The translations under genes and the position numbers were made by a program. 58,377 nucleotides of DNA from Clostridiales bacterium (GTDB lineage: Bacteria > Bacillota > Clostridia > Christensenellales > Pumilibacteraceae), in NCBI GenBank assembly GCA_022508445.1, contig JAFLVG010000012.1, positions 1 to 58,377 on the forward strand, written 5' to 3'. How positions within the stretch are numbered: the stretch's first letter is position 1; every line of letters begins with the position of its first letter. The notes below the pieces were generated by a model. The model was not told the DNA's origin, searched no databases, and saw only the letters and a program-made list of their open reading frames with translations. Of this stretch, positions 1 through 58,377 are shown piece after piece.

Positions 1-65
1 TCAGTTGGTAGAGTCGCGGTCTCCAAAACCGTTGGTCGCGTGTTCGAGTCGCGTCGCCCCTGCCA
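1..65 (+). tRNA. tRNA-Trp (CCA), 5' end missing
   Basis: The 3' part of a tRNA with the 5' acceptor strand lying outside the window. The anticodon loop CTCCAAA gives anticodon CCA (Trp), closed by GCGGT/ACCGT. The T arm is GCGTG-TTCGAGT-CGCGT, followed by the acceptor strand CGCCCCT, discriminator G and an encoded CCA at 63-65. A rho-independent terminator follows at once. Confidence 0.9.
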
Positions 66-66
66 T

Positions 67-97
67 AACCCCACCCATTCGGGTGGGGTTTATTTTT
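67..97 (+). terminator. Terminator of tRNA-Trp
   Basis: Perfect 10-bp stem (67-76 with 81-90), ATTC loop, followed by the T-rich run TATTTTT. It starts two bases after the tRNA CCA. Confidence 0.85.
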
Positions 98-253
98 GCA
101 GGGGCACACGACGAGACGCGACGTTGTAAAGCTGAAAAATTTCCAAAGTGCAAATAAACAGTATCAATATCATTTCTATTAAAAAATTTTCGTCGCGCAA
201 GTTCGCTAACCGCTTGCGCATAAGCGCAAAGGTCGCCGCGGCTTTCGCGGCAT

Positions 254-313
254 TCGCGTCGCCCCTGCCATAACCCCGCCCATTCGGGTGGGGTTATGGC
301 AGGGGCACACGAC
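254..313. repeat. Second copy of tRNA-Trp 3' tail and terminator, forming a 21-bp hairpin
   Basis: The stretch repeats positions 49-113 almost exactly: the last bases of tRNA-Trp including CCA, the same hairpin, and the flank GCAGGGGCACACGAC. In this copy the spacer differs, so the arms 261-281 and 286-306 pair over 21 bp. Upstream (about 190-253) are stem-loops that could be a decayed tRNA body, so this may be an old tandem duplication of the tRNA unit, or an att-like target repeat. It lies 8 bases past the ruvC stop and may also terminate the ruvC operon. Confidence 0.65.
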
Positions 314-320
314 ATTACTG

Positions 321-812
321 CTACTTTAATCCCCGCTTTATGCCCTGTGCGCTCAATGTGTGGCAGATTGCGGCGGCGAGCGCGTCAGCCGCATCGTCCG
401 GCTTTGGCGTTTCTTTGAGCCGAAGAAGCGATTTTACCATGAACTGCACTTGCGTTTTGTTTGCCGTGCCGTTGCCCGTAACCGTCGATTTGATTTGGAG
501 TGGCGTATACTCGAAAAGCTTATCGCAAAGCTTACTGCACGAGAGCAAAACCACGCCGCGAGCTTGTGCGACCTTTATGCCCGTCGTGATGTTGGTATTG
601 AAAAACAGCTCCTCTATTGCAATCTCGTCTGGCTTGACGTCCGATACGAGTTCGGTGATCTGCTTTTCTATAATGACAAGCCGCTCGGTCGTAGACAGCT
701 TTGAAGGCGTTTCTATCGCACCGTAGTCAAGCGGTCGAAGCTTGCCGTTATCGTTTTCGATTATTCCGTACCCGACTATGGCATAGCCGGGATCTATCCC
801 CAAAATTCTCAT
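321..812 (-). CDS. ruvC: Crossover junction endodeoxyribonuclease RuvC
   Basis: Holliday-junction resolvase that cuts crossed strands symmetrically after RuvAB branch migration. The 163-residue length is normal. The RNase H-like fold starts with MRILGIDPG, and the four acidic catalytic residues are D7, E67, D140 and D143 (the last in the AADALA motif near the C-terminus). It is the last gene of a long minus-strand run and starts 7 bases after the YgjP-like gene. It is unusual only in being separated from ruvAB by queA, tgt and the metalloprotease gene. Strong family match. Confidence 0.95.
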   Translation of the reverse strand: MRILGIDPGYAIVGYGIIENDNGKLRPLDYGAIETPSKLSTTERLVIIEKQITELVSDVKPDEIAIEELFFNTNITTGIKVAQARGVVLLSCSKLCDKLFEYTPLQIKSTVTGNGTANKTQVQFMVKSLLRLKETPKPDDAADALAAAICHTLSAQGIKRGLK

Positions 813-819
813 ATACCAC

Positions 820-2810
<1,991 letters not shown>

Positions 2811-2935
2811 GTGGTGCGAAGGCGCGGCGCAGACGGGCAACAGGCGACGAGCGCGACGGGAGTGTACATAGACGTACATGACCGAGCGCGAGGAGCACGT
2901 AGCCCGTATCCGCCGATGCATACGCGCTCACAGGA
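2811..2935 (-). repeat. Dispersed structured repeat, copy 1 (at queA stop)
   Basis: About 125 bp that align with 23425-23545 at roughly 75 % by eye, including a near-identical core with GACGTACATGACCGAGCG. In the minus direction it begins at the queA stop codon itself (TGAGCGCG). The core contains the hairpin TGTAC-GTCTAT-GTACA and the ends form an imperfect inverted repeat, so an RNA or MITE-like fold is likely. Confidence 0.7.
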
Positions 2936-3950
2936 GCAAAGTGGCGTCGCCGAATGAAAAGAATCTGTACCTCTCCTCCACCGCCGTATTATACAATTCA
3001 AGCGTTTTTTCTCTGCCCAAAAAAGCGCTTACGAGCATTATGAGCGTTGACTCGGGCAAATGGAAGTTGGTTATAAGCCCGTCCACCGCTTTGAACTTGT
3101 ACGGCGGATAAATGAAAATATTCGTGTCGCCGCTTCCGGCTTGTATCTGTCCGTCCGTGTTAGCGCTCGATTCGAGAACGCGCACCGACGTCGTGCCGAC
3201 GGCAATAACTCGCCTGCCTGCGGCTTTTGCGGCGTTGATTTTATCTGCCGCGGACTGCGTAACGCAATAGTACTCGCTGTGCATTTTGTGGTTTTCTATA
3301 TCGTCAGTCTTGACAGGCAAAAACGTACCCAGCCCGACGTGCAACAGCACTTCGACAAACTCGACGCCCATAGCTTTAAGTTCGTCCATAAGCCTAGTTG
3401 TGAAATGCAGTCCTGCCGTCGGCGCTGCGGACGATCCCACCGTGTCGGCGTACACCGTTTGATATCTGTCGATGCTTTTGAGCTGTTTGTGAATATAGTG
3501 CGGAAGCGGCACCTCGCCTATGCTGTTTAAAATTTCTTCAAACACTCCGTCGTACGTAAAGCGCAGTGTGCGCTCGCCGGCTTCGCCCTCTTTTATAATC
3601 GTTCCCGTCATTTCGGGTGAAAACTGCAATACCGATCCGAGCTTTGCGCGCTTGGCAGGACGGCAAAGCGTTTCCCATGTGTTTTTGTCAAGCCGCTTAT
3701 GTAGCAAAAACGATATCTTTGCGCCCGTATCCGTTTTTACGCCCGTAACACGCGCCGGCAGAACCTTGGTGTTGTTGACTACGAGCAAATCGCCGCGCTT
3801 CAAAATTTTCGGCAAATCGTAAAAATGCCGATGCAAAACGGCATTTGTACTCCTGTCGTAAACAAGCATACGCGAGCTATCGCGCGGCTCGACAGGTGTT
3901 TGAGCAATAAGCTCCCCGGGTAGCTCATAATAAAAATCGCTTTTATTCAT
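2928..3950 (-). CDS. queA: tRNA preQ1(34) S-adenosylmethionine ribosyltransferase-isomerase
   Basis: Transfers and isomerises the ribosyl part of S-adenosylmethionine onto preQ1-tRNA, giving epoxyqueuosine. The 340-residue length is typical. Family motifs are the N-terminal [41 protein letters not shown] and the C-terminal [17 protein letters not shown]. Its ATG overlaps the ruvB stop (ATGA), so it is coupled to ruvB. With tgt next door and queH at 53512, the window holds three queuosine steps. Confidence 0.96.
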
Positions 3951-4987
3951 TGCCGCTCCGGTGCGAAAAATGACAGTTGTTCCACCGCCTTTTTGGACGG
4001 CATTACGTTTAAATGATTGAATGCCGCTTTGAGTGCAATCCTGCCTCTCGGTGTGCGCGCTATAAATCCGAGCTGTATTAAGTACGGCTCGATAACGTCT
4101 TCGATTGTTCCGGCGTCCTCGTTGATTGCGGCGGCGAGAGTATCGAGACCGGTCGGTCCGCCGTCGAATTTTTCGACGAGAGCGGTGAGTAGTTTCATAT
4201 CGTTATAGTCGAGACCGAGCGGATCGATTTCCATGTCGTTGAGCGCTTTTTTCGTTATTTCCAGCCCGATGACGCCGTCGTTATACACTTGCGCAAAATC
4301 GCGCACGCGTTTGAGTAGGCGGTTGGCGATGCGCGGTGTGCCGCGAGAACGCGAGGCAAGCTCTCTTGCCGCGTCGTCCTCTACCGATATTTTGAGTAGC
4401 CGAGAAGAGCGCTTTACTATCCGCACGAGATCGTCCGTCGAGTACGGTTCGAGCCTTGCTATAACGCCGAACCTGTCACGAAGCGGACCCGTGAGCATTC
4501 CTGCACGGGTTGTCGCACCGATAAGCGTAAACTTGTTGAGGTTGAGCCGAAGCGACGTTGCACCTGCGCCCTTGCCCGTCGAAATGTCGAGCGCAAAATC
4601 CTCCATTGCGGGATAAAGCACTTCTTCTATCGAGTGGTTAAGTCTGTGTATCTCGTCGAGGAACAGCACGTCGCGCTCTTGCATGTTTGTAAGAAGCGAC
4701 GCGAGGTTGGCCGCGCGCTCGATTCCGGGGCCGCTCGTCACCTTGATCTCCACGCCGAGCTCGGAAGCTATGATGTGCGCCAAAGTCGTCTTGCCGAGCC
4801 CGGGCGGACCGTACAGCAAAACATGATCGAGCGCCTCGCCGCGCGCTTTGCTTGCCGCGACGTACACCTTTAAATTTGCTTTTACCTTTTCCTGCCCGAT
4901 GTACTCATCAAAGGTCGTCGGACGAAGCGAAACGTCGCCGTCGTCGGTAATAAGCTCTTTGTTTGTGATAAAGCGTTTATCGTCCAT
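3947..4987 (-). CDS. ruvB: Holliday junction branch-migration ATPase RuvB
   Basis: Hexameric AAA+ motor that drives branch migration with RuvA. The 346-residue protein has Walker [10 protein letters not shown] (60-68), Walker [10 protein letters not shown] (D111, E112), the GATTRAG sensor-1 region and a C-terminal winged helix ending in TPRGR. It lies 15 bases after ruvA and overlaps queA by 4 bases. All motifs are intact. Confidence 0.97.
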
Positions 4988-5002
4988 TCGATATTTCTCT
5001 AT

Positions 5003-5584
5003 TTATCCGCGAAGGACCTCGCGAATGAGCTGTTCGGTGGTCATGTCGGGCTTTGCGACATTTTTAACCGCCGCCTCCGCCTCCTTGCGGTCGTAGCCGA
5101 GGCTTACAAGCGCAAGCACTGCGTTTTCGTCGGGTACGGCATGCGCCTCGCTTGCCGCAACGCCTATGACTACGTCGCCCATGACGTCCGCTATCTTGCC
5201 TTTAAGTTCGAGCGCAATGCGCTCCGCCGTCTTCTTGCCAACGCCCTTTATTGACGAAAGCGCAGGAACGTCGGAAGCCGCAATCGCCGCAGCAAGACGT
5301 TTTTCGTCCATGCCGCCGAGAACTGAAACAGCGAGCTTGGGCCCTACTCCCGACACGCCGATCAGAAGCATAAAAAGCTCGCGCTCGCGCTCGCTTCCGA
5401 AGCCGAAAAGTTCCAACGCGTCCTCGCGCACGGCAAGATATACAGGCATTTTTACTTCGGTTTTGCGACTGCACTCCGAACAAGTGAAAGCGGACGCCGT
5501 AACGGCAAAGCCGACGCCTCCGCAATCTATCACGACGCGGTTTTCACCGACCGCCGCTATCTTACCCGAAATGTAATCGAACAT
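5003..5584 (-). CDS. ruvA: Holliday junction branch-migration protein RuvA
   Basis: Tetrameric junction-binding partner of RuvB. The 193 residues show the N-terminal OB fold (MFDYISGKIAAVGENRVVIDCGGVGF), tandem helix-hairpin-helix motifs (GVGPKLAVSVLGG and IKGVGKKTAERIALELKGK), and the C-terminal RuvB-binding helices (SLGYDRKEAEAAVKN). It is directly followed by ruvB and preceded by recA, a repair operon. Confidence 0.96.
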   Translation of the reverse strand: MFDYISGKIAAVGENRVVIDCGGVGFAVTASAFTCSECSRKTEVKMPVYLAVREDALELFGFGSERERELFMLLIGVSGVGPKLAVSVLGGMDEKRLAAAIAASDVPALSSIKGVGKKTAERIALELKGKIADVMGDVVIGVAASEAHAVPDENAVLALVSLGYDRKEAEAAVKNVAKPDMTTEQLIREVLRG

Positions 5585-5632
5585 AAATTCTATACTCTTT
5601 TATTTTCGAAATCGCGCTATGTATTTAATCGA

Positions 5633-6715
5633 CTATTCGTCATCGCCGGAGTCGTCCGACGATCCGTCCTCGAACGGAAGTCCGCCCTTTTGCGTGACAA
5701 GCTCGCGAATCTTTGCTTCGAGTTCTTCCATGACCTCGGGACGAGAGAGAATGATCTGTTTGACCGTTTCTCTGCCTTGGCCGAGCCGCTCGTCCTTGTA
5801 CGAGAACCACGATCCGCTCTTGACGATGAGTCCGTTATCGATAGCCATGTCGAGCACAACGCCCTCGTTGGAAATGCCTTTGCCGAAAATCAAGTCGAAC
5901 TCGACCGTCTTGAACGGAGGCGCGAGTTTATTCTTGACAACCTTTACCTTTGTGCGGCTGCCTATGACGTTTCCGCCCTCTTTAATCGGCTCGCCTTTTC
6001 TGACGTCGAGACGAACGCTCGCGTAGAATTTAAGTGCTTTGCCGCCGGGCGTCACTTCGGGATTGCCGTACATCACGCCGATTTTTTCGCGGAGCTGGTT
6101 GATAAATATGATACAAGTCTTTGTCTTGTTGCAGACGCCTGCGATTTTGCGGAGCGCCTGAGACATGAGTCTTGCTTGAAGACCTACGTGACTTTCGCCG
6201 ATCTCGCCGTTTATCTCCGCCTGCGGAGTGAGCGCCGCAACGGAGTCGATGACGACGACGTCCATAGCGCTCGAACGCACGAGCGCCTCGGCAATATCGA
6301 GCGCCTGCTCGCCGTTATCGGGCTGGCAAATATACAGCCTCGAAAGGTCGATTCCCAAATGCTGTGCGTACACGGGATCGAGCGCGTGTTCGGCGTCGAT
6401 GAACGCTACCATGCCGCCCGACTTTTGCGTTTCCGCGATTACGTGCAATGCGAGCGTCGTTTTACCGCTCGACTCGGGGCCGTAAACCTCTACTATCCTA
6501 CCGCGCGGGAAACCGCCGATACCGAGCGCAAGATCGAGCGACAAGCACCCCGTCGGGATCGCGTCGATCTGCGTGGCGACCGAATCGGTCATGCGCATGA
6601 TAGAGCCTTTGCCGTACGTCTTTTCTATCTGCGCGATAGTGTCGGCAAGCGCTTTCTCTTTCTCTGCCTGCGTCATTTCGGTGTTGTAAACCTTGAACTT
6701 TTCCTTCTTATCCAT
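5633..6715 (-). CDS. recA: Recombinase RecA
   Basis: Strand-exchange ATPase that also triggers LexA-type self-cleavage. The 360 residues show Walker [10 protein letters not shown] (79-87), Walker [11 protein letters not shown], loop L1 around [21 protein letters not shown], a [17 protein letters not shown] segment before L2, and the usual acidic tail ([12 protein letters not shown]). A good ribosome site (AAGAGG) precedes the ATG. It follows cinA by 37 bases with no visible LexA box in the gap, so it is probably expressed from upstream in the operon. Confidence 0.98.
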
Positions 6716-6752
6716 TTTATACCTCTTTTACGGTTGCCCGTTTATTAACACG

Positions 6753-7832
6753 TTATTGTGCGTCGGCGGCTTTCGCCGATTGACTGCTCTTTTTCTGCTT
6801 AAACGCCACCAAACTGCCGTAAAGCAGGAACAATGCGTTCTTTACTCCGCTGTCTATATTGCAAGCGCGGTCGCCGTCGAACATGTATTTGAAAACGGCT
6901 ATGCGTTTTTCGCTCGTTATTCCGAGCGCGATATAGCAAAGCCCGACAGCTCCGCTTTGCGCCGACGGACCTGCATTGCCCGTCGTTGCGATTGCCATAT
7001 CGCAATCGCCGCTCGACATAAGTCCGAACGCCATGCTGTACGCCGTATCGCCGCTCACTGCGCCTTTTTCTGCGATTACTTCGAGCGGCACACCAAGCCG
7101 CTTTTGCTTGGACGTGACCGAATATGTTACGACGTCCTCTACGAGGAATTCGCTCGCCCCTGCAAGCGCAGTGAATGAAGCCCCGAGCGCACCGCCCGTA
7201 AACGACTCCGCTATTTTGAGCTTCAAGCCCTCTTCTTTGAGCATTTCCGCCACGCGCTCCGCAATGCCGACGCGCTCGTAGGCGTAAGTACAACTGCCGA
7301 GTATTCCGTCAAGCCGCGACGAAATGATGTTCATCTCGTCCTGCGCGATATTTGTGGCGCACCGCGCATGCACCTCGCATTCCAAAAATTCGGGAAAGAA
7401 GCCGAACTGCACCTTGCTCTTTTTGTTCATGTATTCTTTGAGCATTGCTTGAAGCTCGGTCACAGATTTGCCGTAGGTTTTGAACACCATAACCGCATAG
7501 CGTTTCTTTATCTTGCTGTTCAAGATCGGCATGAACTTGTCATTCAAAAATTCGGCAGTCACCTCGCGAGTTACGCTGTGTAGCTTTCCGTCGAGATCGA
7601 AATGATCGGGACGGAGTGACAATGTGTCTTTATATGTATCGTAGAATGCAACGGTATTTCCGTCAATCACTATCGCGTCGCATACAGCGCGCATTTGCGT
7701 AAGCGCAAAATCGATGCCGTCGGCATTGACGGTCATGAACATTTCCGCGCTGTGTCCGTTATCGAATAGCGCTATCTTCGCCTCGCGCATATCTACGGTT
7801 TGACGCTCGACAGACAAAAATCCTACTTTCAT
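6753..7832 (-). CDS. CinA-family protein with degenerate N-terminal domain
   Basis: The C-terminal ~155 residues match the CinA/PncC nicotinamide-nucleotide amidohydrolase domain: KIAESFTGGALG, then SVTSKQKRLGV, and a TTGNAGPSAQSGAVGLCYIALG block. The first ~200 residues stand where the MoaB/MogA-like domain of full CinA should be, but its usual motifs (GDEIL, TGGLGPT) are not recognisable. The cinA-recA order is the normal Bacillota arrangement. Good GGAGG site before the ATG. Amidohydrolase activity is plausible but the N-terminal function is uncertain. Confidence 0.85.
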   Translation of the reverse strand: MKVGFLSVERQTVDMREAKIALFDNGHSAEMFMTVNADGIDFALTQMRAVCDAIVIDGNTVAFYDTYKDTLSLRPDHFDLDGKLHSVTREVTAEFLNDKFMPILNSKIKKRYAVMVFKTYGKSVTELQAMLKEYMNKKSKVQFGFFPEFLECEVHARCATNIAQDEMNIISSRLDGILGSCTYAYERVGIAERVAEMLKEEGLKLKIAESFTGGALGASFTALAGASEFLVEDVVTYSVTSKQKRLGVPLEVIAEKGAVSGDTAYSMAFGLMSSGDCDMAIATTGNAGPSAQSGAVGLCYIALGITSEKRIAVFKYMFDGDRACNIDSGVKNALFLLYGSLVAFKQKKSSQSAKAADAQ

Positions 7833-8423
7833 CTAATCCTCCAATACCTTCCTGTTCTTAACAATATAATGCACGCCCGAAATAACGGTAAGAAGCGTGG
7901 CAAGCGCGAGCAGAATGAATCCGCCGTAATAGAACACTATGCCTGCCATCTTGTTCCACACCACAAAGTCGGTGACGGGCAAAAGCGCGAAAAGCGCCAT
8001 CATCTGTACTAGCGTTTTGAACTTGCCGATTAAGTCGGCGGCAAGCACAACGCCCTTATCGGCGGCAACCGTTCTGAACACGCTTATCATGAGCTCGCGC
8101 GAAAGTATGAGCATTGTGAATACCGCAACAAGAATTTTGTACACATGCACGGGTGCAACAATGGGATCTGTCACGCAAATAGCAATCAGCGAGCATGCTA
8201 TTATCATCTTATCGGCAATCGGATCTACAAACTTGCCGAAATTGGTTACTAAATTTTGCTTGCGCGCAATATACCCGTCGAAAAAGTCGGTAAAGCACGC
8301 AACGACGTACACGAGCGCCGCGGCGAGTGTGTGTCCTTCGAACTCGACGAAGTACAGCACAATAAACACCGGTATCATAAGAATACGAAATACTGTCAGT
8401 TTGTTTGGTAAATTGAGTTTCAT
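7833..8423 (-). CDS. pgsA: CDP-diacylglycerol-glycerol-3-phosphate 3-phosphatidyltransferase
   Basis: Membrane enzyme making phosphatidylglycerol phosphate, the first step to phosphatidylglycerol and cardiolipin. I chose the ATG at 8423 (MKLNLPNKLTVFRI), where family members begin; it gives 196 residues, whereas the frame stays open upstream into rimO. The CDP-alcohol phosphotransferase signature is DFFDGYIARKQNLVTNFGKFVDPIADK, with several membrane helices after it. GGGAGG lies about 13 bases before the ATG. It ends right at cinA. Confidence 0.93.
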   Translation of the reverse strand: MKLNLPNKLTVFRILMIPVFIVLYFVEFEGHTLAAALVYVVACFTDFFDGYIARKQNLVTNFGKFVDPIADKMIIACSLIAICVTDPIVAPVHVYKILVAVFTMLILSRELMISVFRTVAADKGVVLAADLIGKFKTLVQMMALFALLPVTDFVVWNKMAGIVFYYGGFILLALATLLTVISGVHYIVKNRKVLED

Positions 8424-8440
8424 AAGACTGTCTTGACCTC

Positions 8441-8460
8441 CCGCACCGCTTCGGTGCGGC
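8441..8460. other. Intercistronic hairpin rimO/pgsA
   Basis: Perfect 8-bp GC-rich stem (CCGCACCG with CGGTGCGG) around a CTT loop, between the rimO stop and the pgsA ribosome site. There is no T run, so an RNA stability or processing element is more likely than a terminator. Confidence 0.5.
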
Positions 8461-8466
8461 AATAAA

Positions 8467-9813
8467 TTACTCTTTAATCGATTTTGTTTGCGGCTCGATT
8501 GCTTTGCCGTACAAATCGTAATTGTCGCTTCTTTGAATTTCGACCTCATAGAAGTTACCGACGTCTGCGTTCTTACAAGTAAAATACACTTGTCCGTCCA
8601 CGTCCGGCGCTTGAAAAGCCGCTCTGCCGACAAACCGATTTTTATCGAAATCCACGTCTTCGTACAGCACCTCGACGCGTTTGCCGACAAGGCTCGCATT
8701 GAACTCGCGCGTGACGGAAGCGCATATCTTTCCGAGCGCTTTTACGCGTTTTAGTTTGTCTGGCTTGGCGACTTGTCCGGGTAGCCAAGCCGCCGGCGTA
8801 CCCTCCTCTTTGGAGTACGCAAACACTCCTGCATACTCGGGCTTGACGCGGCTCACAAACGAGCAAAGCTCGTCGAATTCCTTTTGCGTTTCGCCGGGAA
8901 AACCGACCATGAGCGTTGTTCTCACGACTATACCGCGCTTGTGAAGCTTTGTAATCAGCCGTTCAATCGCGGCGCCCGTGGTCTTGCGGTTCATCAGTTT
9001 GAGTATCTTGTCGGAGCAGTGCTGAATCGGAACGTCTATATACTTGGCTATCTTACTTGACGTCGCGATTTTTTCTATCAGCTCGTCGGTTACTTGCTCG
9101 GGATAGCAATAAAGAAGTCGAATGAGCGACACAGGCAGTTTTTCAAGCTCTGTCAAAAGCTCGATGAGCGATGCGCCTATATCTTGACCGTAGCGCGACA
9201 CGTCCTGCGCCACGAGTATAAGCTCCTTTACCCCGTCGCCGACAAGCCTTTCCGCCTCGTCGCAGATATCCTTTACGGGACGCGAACGGTACACTCCGCG
9301 AATGGATGGAATGGTGCAAAATGTGCATTTGTTGTTACAGCCCTCCGCCACCTTGATATATGCAGTGTGCGGAAGCGTCGTAAGAACGCGTCCGCAGTTT
9401 TCCGCCGAATAAAAATCGTTGTAGTGATTTTCCTCTTGTTCTGCGGCGGCCGTTTCGCACTCCGCCTCGCCGGCACTCATTGCCGCGAGGATTTTGTCGT
9501 ATTCGAACGCGCCCAAAAATGCGTCCACTTCGGGTAATGCAGCGACAAGCTCTTCTCTGTGCTTTTGCGGCAAGCACCCCGTCACAATCAATTTTTTACA
9601 ATTACCGGTTTTTTTAAGCTGTGCGCACTGCAAGATGTTGTCTATGCTTTCCTCGCGCGCGCTTTCTATGAATGCGCAAGTATTGACAATGATGACGTCT
9701 GCGTCATTAACATCACTAACGGCATACCCCGCCTTTACTATGCGGTACAGCATGTGTTCGGTATCTATTCTGTTTTTATCACAGCCGAGTGATATTACGG
9801 CAACGCTTTTCAT
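8467..9813 (-). CDS. rimO: Ribosomal protein S12 methylthiotransferase RimO
   Basis: Radical-SAM enzyme that adds a methylthio group to an aspartate of ribosomal protein S12. Of 448 residues, the N-terminal UPF0004 domain carries cluster cysteines C11, C46 and C80; the radical-SAM CxxxCxxC motif is C159/C163/C166 (CNNKCTFC); a TRAM domain ends the protein. The N-terminal SLGCDKNRIDTE and IPSIRG-YRSR segments favour RimO over MiaB. It sits 60 bases after ftsK and before pgsA, a usual Clostridia order. Confidence 0.93.
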   Translation of the reverse strand: MKSVAVISLGCDKNRIDTEHMLYRIVKAGYAVSDVNDADVIIVNTCAFIESAREESIDNILQCAQLKKTGNCKKLIVTGCLPQKHREELVAALPEVDAFLGAFEYDKILAAMSAGEAECETAAAEQEENHYNDFYSAENCGRVLTTLPHTAYIKVAEGCNNKCTFCTIPSIRGVYRSRPVKDICDEAERLVGDGVKELILVAQDVSRYGQDIGASLIELLTELEKLPVSLIRLLYCYPEQVTDELIEKIATSSKIAKYIDVPIQHCSDKILKLMNRKTTGAAIERLITKLHKRGIVVRTTLMVGFPGETQKEFDELCSFVSRVKPEYAGVFAYSKEEGTPAAWLPGQVAKPDKLKRVKALGKICASVTREFNASLVGKRVEVLYEDVDFDKNRFVGRAAFQAPDVDGQVYFTCKNADVGNFYEVEIQRSDNYDLYGKAIEPQTKSIKE

Positions 9814-9873
9814 CGAGCATTCTTCTCCGAATTAAGTTTTTCTTGAATAATTACCGAACCGCAAAGTCGCTTA

Positions 9874-12800
9874 TCAGGCGTCGTCCAAATCGTGTCCGAA
9901 CACTTCGCTGTACTGTTCGGGCGTCATGATGACGTCGCGCGGTCTGCTGTTGCCCGTGCTCGGTCCGATATAACCGTTGTCTTCCATGCTGTCGATTATG
10001 CGCGCCGCGCGTGCGTAACCGATAGAAAATCTGCGTTGTATAACCGAAGTGGATATCTGCTTGCTCTTGATTGCATGCGCCATAATGCGCGCCGCGAGCG
10101 GATCGAGACTGTTCGAGCCGTCGTCACCGCCTCCGCCCATGCTGTCGCCGCCGCCTCCGCCGCCACCGCAAACGAATTTTTCGGCCTCCTCGTCAAAGTC
10201 GCACTCGTAATGCTCTTTGAGATAGTTGACGACCGCGAGCACTTCCTCGCCGCCTACGAACGAGCCTTGAACGCGCTTCGCCGCATAGTAGTCCTGCGGA
10301 TAGAAAAGCATGTCACCGTCGCCTGCGAGCGTTTCCGCACCCACCTCGTCTATGATGATACGCGAGTTGGTGGCGTCTGGAACCTTGAACGCGATACGGC
10401 TTGTGAGGTTGGCTTTTATCGTGCCCGTTATGACGTCCGCCGACGGGCGTTGCGTCGCGACTATGAGGTGAATGCCTGCGGCACGGGCAAGCGCCGCGAT
10501 AGAGCTTATCTTGCTCTCGATTTCGCCGGACACAGCCGACTGCATGAGGTTTGCAAGCTCGTCGATTATTATGACGATGTGCGGCAGCTTGTTTATTTTG
10601 CCGCTCAAAACCTCGGGCTGATTGTTGTATTCGGACAGCTTACTGCACGCGTACTTCTGCATGATTGTGTAGCGCCTGTCCATCTCGTTCGCCGCCCATT
10701 TAAGCGCATTGAGCGCTTCGTTGGGCTCGGTGATTGTCTTTTCGAACAGTAGGTGCGGCATGCCGCGGAATTTGGAAAACTCCACGCGCTTGGGATCGAT
10801 AAGGATGAACCGAAGATCCTCGGGGCTGGACTTGTACAGCAAGCTGACTATTAGGCTGTTGAGCCCTGCGGATTTACCGCTACCCGTCTGTCCGGCTATC
10901 AGAAGGTGCGGCACTTTTTCGAGATCGCACACAATGAGTCCGCCGCCTATGTCCTTGCCGACAGAAAAAACGAGCGGAGATTTGGGTTTTGTAAACGTCG
11001 AAGAATCGACGATCTCGCGAAGCCCGACTATCGATTTTGTCTTGTTCGGCACTTCGATACCGACCGCACGTTTTCCGGGGATAGGCGCCTCTACGCGCAC
11101 GCCGCTGACTGCGGCAAGCTCGTATGCGATATCCGCACTGCGCGACTCTATGCTCTTTACCGACGTTCCCGACGGCACATCCAGCTCGTACTGCGTCACT
11201 TGCGGACCGGGTATGATATTGATGACTTTGACCTGCGATTTGAGGAAGCGCGAAACCACGTCCTCCAAAATCTGCGCATTGTTATTGAGCTCGTCGTCGG
11301 ACGAATCGACTTTTTCGTATATTTTGAGAAGGTCGATGGGTGGCGGCGCATAATTGTACTTTTTGTACTTTCTCACTTGTGTTGCGACTACCGATTCTTC
11401 CGCCTTCTCTTTGAGCATCGTGTCTATCGTGAGCTGGTTTTCGAGCGGCGCGTTGCTCTTTTGCCGCTTTGTCGGCTTTGTCACGGGTGCGGCGATCTCG
11501 TCCGCCGAAATGTACATGCCCGAAAGATCGTCGCCGTTGATGATGTCGCTCACATTGTCGTGAGTTTCCGACATATCTATCGCAGGGGCGTTCGAAATAA
11601 TCAAAGAGCCGTCGAGTATATCGTCCGAAAGCACCGAGCTTTCCGCAGGATCGGGACGACCGAACACGCGACTTTGCGACGGCACGGGAGAAGGATTGCT
11701 TCCGTCCAGAATGTCCTCGCGATCGTCTTCGAACAGCGAATTGTCTTCGTCTTGCACGGGCGTATATCTTCCGCGCACCTCGAATGCGTCTATAATGTCC
11801 TCGGATTTGAACCTATCCGTTTCGAGCGGAGGCGTTCTGCGCTCTTCCTCTACCGCCTTCATAAACCTGTCTTCGACAGGGGGCGCGGGTTCAAATGCGG
11901 AAATGTTTGTATGAATGGGTGCGGACGCGTCGATTATCTCAACCGGCTCCGGCCTGACGTCCTTTCTGGGCATGTCGAATGACGGAGCAAACCCCATGCG
12001 CTGATTGCGGCGCTCTTCGGTGTTTTCAAAGTCGCGGCGAGCGCGTTCATAGCTGTCCGCACGTTTGTCTTGCGCGGTTTCTATTCCCTCGTCGTTAAAC
12101 TGAATATCTTTCTCGGGCGGAAAGTACAATGCTTGAAGATTGTTGGGTGTTCCGTCGTAGTCAAGTCTTTTCGGCTTGTCCGCACTGAAAGCGTCGTTGT
12201 TTACGCGCACAAACGGCTCGGCAATCTCTTCGCCGTAATTTCGCGTGGCGCTCTTGTCGGAACGGTATTCGACCTCACTTCCTTCGCGGTTTACTTTGCT
12301 GAATTCGGCAGCTGACTTTTTATTAATCTCCTCCGAATCGCTGTAAAGCTTGTAGTGCGCGGCGGTGCGCGTCTTGGCGTCGTCGTCGCGCTCTTTCTCG
12401 ATAACAGGCGATTGCGCATAGTCGCTAACCGCCCTTTTCTCGGTCACGGGAAGATCGGTCACGACTCCCTTTTCTATGCCGAAGTCGGGCGTACTGCGTT
12501 CGATAGTGCCGACAAACAGCCCTGCGCGCGGACTTGCGGTTATTACGCGTTGAGCTTCGTCGCCGTAGATGCTGTACTCCTCGCGCTCCTGTTCCTGCGG
12601 CGCTTTTTCGCGTCCGCCGGCTCTTTTCTCCGAAATGTACGCGCGCAATCTGTCGAAAGCCGACGTCACAAGCAGCAGTGTGATGACAAAAGCTACCGAA
12701 CAAACGATATAGCTTGCAACTTCGGTGATTACAGATTTCAAGCCGAACGCAATAGTACCCATCAACACGCCGCCTACGGAATATTTGGCGGCATATACCT

Positions 12801-13161
12801 TATCTATATATGTGGCAAACCCGTAACGCAAAAATTGATGAGTGGACGCAAGCTGTAAAATAATCAAAGCGAAAAAAATGAGAAAAGCAATGCCCACAAT
12901 AGTCTTGGGCGACGCGCTTATACTGCGCTTAATCAGCAAAAAGATGCCCAGCAAAAGGGTTGCAAGCAGCATGGGATAGGACGCGATACCGAAAACGCCG
13001 AGCAAAACCGAAAAAATGGCCTCGCTGAAAACGCCGAGTATCGGTTTTACGACAATGCACAGCAATAAAAACACCGAGATAACGACAAGAGTCATCCCCA
13101 GCGCATCGTGGTTGCCTATATTGTTACCGTTCTTTCTCTTACGATTCCTTTTCTGTGCCAC
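9874..13161 (-). CDS. ftsK: FtsK/SpoIIIE-family DNA translocase
   Basis: Double-strand DNA pump that clears chromosome ends from the division septum or, as SpoIIIE, packs the forespore. The 1095-residue protein starts at a GTG with AGAGGGA upstream. It has about four N-terminal membrane helices (residues ~22-175), a long acidic disordered linker (~180-610), the motor domain with Walker A AGQTGSGKS near 757-765 and Walker B HIVIIIDELA, and a C-terminal gamma winged-helix (YARAARIIDSMEDNGYIGP). A glycine-rich run separates motor and gamma domains. FtsK and SpoIIIE cannot be told apart here. Confidence 0.94.
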   Translation of the reverse strand: MAQKRNRKRKNGNNIGNHDALGMTLVVISVFLLLCIVVKPILGVFSEAIFSVLLGVFGIASYPMLLATLLLGIFLLIKRSISASPKTIVGIAFLIFFALIILQLASTHQFLRYGFATYIDKVYAAKYSVGGVLMGTIAFGLKSVITEVASYIVCSVAFVITLLLVTSAFDRLRAYISEKRAGGREKAPQEQEREEYSIYGDEAQRVITASPRAGLFVGTIERSTPDFGIEKGVVTDLPVTEKRAVSDYAQSPVIEKERDDDAKTRTAAHYKLYSDSEEINKKSAAEFSKVNREGSEVEYRSDKSATRNYGEEIAEPFVRVNNDAFSADKPKRLDYDGTPNNLQALYFPPEKDIQFNDEGIETAQDKRADSYERARRDFENTEERRNQRMGFAPSFDMPRKDVRPEPVEIIDASAPIHTNISAFEPAPPVEDRFMKAVEEERRTPPLETDRFKSEDIIDAFEVRGRYTPVQDEDNSLFEDDREDILDGSNPSPVPSQSRVFGRPDPAESSVLSDDILDGSLIISNAPAIDMSETHDNVSDIINGDDLSGMYISADEIAAPVTKPTKRQKSNAPLENQLTIDTMLKEKAEESVVATQVRKYKKYNYAPPPIDLLKIYEKVDSSDDELNNNAQILEDVVSRFLKSQVKVINIIPGPQVTQYELDVPSGTSVKSIESRSADIAYELAAVSGVRVEAPIPGKRAVGIEVPNKTKSIVGLREIVDSSTFTKPKSPLVFSVGKDIGGGLIVCDLEKVPHLLIAGQTGSGKSAGLNSLIVSLLYKSSPEDLRFILIDPKRVEFSKFRGMPHLLFEKTITEPNEALNALKWAANEMDRRYTIMQKYACSKLSEYNNQPEVLSGKINKLPHIVIIIDELANLMQSAVSGEIESKISSIAALARAAGIHLIVATQRPSADVITGTIKANLTSRIAFKVPDATNSRIIIDEVGAETLAGDGDMLFYPQDYYAAKRVQGSFVGGEEVLAVVNYLKEHYECDFDEEAEKFVCGGGGGGGDSMGGGGDDGSNSLDPLAARIMAHAIKSKQISTSVIQRRFSIGYARAARIIDSMEDNGYIGPSTGNSRPRDVIMTPEQYSEVFGHDLDDA

Positions 13162-13218
13162 TGTACGTCCCTCTGATAAAAGTCATAGAAAAACAGCACA
13201 TATTTCTACGCATTATCA

Positions 13219-13247
13219 ATTATAGCATAGAGTTCAACACTTTTCAA
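13219..13247 (-). promoter_or_regulatory. Sigma-A promoter of ftsK operon
   Basis: TTGAAA, 17-base spacer, TATAAT, with an extended -10 (TGC before TATAAT). It faces the ftsK GTG start and lies just after the dUTPase terminator, so the repair block starts its own transcript here. Confidence 0.8.
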
Positions 13248-13275
13248 GGCTTTTGGCACAATTTTTGCGCAAGTG

Positions 13276-13307
13276 AAAAAACTTTTTCGGCGAAATTTTC
13301 CGAAAAG
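13276..13307 (-). terminator. Terminator after dUTPase
   Basis: Minus-strand hairpin with arms CTTTTCGG and CCGAAAAAG, followed by a run of T. It closes the rpsO/pnp-to-dUTPase block. Confidence 0.7.
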
Positions 13308-13321
13308 CAAAGTATTATAAG

Positions 13322-13702
13322 CTACTTCAATTCGTAGCCGTGTTTTTGAGACAAACCGTTCTGGCGGTCGTAATTTTCCTTGTTTTTTTGAAGGTAAATT
13401 TCAAAAAGCTCATCGGCCGTCATGCCGCTGTCGATGCACATGCCCAAAAAGAAATGCAGTACGTCCACTATCTCCTCTTTGAGCTTGCCGTCGTCGATTT
13501 CGGTCGCGTTCTTCCACCACTTGTATTTGGCTTCTTCCACGACCTCGCCAAGCTCTACCATGAGCGCAAGCGCCTTTTTGCACACCCACTCGCCGCGGCT
13601 GTAATTGAGTTCGCGTTTTTCGCGTATGTACGAGTCAAGCCCTGCCTGCATTCTGAATAAGACGTCGAGCTTGTCCTCTTTTTTTACATTGTCTTTTTCC
13701 AT
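13322..13702 (-). CDS. Dimeric dUTPase (all-alpha NTP pyrophosphatase)
   Basis: Hydrolyses dUTP to dUMP, keeping uracil out of DNA. The 126-residue protein has the all-alpha MazG/dUTPase-2 layout: E50-L-G-E53 followed by EEAKYKWWK, then E77-x-x-D80 (EEIVDVLHFFLG). The WWK and DVLHFFLG segments are typical of the dimeric dUTPase of Clostridia and phages. It starts 3 bases after the M16 peptidase stop with GGAG upstream. The exact nucleotide substrate is inferred. Confidence 0.85.
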   Translation of the reverse strand: MEKDNVKKEDKLDVLFRMQAGLDSYIREKRELNYSRGEWVCKKALALMVELGEVVEEAKYKWWKNATEIDDGKLKEEIVDVLHFFLGMCIDSGMTADELFEIYLQKNKENYDRQNGLSQKHGYELK

Positions 13703-13705
13703 TGT

Positions 13706-14962
13706 TTATTCTCCGTATAAAAGTTTTTCTATTTTTACGGACGGTTTTTTGCCGGCATACGCAACAGCCGCACGCTCACCGAAAATCTCTCTCGCAAGCG
13801 CGTTGATTTTGTCCGACGTGATAGCGTTGATACGAGCAAGCAACTCGTCGAGGTCGTAGTCCGAGCCGAGTATAACGCGCCTACGCATTAGCGCGAGCAT
13901 GTAGTTCATCGGGTTCTCTTTGCCGAAGAGAGCATTGACCTTCAACTGCGTTTTTGCCTTTTCCGTTTCGTCATCCGTTACGCCGCTATCTACAATTTTT
14001 TCTATCTCCGACTTTATCGCGACAATCGAACTTTCAACGTTCTTTACGTTGACGTTCGCGCAAATGGAAAATATGCCGTTGGTCTTTCCCAGCCACGGCG
14101 ACGAGTACACGCTGTACACAAGTCCCATTTTTTCGCGCAGTCTTTGGAACAAACGCGAGCTCATACCGTTGCCGAGTATGCAGTCGAGCGCGGAAAGCGT
14201 TGCGGCGCGCTCGTCGCCGAGACACAGAGCCGGATACGCTATCGATATTTCGGACTGCTCGTAATCGTGTATAAACTCGCCGTAGCCCGACATGAATTTT
14301 TGAGGAGTAAGCGTGCGCGGCGACGTGTACGGCGCGACTGCAAGCGCGCTCAAATATTTGTCCACAAGCTCGATTGCGGCGGCTTCCGTTATGTTCCCAA
14401 CAAACGCGACGACGGTATTGCTCGGTAAATAATTGTATTTTTTGTATTCCAAAATGTCGGCCTTGTTAAACCGCGATACATTTTCCTTACTGCCGAGTAT
14501 CTCCATGCCGAGCGACTCGCCGCCGAACGCCGTTTTATACAACACGTCGTAGCAAACTCCGTCCGGCTCGTCTTTGCTCATGTTGATTTCTTCGATTATG
14601 ACCTTGCGCTCGCGGTCGAGCTCTGTATCGTCGTATGCGGCGTTCAAGAAAAGATCGGACAGCACTTCAAAGCACCGCTCCACCTTTTCGTCTATCGATT
14701 TGAAATAAAAGCAAGTGTACTCCTTGCCCGTGAACGCATTGTACACCGATCCCGCTTTATCGAACTCGGACACGATGTCCTCCGCACTGCGAGTCGTCGT
14801 ACCCTTGAATTGCATGTGTTCGATAAAATGCGAAATTCCGTTGTTACTTTCGGTTTCGTAGCTGCTGCCCGCCCCCACCATGATGCCCGATGTCACCGAG
14901 CGCAAGGCGTCGTTAGGCTCGACAATAACCGTAAGACCGCTTTTGTATTTTTTTACTGTCAT
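13706..14962 (-). CDS. M16 family (insulinase/MPP-like) zinc peptidase
   Basis: 418-residue peptidase of the M16B type found beside pnp in Bacillus (mlpA/ymxG). The inverted zinc motif HFIEH is at 45-49 and the distal ligand E125 lies 76 residues later, as the family requires. The second half has the inactive-domain motif RLREKMGLVYSVYSSPW. Its position pnp-deacetylase-M16 copies the Bacillus order. Probably cytoplasmic; substrate unknown. Confidence 0.9.
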   Translation of the reverse strand: MTVKKYKSGLTVIVEPNDALRSVTSGIMVGAGSSYETESNNGISHFIEHMQFKGTTTRSAEDIVSEFDKAGSVYNAFTGKEYTCFYFKSIDEKVERCFEVLSDLFLNAAYDDTELDRERKVIIEEINMSKDEPDGVCYDVLYKTAFGGESLGMEILGSKENVSRFNKADILEYKKYNYLPSNTVVAFVGNITEAAAIELVDKYLSALAVAPYTSPRTLTPQKFMSGYGEFIHDYEQSEISIAYPALCLGDERAATLSALDCILGNGMSSRLFQRLREKMGLVYSVYSSPWLGKTNGIFSICANVNVKNVESSIVAIKSEIEKIVDSGVTDDETEKAKTQLKVNALFGKENPMNYMLALMRRRVILGSDYDLDELLARINAITSDKINALAREIFGERAAVAYAGKKPSVKIEKLLYGE

Positions 14963-14995
14963 GTTGTCCCTTTTGCGTTGTGTTTTTATTTAAAA

Positions 14996-15724
14996 TTACA
15001 GTATCACGTCCTTTTCGAGCGTTTCGCTGACGGGTGCGATGAAAAGCCCTTTTGCAAGCACGTCCTTGATTATGCCTTCAAGCGCTTTGAGCGTGCATTC
15101 GGTTGGGTGCATGAGTATCAAATCGCCGCCCTTGACGTTTTTGACCGCGCGCTTATGAATAAGCTCGCTGTCGTGGTCGCGCCAATCGATTGTGTCGCGC
15201 GTCCACATGACCGTTCTGTAACCGAGCTGTTCCGCTACGCCGAGAGTCTCCGCACAGAACGCGCCCGAGGGCGGAGCAAAAAGATTCATATCTATTTTGA
15301 GAATGTCCTTGACGATTTCGTGTGCAGACGAAATCTCTTTACGGTTGTACGCCCCGTCAATCTTGGAATGGTCTTTGTGGTAATACCCGTGATTGCCTAT
15401 CTCGTGACCGCTATCGTAAATCTTTTTGAGCGTTTCGCTGTTTGCGGCCGCCCACGATCCGCCGACGAAGAAAGTAGTTTTCACGTTGTATTTTGCCATG
15501 ACGTCGAGCATCGGCTCGATGTATTCGGTACCCCAATACACATTGATCATCAGCGAAACCTTTGTGTCCGATTTGCCCGAATAGTACGGCTCTCCGCTCG
15601 ACGCGCTCGGCTCGACCGCCTTGCCCACCGTCACCGTCACGAACAGCAATGCCGCGACAGTCGCACATATCACTATGTTGCCCAAAACAACCCGAAAAAA
15701 TTTTGCTTTATTAGCATTCGCCAT
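14996..15724 (-). CDS. YlxY-like polysaccharide deacetylase-domain protein, probably inactive
   Basis: One N-terminal membrane anchor (about residues 10-30 from the ATG at 15724) followed by a NodB fold: INVYWGTEYIEPMLDVMAKYNVKTTFFVGG, HEIGNHGYYHKDHSKID and MWTRDTIDWRDHD. The catalytic TFDDG aspartates are replaced by MINVYWG while the HxxxH zinc pair is kept, so hydrolysis is doubtful. The neighbouring pnp matches Bacillus ylxY. I chose the ATG after the terminator stem; a GTG three codons earlier lies inside it. Confidence 0.82.
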   Translation of the reverse strand: MANANKAKFFRVVLGNIVICATVAALLFVTVTVGKAVEPSASSGEPYYSGKSDTKVSLMINVYWGTEYIEPMLDVMAKYNVKTTFFVGGSWAAANSETLKKIYDSGHEIGNHGYYHKDHSKIDGAYNRKEISSAHEIVKDILKIDMNLFAPPSGAFCAETLGVAEQLGYRTVMWTRDTIDWRDHDSELIHKRAVKNVKGGDLILMHPTECTLKALEGIIKDVLAKGLFIAPVSETLEKDVIL

Positions 15725-15764
15725 AAAAAACACCCCGAACTATTTATATTGCGAACGGGGTGTT
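15725..15764 (-). terminator. pnp terminator abutting the ylxY-like start
   Basis: Minus-strand 9-bp stem AACACCCCG/CGGGGTGTT with six T directly after it; the next base begins the ATG of the deacetylase gene. The GGGGTG in the 3' arm is also the only Shine-Dalgarno-like sequence for that gene. Confidence 0.8.
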
Positions 15765-15775
15765 AATATTATCGA

Positions 15776-18034
15776 TTAGTTGTTATCGCCGTTTTCGTCC
15801 GAGTGGGCTTTGCCGCGCTTTTCTCTTCCGCCTCTTTCGCCTTTGTTGTGCGAATGTCTGTCGGAGTGCGGACGACGGTCGGAACGAGCGGGGCGCTCCT
15901 CCTTCCACTGTCCTTCGGGCGCTTTCTCAATCGGATCGCCCGTGAGCTTTTCGACGAGATCGAGATCGATCTTACCCTGCTTGGTAAAGCTGACGACTTT
16001 TACTTTGACTGTGTCGCCCTCTTTGAGAACTTCTGTCACTGCATTGACTCTATGGCCTACGTACTTGCCGAGCTTTGCAACGTGAATCATGCCGTCGCGT
16101 CCCGGCGCAAGCTCTACGAACGCGCCGAGCTCGTCGCGCACTGTAACGACCGGACCTTCGTACTCGTCGCCGATCTCGGGATCTTTGACGATTGCAAGGA
16201 TGATCTCCTTTGCCTTTTCGGTCATTGCGGGATCTACGCCTGCAATGAAAACTCTGCCGTCGTCCTCGATATCGATCTTGACGCCGGTGTCGTCCACGAT
16301 CTTGTTGATCGTCTTGCCCGACTTGCCGATGACGTCGCCGATCTTTTCGGGATCGATGCTGAAAGTGATGATCTTAGGCGCATATTGCGAAAGCTCTTCG
16401 CGCGGTTTATCGAGAACAGCGAGCATTTTGCCGAGAATATGGAGTCTGCCGACGCGCGCCTGTTCGAGCGCGGTACGCAGTATCTTCTCGTCAATACCCT
16501 TGATCTTGATGTCCATTTGAATGGCGGTAATGCCGTGCTCGGTGCCTGCGACCTTGAAGTCCATATCGCCGAGGAAGTCTTCGAGGCCTTGAATATCGGA
16601 AAGAATGGCAAGGCGGTTTTTCTCCTCGTCCTTGATAAGTCCCATGGCTATACCGGCTACCGGCGCTTTGATGGGCACGCCTGCGTCCATGAGCGAAAGC
16701 GTGGAACCGCAAACGCTCGCCTGCGAAGTCGAGCCGTTGGACGAAAGAATTTCCGAAACTACACGTATGGTGTACGGGAAAACGTCCTCGGACGGAATGA
16801 CCGGTTCGAGCGCGCGTTCTGCGAGCGCTCCGTGACCGATCTCGCGGCGACCGGGCGCGCGAAGCGGTTTTGCTTCGCCCGTCGAGTACGGCGGCATGTT
16901 GTATTGGTGCATATAACGCTTGGTTTCCTCATCGTCGAGGTTGTCCAGCTTTTGCGCGTCACGCGCGGTGCCGAGCGTGCAGATAGAAAGGGCCTGCGAC
17001 TGGCCGCGAGTGAACACCGCAGAGCCGTGCGTTCTCGGAAGCACTCCGACCTCGCACCAGATATCGCGGATATCTGTGGTCTTGCGGCCGTCGGGACGAA
17101 CGCCCTTGCTCAAAATCTTTTCGCGAACCTTCTCTTTGGTCATGTAGTAGAGCGAATCGCCGATTTCGCGCTCGCGACCGGCGAACTCGTCCTTGAAATG
17201 CTCCATGACGTCCGCTTGGAGTGCGTCCTGATTGGCTTGACGCTCGGCGCGGTCGAAGGTGTCGAGCGCTTTATCGAGCTTCTTGTCGGCGTACTTGCGA
17301 ACAGCTTTGTCCACGTCCTCGCCGATGTGGTAAAGCTCCATTTCGAGCTTGGGCTTACCCACCTTTTTGACAATATCGTTGATGAACTTGACCTGCTTTT
17401 TAATCTCCTCGTGCGCGAACAGAATGCCGCCCAGCATCTCCTCTTCGGAAACCTCTTGTGCGCCGGCCTCGACCATCATGATTGCGTCCTTCGTTCCCGA
17501 AACGTAAACGTGCATCGTGCTCTTTGCGCGCTGCTCGTTGTCGGGGTTGATGACGTACTTGCCGTCCACGCAACCGACTACGACCGAGCCCGTGGGACCC
17601 ATAAACGGAATGTCCGAAATGGAAAGAGCGATTGAGCTGCCGAGCATGCCGAACACTTCGGGCGGTATGTTGGTGTCTACCGAAAGCGCCGTCGCAACGA
17701 CGGACACGTCGTTAAACAAGCCCTTGGGGAAAAGCGGACGGATGGGACGGTCGATAAGACGGGACGTGAGTATTGCCTTGTCGCTCCCTCTGCCCTCTCT
17801 TCTTTTAAAGCTTCCGGGTATCTTGCCGATAGCGTAAAGTTTTTCTTCGAAGTCTACGCCGAGCGGGAAATAGTCCATGCCGGGGCGCGGCGCGTCCGCC
17901 ATGGTGACGTTTGTCATGACGACGGTGTCCCCGCAACGGATTATGCACGAGCCGTTGGCTTGTCCCGCATACTTACCCGTTTCGACGGTGACTGTGCGAC
18001 CGCCGATTTCGGTTTGGAAAACATTGCATTCCAT
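15776..18034 (-). CDS. pnp: Polyribonucleotide nucleotidyltransferase (PNPase)
   Basis: Phosphorolytic 3'-5' exoribonuclease of the RNA degradosome. The 752 residues hold two RNase PH domains (first from the N-terminus, second from about 315 with RPDGRKTTDIR), a KH domain (IGDVIGKSGKTINKI), an S1 domain (GDEYEGPVVTVRDELGAFVEL) and a basic, Arg/His-rich tail. It follows rpsO, as in nearly all bacteria. AGGAG lies 12 bases before the ATG. Confidence 0.98.
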   Translation of the reverse strand: MECNVFQTEIGGRTVTVETGKYAGQANGSCIIRCGDTVVMTNVTMADAPRPGMDYFPLGVDFEEKLYAIGKIPGSFKRREGRGSDKAILTSRLIDRPIRPLFPKGLFNDVSVVATALSVDTNIPPEVFGMLGSSIALSISDIPFMGPTGSVVVGCVDGKYVINPDNEQRAKSTMHVYVSGTKDAIMMVEAGAQEVSEEEMLGGILFAHEEIKKQVKFINDIVKKVGKPKLEMELYHIGEDVDKAVRKYADKKLDKALDTFDRAERQANQDALQADVMEHFKDEFAGREREIGDSLYYMTKEKVREKILSKGVRPDGRKTTDIRDIWCEVGVLPRTHGSAVFTRGQSQALSICTLGTARDAQKLDNLDDEETKRYMHQYNMPPYSTGEAKPLRAPGRREIGHGALAERALEPVIPSEDVFPYTIRVVSEILSSNGSTSQASVCGSTLSLMDAGVPIKAPVAGIAMGLIKDEEKNRLAILSDIQGLEDFLGDMDFKVAGTEHGITAIQMDIKIKGIDEKILRTALEQARVGRLHILGKMLAVLDKPREELSQYAPKIITFSIDPEKIGDVIGKSGKTINKIVDDTGVKIDIEDDGRVFIAGVDPAMTEKAKEIILAIVKDPEIGDEYEGPVVTVRDELGAFVELAPGRDGMIHVAKLGKYVGHRVNAVTEVLKEGDTVKVKVVSFTKQGKIDLDLVEKLTGDPIEKAPEGQWKEERPARSDRRPHSDRHSHNKGERGGREKRGKAHSDENGDNN

Positions 18035-18080
18035 AAATATATATTTCTCCTAATTGATTATAATCGTAATGTCTAAACAA

Positions 18081-18111
18081 AAATCAAGGGGGTGCAAAAA
18101 GCACGCCCCTT
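18081..18111 (-). terminator. rpsO-pnp intergenic terminator
   Basis: Minus-strand hairpin with arms around GGGGCGTGC and GCACCCCC, T-rich loop, then GATTTTT. It separates rpsO from pnp; partial read-through or a weak -10 (TATAAT at about 18058) may serve pnp. Confidence 0.75.
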
Positions 18112-18124
18112 GGGGTGTTTTGTC

Positions 18125-18388
18125 TTATTTGCGCAATTCGAGTTTTGCAACAAGGTCGCGATAACGCTCGATATCGATGTCTTTGAGATAGTTGAGCTGA
18201 CTGCGTCGGCTACCTACCATTTGCAAAAGACCTCTTCTCGAATGGTGATCCTTCGGATGCGTTTTGAGATGGTCCGTCAAGTGGTTGATGCGCCATGTGA
18301 GGAGCGCAATCTGAACCTCGGGGCTACCCGTATCACCTTCGTGCGTTGCGTACTTGGCGATGATCTCCGCCTTTACGTTCTTGTCCAT
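18125..18388 (-). CDS. rpsO: 30S ribosomal protein S15
   Basis: Small-subunit protein binding the 16S central domain. The ATG at 18388 preceded by GGAGGTAAAATA gives 87 residues, the family length; the frame stays open 20 codons upstream but those residues are not S15. The core [44 protein letters not shown] and R-Y is intact. The ~80-nt leader could hold an S15 autoregulatory fold, as in many bacteria, but I cannot assign a known class. Confidence 0.97.
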
Positions 18389-18472
18389 TATTTTACCTCC
18401 GACAAAATGAATTCGCCTTAAACTTCCGTAATGCGTGGAGAGCGACACTACCGAGAATAAGGTACGTAACCG

Positions 18473-18502
18473 ATTATATCATATAGTTTTAACGCTTGTC
18501 AA
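18473..18502 (-). promoter_or_regulatory. rpsO promoter
   Basis: TTGACA, 18-base spacer, TATAAT, on the minus strand about 85 bases before the rpsO ATG. It is back-to-back with the permease promoter at 18556. Confidence 0.8.
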
Positions 18503-18555
18503 TCGATTTATAATAAATAAAGCACTATGAATTGCAGATGTACGGTAGAAGATAT

Positions 18556-18585
18556 TTGACATTGTTTTTATATAAATGGTATAAT
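18556..18585 (+). promoter_or_regulatory. Promoter of EIIC-like permease gene
   Basis: TTGACA, 18-base spacer, TATAAT with TGG just before the -10. The GCGGAG ribosome site and ATG follow within 20 bases. Confidence 0.8.
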
Positions 18586-18604
18586 TTCAAGCGGAGCATT
18601 TGAT

Positions 18605-19849
18605 ATGGAAGAAGCAAAAGCAAGCGAAGAATGTCAAGCGGAGGAGCTATGCGCAGACAGCACTCCTCTCGCCGAGGACAATGTTGCCGAAGAAAAGCCG
18701 CAAGCTCCCGAAACGCAAAAGCGCACTGCCAAACAGTGGCTCAAATATTTTGCCAACAGGTATTTCATCGAGGCGTTTTCGGGCATGGCGCTCGGGCTTT
18801 TTTGCACGCTGATTATCGGCACGATAATCGGCGAAATCGGATTTTTAATCAACAAGGCGCAAAAGAACGCGTTCGGAGATATGCTCTCTTATATCGGAAC
18901 GATTGCCAAAATGCTCATGGGCGCCGGTATAGGCGTGGGAATTGCAAACAGCCTTAAAGCCAAAAAGCTGACATCGTTTTCCGCCGCCGTCGCAGGCATG
19001 GTCGGAGCAAACATAACGAACATATTCGCGCTTTCGGGCATTCACGTCTACGGCGCGAGCGCAAACCCCGCAATCGGGATTGGCGATCCCGTCGGTGCGT
19101 TTGTCGCGGCGGTTGCGGCTATCGAAGTAACTCGCCATGTCGAGGGCAAAACACCAATAGATATTTTGGTCGTTCCGCTTTGCGCTATCACCTGCGGAAC
19201 GCTCGGCGCGGTTGCGCTCGGCATTCCGTTCGGAATACTTTTCGCGCTTCTCGGAAAAGCTGTGTCGCTCGCTATCGGTTGGGAGCCGATATCGTTCGGC
19301 ATACTCGTTGCGGTAGTCATGGGGTTACTCCTCACCCTGCCCACTTCGAGCGCCGCGTTCGGCGTTATGCTTTTTCAGTCGTCGCTGATTAATACCGCGG
19401 AGCTTACGTACAACGCTCGAATAGGCGCGGCGGCGGCGTGCGCAGGCTGCTGTGCGCACATGGTCGGCTTTGCCGTTGCGAGCTTCCGCGAAAACAAGTG
19501 GAGCGGCGTTGTATCGCAAGGCATTGGCACGAGCATGCTCCAAATTCCCAATCTCGGAAAAAACCCGAGAATTCTCCTCCCCGCAATTGCCGCGTCTGCG
19601 GTATCGGGGCCGCTCGCCTCGGCGGCGTTCAAGATAATGTGCGATCCGACAGGCTCGGGCATGGGTACCGCCGGACTCGTCGGCGTTATACAGACATTTA
19701 TTACGTCCATAGACAACGGCATCGACTGGTGGTATGTTCTCATCGCCGTGCTCGTTTGCTATATCATAGTTCCGGCAATGATTGCGCTCGGTGTAAGCGA
19801 GCTCATGCGCAAAAAGAAATGGATAAAACTCGGAGATATGAAGATCTGA
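18605..19849 (+). CDS. PTS EIIC-like membrane permease (PTS_EIIC_2 type)
   Basis: 414-residue membrane protein. A ~50-residue acidic, disordered N-terminus precedes 8-10 hydrophobic segments rich in Gly/Ala. GMALGLFCTLIIGTIIGEIG, MLMGAGIGVGIANSLKAKKL and GIGDPVGAFVAAVAAIEVTRHVEGKTPIDILVVP resemble the EIIC_2 family of uncharacterised PTS-type permeases. No EIIA or EIIB is nearby, and the substrate cannot be read from the sequence. It is divergent from rpsO and stands before argG, which has its own promoter. Confidence 0.75.
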   Translation: MEEAKASEECQAEELCADSTPLAEDNVAEEKPQAPETQKRTAKQWLKYFANRYFIEAFSGMALGLFCTLIIGTIIGEIGFLINKAQKNAFGDMLSYIGTIAKMLMGAGIGVGIANSLKAKKLTSFSAAVAGMVGANITNIFALSGIHVYGASANPAIGIGDPVGAFVAAVAAIEVTRHVEGKTPIDILVVPLCAITCGTLGAVALGIPFGILFALLGKAVSLAIGWEPISFGILVAVVMGLLLTLPTSSAAFGVMLFQSSLINTAELTYNARIGAAAACAGCCAHMVGFAVASFRENKWSGVVSQGIGTSMLQIPNLGKNPRILLPAIAASAVSGPLASAAFKIMCDPTGSGMGTAGLVGVIQTFITSIDNGIDWWYVLIAVLVCYIIVPAMIALGVSELMRKKKWIKLGDMKI

Positions 19850-19902
19850 TTACTTGGCGGCAAACATTGCATGCGGCGAATGCATCAACAACATTAAAAC
19901 AA

Positions 19903-19932
19903 TTGCAATCCGCTCTATCTTTATGATACAAT
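19903..19932 (+). promoter_or_regulatory. Probable argG promoter
   Basis: TTGCAA, 18-base spacer, TACAAT, 37 bases before the argG ATG. No clear ArgR box is seen. Confidence 0.55.
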
Positions 19933-19968
19933 AAATCAAATCAAATAAATACAAGGAGATAAATACAA

Positions 19969-21180
19969 ATGGCAAAAATGAAAGTCGTTTTGGCGTACTC
20001 GGGAGGACTTGACACTACAATCATCATTCCGTGGCTCAAAGAGAATTACGACTGCGAGGTAATCGCGGTCGCGGCGGACGTAGGTCAGGGCGAAGAGCTT
20101 GCACCACTCCACGAGAAAGCGGCAAAAAGCGGCGCAGCTAAACTTTACATAGAGGATCTCAAAGAAGAGTTTGTCACCGACTGCATATTCCCCACCATTA
20201 AGGCAGGTGCGGTGTACGAGGGCAAATATCTTTTGGGCACGTCGTTCGCTCGGCCTGTCATCGCAAAACGGCTCGTCGAGATAGCCAAGAAGGAAAAGGC
20301 GGACGCCATTTGCCACGGTTGCACGGGCAAAGGCAACGATCAAGTTCGGTTCGAGCTGTCCATAAAGGCGCTTGCGCCCGACATGAAGATAATCGCGCCG
20401 TGGCGTATTTGGTCTATCAAGTCGCGCGACGAGGAAATCGACTACGCGGTTGCGCACGGGCTTGACGTTCCCGTCACCAAAAAGCACAACTATTCCATGG
20501 ACCGCAATCTTTGGCACCTCTCGCATGAAGGTAGCGATCTCGAAGATCCCAAGAACGAACCCAAGGACGAAATGTTGCTCATAAGCAAGCCGATCCACGC
20601 TACCCCCAACGCGCCCGAATACGTTACTATTGATTGGGTGAAAGGCGTACCCGTATCGGTTAACGGCAAAAAGCTCGCGCCCGTTGCACTCATCGAAACG
20701 CTCAACGAGATAGGATCTAAACACGGCGTGGGCGTTGACGACATGGTGGAAAACAGGCTTGTCGGCATGAAGTCGCGCGGCGTTTACGAAAACCCCGCAG
20801 GCTCGATTCTCTATGCCGCGCACAAAAATCTCGAAGAAATCACGCTCGACCGCGATACCGCGCATTTCAAAGAGCATGTCGCACTCAAATTCGCAGAACT
20901 CGTCTACGACGGGAAGTGGTATACGCCGCTTCGCGAGGCAATGTCCGCGTTTGTTGACAGCACGCAGGAATACGTCACAGGCACTACTAAGCTCAGACTG
21001 TTCAAGGGCAAGATCACTCCTGCCGGCATGTCGTCGCCCTACTCTTTGTACGACGAGGACATCGCAACCTTCGGCGCGGACGACGTGTACGATCAAAAGG
21101 ATTCCGCAGGCTTTATCAATCTTTTCGGTCTGCCGCTCAAAGTGCGCGCCAAAATGCTGGATAGAAATAAGAAAGGCTGA
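19969..21180 (+). CDS. argG: Argininosuccinate synthase
   Basis: Joins citrulline and aspartate with ATP, the penultimate step of arginine synthesis. The 403 residues start with the PP-loop AYSGGLDT (9-16), followed by [34 protein letters not shown] and [17 protein letters not shown] precedes the ATG. argH follows after a 134-base gap occupied by a palindromic element; together they complete the citrulline-to-arginine branch. Confidence 0.97.
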
Positions 21181-21275
21181 GATTCTTAACCGCGCTTGCT
21201 TGTTCATAATGACAAAATATCCAATATATTTTCATTCGGAATAATATTTTGTCATTCCGATCGAGGCGAGGAATC
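21181..21275. repeat. MITE/REP-like palindromic element between argG and argH
   Basis: About 95 bp bounded by GATTC and GAATC, with perfect 13-bp arms AATGACAAAATAT/ATATTTTGTCATT (21208-21220 and 21244-21256). The right end (TGTCATTCCGATCGAGGCGA) resembles the palindromic 'TGTCATTCTGAGCGAAG' repeats common in bacterial intergenic regions. Confidence 0.65.
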
Positions 21276-21314
21276 AAAACTATATTTGCACGTATTACTT
21301 GAAGTGAGGAAATA

Positions 21315-22688
21315 ATGAAACTCTGGTCGGGCAGATTTACCGCCGAACTCGATAAATTGGCGGAGGAATTCAACGATTCCCTACCGTTTGACCGCGCTAT
21401 GTACAGTCAGGACATAACAGGCTCGATTGCGCATTGCACAATGCTCGGAAAATGCGGCATAATTCCGCAGGCGGAGGCCGATGAAATCGTATCGGCGCTT
21501 CGCGGCATACTTGCCGATATCGAAAGCGGCAAGCTCGAAGTTTGCGGCGCGGAGGATATTCACTCGTTTGTCGAAAACGAACTCGTTAAGCGCATAGGCG
21601 ACGTAGGAAAAAAACTTCACACCGCAAGGAGCCGCAACGATCAAGTCGCAACCGACACACGGCTGTTTTTGCGCGACGGCATAGACCGCACGGTTTTGCA
21701 GTTAAAGTCGCTCATTCTCACGCTCGCAGGCAAGGCCGAACAAGAAAAATCGACCGCCATGCCTGCGTACACGCACATGCAAAAAGCGCAACCGACAACG
21801 CTCGGACATTACCTCTCCGCTTATGCAAACATGTTTTTACGCGACGCCGAGCGTTTTCTCGACTGCCGCAAGCGCGTGAACGTCCTGCCGCTCGGCAGCG
21901 GCGCGTGCGCGTCCACCACATTTCCCATCGACCGCGAACTCACTGCAAAGCTGCTCGGTTTTGACGGAGTGACAGACAACTCGCTCGACGGCGTAAGCGA
22001 CCGCGATTTCGTCATCGAGTATCTCTCGTGCGCGACGCAAGTCATGCTTCACCTTTCGCGCATCAACGAGGAGTTCGTATATTGGTCGGGCGAGGAATTC
22101 GGATTTTTGTCGCTTCCCGACGAGTTCAGCACAGGCTCGTCAATTATGCCGCAAAAGAAAAATCCCGACGTCAACGAGTTGTTGCGTGGGAAATGCGGAC
22201 GAGTTTTCGGCGATCTTACTACAATGATAACCGTTATGAAAGGACTGCCTCTCGCCTACAACAAGGACATGCAAGAGGACAAGGAAGCGATATTCGACGC
22301 CGACAAGACGCTCGCACTGTCGCTCGGCGTGATGAACGCGTTTATTGATAAAGTTAGGTTCAACCGCGAAGCGATGTCCGCCGCCGCGACGGGCGGCTAT
22401 TCGTGCGCCACCGAATGTGCCGATTATCTTGCAAGCAAGGGAATGCCGTTTCGCGCCGCACACGAGGTGACCGGTAAAATAGTGCTTTACTGCGTGCAAA
22501 ACGGAAAGTCGCTTCAAAGCATGACTCTTTCGGAATACAAGAATTTCAGCTCCATGTTTGATGAAGGAATACTCTCCGCGGTCACGGCAAAAAGCGCAAT
22601 AGCGCGCCGCACCGTTATCGGCGGCTGTGCGCCGCAAGAGCTCGATAGGCAAATCTTAAAGTTACAAAAAGCGGCAAACGCTCTTTAA
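21315..22688 (+). CDS. argH: Argininosuccinate lyase
   Basis: Cleaves argininosuccinate to arginine and fumarate. The 457 residues belong to the fumarase/aspartase superfamily: LWSGRF near the N-terminus, HTARSRNDQVATDTRLF, TAMPAYTHMQKAQPTTLGH and the signature loop GSSIMPQKKNPD with the catalytic serine. GAGGAAATA precedes the ATG. A strong terminator follows. Confidence 0.97.
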   Translation: MKLWSGRFTAELDKLAEEFNDSLPFDRAMYSQDITGSIAHCTMLGKCGIIPQAEADEIVSALRGILADIESGKLEVCGAEDIHSFVENELVKRIGDVGKKLHTARSRNDQVATDTRLFLRDGIDRTVLQLKSLILTLAGKAEQEKSTAMPAYTHMQKAQPTTLGHYLSAYANMFLRDAERFLDCRKRVNVLPLGSGACASTTFPIDRELTAKLLGFDGVTDNSLDGVSDRDFVIEYLSCATQVMLHLSRINEEFVYWSGEEFGFLSLPDEFSTGSSIMPQKKNPDVNELLRGKCGRVFGDLTTMITVMKGLPLAYNKDMQEDKEAIFDADKTLALSLGVMNAFIDKVRFNREAMSAAATGGYSCATECADYLASKGMPFRAAHEVTGKIVLYCVQNGKSLQSMTLSEYKNFSSMFDEGILSAVTAKSAIARRTVIGGCAPQELDRQILKLQKAANAL

Positions 22689-22702
22689 CGTTTCAAACAT
22701 TC

Positions 22703-22731
22703 GGGCGCGGCTTATCGTCGCGCCCTTTTTT
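22703..22731 (+). terminator. argH terminator
   Basis: Stem GGGCGCG/CGCGCCC (703-709 with 719-725), nine-base loop, then six T. Confidence 0.88.
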
Positions 22732-22752
22732 GTGCGCAAAATTGCAAGTCGC

Positions 22753-23079
22753 CTACGCGTAACTTTCGTGCTGCAAAGCGATATAGTTTGAAAACATCGA
22801 CACTATCTCTTTGTTTCCCCTATCGGAAAAATCCATATCAAACAGCTTGCTGATGACCGCGCTTGCGTCCGAGCTTTCGAAAAGCCGACGTAAGTTTTTC
22901 TCGACCGAGCTTTTAGTGCAATTGCAATCAAGCGCAACGCGAGCATAAATGCTCTCTATGGTTGCAGTGGGATTGTCTGAATACATTTCGACGCACATGC
23001 AAAACTGGTCGAAGCCTTTGAGCGATGTTCTAAACCCCGACCGCACCATCGTGCCGACGATAAAGTCATGCCTTTTCAT
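22753..23079 (-). CDS. Stand-alone Spo0A C-terminal (effector)-like protein
   Basis: 108 residues from the ATG at 23079, chosen because GGAGG lies 6 bases upstream. The whole protein follows the Spo0A effector domain: an N-terminal segment (GTMVRSGFRTSLKGFDQF), a middle helix ending IYARVALD, the recognition-helix pattern CTKSSVEKNLRRLFE (compare Spo0A TTASRVERAIRHAIE), and a C-terminal NKEIVSMFSNYI like NSEFIAMIADKL. There is no receiver domain and none lies nearby. Likely a DNA-binding regulator not controlled by phosphorelay; targets unknown. Lies downstream of, and convergent with, argH. Confidence 0.7.
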   Translation of the reverse strand: MKRHDFIVGTMVRSGFRTSLKGFDQFCMCVEMYSDNPTATIESIYARVALDCNCTKSSVEKNLRRLFESSDASAVISKLFDMDFSDRGNKEIVSMFSNYIALQHESYA

Positions 23080-23424
23080 ATCAGCCTCCGTAATCACTCT
23101 TTTATGTCGGTCATTCGTGCAATTTTCTTGCTACGACCGTCATAAAAAGAGAAGTGACACCATTAAACCGCAAAAATCCCCAAAAGTCAATATGTTTCGA
23201 TATGCAATTTTTGTCGTTTCTTGTGTTCTTTTATGCACCGCAAAATATTGTTGTTTTTGCGATTTATTCGGCAATATATGTTGTATACGGTAGCGCGTAG
23301 ACAAAAGAAAAGCGGCGTCTCTTGACACCGCGAAAATAAATTTATGCTACGGATCTATGCCGTAGTAAAATTCATGTTTGACCTCATTCATAATTAAATC
23401 GGTCGGTTTTACAAGATGTACATT
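23080..23424. other. Gap with rpsU 3' region; no protein gene seen
   Basis: The left part (23080-23300) is the upstream region of the Spo0A-like gene, AT-rich and without a clear sigma-A promoter or 0A box. The right part (23300-23424) reads as a long 3' untranslated region of rpsU. It holds a hairpin CTACGG/CCGTAG (23347-23365) and a 14-codon open frame without ribosome site that I do not call. Confidence 0.5.
23301..23331 (-). terminator. Terminator of the rpsU transcript
   Basis: Minus-strand hairpin GCGG-GTC/GAC-CCGC with one mismatch (312-319 and 324-331), then TTTTCTTTTGT. It implies an rpsU 3' untranslated region of about 240 bases that includes the repeat. Confidence 0.6.
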
Positions 23425-23545
23425 AGTGTGCGAATGCACGCGTCAGACGGACAGCCGGTGACAGGCGCGAGGAAATGTACAAAGACGTACATGACCGAGC
23501 GAGGAACACGCAGGCCGCATCACGCGATGAATACGCACTCGCGAC
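23425..23545 (-). repeat. Dispersed structured repeat, copy 2 (at rpsU stop)
   Basis: Counterpart of 2811-2935. In the minus direction it begins at the rpsU stop (TAAGTCGCGAGTGCG) and ends with GCATTCGCAC, an imperfect inverted repeat of its start. The core has TGTAC-GTCTTT-GTACA. Confidence 0.7.
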
Positions 23546-23719
23546 TTAACGGAAACGCTTGCGCGCCGCTTCCTTCTTCTTTTTGCGCTTGACGGAGGGT
23601 TTTTCGTAGTATTCCTTTTTGCGCATGTCGCCCAAAATATTGTCCTTTTGACATTTGCGCTTAAAGCGTTTGAGCGCGCTGTCGAGAGATTCGTTTTCTC
23701 CTACACGGATAACTGCCAT
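23546..23719 (-). CDS. rpsU: 30S ribosomal protein S21
   Basis: 57-residue basic protein: [19 protein letters not shown], then [21 protein letters not shown] and a Lys/Arg-rich tail ending RKRFR, the full S21 pattern. GGAGGTG lies 7 bases before the ATG, and a sigma-A promoter lies upstream. S21 is a late-assembling protein of the 30S platform near the anti-Shine-Dalgarno. The gene stands alone, not with dnaG/rpoD or yqeY. Confidence 0.96.
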
Positions 23720-23763
23720 TATTCACACCTCCTTCGTTCCCTGAACTCCGATTTAGCTTTACT

Positions 23764-23792
23764 ATTTTAAATCATTTTATCTTGTTTGTCAA
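23764..23792 (-). promoter_or_regulatory. rpsU promoter
   Basis: TTGACA, 17-base spacer, TAAAAT on the minus strand, about 45 bases before the ATG. Confidence 0.75.
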
Positions 23793-23836
23793 GTTTTTGA
23801 AGAAGATTTTTTAATCTTTTTGAGGAATGCAATCTC

Positions 23837-25021
23837 TTATTTGAGCACGACCTCTACCGATATGCCGACGTCTATGACGTTAAGCGAATACAGCTTTTTA
23901 AAGAACTTGGGCGCGTAGCGGTAGAACTCCCTGCCGATAAACATGGGATCGCAATCCATTTTCGCAGCTTCGTTAAACGCGCGTTCGATTTCGGATTTTA
24001 TTGATTTCGCAAAACCGGCTTTGAGAGCCTCGCTCGCCTTTTTGGTATTCGTAGCTCCGAGTTCGTTGTACTTATCGCCGTTAGGCTCGATATACGCTTT
24101 GACTTTTAATGTCGCCGAGTAGTTATTCGGGTTTATCTTGATAGAAGAGTGTTTTGTAAGCAGTCGTCCGGACACGTCCTTAAACGTCTTCCCCTCATAC
24201 TCGACGTCCGCTGTGACAATTCCTTTTTCAATCGGGGCGCTTATCCACGCAACGCCTCGGGCCTCACAGCATCCGAGAATGCCGGCCCGACCTTCTTTGT
24301 TATACAGCGCAAGCCGCTCTATCTTCATGCCGGACTGTTGCTTTTTATCGCCGCCTCCGCCTCCTCCGCCGCCGCTCTCTTGCTGTTGTCCGCTCTCCTC
24401 GCCGCCTCCTCCGCCGCCGCTTTGCTCGGCGTTTTCGTTTTTGAGCATTTCCACAACGGGCATGTACGCGCACTGCGAAGCGCTGTTTAGGTCGGACAAA
24501 AAGCCGAGCATCGTGTTTGTCGCGATGTGAGCTTTTTGTTCACCGTATGCGATAAAATCGGCGTCGGTCGCACCCGTCTTTTTCATGAAATCTGTTATTT
24601 CGCCTACAAGCTCACACGCCTTATCTTCGGCAGCCGAGAGATACACGTCCGCAGTCACGTCTGTTATGGTCATCAGCGCGCCGAGAAGCTCGACTTCGGC
24701 GTCCTTACCCACAATCACCATAGAGCAATGCCCGAGCTCGGCTCTTCGTCCGAGCGCGGTATTGAGCGCTTCGACGGCCTCGGAAAGCGTCTTGCCCTCG
24801 ACGGTCACCGTGTCCTTGCTCGTCGCACCCTGCGTTTCGGTGGGCATGACATACTGCGCGGTTACTTTGACCTTTTCTCCGCCGTCTATGCCGAGAAGCT
24901 CGACTATCACACGGCTGTTGACCTCTTTACTGCGCGATACGGTGGACGGCATGAATGCGATTAAAAACGCAAACGCAAACAGGAGTATTTTATAAATCAG
25001 CAATTTCTTTTTTGTCGTCAT
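23837..25021 (-). CDS. Spore germination protein GerAC-type (Ger(x)C family)
   Basis: C subunit of a nutrient germinant receptor at the spore inner membrane. 394 residues with an N-terminal hydrophobic segment (8-24), a Ger(x)C N-domain (VIVELLGIDGGEKVKVTAQYVMP) and C-domain (IEPNGDKYNELGATN, ending in a beta segment). Two oddities: no lipobox cysteine follows the hydrophobic segment, unlike lipidated GerAC, and a glycine/glutamine-rich insertion of ~35 residues (about 203-237) splits the domains. The ATG overlaps the gerAB stop. Confidence 0.88.
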   Translation of the reverse strand: MTTKKKLLIYKILLFAFAFLIAFMPSTVSRSKEVNSRVIVELLGIDGGEKVKVTAQYVMPTETQGATSKDTVTVEGKTLSEAVEALNTALGRRAELGHCSMVIVGKDAEVELLGALMTITDVTADVYLSAAEDKACELVGEITDFMKKTGATDADFIAYGEQKAHIATNTMLGFLSDLNSASQCAYMPVVEMLKNENAEQSGGGGGGEESGQQQESGGGGGGGGDKKQQSGMKIERLALYNKEGRAGILGCCEARGVAWISAPIEKGIVTADVEYEGKTFKDVSGRLLTKHSSIKINPNNYSATLKVKAYIEPNGDKYNELGATNTKKASEALKAGFAKSIKSEIERAFNEAAKMDCDPMFIGREFYRYAPKFFKKLYSLNVIDVGISVEVVLK

Positions 25022-26202
25022 TTTTCATTCAGCCTTTTTTGTTTGTGCCGTGAAATTATAGCGCATACAAACGTAAGCGACGGAAAAGCAATCGTACAAG
25101 CCGGCGCAATTATCGAAACCGCAAGCGATGTCACGACTACCGAGAATATCGTTTGATCGACGAGCGCGAACACGAGCGTCACGTAACTCGTAACCGATAA
25201 CGCAAGAGATATCCAAAAATGCGCGTTCTTGCCTATCACGAACGCAACGCATCTTGCCGTCGCATAAAAAAGCAGTGCGGCTTCGATAAATACGGAAATG
25301 CTCCACAATATGGACGAGAACATGTCGATTCTGCCGTACACATTGCCGATGGCAAACTGCAAAATACTCGAAAAGTTTGTCGTGCTATCCACAAGCGACG
25401 GCACGTTGCCGAACGCCGCGCTCATCACAAGCGCAAAGAACACCGCGACAGTTGTGCCTATTACACCTGCGCCGGCGGCAAAATACCCCGTATGCTTTTT
25501 GACCTTTGTTCTGCCGACAAACATCAAAAGCGGCGTAAAATCGCCAAGCCACGCGGCGTGACCAATCAGGCCTTTTGTAAAGCCGCCCGTGTCTTGCATC
25601 GACGGAAATATATTTGCAAGCTCGAATCCCGTCATGATGACGATTGCGGTAAGAATAGTAAGCCCCAACACTACAATCGGCACCAATATTTCGTTGAGTC
25701 TGCAAAGAGAACGCAGAGTGTGATTGCCGACCGCCGAAAGAAACGCCAAGAACACGATTAGCATTAGCGACGTGTCAAAGTCGGTGAACATATTGTTGCC
25801 GTAGAATGCGAGTATCTCGGAAATCGCTATGTTGAGCTTTAAAAACAAAAACAACCCGAAAATTCCGACGACAATCCTTGCGCCTACCTTGCCGATAACA
25901 GACGTGATTAGCGAAAACAAATCCGTTTCGCGCGACAAGTACATAGTCGCTATAATAATTCCGAGCGTTACGAGGTCGAAGCCGCCGATAATCGCAAGCG
26001 CAATATAAGCGTCCCTGCCCGTTTCCTGTATCAAGAATATCGGTAGCAAAAACATCTTGGTCGCGAGTGCGAGAATGAAGATAAACGCTACGAGCTGCTT
26101 GCCCGTAGATTGCTTTATTTGCGCTGTGTTTGTGCTTCCTGCGTTACTGTTTGCCTCACCGACGCCCACTGCGTTATTAACATTGCTTGCTTGCGAATTC
26201 AT
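25018..26202 (-). CDS. Spore germination permease GerAB-type
   Basis: Integral membrane subunit of the germinant receptor, related to amino-acid permeases (APC superfamily). About ten helices follow a ~35-residue polar N-terminus; SLCRLNEILVPIVVLGLTILTAIV and the ANIFPSMQDTGGFTKG loop are family-like. I chose the ATG at 26202 (394 residues); a GTG four codons upstream is possible and neither has a clear ribosome site. Between gerAA and gerAC in the canonical order. Confidence 0.85.
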   Translation of the reverse strand: MNSQASNVNNAVGVGEANSNAGSTNTAQIKQSTGKQLVAFIFILALATKMFLLPIFLIQETGRDAYIALAIIGGFDLVTLGIIIATMYLSRETDLFSLITSVIGKVGARIVVGIFGLFLFLKLNIAISEILAFYGNNMFTDFDTSLMLIVFLAFLSAVGNHTLRSLCRLNEILVPIVVLGLTILTAIVIMTGFELANIFPSMQDTGGFTKGLIGHAAWLGDFTPLLMFVGRTKVKKHTGYFAAGAGVIGTTVAVFFALVMSAAFGNVPSLVDSTTNFSSILQFAIGNVYGRIDMFSSILWSISVFIEAALLFYATARCVAFVIGKNAHFWISLALSVTSYVTLVFALVDQTIFSVVVTSLAVSIIAPACTIAFPSLTFVCAIISRHKQKRLNEK

Positions 26203-26226
26203 ATGTAAGCGCACGCCGCGCTAATA

Positions 26227-27642
26227 TTACTGTCCCTGTCTTGTAGGATTGATATTTGGAATACTTCGCGGACGTTTTTTCATATCGATGACCTGTTCGC
26301 GCTCTATGGCATCCTTGAAATCGGAGTATACGAGCGGTGCGAACGGCGCAAGGTACGGCGAATCGTATGCGTTGAGCGAGCAGACGTAGTGCAACGAGAA
26401 AAGCACCGCAAGTATCAAGCCGAACAGTCCGCAAAGTCCGCCGGCGAGTGTGTACACGAGCCGCAGTATGCTCATCGGTCCGATGAGATTGGGAACGGTG
26501 AAAAGCGCAATCGAACTGAGCGCCGTTATCATTACCGCAGGCGAGCTTATAATGCCGGCGTTTACCGCCGTTTCACCGAGGACGAGCGCACCCACGATGC
26601 TCATCGCCATACCGACCGCGCGAGGCATTCTCACGCTCGCTTCGCGTATAATCTCGAACAGAAGCAGAACGAACACCGTTTCGGCAAGCGGAGAAAGCGG
26701 AAGACCCTTAATCGCGCTCATGAGCGTTATCATAAAGCGCACGGGAATGAGCGTGTAGTGGAAATTCTGCATGGCAACGTACAGCGCCGGCAAAAGTGAC
26801 GCGAGTATCAAGCCCAGATAGCGCAGTATCCGCACAAACGTGCTGTATGCCGAACGCATATAGTAGTCTTCGCCCGATTGGAACTCCTCGATTAGCAAAA
26901 ACGGAACGGTTACTACCATGGGCGATCCGTCTACCAAAATCGCGACTCGCCCTTCAAGCAGCTTTGCGGCGATAATGTCCGGCTTTTCGCTCAATCCCGT
27001 TTGCGTAAAGAGCGAGTACGGGTTTTCCTCGATATACGGAACGATATAATGGCTGTCCACTATGCCGTCGATGTCTATTTTTTCGAGCCGTGCTTTTATC
27101 TTCTTTACGACCTTGGGCGACGCGACCGAGCCGAGATAGCATACGGCGACGTTTGTTTTGGTGCGCCTGCCTATCTCCATGCGGTCTATGGCGAAATCGG
27201 GAGTTTTAAGCCTTCGCTCCAAAAGAGAAAGATTGGTTTTTAAATCCTCTATAAATCCCTCGCGCGGTCCGCGCATTACCGTTTCCGCCGGAGGCTCGGT
27301 AATTCCGCGCGTCGTGTACGAACGTGCATTTATAATCGCGTACCTATCGTCGCCATCAACGCACAACAAAATGTCGCCGTTAAGCAGCTTGTTTATGCAA
27401 TCCTCTTTATCGGACGACATCTTGATGTCGTATTCAAGCAGGGCGTACCGCTCGAAATCGTCGAGCGACGAGAGCTTTTGTGCGCAGTTTTCGAGTGCGT
27501 ATATCACAGCGCGCGCGACGACAGTGTCGGACAGATCTGGATGAACGAGAACCGCGCCCGACAGCTTGCCGCATTTAAACTCGTGCGTTACGATATTTTC
27601 GCGAGTAGTAAAATCGCACAATATTCGCTCGACGTTTTCCAT
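26227..27642 (-). CDS. Spore germination protein GerAA-type
   Basis: A subunit of the germinant receptor, forming the membrane channel-like part. 471 residues: a soluble N-terminal part (to ~260) with VILVDGSPMVVTVPFLLIEEFQSGEDYY at its end, then about five helices (FVRILRYLGLILASLLPALYVAM, LPLSPLAETVFVLLLFEIIREASVRMPRAVGMAMSIVGALVLGETAVNAG split by loops). First gene of the gerAA-AB-AC operon. Forespore sigma-G control is expected, but no convincing sigma-G site was found upstream. Confidence 0.93.
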   Translation of the reverse strand: MENVERILCDFTTRENIVTHEFKCGKLSGAVLVHPDLSDTVVARAVIYALENCAQKLSSLDDFERYALLEYDIKMSSDKEDCINKLLNGDILLCVDGDDRYAIINARSYTTRGITEPPAETVMRGPREGFIEDLKTNLSLLERRLKTPDFAIDRMEIGRRTKTNVAVCYLGSVASPKVVKKIKARLEKIDIDGIVDSHYIVPYIEENPYSLFTQTGLSEKPDIIAAKLLEGRVAILVDGSPMVVTVPFLLIEEFQSGEDYYMRSAYSTFVRILRYLGLILASLLPALYVAMQNFHYTLIPVRFMITLMSAIKGLPLSPLAETVFVLLLFEIIREASVRMPRAVGMAMSIVGALVLGETAVNAGIISSPAVMITALSSIALFTVPNLIGPMSILRLVYTLAGGLCGLFGLILAVLFSLHYVCSLNAYDSPYLAPFAPLVYSDFKDAIEREQVIDMKKRPRSIPNINPTRQGQ

Positions 27643-27715
27643 ACGAATATTGTGCGGATTGAAATAAATATTTATGCGAATTTAATTTTATGCCGAATCT
27701 CTTTCGATTGGTTTA

Positions 27716-29068
27716 CTAACCGATAATCTGCAACGCTTTCCCGACAGACAATATCTCTGCCTCGCAAAACCGCCTACCTATTATCTGTATGCCGACGGGC
27801 ATTCCGTTTGCCGTGCCGAACGGTACGCTTACGGCAGGTAGTCCCGCAAGGCTCACGGGCGCTGTATACATGTCGTTTGCATGCTTGATGTGCGGCGGAG
27901 TATTTTCGCCAAGTAAAGGCGCAGTGTTGGGCGCTGTCGGACAAAGCAATACGTCGCACATATCAAGTGCGCTTTCGTACTCGGCTTTTATGACCGCGCG
28001 CACCTTCGACGCTTTAAGGTACAGCCGCTCGTAATTTTCGCTCGTTACAGCATATGTACCCGTAATCATTCTGCGCTTAAATTCCGCGCCCAATAATTCG
28101 GCTTGCGCTTGCGAAATCAGCTTTGCTTCTCGCATGCTTCTGTACGTATTTGCCGCCTCTGCGGACGAAATTACGTGGTACGCGGAGAGCGAAGCGGCAA
28201 ACGATTTTACAGAAACGCCGACAACGGTAGCGCCGGCGGATTTAAGCGCGGCAAGCGCGTTTTCATACGCCGCTTTCACTTGCACGTCGAGCATATCGGT
28301 GCTTGTAAACTCTTGGGCAACGCCTATTCTTTTTCCGCGAACATCGCCGTCGAGGATATCGAGCGCACGAGCCTTTACGCATTTTATCGCGTCAAATAGG
28401 TACAGCGCACCGTCGCAGTCGGTTGACAAAACACCCACGCTGTCGAGCGACGGCGAAAATCCGATAAGCCCGTCGCAGCTAATCGATGAAAATGTAGGTT
28501 TAAGCCCGACCACTCCGCAATACGCCGCAGGCTGACGCGTCGATCCGCCCGTATCGCTGCCGAGCGCGCCGAACGCTTGCCTTGCAGCCACGCCGTTTGC
28601 CGAGCCGCCCGAGCTTCCCCCTGCTGTACGCGTGTTGTCAAGCACATTTTTGACGGCGCCGAACGCGGACGTTTCGTTTGTGCTGCCCATGGCGAATTCG
28701 TCCATATTGGTCTTGCCGACGATGACCGCGCCGGCTTGTTTGAGCTTGACTACCGATTGCGCGTCGTCCGATACATAGTCTTTCATCGCGTTGGACGCGC
28801 AAGTCGTTTTTGCGCCCTCTACGCCGATATTATCCTTTACGGCAATGGGAACGCCCAAAAGCGGACTTACTTCTTTTTGGGTATAGCGCAGCTCGTCCGC
28901 GCGTTTTGCGGCGGTAAGTGCGGACTCCTCGAACACCGTTATAAAGTTATTTAGCTCTTTTTTATTGCTGATTCTATCGAGGCACGCCTTCGTCGCTTCT
29001 ACCGACGAAATCTTCTTACTTTTGAGCGCACCTATCAGCTCAGCCGTATTAAAATCAAGTACGTTCAT
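27716..29068 (-). CDS. gatA: Asp-tRNA(Asn)/Glu-tRNA(Gln) amidotransferase subunit A
   Basis: Glutaminase subunit that releases ammonia for amidating mischarged Glu-tRNA(Gln)/Asp-tRNA(Asn). The 450 residues show the amidase signature with K78 (VPIAVKDN), the GGSSGGSA loop (150-157) and S176 in GSDTGGSTRQPA, the Ser-cisSer-Lys triad. GAGG precedes the ATG, which overlaps gatC by 14 bases. gatB is not next to it, which is unusual. Confidence 0.94.
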   Translation of the reverse strand: MNVLDFNTAELIGALKSKKISSVEATKACLDRISNKKELNNFITVFEESALTAAKRADELRYTQKEVSPLLGVPIAVKDNIGVEGAKTTCASNAMKDYVSDDAQSVVKLKQAGAVIVGKTNMDEFAMGSTNETSAFGAVKNVLDNTRTAGGSSGGSANGVAARQAFGALGSDTGGSTRQPAAYCGVVGLKPTFSSISCDGLIGFSPSLDSVGVLSTDCDGALYLFDAIKCVKARALDILDGDVRGKRIGVAQEFTSTDMLDVQVKAAYENALAALKSAGATVVGVSVKSFAASLSAYHVISSAEAANTYRSMREAKLISQAQAELLGAEFKRRMITGTYAVTSENYERLYLKASKVRAVIKAEYESALDMCDVLLCPTAPNTAPLLGENTPPHIKHANDMYTAPVSLAGLPAVSVPFGTANGMPVGIQIIGRRFCEAEILSVGKALQIIG

Positions 29069-29276
29069 TGCTCATCCTCGGCACGCGGTAATCGTTTTCG
29101 CCGTCCAAATCGAACAGCGGCTCCGTGTTCTGTATATCAACAAGCTCCAAAACCTCAAACACGTTTTCCTGGCGTTCGAGATGCTCTCGCACAGAGTCCG
29201 CCTCGCTTTGAGTAAGCACAATAAACGCGCGGTCTGCCGCGCGCCGTACTGTGTCTATTGTGACGCTGTGTTTCAT
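29055..29276 (-). CDS. gatC: GatC-like amidotransferase subunit C
   Basis: 73 residues starting MKHSVTIDTVRRAADRAFIVLT, with the closing PLFDLDGENDYRVPRMSNE region near the C-terminus that in GatC wraps around GatA (the D-x-x-R motif). The ATG at 29276 is chosen because GGAG lies 10 bases before it, and because an ATG further upstream sits in the -10 box. Short and divergent for GatC (~95 residues), but the overlap with gatA supports the call. Confidence 0.78.
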   Translation of the reverse strand: MKHSVTIDTVRRAADRAFIVLTQSEADSVREHLERQENVFEVLELVDIQNTEPLFDLDGENDYRVPRMSNERT

Positions 29277-29313
29277 TCGTTCAAAGCTCCGTACCTGTTT
29301 TTTTCCGCTCTTC

Positions 29314-29342
29314 ATTTTACACCGATTGATACGCATTGTCAA
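29314..29342 (-). promoter_or_regulatory. gatCA promoter
   Basis: TTGACA, 17-base spacer, TAAAAT on the minus strand. Divergent from the POR promoter about 55 bases away. Confidence 0.8.
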
Positions 29343-29395
29343 TGATTTGAATGCTTATACGCGCATAAATGTACACATAAATTTAAGGCAATTCC

Positions 29396-29424
29396 TTGAC
29401 TTTATTAAATATAAGTTTTATACT
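29396..29424 (+). promoter_or_regulatory. POR promoter
   Basis: TTGACT, 17-base spacer, TATACT. The expected start site falls at about 29431, next to the inverted repeat GTGA-TATAT-TCAC (29434-29446), a possible operator. Confidence 0.8.
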
Positions 29425-29465
29425 ATTAAGGCTGTGATATATTCACGCGTTTTAACTTGTAATAA

Positions 29466-33020
<3,555 letters not shown>

Positions 33021-33061
33021 CAGTCAAATAGCTATAAGTTAACACAATAATACACAAAAAC

Positions 33062-33096
33062 AAACCCCCGTCTGCGATATGCGACGGGGGTTTTAA
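33062..33096 (+). terminator. POR terminator
   Basis: Stem AAACCCCCGTC/GACGGGGGTTT, 10-base loop, T run. The A-rich left arm could also make it work for the converging zinc-ribbon gene. Confidence 0.88.
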
Positions 33097-33115
33097 TATT
33101 GAAATCCGATTGCTC

Positions 33116-33649
33116 TTATCTCCTGCCCTTTTTTCTAAACGGGTTCTTGTGCGGTTTTGCACTATGCTTATTTTCGGCGTGGTTTTTATTTTCCGCATTA
33201 TCTGTTTTTTGCCGCTCGTGCTTGTCGCTTTCAATAGGCTCGTCGTTTGCGTCGAACAGCTCTATATCGTCAATAACAACGACGGGACCTTGCTTGCGCT
33301 TCTTCTTGGGCGGCTCTTCTTCGCGGTAGGTTTGGCGGCGCGGGCGAATTACGTCAAAGCCGAAAAGACCGCCCAAAAGATCGCTGATAGGATCGCCGAA
33401 CAAATCACCGAAAAGCGAAGCAAATGGATCGCCCATAGGACCGAAGCCTGTGCCGTAATCGTCCTCGTACCCGTAAGGATGAGTGAGAAACACGTTGCAC
33501 GGATCGATGACTTTGGTTTCTATCTTTTCTTGTTCTGTATCGTTTTTTTCGGCGTTTTCATCTACGACCGCAAGGTTTTTAATCTCGTAGCCGCAGCGCA
33601 AACACTTGCTTTTATTGCCCATGTCATAACCGCATTGCGGACAAATCAT
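33116..33649 (-). CDS. Zinc-ribbon protein of unknown function
   Basis: 177 residues. The N-terminus has a rubredoxin-like zinc ribbon, CPQCG (3-7) and CLRCG (16-20). A Gly/Phe-rich middle follows (GPMGDPFASLFGDLFGDPISDLLGGLFGF), then a very polar Lys/Arg-rich tail ending in RKKGRR. No known catalytic motif; I do not recognise the family. GAGG lies 7 bases before the ATG. Its own promoter is upstream; it converges on the POR gene. Confidence 0.7.
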   Translation of the reverse strand: MICPQCGYDMGNKSKCLRCGYEIKNLAVVDENAEKNDTEQEKIETKVIDPCNVFLTHPYGYEDDYGTGFGPMGDPFASLFGDLFGDPISDLLGGLFGFDVIRPRRQTYREEEPPKKKRKQGPVVVIDDIELFDANDEPIESDKHERQKTDNAENKNHAENKHSAKPHKNPFRKKGRR

Positions 33650-33680
33650 AAACTGCCTCTTTCTCGATCCAATTACAATA

Positions 33681-33710
33681 ATTATACACTCTGTATCGGC
33701 GTTTTGTCAA
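33681..33710 (-). promoter_or_regulatory. Promoter of zinc-ribbon gene
   Basis: TTGACA, 18-base spacer, TATAAT on the minus strand; the -35 directly follows the CotH-family terminator. Confidence 0.8.
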
Positions 33711-33714
33711 CTTA

Positions 33715-33751
33715 AAATGCGGCGAACACATCTCTTTTGTCCGCCGCATTT
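33715..33751 (-). terminator. Terminator of CotH-family gene
   Basis: Ten-pair stem AAATGCGGCG/CGCCGCATTT on the minus strand, 17-base loop. Confidence 0.75.
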
Positions 33752-33768
33752 ATAACCACATTATTTTA

Positions 33769-35496
33769 TTAGTTATAATTATTGATACTGTTGCGCAAGG
33801 TTTCGAGCTTTTTGTTGATATACGTAGAATACGATGTGTTGCCGGTATCGGTGGCGTCAAAAGCCAATCCGTTGGTTTTGATTGCATCGCTCGTGTATTT
33901 GCCGTAGCGCGACTTGAATTTATCTTTGTAAGCGTTGAACGTTTGCGCGGTAACCTTAGAGGAAGCGGACAGCTCTTCGAGATTTGCCTTATACTTCATA
34001 AGAACAGAGCCGGAGTCTGTCGGTGCGCCCTTGCAAATAAGCTTCTTGTAAATCGGGTTATTCTGGCTTGCACCACCGTCTGCCGCTATCCTGCGAGTGT
34101 ACGGCTCCAACGACATACACGCGTCGCCTGTGGGATTCCATCCATTGGTAAGTCCCAAGCAGCGGTCGTAGTCATACGGTATGATTACAGCCTTATTGTC
34201 CGACTTGCGGAAGTACACGTAGTAGTTGTTGTAATTGTTGCGCATGCAATCGGGGTTGCCGAGAATGTAGTTAACGGCCTCGAACTTGGCAAACTGTTCT
34301 ACGTCCAAATACTGCGAAATTACAGAAGCGTCCGTGTCTACGTCGCTGACAGTCTCAATAAAGTTACGCATAGACGAGAAATCGCGAAGTCCCGTATTCT
34401 TGTCCTTCTTTTTGTTGGTCTTTTTGTCGTAAGAGTAAAACTCTCTGTTAAGCTCGTCTTCTACGCCTATTCTGTTATCGAGGTCGTAGTTAGTCATGTC
34501 GGCAGGGCCTTTTTGGGAATATGTGCATTTCCACAAATCGCCCACCTCGGCGTCGTCGAAGTGGCGCGCTATGAACGCCTCGTCGATTGCCTCATGTATT
34601 CTGTATACGCCCATGTTCTTTTTCGTAGCGTTCTTTTCGAGCGCAGTCACGGAACACATGGTGACGTGCGGCGCTATCACGCCGTTATCTCTGAACAACT
34701 TCATTGCGTACATTTCGCGGACGTATGTTTCGTCTTTGGTCGAATTGTACTTAATATCGATTTTCTCCATGCCGCCTAACATGCGGTTTTTGCGCACGGT
34801 TTTTGCGTCGGCGTCGGCCTTCCATCTATCTTTAAAAGGCTTCACTTCGTCGGAGGTGTATCCGTCGGCGGTATCGTCAAACGTCTGTTTAAACGACAGC
34901 TTCATGTGAATGTTGTTTGTGAAGCCACTATCACCGTAAAACTCGTGGCGCGAAGTGTTGCCCTTCATCCGAACGCCCACTTCCTTGTAGTAGTAATAGA
35001 GCATGCCGGTGCCGTTGTCTATGCCAATCGTGACAGAGTCTGCCACACGGTAAATGGGAGACTTATCGTTGACGGTATAGTCGTGACTGAGTTTTTTCCA
35101 CTCCGCGTCGGACATATTCATATCTATCGACACAGTGGACTGCTCGTCGAAGAGAGCGTTGTAAACTTCGTCGGTATTGCCCGAAACATACTTTGCGGTA
35201 AACGTGCAATCTTCTTTGAACGAAGTATTGCTGTTGTACTGCACGTTTCCGTTATACCAACCGATAAACGCATAGCCGTCGCAAACGGGCGCGTCGGTCA
35301 TGTTCACTTTGCCGGCGGTATTGGCAGTAAGAACTGTATTCTTATTGCCGTTTGTAAACTCTCCGTCACCGGCGGAAAAGGTTATTTTCGCGCCGTTGGG
35401 ATCTTCTTTGGGAGTTTCATTGCCTTTATCGGGCGAGCACGCAACGAGGGATATACCTACCGCTGCAATTCCTAATAATAATGTGAGTTTTTTCAT
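33769..35496 (-). CDS. CotH-kinase family lipoprotein with InlB-like repeat
   Basis: 575-residue predicted lipoprotein: signal peptide with lipobox LVAC (C20), then a Listeria-Bacteroides/InlB-type repeat (about 36-108, CDGYAFIGWYNG and CTFTAKYVSG), then a CotH domain from about 120. Kinase-like signatures are VRMKGNTSRHEF, the NYILGNPDCMRNNYNNYYVYF segment and IIPYDYDRCLG, matching the metal-binding and catalytic acidic residues of CotH, which phosphorylates spore-coat proteins in Bacillus. Here it is more likely an exported or surface enzyme; substrate unknown. No coat-gene neighbours. Confidence 0.88.
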   Translation of the reverse strand: MKKLTLLLGIAAVGISLVACSPDKGNETPKEDPNGAKITFSAGDGEFTNGNKNTVLTANTAGKVNMTDAPVCDGYAFIGWYNGNVQYNSNTSFKEDCTFTAKYVSGNTDEVYNALFDEQSTVSIDMNMSDAEWKKLSHDYTVNDKSPIYRVADSVTIGIDNGTGMLYYYYKEVGVRMKGNTSRHEFYGDSGFTNNIHMKLSFKQTFDDTADGYTSDEVKPFKDRWKADADAKTVRKNRMLGGMEKIDIKYNSTKDETYVREMYAMKLFRDNGVIAPHVTMCSVTALEKNATKKNMGVYRIHEAIDEAFIARHFDDAEVGDLWKCTYSQKGPADMTNYDLDNRIGVEDELNREFYSYDKKTNKKKDKNTGLRDFSSMRNFIETVSDVDTDASVISQYLDVEQFAKFEAVNYILGNPDCMRNNYNNYYVYFRKSDNKAVIIPYDYDRCLGLTNGWNPTGDACMSLEPYTRRIAADGGASQNNPIYKKLICKGAPTDSGSVLMKYKANLEELSASSKVTAQTFNAYKDKFKSRYGKYTSDAIKTNGLAFDATDTGNTSYSTYINKKLETLRNSINNYN

Positions 35497-35502
35497 ACCT
35501 AT

Positions 35503-35531
35503 ATGCTATCATATTTCACAAATAACATCAA
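35503..35531 (-). promoter_or_regulatory. Possible promoter of CotH-family gene
   Basis: TTGATG, 17-base spacer, TAGCAT, close to the ATG. The ribosome site is weak (AGG). Confidence 0.45.
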
Positions 35532-35579
35532 GCGTTTTGACCACGCTTAGCACATTTTTAATTATTTTTATTTGTATTA

Positions 35580-35608
35580 TCGACAAATCGAATCACATGT
35601 GCTATAAT
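35580..35608 (+). promoter_or_regulatory. Promoter of small membrane protein gene
   Basis: TCGACA, 17-base spacer, TATAAT with extended -10 (TGC). Confidence 0.7.
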
Positions 35609-35625
35609 AAAGCGAGATAATAATC

Positions 35626-35904
35626 ATGAAGAAGATAATCCCTATCATAGCTTTTTGCTGTTCCATGCTCATATTTTCCTTGTCGCTCACAGGTCTTATA
35701 ACCGTGTCGATAGCCACCAAGGTAGAGCAAGTAACGTTTGTCGCAGTACCCACCGTAATATTCGGATCGGTGCTTTCCATGCTGTCCGTGGGGTTTGTGT
35801 ACATTCTCAGAAACGACAAGCTGTGCCGCATCGCATTCTTTATAGACGTTGCGGCCTTCTGCATATCGATAGTATCTGTTTTTATTTGGCTGTGCTTACT
35901 TTGA
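35626..35904 (+). CDS. Small membrane protein of unknown function
   Basis: 92 residues with three predicted helices (about 4-27, 37-60 and 66-90) and only short loops. It has its own promoter and a shared terminator with gapA, and therefore looks like a genuine monocistronic gene rather than a chance frame. The ribosome site is weak (GAGA). No family recognised; no signal for a transporter or toxin beyond hydrophobicity. Confidence 0.6.
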   Translation: MKKIIPIIAFCCSMLIFSLSLTGLITVSIATKVEQVTFVAVPTVIFGSVLSMLSVGFVYILRNDKLCRIAFFIDVAAFCISIVSVFIWLCLL

Positions 35905-35920
35905 TTGCTTGCATTAAGCA

Positions 35921-35953
35921 AAAAGCTCCCGTAATAATACGGGAGCTTTTTTA
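35921..35953. terminator. Bidirectional terminator, small membrane gene / gapA
   Basis: Twelve-pair stem AAAAGCTCCCGT/ACGGGAGCTTTT with T runs on both strands. Confidence 0.88.
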
Positions 35954-35972
35954 TTGTCTTGTAATCAAGCGA

Positions 35973-37043
35973 TTAAAGCTCGGCGAAATATTTGATCGTT
36001 CTTACCATCTGGCTGGTGTAAGAATTCTCGTTGTCGTACCACGAAACAACTTGAACTTGGTAAAGGTCGTCGCCGACTTTGGAAACCATGGTCTGCGTCG
36101 CGTCGAACAGCGAGCCGTAGCGCATGCCGATGACGTCGGACGAAACAATGGGGTCCTCGTTGTATCCGAACGATTCGGAAGCGGCTTTCTTCATTGCGGC
36201 ATTGATTCCCTCTTTGGTCACGTCCTTGCCATTGACAACGGCCGTAAGGATAGTCGTCGAGCCGGTGGTAACGGGAACGCGCTGAGCCGAACCGATGAGC
36301 TTGCCGTTAAGCTCGGGGATGACAAGGCCGATAGCTTTTGCGGCACCCGTCGAGTTGGGAACGATGTTCGCGGCGCCTGCACGAGCACGGCGCATGTCGC
36401 CCTTGCGGTGAGGTCCGTCAAGAATCATTTGGTCGCCGGTGTAGGCGTGAATTGTGCTCATAATGCCCGACTGAATAGGCGCGTAATCATTGAGCGCTTT
36501 GGCCATGGGCGCAAGGCAGTTCGTGGTGCAGCTTGCCGCGGAAATGACTTGATCGTCTTTTGTAAGAGTCTTTTCGTTTACGCTGTAAACAACCGTTTTG
36601 AGGTCGTTGCCCGCGGGAGCGGAAATGACAACCTTTTTCGCGCCTGCATTGATATGCGCCATCGATTTCTCTTTGGAGCAGTAGAAGCCTGTGCATTCGA
36701 GAACGACTTCGACGCCGAGCTTACCCCAAGGCAGGTCTTGCGCTTTGGGCATGGCGTAGATGGTGATCTCCTTGCCGTCTACCGTGATCGAGCCGGGAAC
36801 TTTAACGGTTTTGCCGTCTTCTTCAAATACGGGTTCTTTGGACGAAACGGTGTGAAGCCCTTCGCCGAGTTTGCCGCAGTATCCGCCCTGTGCCGTGTCA
36901 TATTTGAGCAAATTGGCGAGCATCGCAGGGCTTGTAAGGTCGTTGATAGCGACGATGTCGTAGCCCTTCGCGCCAAACATTTGGCGGAAAGCAAGACGTC
37001 CGATACGTCCGAAACCGTTGATTGCAACTTTTACGTTTGCCAT
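35973..37043 (-). CDS. gapA: Glyceraldehyde-3-phosphate dehydrogenase
   Basis: NAD-dependent glycolytic enzyme. GGAGG lies before the ATG at 37043, giving 356 residues, about 20 longer than usual because of extra sequence around 65-90. Seen: Rossmann [12 protein letters not shown], catalytic C172 in [12 protein letters not shown], the HAYTGDQ histidine, [20 protein letters not shown], and [15 protein letters not shown]. Monocistronic with its own promoter, which contains a perfect palindrome. Confidence 0.97.
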
Positions 37044-37081
37044 AAATACTAAAACCTCCAAGTTTTGTTTTTATCTTTTGT

Positions 37082-37110
37082 ATTGTAACACCTTTAAGGT
37101 GTTTCGTCAA
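37082..37110 (-). promoter_or_regulatory. gapA promoter with palindrome in spacer
   Basis: TTGACG, 17-base spacer, TACAAT. The spacer is almost wholly the perfect palindrome AACACCTTTAAGGTGTT (37087-37103), well placed for a repressor. Confidence 0.8.
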
Positions 37111-37126
37111 GTTTTTTTAATGATTT

Positions 37127-37741
37127 TTACTGCCGATTGTCGGGTGTTTCGCCGTCATTCGCGGCAGCACTGTCTGTATCGGTTTCGGCAGAGTTTCCGG
37201 CTGTATTTTCGGCGCCGACTTCAAGGCTCTCCGCTCTTGCAAGGACGGGGTTGACTACTCCCAACTTACGCGCATAAATAAACCGATTGAGCTCTTCGAG
37301 CGTCTGTCCGCTTTCTATCGCGTTCTTTATTAAGAGAATGATATCCTTGCCGACGTTGACTAACAGCTTATCTTTTTTGTACTTTACGTTCGTTACTTCG
37401 ACGAACGGGATGACGGTGTTTCCGTTCGGCGAGGTTACTACTATCTCTCCCTCGTCCACCTTGACGGTAAGCTCGTCGTCGCTCGGTTTTACTACGCTTA
37501 CCACGAAATTCTTGGGTGCAATGAGAAGCATTGCCGCGCATAAGAACAGTATGCCGCCGAAAACGACGAGCAATATGCCGAGAACAAACATGAGCTTTTG
37601 CGGATTCAGAACAATCGCCACGATGCCGACCGCCATGCCGACCACTGCCACACACATGTACAGCACGAAGTAAAACAGCATGGTCTTTTTGTTGATTTCT
37701 TTTATATCGGCTTCGGTTATCTTATACTTTAATTCGAACAT
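37127..37741 (-). CDS. Membrane protein with YcxB-like C-terminal part
   Basis: 204 residues. Two adjacent helices (about 23-46 and 50-74) are followed by a PH-like beta domain (NFVVSVVKPSDDELTVKVDEGEIVV, NTVIPFVEVTNVKYKKDKLLVNV, then DIILLIKNAIESG), the layout of YcxB-like proteins, and a low-complexity acidic tail. GGGTG precedes the ATG, 9 bases after the M29 aminopeptidase stop, so it is cotranscribed. Function unknown. Confidence 0.65.
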   Translation of the reverse strand: MFELKYKITEADIKEINKKTMLFYFVLYMCVAVVGMAVGIVAIVLNPQKLMFVLGILLVVFGGILFLCAAMLLIAPKNFVVSVVKPSDDELTVKVDEGEIVVTSPNGNTVIPFVEVTNVKYKKDKLLVNVGKDIILLIKNAIESGQTLEELNRFIYARKLGVVNPVLARAESLEVGAENTAGNSAETDTDSAAANDGETPDNRQ

Positions 37742-37750
37742 GTTTTCACC

Positions 37751-38866
37751 CTATTTCAAATTTTCGGGATTGAGGCAAAGAAGCTCGGGCAGAACGAATC
37801 TTCCGTTTTCCCTAATCAGCACGCCGTCGAAAAACATCTTGCCGCCGCCCACTTCGGGAGTCTGTCGAAGCACCAAATCCCAATGCACGGCGGAAGTATT
37901 CCCGTTGTATGCGTCGTCGTAGCAGCAGCCCGGCGTGAAGTGAATGGAGCCGCATATCTTCTCGTCGAACAGAATATCGCCTATCGCGTCGGTGATATAG
38001 GGGTTTACGCCTATTGCAAACTCGCCCACATACCGCGCGCCGTCGTCGGTGTCGAATATCACGTCCGATTTTTCCTTGTTCGAGCTGTCGGCTTCCACTA
38101 TCTTACCGTCCTTGAACGTCAGCTTTACCCAATCGAACTTGGTCCCGTTGTAGACGGTCGGAGTGTTGTAGGTAATTACGCCGTTGACCGAATTCTTGAC
38201 GGGCGCCGTGTACACCTCGCCGTCCGGAATATTCATGTTGCCTGCGCACTTGATTGCAGGAATATCCTTGATTGAAAAGCTCAAATCGGTGTCCTTTGCA
38301 ACCAGCCGAACTTTATCGGTCTTGTTCATAAGCGCTTGAAGTGCGTTCATCGCCTTGTCCATTTTTGCATAGTCGAGGTTGCAAACATTGAAATAATGGT
38401 CCTCGAACTGCTCCGTCGACATGCCGGCAAGCTGTGCCATGGACGGTGACGGGTAACGAAGTACCACCCAGCGCGTCTTTTTTACTCTTATTTCGTGATG
38501 CACCGGATGCGAGTATATGCTCATATATTTATCCATGCGGGCGGAAGGAACGCACGCATTCTCGTAGGCATTGTCGCCGCCGCGCAAGCCGATATAGCAA
38601 TCCATGCTTTTCATGACCTCTGCGTCGAGCTTGCTCCAAAGCGTGAGCTGTTCGTCCGTCGCGCCTTTGAGAAGCTCCGCGCGAACGCGCGTGTCGATGT
38701 TCGTGACAAACGCCTGCGCGCCTACTTTGTACACCGCCTTTATTATTTCCGTAACTAGCGGATACGGCACGTCGAACGCCTCGATAAGAACCTTATCGCC
38801 TTTCTTTGCCGCTATCGAATAGTTTACGAGGTTATGAGCGAGCTTGACTATTCTTTGGTCTTTCAT
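37751..38866 (-). CDS. M29-family metallo-aminopeptidase
   Basis: Intracellular aminopeptidase of the AmpS/PepS/thermophilic aminopeptidase T family. The ATG at 38866 has CGGAGG 7 bases before it and gives 371 residues. Motifs: LVNYSIAAKKGDKVLIEAF near the N-terminus, DLSFSIKDIPAIKCAGNMNIPDGEVYTAPVK in two adjacent blocks, VGEFAIGVNPYI, CGSIHFTPGCCYDD and a final SAVHWDLVL, where the family's metal-binding Glu, His and Asp residues lie. First gene of a two-gene operon. Confidence 0.92.
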   Translation of the reverse strand: MKDQRIVKLAHNLVNYSIAAKKGDKVLIEAFDVPYPLVTEIIKAVYKVGAQAFVTNIDTRVRAELLKGATDEQLTLWSKLDAEVMKSMDCYIGLRGGDNAYENACVPSARMDKYMSIYSHPVHHEIRVKKTRWVVLRYPSPSMAQLAGMSTEQFEDHYFNVCNLDYAKMDKAMNALQALMNKTDKVRLVAKDTDLSFSIKDIPAIKCAGNMNIPDGEVYTAPVKNSVNGVITYNTPTVYNGTKFDWVKLTFKDGKIVEADSSNKEKSDVIFDTDDGARYVGEFAIGVNPYITDAIGDILFDEKICGSIHFTPGCCYDDAYNGNTSAVHWDLVLRQTPEVGGGKMFFDGVLIRENGRFVLPELLCLNPENLK

Positions 38867-38891
38867 TATTGCCTCCGAAGCTATTGTTAAC

Positions 38892-38920
38892 AGTATAATT
38901 CTTTTTATAAAAAAAGTCAA
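38892..38920 (-). promoter_or_regulatory. Promoter of M29 aminopeptidase operon
   Basis: TTGACT, 17-base spacer, TATACT on the minus strand; back-to-back with the fba promoter. Confidence 0.8.
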
Positions 38921-38928
38921 TAAAACAG

Positions 38929-38978
38929 TAGTCAAATCTTTTACGATGTGCTATAATGTATACAGTTGCAAAGCAACT
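38929..38978 (+). promoter_or_regulatory. fba promoter with downstream palindrome
   Basis: TAGTCA, 17-base spacer, TATAAT with extended -10 (TGC). The perfect inverted repeat AGTTGC-AAA-GCAACT (38964-38978) covers the expected start site and could be an operator or 5' mRNA hairpin. Confidence 0.65.
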
Positions 38979-39019
38979 ACAATATATGGAAAAATGTTTT
39001 TCGGAGGTAACAAAACATT

Positions 39020-39949
39020 ATGCCGTTAGTAACAACAAAGGACATGTTCGCAAAGGCATACGAGGGCGGATACGCAATCGGCGCGTTCAATGTCAACAAC
39101 ATGGAAACAATCCAAGGCATCGTCGAGGCGGGCAAGCTCGAAAAAGCGCCGCTCATTCTCCAAGTTTCGTCGAGTGCGCGTAAATACGCCAACCCCAAAT
39201 ATTTGACGAAAATGGTTCAGGCCGCCGTCGAGGATTCGGGACTTCCCATTTGCTTGCATCTCGATCACGGCGATTCCTACGATCTCTGCGTTTCTGCCAT
39301 CAACGACGGTTTCACCTCCGTCATGATCGACGCCTCGTCCCATCCGCTCGCGGAAAACATCAAGATCACTTCACAAGTAGTCAAGTACGCACACGACCAC
39401 GGCGTAGTTGTCGAAGCCGAGCTCGGCCGTCTTGCCGGCGTTGAGGACAACGTCAAGGTTTCGGAGTCCGACGCGCTTTACACCGATCCCGAAGAGGCCG
39501 CGGAGTTCGTCGCCAAAACGGGCGTGGACTCGCTCGCTATCGCTATCGGCACGAGCCACGGCGCGTTCAAGTTCAAAGGCGAAGCAAAGCTCCGTTTCGA
39601 CATCCTCGAAAAAGTCGCACAGCTTCTTCCCAAGTTCCCCATCGTTCTTCACGGCGCAAGCTCCGTTCTTCCCGACTATGTAAAAATGGTCAACGACTTC
39701 GGCGGCACAATGCCGGGCGCAAAGGGCATTCCCGAAGACATGCTTCGTAAAGCTTCGTCCATGGCAGTCTGCAAGATCAACGTAGACTCCGACCTTCGCC
39801 TTGCCTTCACCGCGGCTGTCCGCAAACACTTTGCCGAAAATCCCGCGCACTTCGATCCCCGTCAGTATCTCGGCGACGGCAGAGCGCTCGTCACCGAATG
39901 CGTAAGACAGAAGTTGGTACATGTGCTCGGCTGCGCAGGAAAGGCATAA
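39020..39949 (+). CDS. fba: Class II fructose-1,6-bisphosphate aldolase
   Basis: Zinc-dependent cleavage of fructose-1,6-bisphosphate to two triose phosphates. 309 residues: YAIGAFNVNNMETIQGI, the zinc/catalytic HLDHGDSYD, VVEAELGRLAGVED, GTSHGAFKF and IVLHGASSV are the class II motifs. GGAGG lies about 12 bases before the ATG. With pfkA, gapA and POR nearby the window carries much of lower glycolysis, though in separate transcripts. Confidence 0.97.
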   Translation: MPLVTTKDMFAKAYEGGYAIGAFNVNNMETIQGIVEAGKLEKAPLILQVSSSARKYANPKYLTKMVQAAVEDSGLPICLHLDHGDSYDLCVSAINDGFTSVMIDASSHPLAENIKITSQVVKYAHDHGVVVEAELGRLAGVEDNVKVSESDALYTDPEEAAEFVAKTGVDSLAIAIGTSHGAFKFKGEAKLRFDILEKVAQLLPKFPIVLHGASSVLPDYVKMVNDFGGTMPGAKGIPEDMLRKASSMAVCKINVDSDLRLAFTAAVRKHFAENPAHFDPRQYLGDGRALVTECVRQKLVHVLGCAGKA

Positions 39950-40025
39950 GAGAGCTTTATATTTACTTCGTTATGCGAAGAGCATAAAAAGCCTCGCCCA
40001 CACACTTTAATAAGCAAATAATATA

Positions 40026-40060
40026 AAAACAGGTATTCGTTAATTCGAATACCTGTTTTA
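40026..40060 (+). terminator. fba terminator
   Basis: Fourteen-pair stem AAAACAGGTATTCG/CGAATACCTGTTTT, six-base loop. Confidence 0.88.
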
Positions 40061-40079
40061 TGTATATCAAGTAGATAAC

Positions 40080-40232
40080 GTATAAAGTAGAAAAAATATT
40101 TTTACGGTTAAACCAATAACTTAAAGTTTTCTTACCTACCTCTTTTATAAGATTAGTAGCGAATGTATAAAGTAGCAAAAATATGTTTACGGTTAAACTA
40201 ATCGCTTAAAGTTTTCTTGCCTACTTCTTTTT
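40080..40232. repeat. Two direct copies of a ~68-bp repeat, period 85
   Basis: Copies 40080-40148 and 40165-40232 share the order GTATAAAGTAG, TTTACGGTTAAAC, CTTAAAGTTTTCTT and CCTAC with few differences. They fill the gap between fba and pfkA; no coding frame in them. Confidence 0.8.
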
Positions 40233-40245
40233 CAAAAGAAGTAGG

Positions 40246-41205
40246 TTATTTGCCTACGATCAGCGCGGTTTGGTAAAGCTCTTCGTCGAAGGTCTTTTTC
40301 ATCGCGCAACCCTCGATAATATCCATGTCGTAGAATTTGTGGTTCTTGATACCTACGATGCGATTGCCTATGCCCTGTTTGAGCAGTTTGACCGCATGCA
40401 CACCAAAGCATGTTCCGAGGTATCTGTCGCGGCACGACGGGCTTCCGCCGCGCTGGACGTGACCGAGCCGCGTGGACTTGACCACCATGTTCGTTCTATC
40501 GGAAAGCTCGGCTTTGAGTTCGTCCGCATGCCCTGCGCCCTCGGCAAGAACAATAATTCCGCTCGTTTTGCCGTGCTCCATACCGCCGCCGAGCGTTTTC
40601 ACAATCTCGTCGATTGTCATTTTGTGTTCGGGAAGGACAATCACCTCCGCACCGCCGCAAAGACCGGTGTAGAGGGCAAGATCGCCGCAGTTTCTGCCCA
40701 TGACCTCGATTATTGAAATGCGCTCGTGCGAGCTCATTGTGTCGCGTATCTTATTGATAGCGTCGAGGATTGTGTTGCAAGCGGTATCGAAGCCGAGCGT
40801 GTAATCGGTGTACGCAAGGTCGTTGTCGATCGTGCCGGGTATGCCGATAGACGGAAAGCCGTGATCGGTAAGCGCCTTAGCGCCCATGAACGAGCCGTCG
40901 CCGCCGATGACGATAATCCCTTCAACGCCGCGCGCGCGAAGATTTTTTATAGCCTTCTGCTGACCTTCCTCAGTCTTGAATTCGGGGCAACGCGCAGTCT
41001 TTAATATAGTGCCGCCGCGGTGGATGATATCCGAAACACTGCGCATATTCATGGGTACAAACAAATCGTCGATAAGACCTTGAAGTCCGCGCTCGACGCC
41101 CATAACTTCCATACCCATACCTATTCCGTAGCGCACAACGGCTCTTATTGCCGCGTTCATTCCCGGCGCGTCACCGCCGCTTGTCAATACAGCTATTTTT
41201 TTCAT
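40246..41205 (-). CDS. pfkA: ATP-dependent 6-phosphofructokinase
   Basis: Phosphorylates fructose-6-phosphate, the committed step of glycolysis. The ATG at 41205 (MKKIAVLTSGGDAPG) gives 319 residues, the bacterial PfkA length; AGAGGTG precedes it. Motifs: GGDAPGMNAAIRA, IGGDGSFMGA, GIPGTIDNDLAYTDYTLGFDTA (catalytic TIDND) and LGHVQRGGSPSCRDR. A TATAAT at 41302-41307 suggests its own promoter after dnaE. dnaE-pfkA is a common Clostridia pair. Confidence 0.97.
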   Translation of the reverse strand: MKKIAVLTSGGDAPGMNAAIRAVVRYGIGMGMEVMGVERGLQGLIDDLFVPMNMRSVSDIIHRGGTILKTARCPEFKTEEGQQKAIKNLRARGVEGIIVIGGDGSFMGAKALTDHGFPSIGIPGTIDNDLAYTDYTLGFDTACNTILDAINKIRDTMSSHERISIIEVMGRNCGDLALYTGLCGGAEVIVLPEHKMTIDEIVKTLGGGMEHGKTSGIIVLAEGAGHADELKAELSDRTNMVVKSTRLGHVQRGGSPSCRDRYLGTCFGVHAVKLLKQGIGNRIVGIKNHKFYDMDIIEGCAMKKTFDEELYQTALIVGK

Positions 41206-41360
41206 TGCAGCACCTCTATGCTCGAATATTATCTTAAAGCGCACGAAAAGCGACTATTTGCCGATAAGCTCATTTGCCATTCCGTTTCATGCGTGGTATA
41301 TATTATAACACATATTATTTTGAAAATAAATAGTTTTTTTGCTTTTTTAAAAAAGATATT

Positions 41361-44300
41361 TTACGTGGCGCTCTGTTCTTTGACGTTCTCTTCACCCAGC
41401 ACCGCGCAAAGCTCGCTCTTGGACAGATTGTCGATTGTGAACTTATCGCTCAATCTATAAAGCTTATTATCGTCCGTGTTTTTAACGTACAGGTAGTCGC
41501 GGCCGCCGCTGTAAAACGCCGCGATCTCGCGCACGCCGTCGAGCTTGGCTTTATCATTAAGCGAGAAATAACAGCAGATCTTGCCTGACATAGCGTCGCT
41601 TTCGGTAAACGGCGTGATGTCGTCAACGTAAATAGTTACGCCGTTGTCGTTCTGCCTGAGCGTTCCGGTAACGGCTACGACGGTGTCCTTTTGCCATAAG
41701 TGTCGTATATTCTCATACGTCCTGCCGAATGCGACGACCTCGACGGTGCCGTACAAGTCTTCGAGTACGCCCGTACCCATGGGATTGCCCTTTTTGGTCA
41801 TTTTATTTACTGTGGACGTCAGCATTCCGCCTATCGTAATCTTGCTGTCAATGGGCGGACAATCCTGCGACTCGGGGTTTAACATCGATGTGTTGCAGTT
41901 AAACTGTTTGAGCTTGTCGATATACGCCGATAGCGGATGCCCCGAAAGGTAAACGCCTGCGACTTCTTTCTCGCGCTTGTACTTCTCGTTGGGCGAATAC
42001 TCGTCCACCTCGGGGTACTTGAATTCCGTCTTGATCTCCGGCGCGACGTCGAAGAACGAAAGCTGTCCGCTTATCTTCGCCGCCCTGTCCTTTGCGACCT
42101 TGTCCATTACGCTCGGAAACGCTGCGATAAGCACGGCACGTTTTTTGCCAAAGCAGTCGAACGCACCTGCGTAAATGAGCGACTCGACCATGCGGCGGTT
42201 AATAAGGCTTTTGCCTGTGCCGTCCTCCATGCGCATAACGAACTCTACGAAATCCTTGTACTCGCCGTTGCGCTCGCGCTCCTCCACTATCTTATTTATA
42301 ATGGGTACGCCCACGCCCTTTATTGCGCCCATGCCGATACGCACACACCCGTCCTCGACAGAGTACTCCGCTCCGGACTTATTGATATTGGGCGGCAGAA
42401 CGGAAATTTTGGACTCTTTAAGGTATGACAGATAATGCGTAAGCTCATCGAGCTTGTTTATGCGGTTGTTGAGCACCGCTGTAAAATACTCGACGGGATA
42501 GTAGCGTTTTAGATAAGCCGTTTGATACGCAACGTGCGCATATGCCGCCGCATGCGATTTATTGAATCCGTAGCTGGCAAACTTGATGAGCATATCGTAT
42601 ATATCGTTGGCGACGTTTGCAGGAACCCCGTTTGCGACCGCACCGGGAATCTTGTTGCCCGTCTTTTTGTCCTCTCCGCCGTTAATAAACACCTTGCGCT
42701 CGGCTTCCATCGCTTCGTGCTTCTTTTTGCTCATCATGCGGCGAATGTTGTCGGCACCGCCCATGGAATAACCGGCGAGCGTTCGCACTATGTCCATGAC
42801 CTGTTCTTGATATACAATAACGCCGTAAGTAACGCCGAGGATTGACTTCATCAGCGGATGTTGATATTTTATCTTGTCGGGCGCTTTCTTGTTCTTAATA
42901 AAGTCCGGGATAGCGTCCATAGGCCCCGGGCGGTACAGCGAGATACCTGCTATGATATCTTCGAGACTGCTCGGTTGAAGCTCGCGCATGAACCCTTTCA
43001 TGCCACCCGATTCAAGCTGGAACACCGCCTCGGTGTTGCCGCTGCCGATAAGCTCATAAACATTGGGATCGTCGTAACCGAGCTTTACAAAGTCGATATC
43101 CACGCCGCGCGTTTCTTTGATATAGTCCGTCGCTTTTTTAATATCGGTAAGAGTAGTCAGTCCCAAAAAGTCCATTTTGAGCAGACCGAGTTCCTCGTCG
43201 ACTATCATGTCGTACTGCGTGACAACGACATCTTCGTTCGTGCGCGAGAGAGGAACGTGATCGGCAATCGGATCGCGACAGATGATAACGCCTGCGGCGT
43301 GCATGCCTATCTGCCTCGGCATGCCCTCTATCTTTTCCGCCATGTCGAGCACGCGCCGCGCCGTAGGATCGTTGTTATATAGCTCCATCATTTCGGGAAC
43401 GCCCGGAATGGGCTTGCCCTCTTTGTCCACACCTCTACCCAAGAGATCTTTTATGTGCATCTTCTCCGAGCCGCGCGGAATCATCTTTGTGATGTTGTTC
43501 ACTTCGTTGAACGGCAGATCGAACACACGCCCGACGTCCTTGATTGCCGCTTTGGTAGCCATCGTTCCGAATGTGGCTATCTGCGAAACATTGTTCTCGC
43601 CATATTTTTTGGTGACGTAGTCTATGACCTCACCGCGCCTGTCCACGCAAAAGTCTATATCGAAGTCGGGATTGCTCACGCGCTCGGGATTGAGGAAGCG
43701 CTCGAAAATGAGCGCGTATTTGAGCGGATCTATCTTGGTTATTCCGATTGCGTAAGCGACGATACTGCCGGCACCGCTGCCTCGCCCGAGCCCTACGGGA
43801 ATGCCTTGACTTTCGGCATAGTTAATGAAGTCCCAAACTATCAAAAAATAATCGACAAAGCGCAATTTTTCTACAATGCCAAGCTCGTATTCGGCACGCT
43901 GACGTATTTCTTCCGTGATCTCGCCGTATCTGACTTTGAGTCCGTCGAAGGTCAGCTTTCGCAAATACTGCTCGGACGTGAATCCGTCGGGCGGAGTGTA
44001 CGACGGCAGAAGCGGTTCCTTCTTGATAAAATACGGATCGCACTTGTCCGCTATTTCGAGCGTAACGTCGAGCGCGTCCTCGTAAGGGAGCGCCGCATAC
44101 ATCTCGTCATACGACTTGATATAGAACTCTTCGGTCGGAAAATACTTGTCGTCCGACACGCTCTCGGCGGACATGTTCGATTCCGCACCGTCGTCGCCGT
44201 CTTCGAGCGTCGAGTGAAAGGAAATCGCCATTAGCACCTTTTGCATTTTGGAATCGGCTTTGGTCAGGTAGTGCGCGTCGTTTGTCGCAACCGTTTTAAC

Positions 44301-44948
44301 GCCGTTCTCTTGCGCGAGCCTTATAAGGTGCGGCAGAACAACCTTCTGATCGGAGATGTTGTGGTTTTGTATCTCTATATAAAAATCTTCGCCGAAAACA
44401 CCCTTGAAACGCTTAATCCACTCATCGGCAAGCGCAAAATTCTTTTTGAGTATAGACTGCGGAATGACGCCAGCTATACACGCGGAAAGGCATATAAGTC
44501 CATTGCTGTGCTTCTTGATCAGCTCAAAGTCCACGCGCGGCTTGTAGTACATGCCCTCCGTATACCCTGCCGAAACTATCTTAATGAGGTTGTGGTAGCC
44601 CTCGCCGTTTTTCGCGAGCAAAATCAAGTGATTGAGCTTGGGCGGCGCGCCGTTCACGCCCTTTTCCTTGACGTGCATGTCTTCGGTCATGTACACTTCG
44701 CAGCCGATAATAGGCTTGACCTTGAACGGTCGGCGCTCCGCCATGAATTTCAAAAAGTCCGCTTCCTTATCTGTGTACTTCACCGCCGCCTTCAAAAACT
44801 CTATCGCACCGTAAAGATTGCCGTGATCGGTCATCGCAATCGCAGGAATATTGAGCTCGTCGCACAACTTAAAAACCTTGTCGGTGCGCACGGCGCCGTC
44901 AAGCAAAGAGAATTCGGTATGAACATGCAAATGCGCAAACGGTTTCAT
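41361..44948 (-). CDS. dnaE: DNA polymerase III alpha subunit (DnaE)
   Basis: Replicative-type polymerase, 1195 residues. The N-terminal PHP domain starts HLHVHTEFSLLDGAV; the C-family polymerase core has GLGRGSGAGSIVAYAIGIT and the metal-binding PDFDIDFC; then IGMHAAGVIIC, the KDNIRRMMSKKK-like finger region (GGADNIRRMMSKKK), helix-hairpin-helix and a C-terminal OB domain (ITIGGMLTSTVNKMTKKG). Bacillota usually have PolC as the main replicase with DnaE alongside. The ATG overlaps whiA by 4 bases. Confidence 0.96.
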   Translation of the reverse strand: MKPFAHLHVHTEFSLLDGAVRTDKVFKLCDELNIPAIAMTDHGNLYGAIEFLKAAVKYTDKEADFLKFMAERRPFKVKPIIGCEVYMTEDMHVKEKGVNGAPPKLNHLILLAKNGEGYHNLIKIVSAGYTEGMYYKPRVDFELIKKHSNGLICLSACIAGVIPQSILKKNFALADEWIKRFKGVFGEDFYIEIQNHNISDQKVVLPHLIRLAQENGVKTVATNDAHYLTKADSKMQKVLMAISFHSTLEDGDDGAESNMSAESVSDDKYFPTEEFYIKSYDEMYAALPYEDALDVTLEIADKCDPYFIKKEPLLPSYTPPDGFTSEQYLRKLTFDGLKVRYGEITEEIRQRAEYELGIVEKLRFVDYFLIVWDFINYAESQGIPVGLGRGSGAGSIVAYAIGITKIDPLKYALIFERFLNPERVSNPDFDIDFCVDRRGEVIDYVTKKYGENNVSQIATFGTMATKAAIKDVGRVFDLPFNEVNNITKMIPRGSEKMHIKDLLGRGVDKEGKPIPGVPEMMELYNNDPTARRVLDMAEKIEGMPRQIGMHAAGVIICRDPIADHVPLSRTNEDVVVTQYDMIVDEELGLLKMDFLGLTTLTDIKKATDYIKETRGVDIDFVKLGYDDPNVYELIGSGNTEAVFQLESGGMKGFMRELQPSSLEDIIAGISLYRPGPMDAIPDFIKNKKAPDKIKYQHPLMKSILGVTYGVIVYQEQVMDIVRTLAGYSMGGADNIRRMMSKKKHEAMEAERKVFINGGEDKKTGNKIPGAVANGVPANVANDIYDMLIKFASYGFNKSHAAAYAHVAYQTAYLKRYYPVEYFTAVLNNRINKLDELTHYLSYLKESKISVLPPNINKSGAEYSVEDGCVRIGMGAIKGVGVPIINKIVEERERNGEYKDFVEFVMRMEDGTGKSLINRRMVESLIYAGAFDCFGKKRAVLIAAFPSVMDKVAKDRAAKISGQLSFFDVAPEIKTEFKYPEVDEYSPNEKYKREKEVAGVYLSGHPLSAYIDKLKQFNCNTSMLNPESQDCPPIDSKITIGGMLTSTVNKMTKKGNPMGTGVLEDLYGTVEVVAFGRTYENIRHLWQKDTVVAVTGTLRQNDNGVTIYVDDITPFTESDAMSGKICCYFSLNDKAKLDGVREIAAFYSGGRDYLYVKNTDDNKLYRLSDKFTIDNLSKSELCAVLGEENVKEQSAT

Positions 44949-45895
44949 TTCTTCTGTTTCTCCTTCTGCTCTTTCTTGTCTACCGTTGAGAGCTTGTTTG
45001 CGGTTTCGATTATTTTATCGTATCTGTGTTTGAGTCCCGACTTGGAAATGCCCAGCTCGTATGCAAGTTCCGAAAGAGAAAGGTCGGGAGAATTGATACG
45101 CGCGTCCGCTGCTTCCACGAGCTTTGGATCGAGCGTGTCGAGTCCCACTTTCTCTTCTATTATCTCGATAGCTTTCGCAACGTCTACTGCGGCGTTGGCT
45201 ATCCTCGTCATGTTGGCAAGATCGCAGTTTTGAAGCCTGTTTATATCCTTTTTCATGGAAAGCGTCACGACCGTATCGACGAGCTTCAAAACGGTCTTGT
45301 CCGCGTGCATTAGCGCAAGACAGTTGCTCACGTTCTCGCTGTCCTTTGCGTAGATGACGGTCTTGTCTGCGCGTAGCATTTTGCGCACGGCTATACCCTT
45401 TTTGGAAAGCAAATTCGCAAGCTCGTCGGCAATACTTTCGCTTACGAACGAAAATTCCAAATGGTATCCGCCTCCGCCCTTGCGTCCCTCCGCGCTCTCC
45501 GCGCCGCGAACGGAAAAGCTGCCGCAGCCCAAGAACATGCCGCGAACATACGCCGAATCGTGTTCGTAAAACCTTTCGGGTATGCCGGTAAGCGTATACT
45601 CGTCGCCGTCGAGTTCGAGTATGCCTAGCATGCGAAGCAGCTTTTCGCAATCGGCATATAACAGTGCGGAATCGCCCGACTTCGAGCTTACCTTAAACTG
45701 TTTCATCATCGCCGCGGCAATATATTCACGAACGAAGTCCACCTGACAGTCAAGCCCAAGCAACATGCCATCTTGCTTGTTCATGGAAAGAGTCATGCAT
45801 GACCTGACAAATCCGGACAGCAAAGCATCACGCTCGTCGTCTTTTAGGCGTAGCTCGGTGAGCTCGCGTTTTACGTCAAGTCCGCTAATCGCCAT
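44945..45895 (-). CDS. whiA: WhiA-family DNA-binding protein
   Basis: 316-residue WhiA: a LAGLIDADG-homing-endonuclease-like N-domain (AYVRGMFLGCGSFSVRG and HLEFSFVSESIADELANLLSKKGI) and a C-terminal helix-turn-helix (RINSPDLSLSELAYELGISKSGLKHRYDKI). It affects cell division and chromosome segregation in Bacillus and sporulation genes in Streptomyces. GGAG lies before the ATG, overlapping the PHP gene by 11 bases. Lacks the usual rapZ and yvcK neighbours. Confidence 0.94.
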   Translation of the reverse strand: MAISGLDVKRELTELRLKDDERDALLSGFVRSCMTLSMNKQDGMLLGLDCQVDFVREYIAAAMMKQFKVSSKSGDSALLYADCEKLLRMLGILELDGDEYTLTGIPERFYEHDSAYVRGMFLGCGSFSVRGAESAEGRKGGGGYHLEFSFVSESIADELANLLSKKGIAVRKMLRADKTVIYAKDSENVSNCLALMHADKTVLKLVDTVVTLSMKKDINRLQNCDLANMTRIANAAVDVAKAIEIIEEKVGLDTLDPKLVEAADARINSPDLSLSELAYELGISKSGLKHRYDKIIETANKLSTVDKKEQKEKQKK

Positions 45896-46721
45896 TGTTC
45901 ACCGCTCCGTTGTTTTTAGATTGACGCGCGGCTTTGAAGTTATTTGAACGGAACTCGGGAAGCCTTTCCCAATTTGCTATCAGCTCGTAAGGAATGCCGC
46001 ACTCTTGAATATACTTTTCGCCGAGCGTCATCTTACCCACGTCGTTCGGATTGTGCGCGTCAGAGTTGCAAATAAACTCGACGCCTGCTTTTACCATTTC
46101 TTTTATCTCGTTTTCGGAAAGACTCTTATGCCTGCCGTTAAGCTCTATATACACGCCGCGCTCGTGCGCGTACTTTGCAACTTCCACGGCGTCGGCAAGT
46201 ATGCCGCGGTTCAAATGCCCGATAAAGTCAATCGGATACTCGTCGATTAAACGCTTGTACGCGATTGTGTTTTGCTCTATTATTTTCTTTTTAGGCAAGA
46301 ATTTGAAAAGAACGTTGCGCGTCCAAAACCGTATATTGCTTGCGACTGTCGGCGTACCGACAAGCGCATGATAACCGCCCTGCACTATTTGAAGCTTGTC
46401 CGCTACGCTCGGCAAGTACTCTATAAACGGCGAAATATCTTTACTCTTGCCGCTTCTGGGATCGAGATTGTGTTCGAGCCCTGCGTAAATCTTGACGCCC
46501 GTTTCACGCTCCGCCTTTACGCAGTCCTCCGTGAGTTTATAAAAAGCGTCCTCGCTTTCCACTCCGTAAACATGCTTAAATCCGTGGTCTGTGATTGCAA
46601 GCTCTTTCAGTCCCACGGCCGCCGCCGCCTCTGCATTTTGCATAACGCTGCCCTTTGCGTGCAGTTTATCGCCCTTACGGCTGTATGTCGTATGGGTGTG
46701 GTAGTCGCCCCAAAACGCCAT
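45885..46721 (-). CDS. PHP-domain phosphoesterase
   Basis: 278 residues of the PHP superfamily: the metal motifs DYHTHTTYS (6-14), ITDHGFKHVYG, GLEHNL, HLNRG and FICNSDAHNPNDVG in the right order. Similar to YcdX/HisK-type phosphatases; substrate unknown. Its ATG directly follows the murB TAA (TAAATG) and overlaps whiA, occupying the place where rapZ/yvcK lie in other Clostridia. Confidence 0.88.
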   Translation of the reverse strand: MAFWGDYHTHTTYSRKGDKLHAKGSVMQNAEAAAAVGLKELAITDHGFKHVYGVESEDAFYKLTEDCVKAERETGVKIYAGLEHNLDPRSGKSKDISPFIEYLPSVADKLQIVQGGYHALVGTPTVASNIRFWTRNVLFKFLPKKKIIEQNTIAYKRLIDEYPIDFIGHLNRGILADAVEVAKYAHERGVYIELNGRHKSLSENEIKEMVKAGVEFICNSDAHNPNDVGKMTLGEKYIQECGIPYELIANWERLPEFRSNNFKAARQSKNNGAVNNGD

Positions 46722-47537
46722 TTAGAATCCTCCGATGTAGATAATTTCCTCTTCCGCCGTCACGCCGCGCTCTGTCAGCGCGTTTCTCATAACGGCAATA
46801 AGCTCGCACACGTCGTGTGCCGTCGCACCGCCAGTATTGACAATAATGTTTGCATGCTTCGGCGAAATCTGTGCGCCGCCTATACGCATTCCTTTAAGCC
46901 CTGCATCGTCCAAAACCTTGCCGACGGAAATGCCGCTCGGGTTTTTGAATATCGATCCGGCGCTCTTGCCCTTCGGTTGTCTTGCGTTTCGCCTTGCCGT
47001 ATACTGCTTGCACAGCGCTTTTATTTTGTTCGAATCGCCGTAATCGAGCGCGAACGCCGCCGACAAAACAACGTCGCGAGGCAGAAGCCCGCTTTTTCTG
47101 TACGAAAACCCAATTTCGTCAGCGGAAAGCCGCAATGTTTTTCCGCCGCGAAGTATGTCCGCATAGACAAGCCGATTTGCAATCGCTCCGTCTTCTGCGC
47201 CTGCGTTCATGCGTACTGCGCCGCCGACAGAAGCCGGAATGCCGACCGCCCATTCCATACCCGAAAGCCCTGAATTTGCAAGATACGCGCACAGCTCGGT
47301 TAATCGTGTACCCGAACCGACTACGACAAGCGCGCCGGTTTTCTCGATTGACTCGAACCGATTTATAACGACAGTGCCGTCGTAACCGTCGTCCGACACA
47401 AGCACATTAGAGCCTCGCCCCAAAAGCAGACCTTCCGAAGAAAACTCTTCAAGCTCACCGCGCGTATTCGCAACCGCAATACGCCGTGCTTTGCCACCTA
47501 TCCCGAAAGTAGTCCATGCGCTTAAATCGTTACCCAT
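46722..47537 (-). CDS. murB: UDP-N-acetylenolpyruvoylglucosamine reductase
   Basis: FAD enzyme making UDP-N-acetylmuramic acid for peptidoglycan. 271 residues: LSAWTTFGIGGKAR, LGRGSNVLVSDDGYDGTVV, GLSGMEWAVGIPASVGGAVRMNAGA, the catalytic serine in PKGKSAGSIFKNP, and the closing EEEIIYIGGF with the catalytic Glu. It lacks ~30 N-terminal residues common in the family but starts at the conserved core. GGAG precedes the ATG. First gene of murB-PHP-whiA-dnaE. Confidence 0.95.
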   Translation of the reverse strand: MGNDLSAWTTFGIGGKARRIAVANTRGELEEFSSEGLLLGRGSNVLVSDDGYDGTVVINRFESIEKTGALVVVGSGTRLTELCAYLANSGLSGMEWAVGIPASVGGAVRMNAGAEDGAIANRLVYADILRGGKTLRLSADEIGFSYRKSGLLPRDVVLSAAFALDYGDSNKIKALCKQYTARRNARQPKGKSAGSIFKNPSGISVGKVLDDAGLKGMRIGGAQISPKHANIIVNTGGATAHDVCELIAVMRNALTERGVTAEEEIIYIGGF

Positions 47538-47623
47538 ATATTCTACTCCGTTTTGAAATTTTTTTCAATAGTTTGGAGCAACTATTTAAAATTTTGTAGG
47601 TACACCTAAATTAAAGCAAAGCA

Positions 47624-47652
47624 TTGCAAAAATCGGCCTGCCGTGCTATAAT
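47624..47652 (+). promoter_or_regulatory. Promoter of lipid-kinase gene
   Basis: TTGCAA, 17-base spacer, TATAAT with extended -10. It leaves a leader of about 125 bases before the ATG. Confidence 0.7.
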
Positions 47653-47785
47653 ATGAACGTCAACACCGATAAAGTATTTTATCTTTTATATGCGCGGCAA
47701 GACCGCATTGCACCGCAAAGAAATATCGGCTACGCGCATAAAAACAACGATGATAAATCGAAAGTAATCGGTTCAGCGGAGAAAA

Positions 47786-48643
47786 ATGGACATAATCGCA
47801 AACGTAAAAAGCGGCAAAGGCAAGGGCGCGAAATGCCTGTCGGCCGTCACCTCTTATCTCGACGAACACGGAATACAATATAATGTGCATGTCACCGAAC
47901 GCGTGGGACACGGCAAGGAACTAGCAAGCGAGCTTTGCAATTCGGGCGCAACTACATTAGTAGCGCTCGGCGGCGACGGCACGTTCCACGAGGTGCTAAA
48001 CGGCATTGACTTCGACAAAGCGCGGCTCGGACTCGTTCCGGCAGGGCGCGGCAACGACTTTGCAATCGGCACAAAAGCGGCGTCGCTCGATCCCGTCAAA
48101 GCAATCGCGGACATCGTCCGCGGCGAGCATAAAGAGCTTGACTACATTCAGGTCGGCGATAAACGCTGTCTTAACGTCGCAGGCACAGGCATGGACGTAG
48201 ACGTACTGTTAAAGACGGCGAACAGCCACAACAAGCTGACGTACACCGCTTCTCTGTTCAGGTGCCTACTCAAATTCAAGCCCTATCATGTCGAAGTCAC
48301 GACAAACGGCGAAACAAAAGAATACGACTGCATAATGGTTGGCGTGTGCAACGGCAGTCAATTCGGCGGCGGAATAAAGCTATCGCCTTTCAGCGTAGCC
48401 GACGACGGCACTCTCGATCTTATGATAGTGGAAAAGCCCAAGCGCACTCCAACGATTTTCGTAATGCCAAAGTTTGTCAAAGGCAAGCTGACAAACAAGC
48501 CGTACTATCACCTTGTAAAATGCGAGGCCGTTCATATAAAAACCCCCGCCCCCGTCGAGCTTGACGGCGAAATATATTACGACCTCGACTTCGACGCGCA
48601 TGTCGTCAAAGGCGGCGTAAAAACGTTTGCGGCAAGTGAATAA
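47786..48643 (+). CDS. Diacylglycerol/lipid kinase family protein
   Basis: 285 residues of the DagK/YegS catalytic family: N-terminal ANVKSGKGKG, the nucleotide loop LGGDGTFHEVLNG, PAGRGNDFAIG, then NVAGTGMDVDVL and FGGGIKLSPFSVADDGTLDLMIVE. It likely phosphorylates diacylglycerol or a related lipid at the membrane. GGAG precedes the ATG. Monocistronic with a terminator. Lipid substrate not determined. Confidence 0.9.
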   Translation: MDIIANVKSGKGKGAKCLSAVTSYLDEHGIQYNVHVTERVGHGKELASELCNSGATTLVALGGDGTFHEVLNGIDFDKARLGLVPAGRGNDFAIGTKAASLDPVKAIADIVRGEHKELDYIQVGDKRCLNVAGTGMDVDVLLKTANSHNKLTYTASLFRCLLKFKPYHVEVTTNGETKEYDCIMVGVCNGSQFGGGIKLSPFSVADDGTLDLMIVEKPKRTPTIFVMPKFVKGKLTNKPYYHLVKCEAVHIKTPAPVELDGEIYYDLDFDAHVVKGGVKTFAASE

Positions 48644-48663
48644 TAAACGTACTGTAATAATAA

Positions 48664-48697
48664 AGGCGAGTGCAAAATATTGCGCTCGCCTCTTTAA
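48664..48697 (+). terminator. Terminator of lipid-kinase gene
   Basis: Imperfect stem GGCGAGTGC/GCGCTCGCC, then TCTTTAATTT. Confidence 0.75.
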
Positions 48698-48724
48698 TTT
48701 AAATACATACTTTAATTGTGTATA

Positions 48725-49432
48725 TTATTTAATCAACCTTTGTCCGCACTTTATGCAGTATTCGCTATCGGTATTATTTTTTGCTCCGCATTTAGTACAA
48801 AAAATATTGATTTGTTCCCCGTTGCCGACAGATTCATTTTGTTTGGCTTGTTCTTCAACATACTCTCCATTTACAATGGCTTCGGATTTGATACGAATTT
48901 GCTCTGCCTGTTTTGCTACGGTGTTTTCCCATTCGCGCATTTTCGAATAATATTCTTCATTATCGTTTTTATAACGAACCCTTTTTACACAATAAGTTAT
49001 AAGGAACAGTACAGACACGACAATAAGTACGCACGTTATAACAATAAGGGCACCCGCTTGCATAAGCATGAATAACAACATTATGCCGACAGGAAGCCCG
49101 ATAATCCCCAGCAACCAATTATTCGACGGTCTTATAGCGTAGTTGCTCGGTTTTGTGCCCAACAGTCGATTATGTTCTTTTTCCAACTCGATTGCTTTAT
49201 TATACCACGGTGCATTTTTATCACGCGAAAAAGTGAGCTTATTAAATGTTGAGTAATGCCTTGTGATAGTCGTTCCCCCGTTAATGAAGTCCTTACTACT
49301 TGTTTGTCCTTCATACTCCTGACAACGCTGATTATTAATAAGTTCCCATCCAAACGCTTCATATTGCTTAATTCTATCGTTTATAATTTTATCGTCCGGA
49401 TAGCATTGAACTGTTGTTGTTTCTCTTGCCAT
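48725..49432 (-). CDS. Membrane protein with C-terminal zinc ribbon
   Basis: 235 residues: a soluble N-part (1-105) predicted to bind or face the cytoplasm, two helices (about 108-125 and 128-148), a polar stretch, and a C-terminal zinc ribbon FCTKCG/YCIKCG. No family recognised. CAGGAGG lies 8 bases before the ATG. AT-rich compared with its neighbours, and divergent from the XRE gene, whose binding site probably lies in this gene's promoter; the pair may be a mobile or acquired module. Confidence 0.65.
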   Translation of the reverse strand: MARETTTVQCYPDDKIINDRIKQYEAFGWELINNQRCQEYEGQTSSKDFINGGTTITRHYSTFNKLTFSRDKNAPWYNKAIELEKEHNRLLGTKPSNYAIRPSNNWLLGIIGLPVGIMLLFMLMQAGALIVITCVLIVVSVLFLITYCVKRVRYKNDNEEYYSKMREWENTVAKQAEQIRIKSEAIVNGEYVEEQAKQNESVGNGEQINIFCTKCGAKNNTDSEYCIKCGQRLIK

Positions 49433-49457
49433 AATTATTTCCTCCTGTGTTTTTTAT

Positions 49458-49487
49458 ATTATAGTACGTTTGTAGCGTACTTGTCAA
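49458..49487 (-). promoter_or_regulatory. Promoter and operator of the zinc-ribbon/XRE pair
   Basis: Minus-strand TTGACA, 18-base spacer, TATAAT. The spacer holds the perfect inverted repeat AGTACG-N7-CGTACT (49463-49481); a further half-site CGTACT lies at 49495-49500, before the XRE gene. Confidence 0.8.
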
Positions 49488-49519
49488 GTAAAAACGTACT
49501 ATTTGCTTATAATAATTTT

Positions 49520-49732
49520 ATGAACACCATTACAAAATTCACAGAGAGATTTAACGAATGCCTAAAATACGGCAATGTTAAACAAACGGAGCTTGCTGTT
49601 GCCGCACATGTTTCAAAGCAATGCATTTCCGACTACAAAGCAGGAAAAAGTGTTCCGAGCATTGAAACACTTTTCCTTATAAGCAAATTTCTCGATGTTT
49701 CGTCCGATTACCTACTCGGACTTTGCGACTGA
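49520..49732 (+). CDS. XRE-family helix-turn-helix regulator
   Basis: 70 residues, essentially one Cro/CI-type HTH: FNECLKYGNVKQTELAVAAHVSKQCISDYKAGKSVPSIETLFLISKFLDVSSDYLLGL. The frame is open further upstream, but the fold starts at the ATG at 49520. A TATAAT ends only 6 bases before this ATG and there is no ribosome site, so a leaderless mRNA is possible. Probably represses itself and the divergent membrane gene. Confidence 0.85.
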   Translation: MNTITKFTERFNECLKYGNVKQTELAVAAHVSKQCISDYKAGKSVPSIETLFLISKFLDVSSDYLLGLCD

Positions 49733-49759
49733 AAAACCCTCTCTTACGAGAGGGTTTTT
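49732..49759. terminator. Bidirectional terminator XRE / hprK
   Basis: Twelve-pair stem AAAAACCCTCTC/GAGAGGGTTTTT with TTAC loop. Confidence 0.9.
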
Positions 49760-49789
49760 ACAAAGTGAGCAATCTTAACCTTCTGATTA

Positions 49790-50836
49790 TTACTTCTTAA
49801 AATTTCCTCTTAACCTATCGTTAAGCTCGTCAGCCGCGCTGAATCCGAGGTCGTTCAAGCGGTGTGTTCTCGCCGCAGCTTCCAATATGACTGCGAGGTT
49901 TCTGCCCGGTTTGACGGGAATAACGTGCAACGGCTTTTTGACGCCGAGTACGGTGTAGAACTCTTCGGGTGCGCCCAAGCGTTGGTACTGCGCTTTGTCG
50001 TCCCACGCTTCCAGCCGCACCACCATGTCGATAGTTTTGACTAATTGTATTGCGCCCGCGCCGTACATGGCTTTTACGTCTATAATACCTATTCCGCGCA
50101 CTTCCATGAAATAGCGGATCATGTCGGGGCTTGTGCCGTCCAGTCTATCACCTATTCGCGTTATTGTGACGGCGTCGTCCGCAACAAGACGGTGTCCGCG
50201 TTCGATGAGCGACAGCGCGGTTTCGCTCTTGCCTATTCCCGACTCACCTATCACGAGAACGCCCACGCCGTAAAGATCCATCAAAACGCCGTGAATAGTC
50301 TGGGACGGGGCGAGAAGCTGGTTCAAGTACAGCGACAAGCTGTTTACAAACATCGTCGTTCTCTGTTTTGACGTCAGAAGAACGCGGTTAAATTTGCGCA
50401 CGGCCGAAATAAGCTCGTCGCACGGCGGCGTAGTCGATGTTATTATAAGGCACGGTATCGGTTGCTTCATGAGCGTTTCGCACGCCGTTTTTCTCGCGTC
50501 GTGCGTCATCTGCTGCAAGTACGCCATTTCCATTTCGCCCATGACTTGAACGCGCTCCGCCGAGAAATGCTTGTAATAACCTGCAAGCTGTAATCCGGGG
50601 CGGCTTATATTAAACGTGCTGAAATGAATACGCTCGTTATCGCCTCTGTAAACGACTTCGAGGTCCATGCGCTTTGCAAACTCGAATACGTCAACGTCGC
50701 ATTCGTTTTCGTCGATTTCGATATCGCCTTTTGCGGAGTATTGCGGCTCGTGATCGATATTCTTGACTTCTTCCGCATGATCCCGTACTACCGTTTGCTC
50801 GGGCGCTTTTGCGCTTTCAGATTTCTTTTTAGGCAT
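49790..50836 (-). CDS. hprK: HPr kinase/phosphorylase
   Basis: Phosphorylates HPr at the regulatory serine, coupling glycolytic state to carbon catabolite control. The ATG at 50836 has GGAG upstream and gives 348 residues. The catalytic C-domain has H182, Walker A GESGIGKSE (197-205) and the family signature MEVRGIGIIDV near 250. About 45 charged N-terminal residues are extra compared with the usual ~310. Last gene of the dtd-queH-uvrC/HAD-hprK run; starts inside the uvrC/HAD stop region (8-base overlap). Confidence 0.95.
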   Translation of the reverse strand: MPKKKSESAKAPEQTVVRDHAEEVKNIDHEPQYSAKGDIEIDENECDVDVFEFAKRMDLEVVYRGDNERIHFSTFNISRPGLQLAGYYKHFSAERVQVMGEMEMAYLQQMTHDARKTACETLMKQPIPCLIITSTTPPCDELISAVRKFNRVLLTSKQRTTMFVNSLSLYLNQLLAPSQTIHGVLMDLYGVGVLVIGESGIGKSETALSLIERGHRLVADDAVTITRIGDRLDGTSPDMIRYFMEVRGIGIIDVKAMYGAGAIQLVKTIDMVVRLEAWDDKAQYQRLGAPEEFYTVLGVKKPLHVIPVKPGRNLAVILEAAARTHRLNDLGFSAADELNDRLRGNFKK

Positions 50837-53522
50837 GGCTATCTCCTTTACCTTCACCGCCGAAGCAGAATTTTTCTATTGTTTTGGCAACGCCGTCGGC
50901 GTTGTTTGTTTCCGCTACATAGTCGGCAAGCCGCTTTACGGGCTCCTGCGCATTGCCCATTGCAACGCCCAATCCTGCCGCTTTAATCATCGGTATATCG
51001 TTAAAACTGTCGCCGAACGCCATGACCTCGGACATCGGTATGCCGTAATGCTCGGCAACGTACTTTAACGCGCTACCCTTGTCCGCGCCCTCGCTTATAC
51101 ATTCTATCATGGCAGGCTCAAAATCGTTACCGTCTGTTTTGAGCCGAGAAAGAAGCGGCGCGGTCGATTGTATAAACCGCATACTCGGAAACTCCGAAGT
51201 AAGAACCGAGATAGTATTTGCGATATTCTTTTCGTCGAGAAGTAGTATCACCTTTACTATCGGCTCATCCGATTTTCGCACATACTCCGATAAATCGCCC
51301 ACAACGTCGGGCGTGATACCCACCGCAGTCGAATATCTTTCGGTTATATAATTTACGCTCTCTATTTTCATGCCCTGCGCGTCGTAAAGCTGCATGACGG
51401 TACAACGCGGCGCAGCAAATCGCAAAAGATCTATGGCAGTCGATTTTTCGATATAACGCGCATGCTCGATTTCGAGAGTTCCGCTGTCCACAATCATGCA
51501 ACCGAGGTGGCAAACCATTTTTACGGGGTGCGAGTCAAGCCCGAGCGCTGACACGGCGCGCGCAACGCCGCTCGGCGCACGTCCTGTCGCTACGGTGAAT
51601 ATGCCGCCCGCGGCGCGGAATTTTTCGACGGCCGCGCGATTGACTTCCGATACTTGGAGCTCGTCGTTTAGCATCGTTCCGTCAAGATCGACGGCTATCA
51701 GCTTGTACCTGAGTCCGCCCGCATTTACTTCCGACGGGTGGTAATATTCGTAAATATTTTTCGCGGCTTTTTTTGTTATGCCGGCTTTTTCGGCAATCTC
51801 GTCCGCGGAAGCCGCTACAATAGATCTTGTATTGAAAACTTCGAGCACCTTTTTGACTGTCGTAGTCCCCACGCCGTCGATACCTTTAAGCTCGCTCTCA
51901 TATCTTCTCGACCGTAGCGATCTGTGATACAGGACGGCAAACCTGTGCGCCTCGTCGCGCACGCGTTGCAAAAGCCGCAGTGCATAATCGTCGCGTTTAA
52001 GCTTTATCGGAACGGGATTGCCGCGAAGATAAAGCTCCTCGTCGCGCTTTGCAAGTCCTACCATGGAAACCCTTACCCCGACGTCGTCCGCCGCTCGCGC
52101 CGCAAATTCCACTTGCTCCAAGCCGCCGTCGATGACGATGAGATCGGGAAGCTCGTTAAATCCGGCGTCGCCGTTTTTGTAATGAATGAGCCTGCGCGTT
52201 AGCGTTTCGTACATCGAGCGAAAATCATCCGCGCCCTCGACCGTGCGAATGCGGTATCTTCTGTATTGCGCCTTATCGGCCTTGCCGTCTATGAACACAA
52301 CGCCGGACGCGACCTTGTCCTCGCCCGAAATATTGGAAATGTCGTAGCACTCGATGCGCCGCGCACTCGGAAGATCGAAAATGCTTTTGAGCCGCTCGCA
52401 CGCGCCGAGCGTCATATCCTCGTCGCGCTTTACGCGGTCGGCGCTCTTGACGAGAAAGTCCGAGCAGTTGCGCGAAGCTGTGTCGAGCAGTTTTTTGCGC
52501 ATGCCCTTTTGCGGAAATGATATAATCGGGCGCTTTGAAAACACAGACATGAAATACTCGACGAGCGAGCTAACGTCGCGCTCGGCTTGCAGGCATATCT
52601 CGTCGGGCAGTTCGTTGGTCATAGAATAGTACTGCGGCAAGAAAGAGGTCATATCGCCGTCGAACATCTGCGGCTCGTTGATGATGTAATTCTTGACGCC
52701 CATCATTTTTCCGCCGCGAACAATACAAACGCTGACCGCGCCGTAAATGCCGTTGTCGGTGTAATAGAACGCGTCGATATTGACAATATTACCAAGCTCG
52801 CCTACGACCTTGCTCTTCAAGTTTTCGAGTACTCGCAGTTGATTCCTGTACGAAATAGCGCGCTCGAAATTCTCTTTTTCGGCGGCCTCCGTCATCTTTT
52901 GCGTTATAACGCCCGAAATATCGTCACCACCGCCCGAAAGGAAGGACATCGCGCCGTTTATCGCCTTTTGATATTCGGCTTTGTCGCACCTGTCACAGCA
53001 CGGCGCAAGACATAAATCGATGTCGTAATTGAGACAAGGCCGCGTGCGTTTTGCGAGCTTGCCTGAGCATGTGCGCAGACGGTAGACCGACTGCAAAATA
53101 GATATTACGTCGCGCACAGACACGCCGATAAACGGTCCGAAATACCTCGCGCCGTCACGCTTGACTCGCCTCGTCACCTCGATTGTCGGGAACTCCGCAC
53201 GCGTGTCTATTCGAATGTACGGACTGGTTTTATCGTCTTTGAGCAGGATGTTGTAGTGCGGCTTGTACTTCTTGATCAGATTGTTTTCGAGCGCGAGCGC
53301 GTCCTTTTCGGTACGCGTTATTATATAGTCGAAATCGGCGATGTTGTCTACCATCGCTTGGACCTTGACAGGCTTTTCGGTGTTGCGGAAATATTGCCGC
53401 ACCCTGTTTTTGAGTACGACAGCCTTGCCGACGTAAATCACCTGCCCGTTAACGTCGCGCATGATATAAACCCCCGGGGTGTCGGGAAGGTCTTTGAGCT
53501 TTTCGGCTATGTTATCTCTCAT
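50829..53522 (-). CDS. uvrC: UvrC excinuclease subunit fused to a Cof-type HAD hydrolase
   Basis: One uninterrupted 897-codon frame. Residues 1-600 are a full UvrC: GIY-YIG nuclease (PGVYIM...YVGKA, 16-45), UVR motif (about 204-236), RNase H-like C-nuclease (CYDISNISGEDKVASGVVF, DLIVIDGGLEQV) and the tandem helix-hairpin-helix (546-592). From 605 a complete HAD-IIB/Cof phosphatase follows: DLDGT (612-616), ATGRAPSG with T646, K815, and GDSFNDIPM (837-845). UvrC makes both incisions in nucleotide excision repair; Cof proteins dephosphorylate sugar phosphates or similar. The linker is only about 12 residues. Confidence 0.93.
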   Translation of the reverse strand: MRDNIAEKLKDLPDTPGVYIMRDVNGQVIYVGKAVVLKNRVRQYFRNTEKPVKVQAMVDNIADFDYIITRTEKDALALENNLIKKYKPHYNILLKDDKTSPYIRIDTRAEFPTIEVTRRVKRDGARYFGPFIGVSVRDVISILQSVYRLRTCSGKLAKRTRPCLNYDIDLCLAPCCDRCDKAEYQKAINGAMSFLSGGGDDISGVITQKMTEAAEKENFERAISYRNQLRVLENLKSKVVGELGNIVNIDAFYYTDNGIYGAVSVCIVRGGKMMGVKNYIINEPQMFDGDMTSFLPQYYSMTNELPDEICLQAERDVSSLVEYFMSVFSKRPIISFPQKGMRKKLLDTASRNCSDFLVKSADRVKRDEDMTLGACERLKSIFDLPSARRIECYDISNISGEDKVASGVVFIDGKADKAQYRRYRIRTVEGADDFRSMYETLTRRLIHYKNGDAGFNELPDLIVIDGGLEQVEFAARAADDVGVRVSMVGLAKRDEELYLRGNPVPIKLKRDDYALRLLQRVRDEAHRFAVLYHRSLRSRRYESELKGIDGVGTTTVKKVLEVFNTRSIVAASADEIAEKAGITKKAAKNIYEYYHPSEVNAGGLRYKLIAVDLDGTMLNDELQVSEVNRAAVEKFRAAGGIFTVATGRAPSGVARAVSALGLDSHPVKMVCHLGCMIVDSGTLEIEHARYIEKSTAIDLLRFAAPRCTVMQLYDAQGMKIESVNYITERYSTAVGITPDVVGDLSEYVRKSDEPIVKVILLLDEKNIANTISVLTSEFPSMRFIQSTAPLLSRLKTDGNDFEPAMIECISEGADKGSALKYVAEHYGIPMSEVMAFGDSFNDIPMIKAAGLGVAMGNAQEPVKRLADYVAETNNADGVAKTIEKFCFGGEGKGDSHA

Positions 53523-54087
53523 TTACGCTGTCGTCCCCAACGCCGCGCGAATATTCGCATCCGCAGAAATTTTGCCTGTAAATATCGAGCTCTCGGGCGA
53601 GCCTGCACGACAATAGAAATCCGTCGCGCTTTTTGAAATCGCGCGGCAAAAACGGTGCGCCGTCCGTTATTTTCTCTGCGAGCGAAAATATGAGCTTGCT
53701 GTTTTTGTGCGGACTTACCGTGAGCGTCGTCGTGTACGCGTCGAAGCCGTTATCAAGAGCGTAACGCGCCGCCACGCGCAAACGGTCGTCCATGCAAAGC
53801 GAACACCGCACTCCCCCCTCGGGCGCCCCTGCATGCTCCGCCGCATAGGATTTAAAAGCAGAATAATCGTGCGGAAGAGCAATGAGCGGCAGAGCGTAAT
53901 GCTCGGCAACCGAAGTAAGCGCGTCTAACCGCCGCTCGAACTCGCCGTCTATTATGCACGGGTTATAAAAAAACAGCGTGATAATAGCCCCGTCCGAAAG
54001 AAGCGGCTCGATAGCGCCCAAGCTGCACGGTCCACAACAAGCGTGAAGCAAAATATTCTTGCCTTTGATATCGCCCTCGAAAAACAT
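53512..54087 (-). CDS. queH: Epoxyqueuosine reductase QueH
   Basis: Non-orthologous replacement of QueG that reduces epoxyqueuosine to queuosine, the final step. 191 residues with the family cysteine pairs: HACCGPCS (C17, C18, C21), VRCSLCMDDRL, and CGCEYSRG near the C-terminus, plus TTTLTVSPHKNSKLI. These bind a [4Fe-4S] cluster and metal in characterised QueH. One base after dtd; its end overlaps uvrC by 11 bases. Completes the pathway with queA and tgt at 1475-3950. Confidence 0.93.
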   Translation of the reverse strand: MFFEGDIKGKNILLHACCGPCSLGAIEPLLSDGAIITLFFYNPCIIDGEFERRLDALTSVAEHYALPLIALPHDYSAFKSYAAEHAGAPEGGVRCSLCMDDRLRVAARYALDNGFDAYTTTLTVSPHKNSKLIFSLAEKITDGAPFLPRDFKKRDGFLLSCRLARELDIYRQNFCGCEYSRGVGDDSVNER

Positions 54088-54088
54088 G

Positions 54089-54535
54089 TCAATAAATAAT
54101 GGTCACCGGTCCGATATTTGTCTGTTCTATAACCATGTCGGCTCCGAAAATACCGCGAGCGACATTTCCTTCGGTATCGCGCATGCAGTCCTCTACAACG
54201 TCGGCGCAATAATCGAACAGCACACTCGCGGCAAGCGGCGGCCGCATCGCGTTAGTGAAGCTCGGACGGTTGCCGTGCGAAATGTCCGCACACAGCGTGA
54301 AGTTGGAAACGATAAGAATATCGCCTCCGACGTCGCGCACGGAAAGATTCATTTTGCCGGCGTCGTCCGAAAAAATGCGCATATTGGTCAGCTTTTGCGC
54401 AAACGCGACAGCATTGCTCTCGGCGTCCGCCTGCTCTATACCGAGATAAACGACAAGCCCGAAACCGATCGAGCAAACCTCCTCGCCGCCTACGGACAGC
54501 CGCGCATTTTCCACACGTTGAATAACCGCTTTCAT
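54089..54535 (-). CDS. dtd: D-aminoacyl-tRNA deacylase
   Basis: Removes D-amino acids (and glycine) wrongly attached to tRNA. 148 residues: MKAVIQRVENARLSV, the SNFTLCAD active-site loop (family S-Q-F-T-L), GNRPSFTNAMRPPLA, and the cross-subunit Gly-cisPro motif in TNIGPVTI. First gene of the operon. No ribosome site; the ATG sits 6 bases after the -10, so the mRNA is probably leaderless. Confidence 0.95.
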   Translation of the reverse strand: MKAVIQRVENARLSVGGEEVCSIGFGLVVYLGIEQADAESNAVAFAQKLTNMRIFSDDAGKMNLSVRDVGGDILIVSNFTLCADISHGNRPSFTNAMRPPLAASVLFDYCADVVEDCMRDTEGNVARGIFGADMVIEQTNIGPVTIIY

Positions 54536-54541
54536 GCCGTC

Positions 54542-54570
54542 ATTTTAACATATATTTCAAACAATTTCAA
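54542..54570 (-). promoter_or_regulatory. Promoter of dtd-queH-uvrC/HAD-hprK operon
   Basis: TTGAAA, 17-base spacer, TAAAAT with TG two bases upstream; divergent from the tRNA-Val promoter. Confidence 0.75.
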
Positions 54571-54578
54571 GTAAACGC

Positions 54579-54607
54579 TTGACAAAAACCGCAAAATATA
54601 CTAAACT
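54579..54607 (+). promoter_or_regulatory. tRNA-Val promoter
   Basis: TTGACA, 17-base spacer, TAAACT, about 20 bases before the tRNA. Confidence 0.8.
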
Positions 54608-54626
54608 TATAAAGCTAACGAGTTAT

Positions 54627-54702
54627 GGGCAATTAACTCAGCTGGGAGAGTGTCTTCTTGACGTGGAGAAAGTCGGGGGTTCGAGTCCCTCATTGCCCAC
54701 CA
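54627..54702 (+). tRNA. tRNA-Val (GAC)
   Basis: Complete cloverleaf: acceptor GGGCAAT/ATTGCCC, D arm ACTC/GAGT, anticodon stem TCTTC/GGAGA with loop TTGACGT (anticodon GAC), T arm GGGGG-TTCGAGT-CCCTC, discriminator A and encoded CCA. Base 37 is G rather than the usual A. Confidence 0.95.
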
Positions 54703-54703
54703 T

Positions 54704-54740
54704 GTAAAACCCGAAACGAACTATTCGTTTCGGGTTTTAC
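54704..54740 (+). terminator. tRNA-Val terminator
   Basis: Seventeen-pair perfect stem (704-720 with 724-740), three-base loop, T run inside the 3' arm. Confidence 0.85.
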
Positions 54741-54793
54741 AATGAAGCGCCGCTGTCGCGGCATGAATAATGAAGGTGACGCTTCGCTTCATT
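54741..54793. repeat. Palindromic repeat-like element
   Basis: Nine-base ends AATGAAGCG/CGCTTCATT enclose two smaller hairpins (around CCGCTGTCGCGG and AATGAAG/CTTCATT). A further ATGAA/TTCAT-rich stretch continues to about 54830. Resembles a non-autonomous intergenic repeat. Confidence 0.5.
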
Positions 54794-54936
54794 TTTCATT
54801 AGGCACGAAGTGCATACTTCATTCATATTATATGACATCGTTTAGTGACGAATTTGTTATACCCGTGTACCCACTATAGAACTAAATGTGAAAATTGATT
54901 TTGAATTACTATAATATTAAAATATGTTCATATTGC

Positions 54937-55569
54937 TTAAATTTTAAGTTCTTTAATTATTATCGCTCGCTTTTCTTCATATTCGCTTTCTGTTAATATA
55001 CCTTGAGTTTTCAAATCGTCTAACACTTCAATTCTCTTTCTTATTACATCAATTTTTTCATCTTGAGTTACTTGTTGTGTTTGTTCAGATACTGTCGCTA
55101 AATTTTTATGTTTCAAAAATAAGTGTATTACAAATACACCGATTATGGCAAGAGCGAACAAAACCATTGTAACGATGAAGAAATAATATCCGTATTGATA
55201 TATATATACATTATTAGTATTAGTATTATTATCTATAGCTTTTGATAAATCTAATAATACGAAAATACAATTAGCTATATATGTAGAACTCAACCCTAAG
55301 AAAAAAAGTTTGCTGTTTTTAAAACTCGTAAAAAGGAATATTATTGCTGTAATTGGCAAAAGCAAACTTATAGAGTTGACTATATAATATGAAATATAGA
55401 ACGAAGCATTACTGGTGTAAAAATAAATTACTTTCGTTTCTACAGTATTATCATACGAACTAGTATAGACGCTCTTGTAAATTGGCATAAAATAGCTTAT
55501 TAAGTGCATAATGGCTAAACCTAAAACAATCCAATTAAAAATCTTTTCTATTTTCTTAAATATCTGCAT
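54937..55569 (-). CDS. Four-helix membrane protein with SHOCT domain
   Basis: 210 residues from the ATG at 55569, which has GAAGGAGA 5 bases upstream. Four hydrophobic helices (about 11-32, 55-82, 88-108, 120-150) are followed by a C-terminal SHOCT motif (IEVLDDLKTQGILTESEYEEKRAIIIKEL), a short helical hairpin found at the end of many secreted or membrane proteins. Strongly AT-rich and bracketed by two copies of the tRNA-Val tail, so probably acquired. Function unknown. Confidence 0.75.
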   Translation of the reverse strand: MQIFKKIEKIFNWIVLGLAIMHLISYFMPIYKSVYTSSYDNTVETKVIYFYTSNASFYISYYIVNSISLLLPITAIIFLFTSFKNSKLFFLGLSSTYIANCIFVLLDLSKAIDNNTNTNNVYIYQYGYYFFIVTMVLFALAIIGVFVIHLFLKHKNLATVSEQTQQVTQDEKIDVIRKRIEVLDDLKTQGILTESEYEEKRAIIIKELKI

Positions 55570-55609
55570 TATTGTCTCCTTCTTGACTTTCAACCACTAG
55601 TATATACTT

Positions 55610-55638
55610 ATTTTATCAAAACTTTAATTTGTTGTCAA
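55610..55638 (-). promoter_or_regulatory. Promoter of SHOCT gene
   Basis: TTGACA, 17-base spacer, TAAAAT on the minus strand. Confidence 0.75.
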
Positions 55639-55709
55639 TGATATTTTACAACCGACTTGATATTTATTGAATTAAAGGTTCTGGACCATTAATTTGTAAA
55701 GTTTGCGGT

Positions 55710-55807
55710 GGCCAATCTTATAAAATCCTTTTAGTTTGACAATTCTTCACTCACGCAAGGCGTAAAGGTCGATCGCGAATCACGTAGGTATTCCCTCATT
55801 GCCAACC
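55710..55807 (+). pseudogene. Decayed tRNA-Val copy or att-like tail repeat
   Basis: The end TCCCTCATTGCCaACCA matches the tRNA-Val tail (54686-54702) at 16 of 17 bases. Upstream, GCGTAAAGGTCG and CTTCACTCACGC resemble the variable region and anticodon arm of a tRNA, and GGCCAAT (55710-55716) could be an altered acceptor strand. No functional cloverleaf forms. Either an old tRNA pseudogene or the far repeat of an integration site. Confidence 0.5.
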
Positions 55808-55845
55808 AAAAATCGGCATATGCGTAAAGCAGATGCCGATTTTTA
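55808..55845. terminator. Terminator after the decayed tRNA / HAAS gene
   Basis: Twelve-pair stem AAAAATCGGCAT/ATGCCGATTTTT, usable in both directions; it lies 30 bases past the stop of the minus-strand HAAS/DUF4097 gene. Confidence 0.8.
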
Positions 55846-55874
55846 CTTACACAGCAATTATAATTTGAATTATA

Positions 55875-57446
55875 TCACTCAACAAAAGTCACGTTGATAG
55901 TGCCGTTATTCGTACTAACCCTTAATAATTTGCTTCCATCGTTCTTGTTATTCAGATTGCTCGAACCGTTGCCCGTTTTAGACACTATTTTATAGTCGCT
56001 TTTTCTGCCGGCGATAGTGCCCCTTACAGAGCCATTGTGAGTGATGAGCTCAATCTCGTCACCGACAATTTTTCCTACGTTGACCGCGCCGTTACTTGTT
56101 TTGGCATGAATTTTAGTCGCTATGCATTTTTCGAGCCGAACGGCGCCGTTGTTTGTTTCTCCTGTCAGTGAAGCCGCCGCGACATTCTTCATATTGACCG
56201 CGCCGTTATCGGTTTTAGCGCTTATTATTTCTTGAACACTAACGTTTTCCAGCTCTACCGCGCCGTTATCGGTTGATACGGATAAGCTTTGTGCCCGAAA
56301 ATCCTTAACGCGGACAGCGCCGTTATCGATGGACAGCGTAAGTCCGACAAAATCCATACTTTGTATATTTATTTTTCCGTTTGAGAGTTCCACGCCGACA
56401 TCGAAACCAATCTCTTGCGGCAAATAGAGCGTAGCTTTGTAATAATCATTTGAGCCGAATGCAAAGAACACACCGTGTTTCCAAATCAAACCAATATTTC
56501 CAAACCAAGAATTCGATTTAAGTTCTGCTGTTCCGTTTTCATAAGAATAGCTTTTCGGTTCATCTTCGAAATCCCTATATTCAAGCCTTATTGCGCCGTC
56601 GTCCGAATATTTTATGTCTAAATCCATATTGTCGGAAACCAGACTAAAAGCGTCTGTGGGGGTTTCAAGCTCCACAACCCTGACAACCATGTCATCATAA
56701 CCCGCCAGCTTATTCCAGTTAAAGCCTATCGCGCCGAATGCGCATATAAAAACCGCTATACCTACAACAAAACTTACAATAACCGCACCGCAAAATTTTT
56801 TCTTCTTGAATTTCTTTGTCTGCTTTGGCTCTTTACGACACAATCGCCTAACTACATTAGCATAAATTTTGCCGATAACCGGAATAAAGACAAACAACAA
56901 AACGCCAATCGCAATATACGCTATCCCGAAACCGAGCTGTGCAAACGCCGTAGCTGTGTGCTCGCCCAAAATCGCAAATGCCGATATGAAAGAAAAACCG
57001 CCTGAAACGACAATAGAAAACGCCGCAACGGAAATGGAAAACAAAAATATCGCCCCGACAAACGCAACCACAATACAAGCTATCGCAAGAATAATTTTAA
57101 CGACTGCCGAAGAATCACTTTTCTGCGCCGGCGACTGCTCACCTATTTGTTTATCCGCCGATTTTTCTTTGTGCGTTTTCTGCGCATCAAACGACTCGTT
57201 TTCATTAATCGTCATATGGTCGTCGACGGTTTTTGAATAACCGATATCGGATGCTTTCACTTCGCGCATGAAGTTCTGCGCAACAAGTTCAGGTGGCTCT
57301 AAATTATCAATGAACGCTTCTCCTCCGCCATTTTCGAGTCCGTCTTCAATAAGATCCCGATAGTACTCAATAAGCCCTTCCGCCTCTTTGCTGTCCGCAT
57401 CGTTGAGCGCCGCTCTCAACCGAGATAAATATTCAGATTTTAGCAT
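55875..57446 (-). CDS. HAAS (DUF1700) and DUF4097 membrane protein
   Basis: 523 residues. The N-terminal HAAS helices (MLKSEYLSRLRAALN, EYYRDLIEDGLENG) are followed by three or so membrane segments (about 113-190 and 222-245), then a C-terminal DUF4097 right-handed beta-solenoid made of short repeats with recurring DNGAV, TNNGAVR and TNNGTI motifs (about 330-520). Such proteins pair with PadR regulators and are thought to sense the envelope. GGAGGG precedes the ATG, overlapping the PadR gene by 7 bases. Confidence 0.88.
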   Translation of the reverse strand: MLKSEYLSRLRAALNDADSKEAEGLIEYYRDLIEDGLENGGGEAFIDNLEPPELVAQNFMREVKASDIGYSKTVDDHMTINENESFDAQKTHKEKSADKQIGEQSPAQKSDSSAVVKIILAIACIVVAFVGAIFLFSISVAAFSIVVSGGFSFISAFAILGEHTATAFAQLGFGIAYIAIGVLLFVFIPVIGKIYANVVRRLCRKEPKQTKKFKKKKFCGAVIVSFVVGIAVFICAFGAIGFNWNKLAGYDDMVVRVVELETPTDAFSLVSDNMDLDIKYSDDGAIRLEYRDFEDEPKSYSYENGTAELKSNSWFGNIGLIWKHGVFFAFGSNDYYKATLYLPQEIGFDVGVELSNGKINIQSMDFVGLTLSIDNGAVRVKDFRAQSLSVSTDNGAVELENVSVQEIISAKTDNGAVNMKNVAAASLTGETNNGAVRLEKCIATKIHAKTSNGAVNVGKIVGDEIELITHNGSVRGTIAGRKSDYKIVSKTGNGSSNLNNKNDGSKLLRVSTNNGTINVTFVE

Positions 57447-57757
57447 TTTTTACCCTCCCCGTGCACAAAGGCATTGATTCTCTGCATTTCTTTCCACTCC
57501 TCGTCAAACTCTTTAAGGCGTTTCCTACCCTCGGGAGTAATTCGGTAATATCTTCGCAACCGTCCGTTATGCTCGCGCGAATATGTGACAAGCTGCCCAA
57601 GCCCCTCCAATCGTTTGAGTATCGGATACAGCGTTGACTCCGAAACATCAATTATCGTGGAAATTTTGCTGATAAGCTCGTATCCGTACGAATCACCTCT
57701 TACAAGAAGCGCAAGAACGCAAACGTCCAACAATCCTTTTTTCATCTGCGAATCCAT
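57440..57757 (-). CDS. PadR-family transcriptional regulator
   Basis: 105 residues from the ATG at 57757 (AGGAG 8 bases upstream). Winged-helix pattern: KKGLLDVCVLALLVRGDSYGYELISKIS, VSESTLYPILKRLEGLGQLV, RRYYRITPEGRKRLKEF. Usually represses its own operon, here the HAAS/DUF4097 gene directly downstream. Confidence 0.93.
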   Translation of the reverse strand: MDSQMKKGLLDVCVLALLVRGDSYGYELISKISTIIDVSESTLYPILKRLEGLGQLVTYSREHNGRLRRYYRITPEGRKRLKEFDEEWKEMQRINAFVHGEGKKC

Positions 57758-57780
57758 GGCTAACACTCCTATTGCATAAT

Positions 57781-57813
57781 ATTATACATTACATAGTATT
57801 GCTTGTCAAGCAA
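57781..57813 (-). promoter_or_regulatory. PadR operon promoter with operators
   Basis: Consensus TTGACA, 17-base spacer, TATAAT. The perfect palindrome TTGCTT-GTC-AAGCAA (57799-57813) covers the -35, and ATAC...GTAT ends frame the spacer; both suit PadR autorepression. Confidence 0.8.
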
Positions 57814-58227
57814 TAAATAAAAGTTTTATGTCATGATTATTCTACGCCACAACAACGCACCGCTTGTCGGTGCTTTTTTTTGATATGATATTTGAGAGAC
57901 GAGAAACCGACAATAACGCGAGGCGTTAAGCATACATGCCTGTGGCATGTCGGTAGCCGCGCGGTGTAGCAATCATTATTACGAGAATTGTATTCACCTA
58001 TTATTTGATGAGTTAGTTTAAGGCGATTTCATTAAGTTTTTGATGTAACACCATCGTTAATTTTATCGTTATCGGAACGCTCATTTCTCAGTGGCTGCAC
58101 AAATGTAAGTATAACAAAATATAAGTATTTTTCGTCGACAACACGGCGCGCTTAGGCAATTTATTTATTAACAGATATTGCCATTTAAAAAACGAATCGG
58201 CGTTTTTCAAAAACCCACGCAAATCGC
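57814..58227. other. Gap without protein gene; terminator-like hairpin and three-way fold
   Basis: Holds a terminator-like hairpin at 57857-57881 (GCACCG/CGGTGC and eight T, plus strand, with no gene before it) and a compact three-way junction at 57906-57954. The rest (57970-58227) is AT-rich with nothing I can identify. Confidence 0.5.
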
Positions 58228-58256
58228 TTTACAAATCGCGCTCGTTATGATAGAAT
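58228..58256 (+). promoter_or_regulatory. tRNA-Ala promoter
   Basis: TTTACA, 17-base spacer, TAGAAT, about 50 bases before the tRNA. Confidence 0.7.
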
Positions 58257-58306
58257 TATTGAGCCGTGAAGATTTAACAAGCTTCTCGGCATACATATAA
58301 CCGCAT

Positions 58307-58377
58307 GGGGATATAGCTCAGCTGGTAGAGCGATGCGTTCGCAACGCATAGGTCATGGGTTCGAGTCCCACTATCTC
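58307..58377 (+). tRNA. tRNA-Ala (CGC), cut by window end
   Basis: Starts GGGGATATAGCTCAG; anticodon stem ATGCG/CGCAT with loop TTCGCAA gives anticodon CGC (Ala). The T arm has GGTTCGAGTCC. The last bases of the acceptor strand and the CCA are beyond the window. Confidence 0.92.

Follow-up and report, generated by a model that had tools for sequence, protein, structure and literature searches.

The window, by which is meant the whole stretch of 58,377 nucleotides that was analysed, carries on its reverse strand a single frame of 897 codons in which a complete UvrC (residues 1-595) is joined to a complete Cof-type HAD-IIB phosphatase (residues 605-897), as the original prediction had it (Table 1). 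The intervening linker, put earlier at about 12 residues, measures 9. Both parts match their NCBIfam profiles over the full length and above the cut-offs: TIGR00194 (uvrC) with 522.6 bits against a cut-off of 285.45, over profile positions 2-573 of 574, and TIGR00099 (Cof-subfamily) with 157 bits against 137, over positions 1-256 of 256. By Pfam, the domains of the UvrC half follow one another as is usual for this protein (GIY-YIG, UVR, RNase H-like, HhH), and the full Hydrolase_3 profile is matched by residues 609-882 with 177.8 bits. An alternative genetic code that masks a stop need not be invoked, given that the frame is already open under table 11.

Table 1. Features at the fused uvrC locus and its neighbouring genes.
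Feature	Position	Strand	Details
uvrC::HAD fused open reading frame	50829..53522	-	897 aa + stop, ATG start; fused in 20/20 genus genomes
GIY-YIG nuclease domain	53250..53474	-	residues 17-91, Pfam PF01541
UVR (UvrB-binding) motif	52821..52904	-	residues 207-234, PF02151
UvrC RNase H-like middle domain (UvrC_RNaseH)	52452..52781	-	residues 248-357, PF22920
UvrC C-terminal RNase H-like endonuclease domain (UvrC_RNaseH_dom)	51933..52382	-	residues 381-530, PF08459
Helix-hairpin-helix domain (HHH_5)	51747..51896	-	residues 543-592, PF14520
Inter-domain linker	51711..51737	-	residues 596-604, between His595 and Arg605
Cof-type HAD-IIB phosphatase part	50832..51710	-	residues 605-897; PF08282, TIGR00099
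hprK (HPr kinase/phosphorylase), next gene	49790..50857	-	first ATG at 50836, 8-nt overlap with the end of the fused frame
queH, preceding gene	53512..54087	-	11-nt overlap with the uvrC start
dtd (D-Tyr-tRNA deacylase), before queH	54089..54535	-	

The gene that follows is hprK, also as predicted. The same genome encodes uvrB (C42:84202-86124) and uvrA (C42:86223-88955), as well as one further near-full-length match to Hydrolase_3.

An AlphaFold model of the fused protein (mean pLDDT 89.3, pTM 0.52) shows two folded units joined by a linker predicted to be disordered, with pLDDT below 50 at residues 597-602. Most rows of the alignment behind the model cover one half only (40 UvrC and 14 HAD, as against 9 fused), so an interface between UvrC and HAD could be missed by it. 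The best Foldseek matches of the HAD part are HAD-IIB structures, over about 280 aligned columns and with TMt up to 0.89, namely 4dwo and YidA 1rkq (both 0.89) and PfHAD1 with mannose-6-phosphate (0.85).

Conservation of the fused frame and its catalytic residues

The gene fusion is true, fixed and conserved, with a fused open frame in all 20 genomes examined of the window genus, which consists of uncultured Clostridia. Eighteen of the 20 copies are complete; the remaining two (L024 and L025) lose their 5' end to a contig edge yet span the junction. A stop or frameshift at the junction had been named beforehand as the observation that would speak against the fusion, and the fused frame runs across the junction in every genome. 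Three genomes (G019, G002 and G017) have one stop each within the match, which frame coordinates place at the C-terminus of the HAD, away from the junction. The linker is 8-10 aa long across the 20 loci; its sequence differs between them and its length by 1-2 residues, while the frame is kept. Eight of the records, those with public names, are metagenome assemblies, which might suggest that the frame was created by assembly, binning or a frameshift. Such an artefact is next to inconceivable and was rejected, given the number of species that share the fused frame: it would have to recur in 20 of 20 genomes, including several record series among the eight publicly named, and across linkers that differ in sequence and length but are all in frame.

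The residues that we take to be catalytic in the two UvrC nuclease sites are invariant in all 18 complete copies, both in the GIY-YIG domain (Y19, Y30, R40, E79 and N91), presumably responsible for the 3' incision, and in the C-terminal RNase H-like domain (D394, D465 and H526), presumably responsible for the 5' incision; the latter three align with identical residues of 2nrt. The HAD residues, which align to 3niw and which we assign to motifs I (D612/D614), II (T646), III (K815) and IV (G837-D838 and N841-D842), are likewise invariant in 18 of 18. Judged from codon substitutions, both halves are under purifying selection, with a median dN/dS of 0.087 for the UvrC part (135 of 153 pairs with dS < 1.5) and 0.171 for the HAD part (36 of 153 pairs with dS < 1.5). 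The expectation that both halves keep their catalytic residues and that neither is decaying is thus borne out.

The most variable part of the HAD is its cap, of IIB type by fold, with a mean identity between genus members of 38%, as against 62% and 69% for the two core parts. Mean UvrC/HAD identity is 0.850/0.551 in the fused genus (18 loci), and in unfused genera it is 0.777/0.518 (g8, 12 loci), 0.836/0.637 (g18, 6 loci) and 0.820/0.611 (g2, 2 loci). Given these similar values, no acceleration of the HAD after fusion is claimed.

The separate gene pair in relatives and a second fusion

Outside the genus, 48 loci of the same family were compared, out of 54 family genomes. A separate HAD gene lies just downstream of uvrC at 36 of them, no HAD was found at 12 (at least one of which, L188, ends at a contig edge), and none is fused. 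In this old neighbour pair the HAD gene is often followed in turn by hprK. Separate adjacent genes in relatives had been proposed as grounds for doubting the fusion. They do exist in the family, but inside the genus 20 of 20 loci are fused, so the split genes illustrate how the fusion formed rather than refute it. In a HAD tree that includes 10 fused HADs, these form one clade (support 100/100), and this clade sits within a group (support 88/92, midpoint root) that holds all but one of the 36 separate family HADs. In this tree a long stem (1.01) leads to the fused HADs; the stems of other groups reach 0.88-0.91. The placement is most simply explained by a single origin of the fusion at the base of the window genus.

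A second fusion occurs in genus g114, of family f11 in the same order, in which 6 loci are fused (L190-L195) and 6 are split. By sequence comparison, it arose independently of the fusion in the window genus. Its two parts are the same and in the same order, with a short linker (6-8 aa in the 6 loci), and the nuclease residues and the equivalents of D612, D614, T646, K815, D838 and D842 are kept in 6 of 6. It differs in that motif I reads DIDDT, Leu stands at the position of Asn841 of the window, and a start codon with a Shine-Dalgarno (SD)-like site is present at the junction in all six.

The search for other UvrC proteins with a C-terminal HAD was extended to 396 genomes of the order, 196 of the class, 139 of the phylum (132 with a match) and 101 of family f11 (87 with a match). 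Among the matches listed from these scans, none outside the window genus and g114 covers the full span without a stop. Long open frames in G080, G078, G116, G147, G766, G826, G810, G734 and G311 were resolved by an HMM scan into separate uvrC and HAD frames. The large UvrC frame of G667 (L211) is not a HAD fusion; its N-terminal part appears by eye to be a Maf-type protein that drops out of its own frame shortly before the end. As separate genes the two are neighbours more widely: at 16 of 40 phylum loci, a sample of higher-scoring ones, a Cof-type HAD lies downstream of uvrC at a distance of no more than 1 kb.

Expression and probable role of the phosphatase

A promoter-like site precedes the separate HAD at 8 of 36 family and 13 of 26 order loci, 21 of 62 in all, and 14 of these 21 sites are positioned as expected for a leaderless message. 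No such site of its own was found for the HAD in either fusing genus, including 0 of 20 loci in the window genus. The HAD could instead be made mostly as a separate protein from an internal translation start, with the full-length protein as a by-product. In g114, an in-frame TTG or GTG with an SD-like stretch lies at the old HAD start or 3 codons before it in 6 of 6 loci, as compared with 130 of 942 in-frame start codons within 26 fused uvrC parts, and at 7 of the 20 window-genus loci a start codon of some kind at the junction is accompanied by an SD-like match of at least 4 nt. Nevertheless, the six g114 loci are related to one another and so do not count as six independent cases, the old HAD start is Met in only 10 of 20 window-genus loci and Leu or Arg in the remainder, and three of the 20, the species of the window included, lack any junction start codon. 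In the window genome itself, the HAD start, the 18 codons ahead of it and the 3 that follow include no in-frame ATG, GTG or TTG. Predominant internal initiation is therefore improbable, although a separate HAD product may be made at window-genus loci with the Met or a junction start.

The reading that we favor, and consider fairly probable, is of a fixed fusion of two enzymes that work independently, tethered and co-expressed, the substrate of the HAD being a small phosphorylated metabolite. An old neighbour pair of uvrC and a Cof-type HAD gene, often followed by hprK, would have been present in an ancestor, and loss of the uvrC stop would have joined the two in frame in the ancestor of the window genus. 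In nucleotide excision repair, the UvrC part would act together with UvrA and UvrB and make both incisions, while the C-terminal HAD, held by a short flexible linker, would hydrolyse its substrate, probably a sugar phosphate. The main effect would be on expression, in that the window species would have lost the ability to produce the phosphatase without UvrC. Of the two roles suggested in the original prediction, coupled expression is thus the better supported, with the co-expression itself something we infer from the fusion.

The other suggested role, in processing a repair product, fares less well. On that account the HAD serves nucleotide excision repair by dephosphorylating a small repair-linked molecule, such as a damaged nucleotide or a sugar phosphate derived from damage, and the fusion brings the two steps to one place or fixes their ratio. 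The widespread neighbourhood of the two genes in family and phylum, together with at least two independent fusions, makes a pattern often read as a functional link, and the short, near-constant linkers in both fusing genera are also consistent with this role. Nonetheless, the closest sequences and folds are stand-alone HAD-IIB sugar-phosphate phosphatases, the high variability of the cap would be odd for one fixed repair substrate, some family loci show no HAD beside uvrC, and promoter-like sites of their own are frequent among separate HADs. A repair role is accordingly unlikely. Still, repeated fusion and the wide neighbourhood could signal a shared function, and in its broader form, to which slightly less credence is given, the Cof-type HAD would be an unrecognised excision-repair partner across the phylum. 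On that view, the phosphatase would remove a phosphorylated metabolite that is produced or set free by DNA damage, which would be why the pair has been widely kept and on at least two occasions fused, and the fusion would supply repair and metabolite clean-up in fixed proportion.

Comparison with known systems

With this fusion, a widespread repair nuclease gains a conserved bifunctional form, whose separate, overlapping and fused stages can still be seen among living relatives. The fusion also draws attention to a wide association of uvrC with Cof-type phosphatases. It also carries a warning for annotation, in that a name taken from one half hides the other, be it a full UvrC or a full phosphatase. 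Among the matches listed from open-access PMC papers, no UvrC-HAD fusion was found.

The fused protein shares with known UvrC excinucleases (TIGR00194; 1yd6, 2nrt, 3c65 and 8b0q) the domains, their order, the checked catalytic residues and the profile length, but continues past the HhH, where the profile ends, into a HAD phosphatase some 290 residues long. With Cof-type HAD-IIB proteins (TIGR00099; YidA 1rkq, Bacteroides 3niw and 4dwo, PfHAD1 4zev) it shares the same four motifs, the fold (TMt 0.83-0.89) and the full length. The solved Cof-type HADs are chains of about 260-300 residues, whereas here the HAD is the C-terminal part of UvrC. Fusions of GIY-YIG repair nucleases to a second enzyme are known, and the main text of PMC1564403, in which the word "phosphatase" does not occur, describes a Cho-like domain with a DnaQ-type exonuclease (Mycobacterium) and a GIY-YIG domain with endonuclease III. 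The partners described there act on DNA; in the present fusion, UvrC is retained in full and its partner is a phosphatase of the small-molecule type.

The fused frame and its two halves

UvrC and a Cof-type HAD-IIB phosphatase are encoded in a single frame, in a closely packed minus-strand gene order of dtd-queH-uvrC::HAD-hprK, with the fused frame overlapping the neighbouring genes at both its ends. The protein scores above the NCBIfam cut-off for both TIGR00194 (uvrC) and TIGR00099 (Cof-subfamily), and a linker of 9 residues separates His595, the end of the HhH part, from Arg605, the start of the HAD.

Features of the window and of the fused protein
Feature	Position	Strand	Remark
uvrC::HAD fused frame	50829-53522	(-)	897 codons without stop
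UvrC domain set (Pfam)	residues 17-592		complete
Hydrolase_3 (Pfam)	residues 609-882		full-length
PadR-family regulator, then HAAS/DUF4097 protein	55875-57766	(-)	

An AlphaFold model from 63 sequences has a mean pLDDT of 89.3 and a pTM of 0.52, with pLDDT below 50 at residues 597-602; as modelled, the fused protein is two well-modelled units without a settled mutual orientation. By Foldseek, the UvrC part fits UvrC structures and the HAD part best fits HAD-IIB phosphatases (4dwo, 1rkq YidA at TMt 0.89, and PfHAD1 with mannose-6-phosphate), and sequence search agrees. The source genome carries uvrB and uvrA, and elsewhere has one near-full-length and three short matches to PF08282. A HAD sugar phosphatase has been studied in Bacillus subtilis (PMC3207120); considered beside that work, tying a HAD phosphatase to UvrC expression could be one route to control of the enzyme.

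Within the genus of the source genome, median dN/dS is 0.087 for UvrC (135 of 153 pairs, those with dS below 1.5) and 0.171 for HAD (36 of 153 pairs, same limit). Across all pairs, the median pN/pS is 0.476 for HAD versus 0.173 for UvrC, so the HAD half is clearly less constrained than UvrC. Within HAD, variation is greatest in the cap, with a mean identity of 38% and a highest pair dN/dS of 0.776. From the sequences, neither half looks to be decaying.

Origin and spread of the fusion

The fused frame is present in all 20 window-genus genomes given by the genus search; 18 loci are complete, and two reach a contig edge yet cover the junction. In-match stops in three genomes (G019, G002 and G017) lie at the C-terminal end of the frame, beyond the junction. 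Across the 18 complete proteins, no variation occurs at the residues checked in the two nuclease sites and in the four HAD motifs. Among 80 named loci, eight are fused, all from the window genus, 15 are separate, and no HAD was found in 57. The eight window-genus records (L096-L103) are titled uncultured Clostridia bacterium (three), Clostridiales bacterium (four) and Roseburia sp. (one); this last title, of L103 (JAMPDA010000010.1), is at odds with its sister records and looks wrong, given that the locus has the window-genus fused uvrC-HAD.

Outside the genus, 48 of 54 family genomes were scanned (G021, G032, G056, G063, G067 and G070 were left out). No fusion was found in these 48 loci; 36 have a separate, same-strand HAD frame downstream of uvrC, and no HAD was found within 1.5 kb of uvrC in 12, including L188, which ends at a contig edge. 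Another 35 loci from the order, partly picked for a HAD seen nearby so that the counts are not a rate, comprise 26 with a separate HAD, nine with no HAD found and none fused. In a midpoint-rooted HAD tree that took in 10 of the 20 fused window-genus HADs, these form a single clade (support 100/100). The clade falls within a group (88/92) to which 35 of the family's 36 separate HADs also belong, together with the paralogue from the source genome and two HADs from a different family. The simplest account of these sequences would be that neighbouring uvrC and HAD genes joined one time, at the base of the window genus.

Several loci are unusual in other ways. Three consecutive Cof-type HAD frames lie downstream of uvrC in L038 (G024). 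UvrC frames of up to 849 codons are matched by the profile in two or three pieces in L056 (G050), L045 (G035), L053 (G044), L054 (G047), L081 (G113) and L039 (G025), possibly reflecting insertions within UvrC.

The phylum was sampled by alternate rows 4 to 82 of a score-ordered listing, which are 40 of 132 matched genomes from its higher-scoring part. As a raw count from that part, 16 of the 40 loci have a same-strand Cof-type HAD whose start lies at most 1 kb downstream of uvrC; hprK without HAD is found in one and neither in 23. In L211 (G667), a protein sequence upstream of uvrC, judged by eye to be Maf-like, shares the uvrC frame and leaves its own frame near its end; this is probably a frameshift and not a fusion.

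A second fusion in the order

An order-wide profile search of 396 genomes listed one further full-span, stop-free match, in G355 of another family. In the second genus (g114, family f11), 12 of 13 genomes searched have a match, with none in G440; six are fused (L190-L195), and in the other six (L196-L201) the two frames are split, either overlapping slightly or separated by a short gap. This fusion is independent of that in the window genus. Fused and split forms interleave in the HAD tree, and therefore either fusion or fission occurred there more than once or the tree is not resolved. The nuclease residues are retained in the fused proteins, as are the counterparts of D612, D614, T646, K815, D838 and D842; Leu stands at the position of Asn841. 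Median dN/dS is 0.122 for UvrC (7 of 15 pairs) and 0.134 for HAD (9 of 15). No further full-span, stop-free matches were among those listed for the class (196 genomes), the phylum (139 genomes, 132 matched) or family f11 (101 genomes, 87 matched), searches that could miss a very divergent fusion.

Expression signals and comparison with known architectures

Among family loci with a separate HAD, a sigma-70-like site lies ahead of the HAD start codon in 8 of 36, where mononucleotide shuffles predict 1.26; among order loci it does so in 13 of 26, against a predicted 2.21. These counts are not independent, since related loci have a common ancestry. The site is absent in 41 of 62 separate HADs, in all 20 window-genus loci and in all 12 second-genus loci, fused or split. 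In 14 of the 21 site-bearing HADs, the -10 hexamer ends 6 or 7 nt ahead of the start codon (L027, L028, L029, L031, L044, L055, L056, L074, L080, L180, L182, L183, L184 and L185). The spacing is as in leaderless messages, and suggests that these 14 separate HAD genes beside uvrC in uncultured Clostridia may be transcribed in this manner.

The window genus has not preserved the former HAD start: that position is Met in 10 of 20 loci. A junction start codon with an SD-like match is found in seven of the 20, and three, including the window species, lack any junction start codon. All six fused second-genus loci have such a start codon with an SD-like match, compared to 130 of 942 in-frame start codons within the 26 fused uvrC parts. 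In L190-L195, this codon is a TTG or GTG that lies in frame within the fused gene, where HAD formerly began, and is accompanied by an SD-like stretch; it could possibly give a nested second product. Junction start codons differ between the genera, and therefore the two fusions seem to differ: separate HAD synthesis seems to have been given up in the window species, and the second genus may make both fused and separate forms.

No paper on a UvrC-HAD fusion was found among the matches listed from the open-access literature. A 2006 survey of GIY-YIG architectures (PMC1564403) describes GIY-YIG nucleases that are fused to other enzymes; its main text does not use the word phosphatase. UvrC-HAD is filed as a new domain architecture built from two known families.
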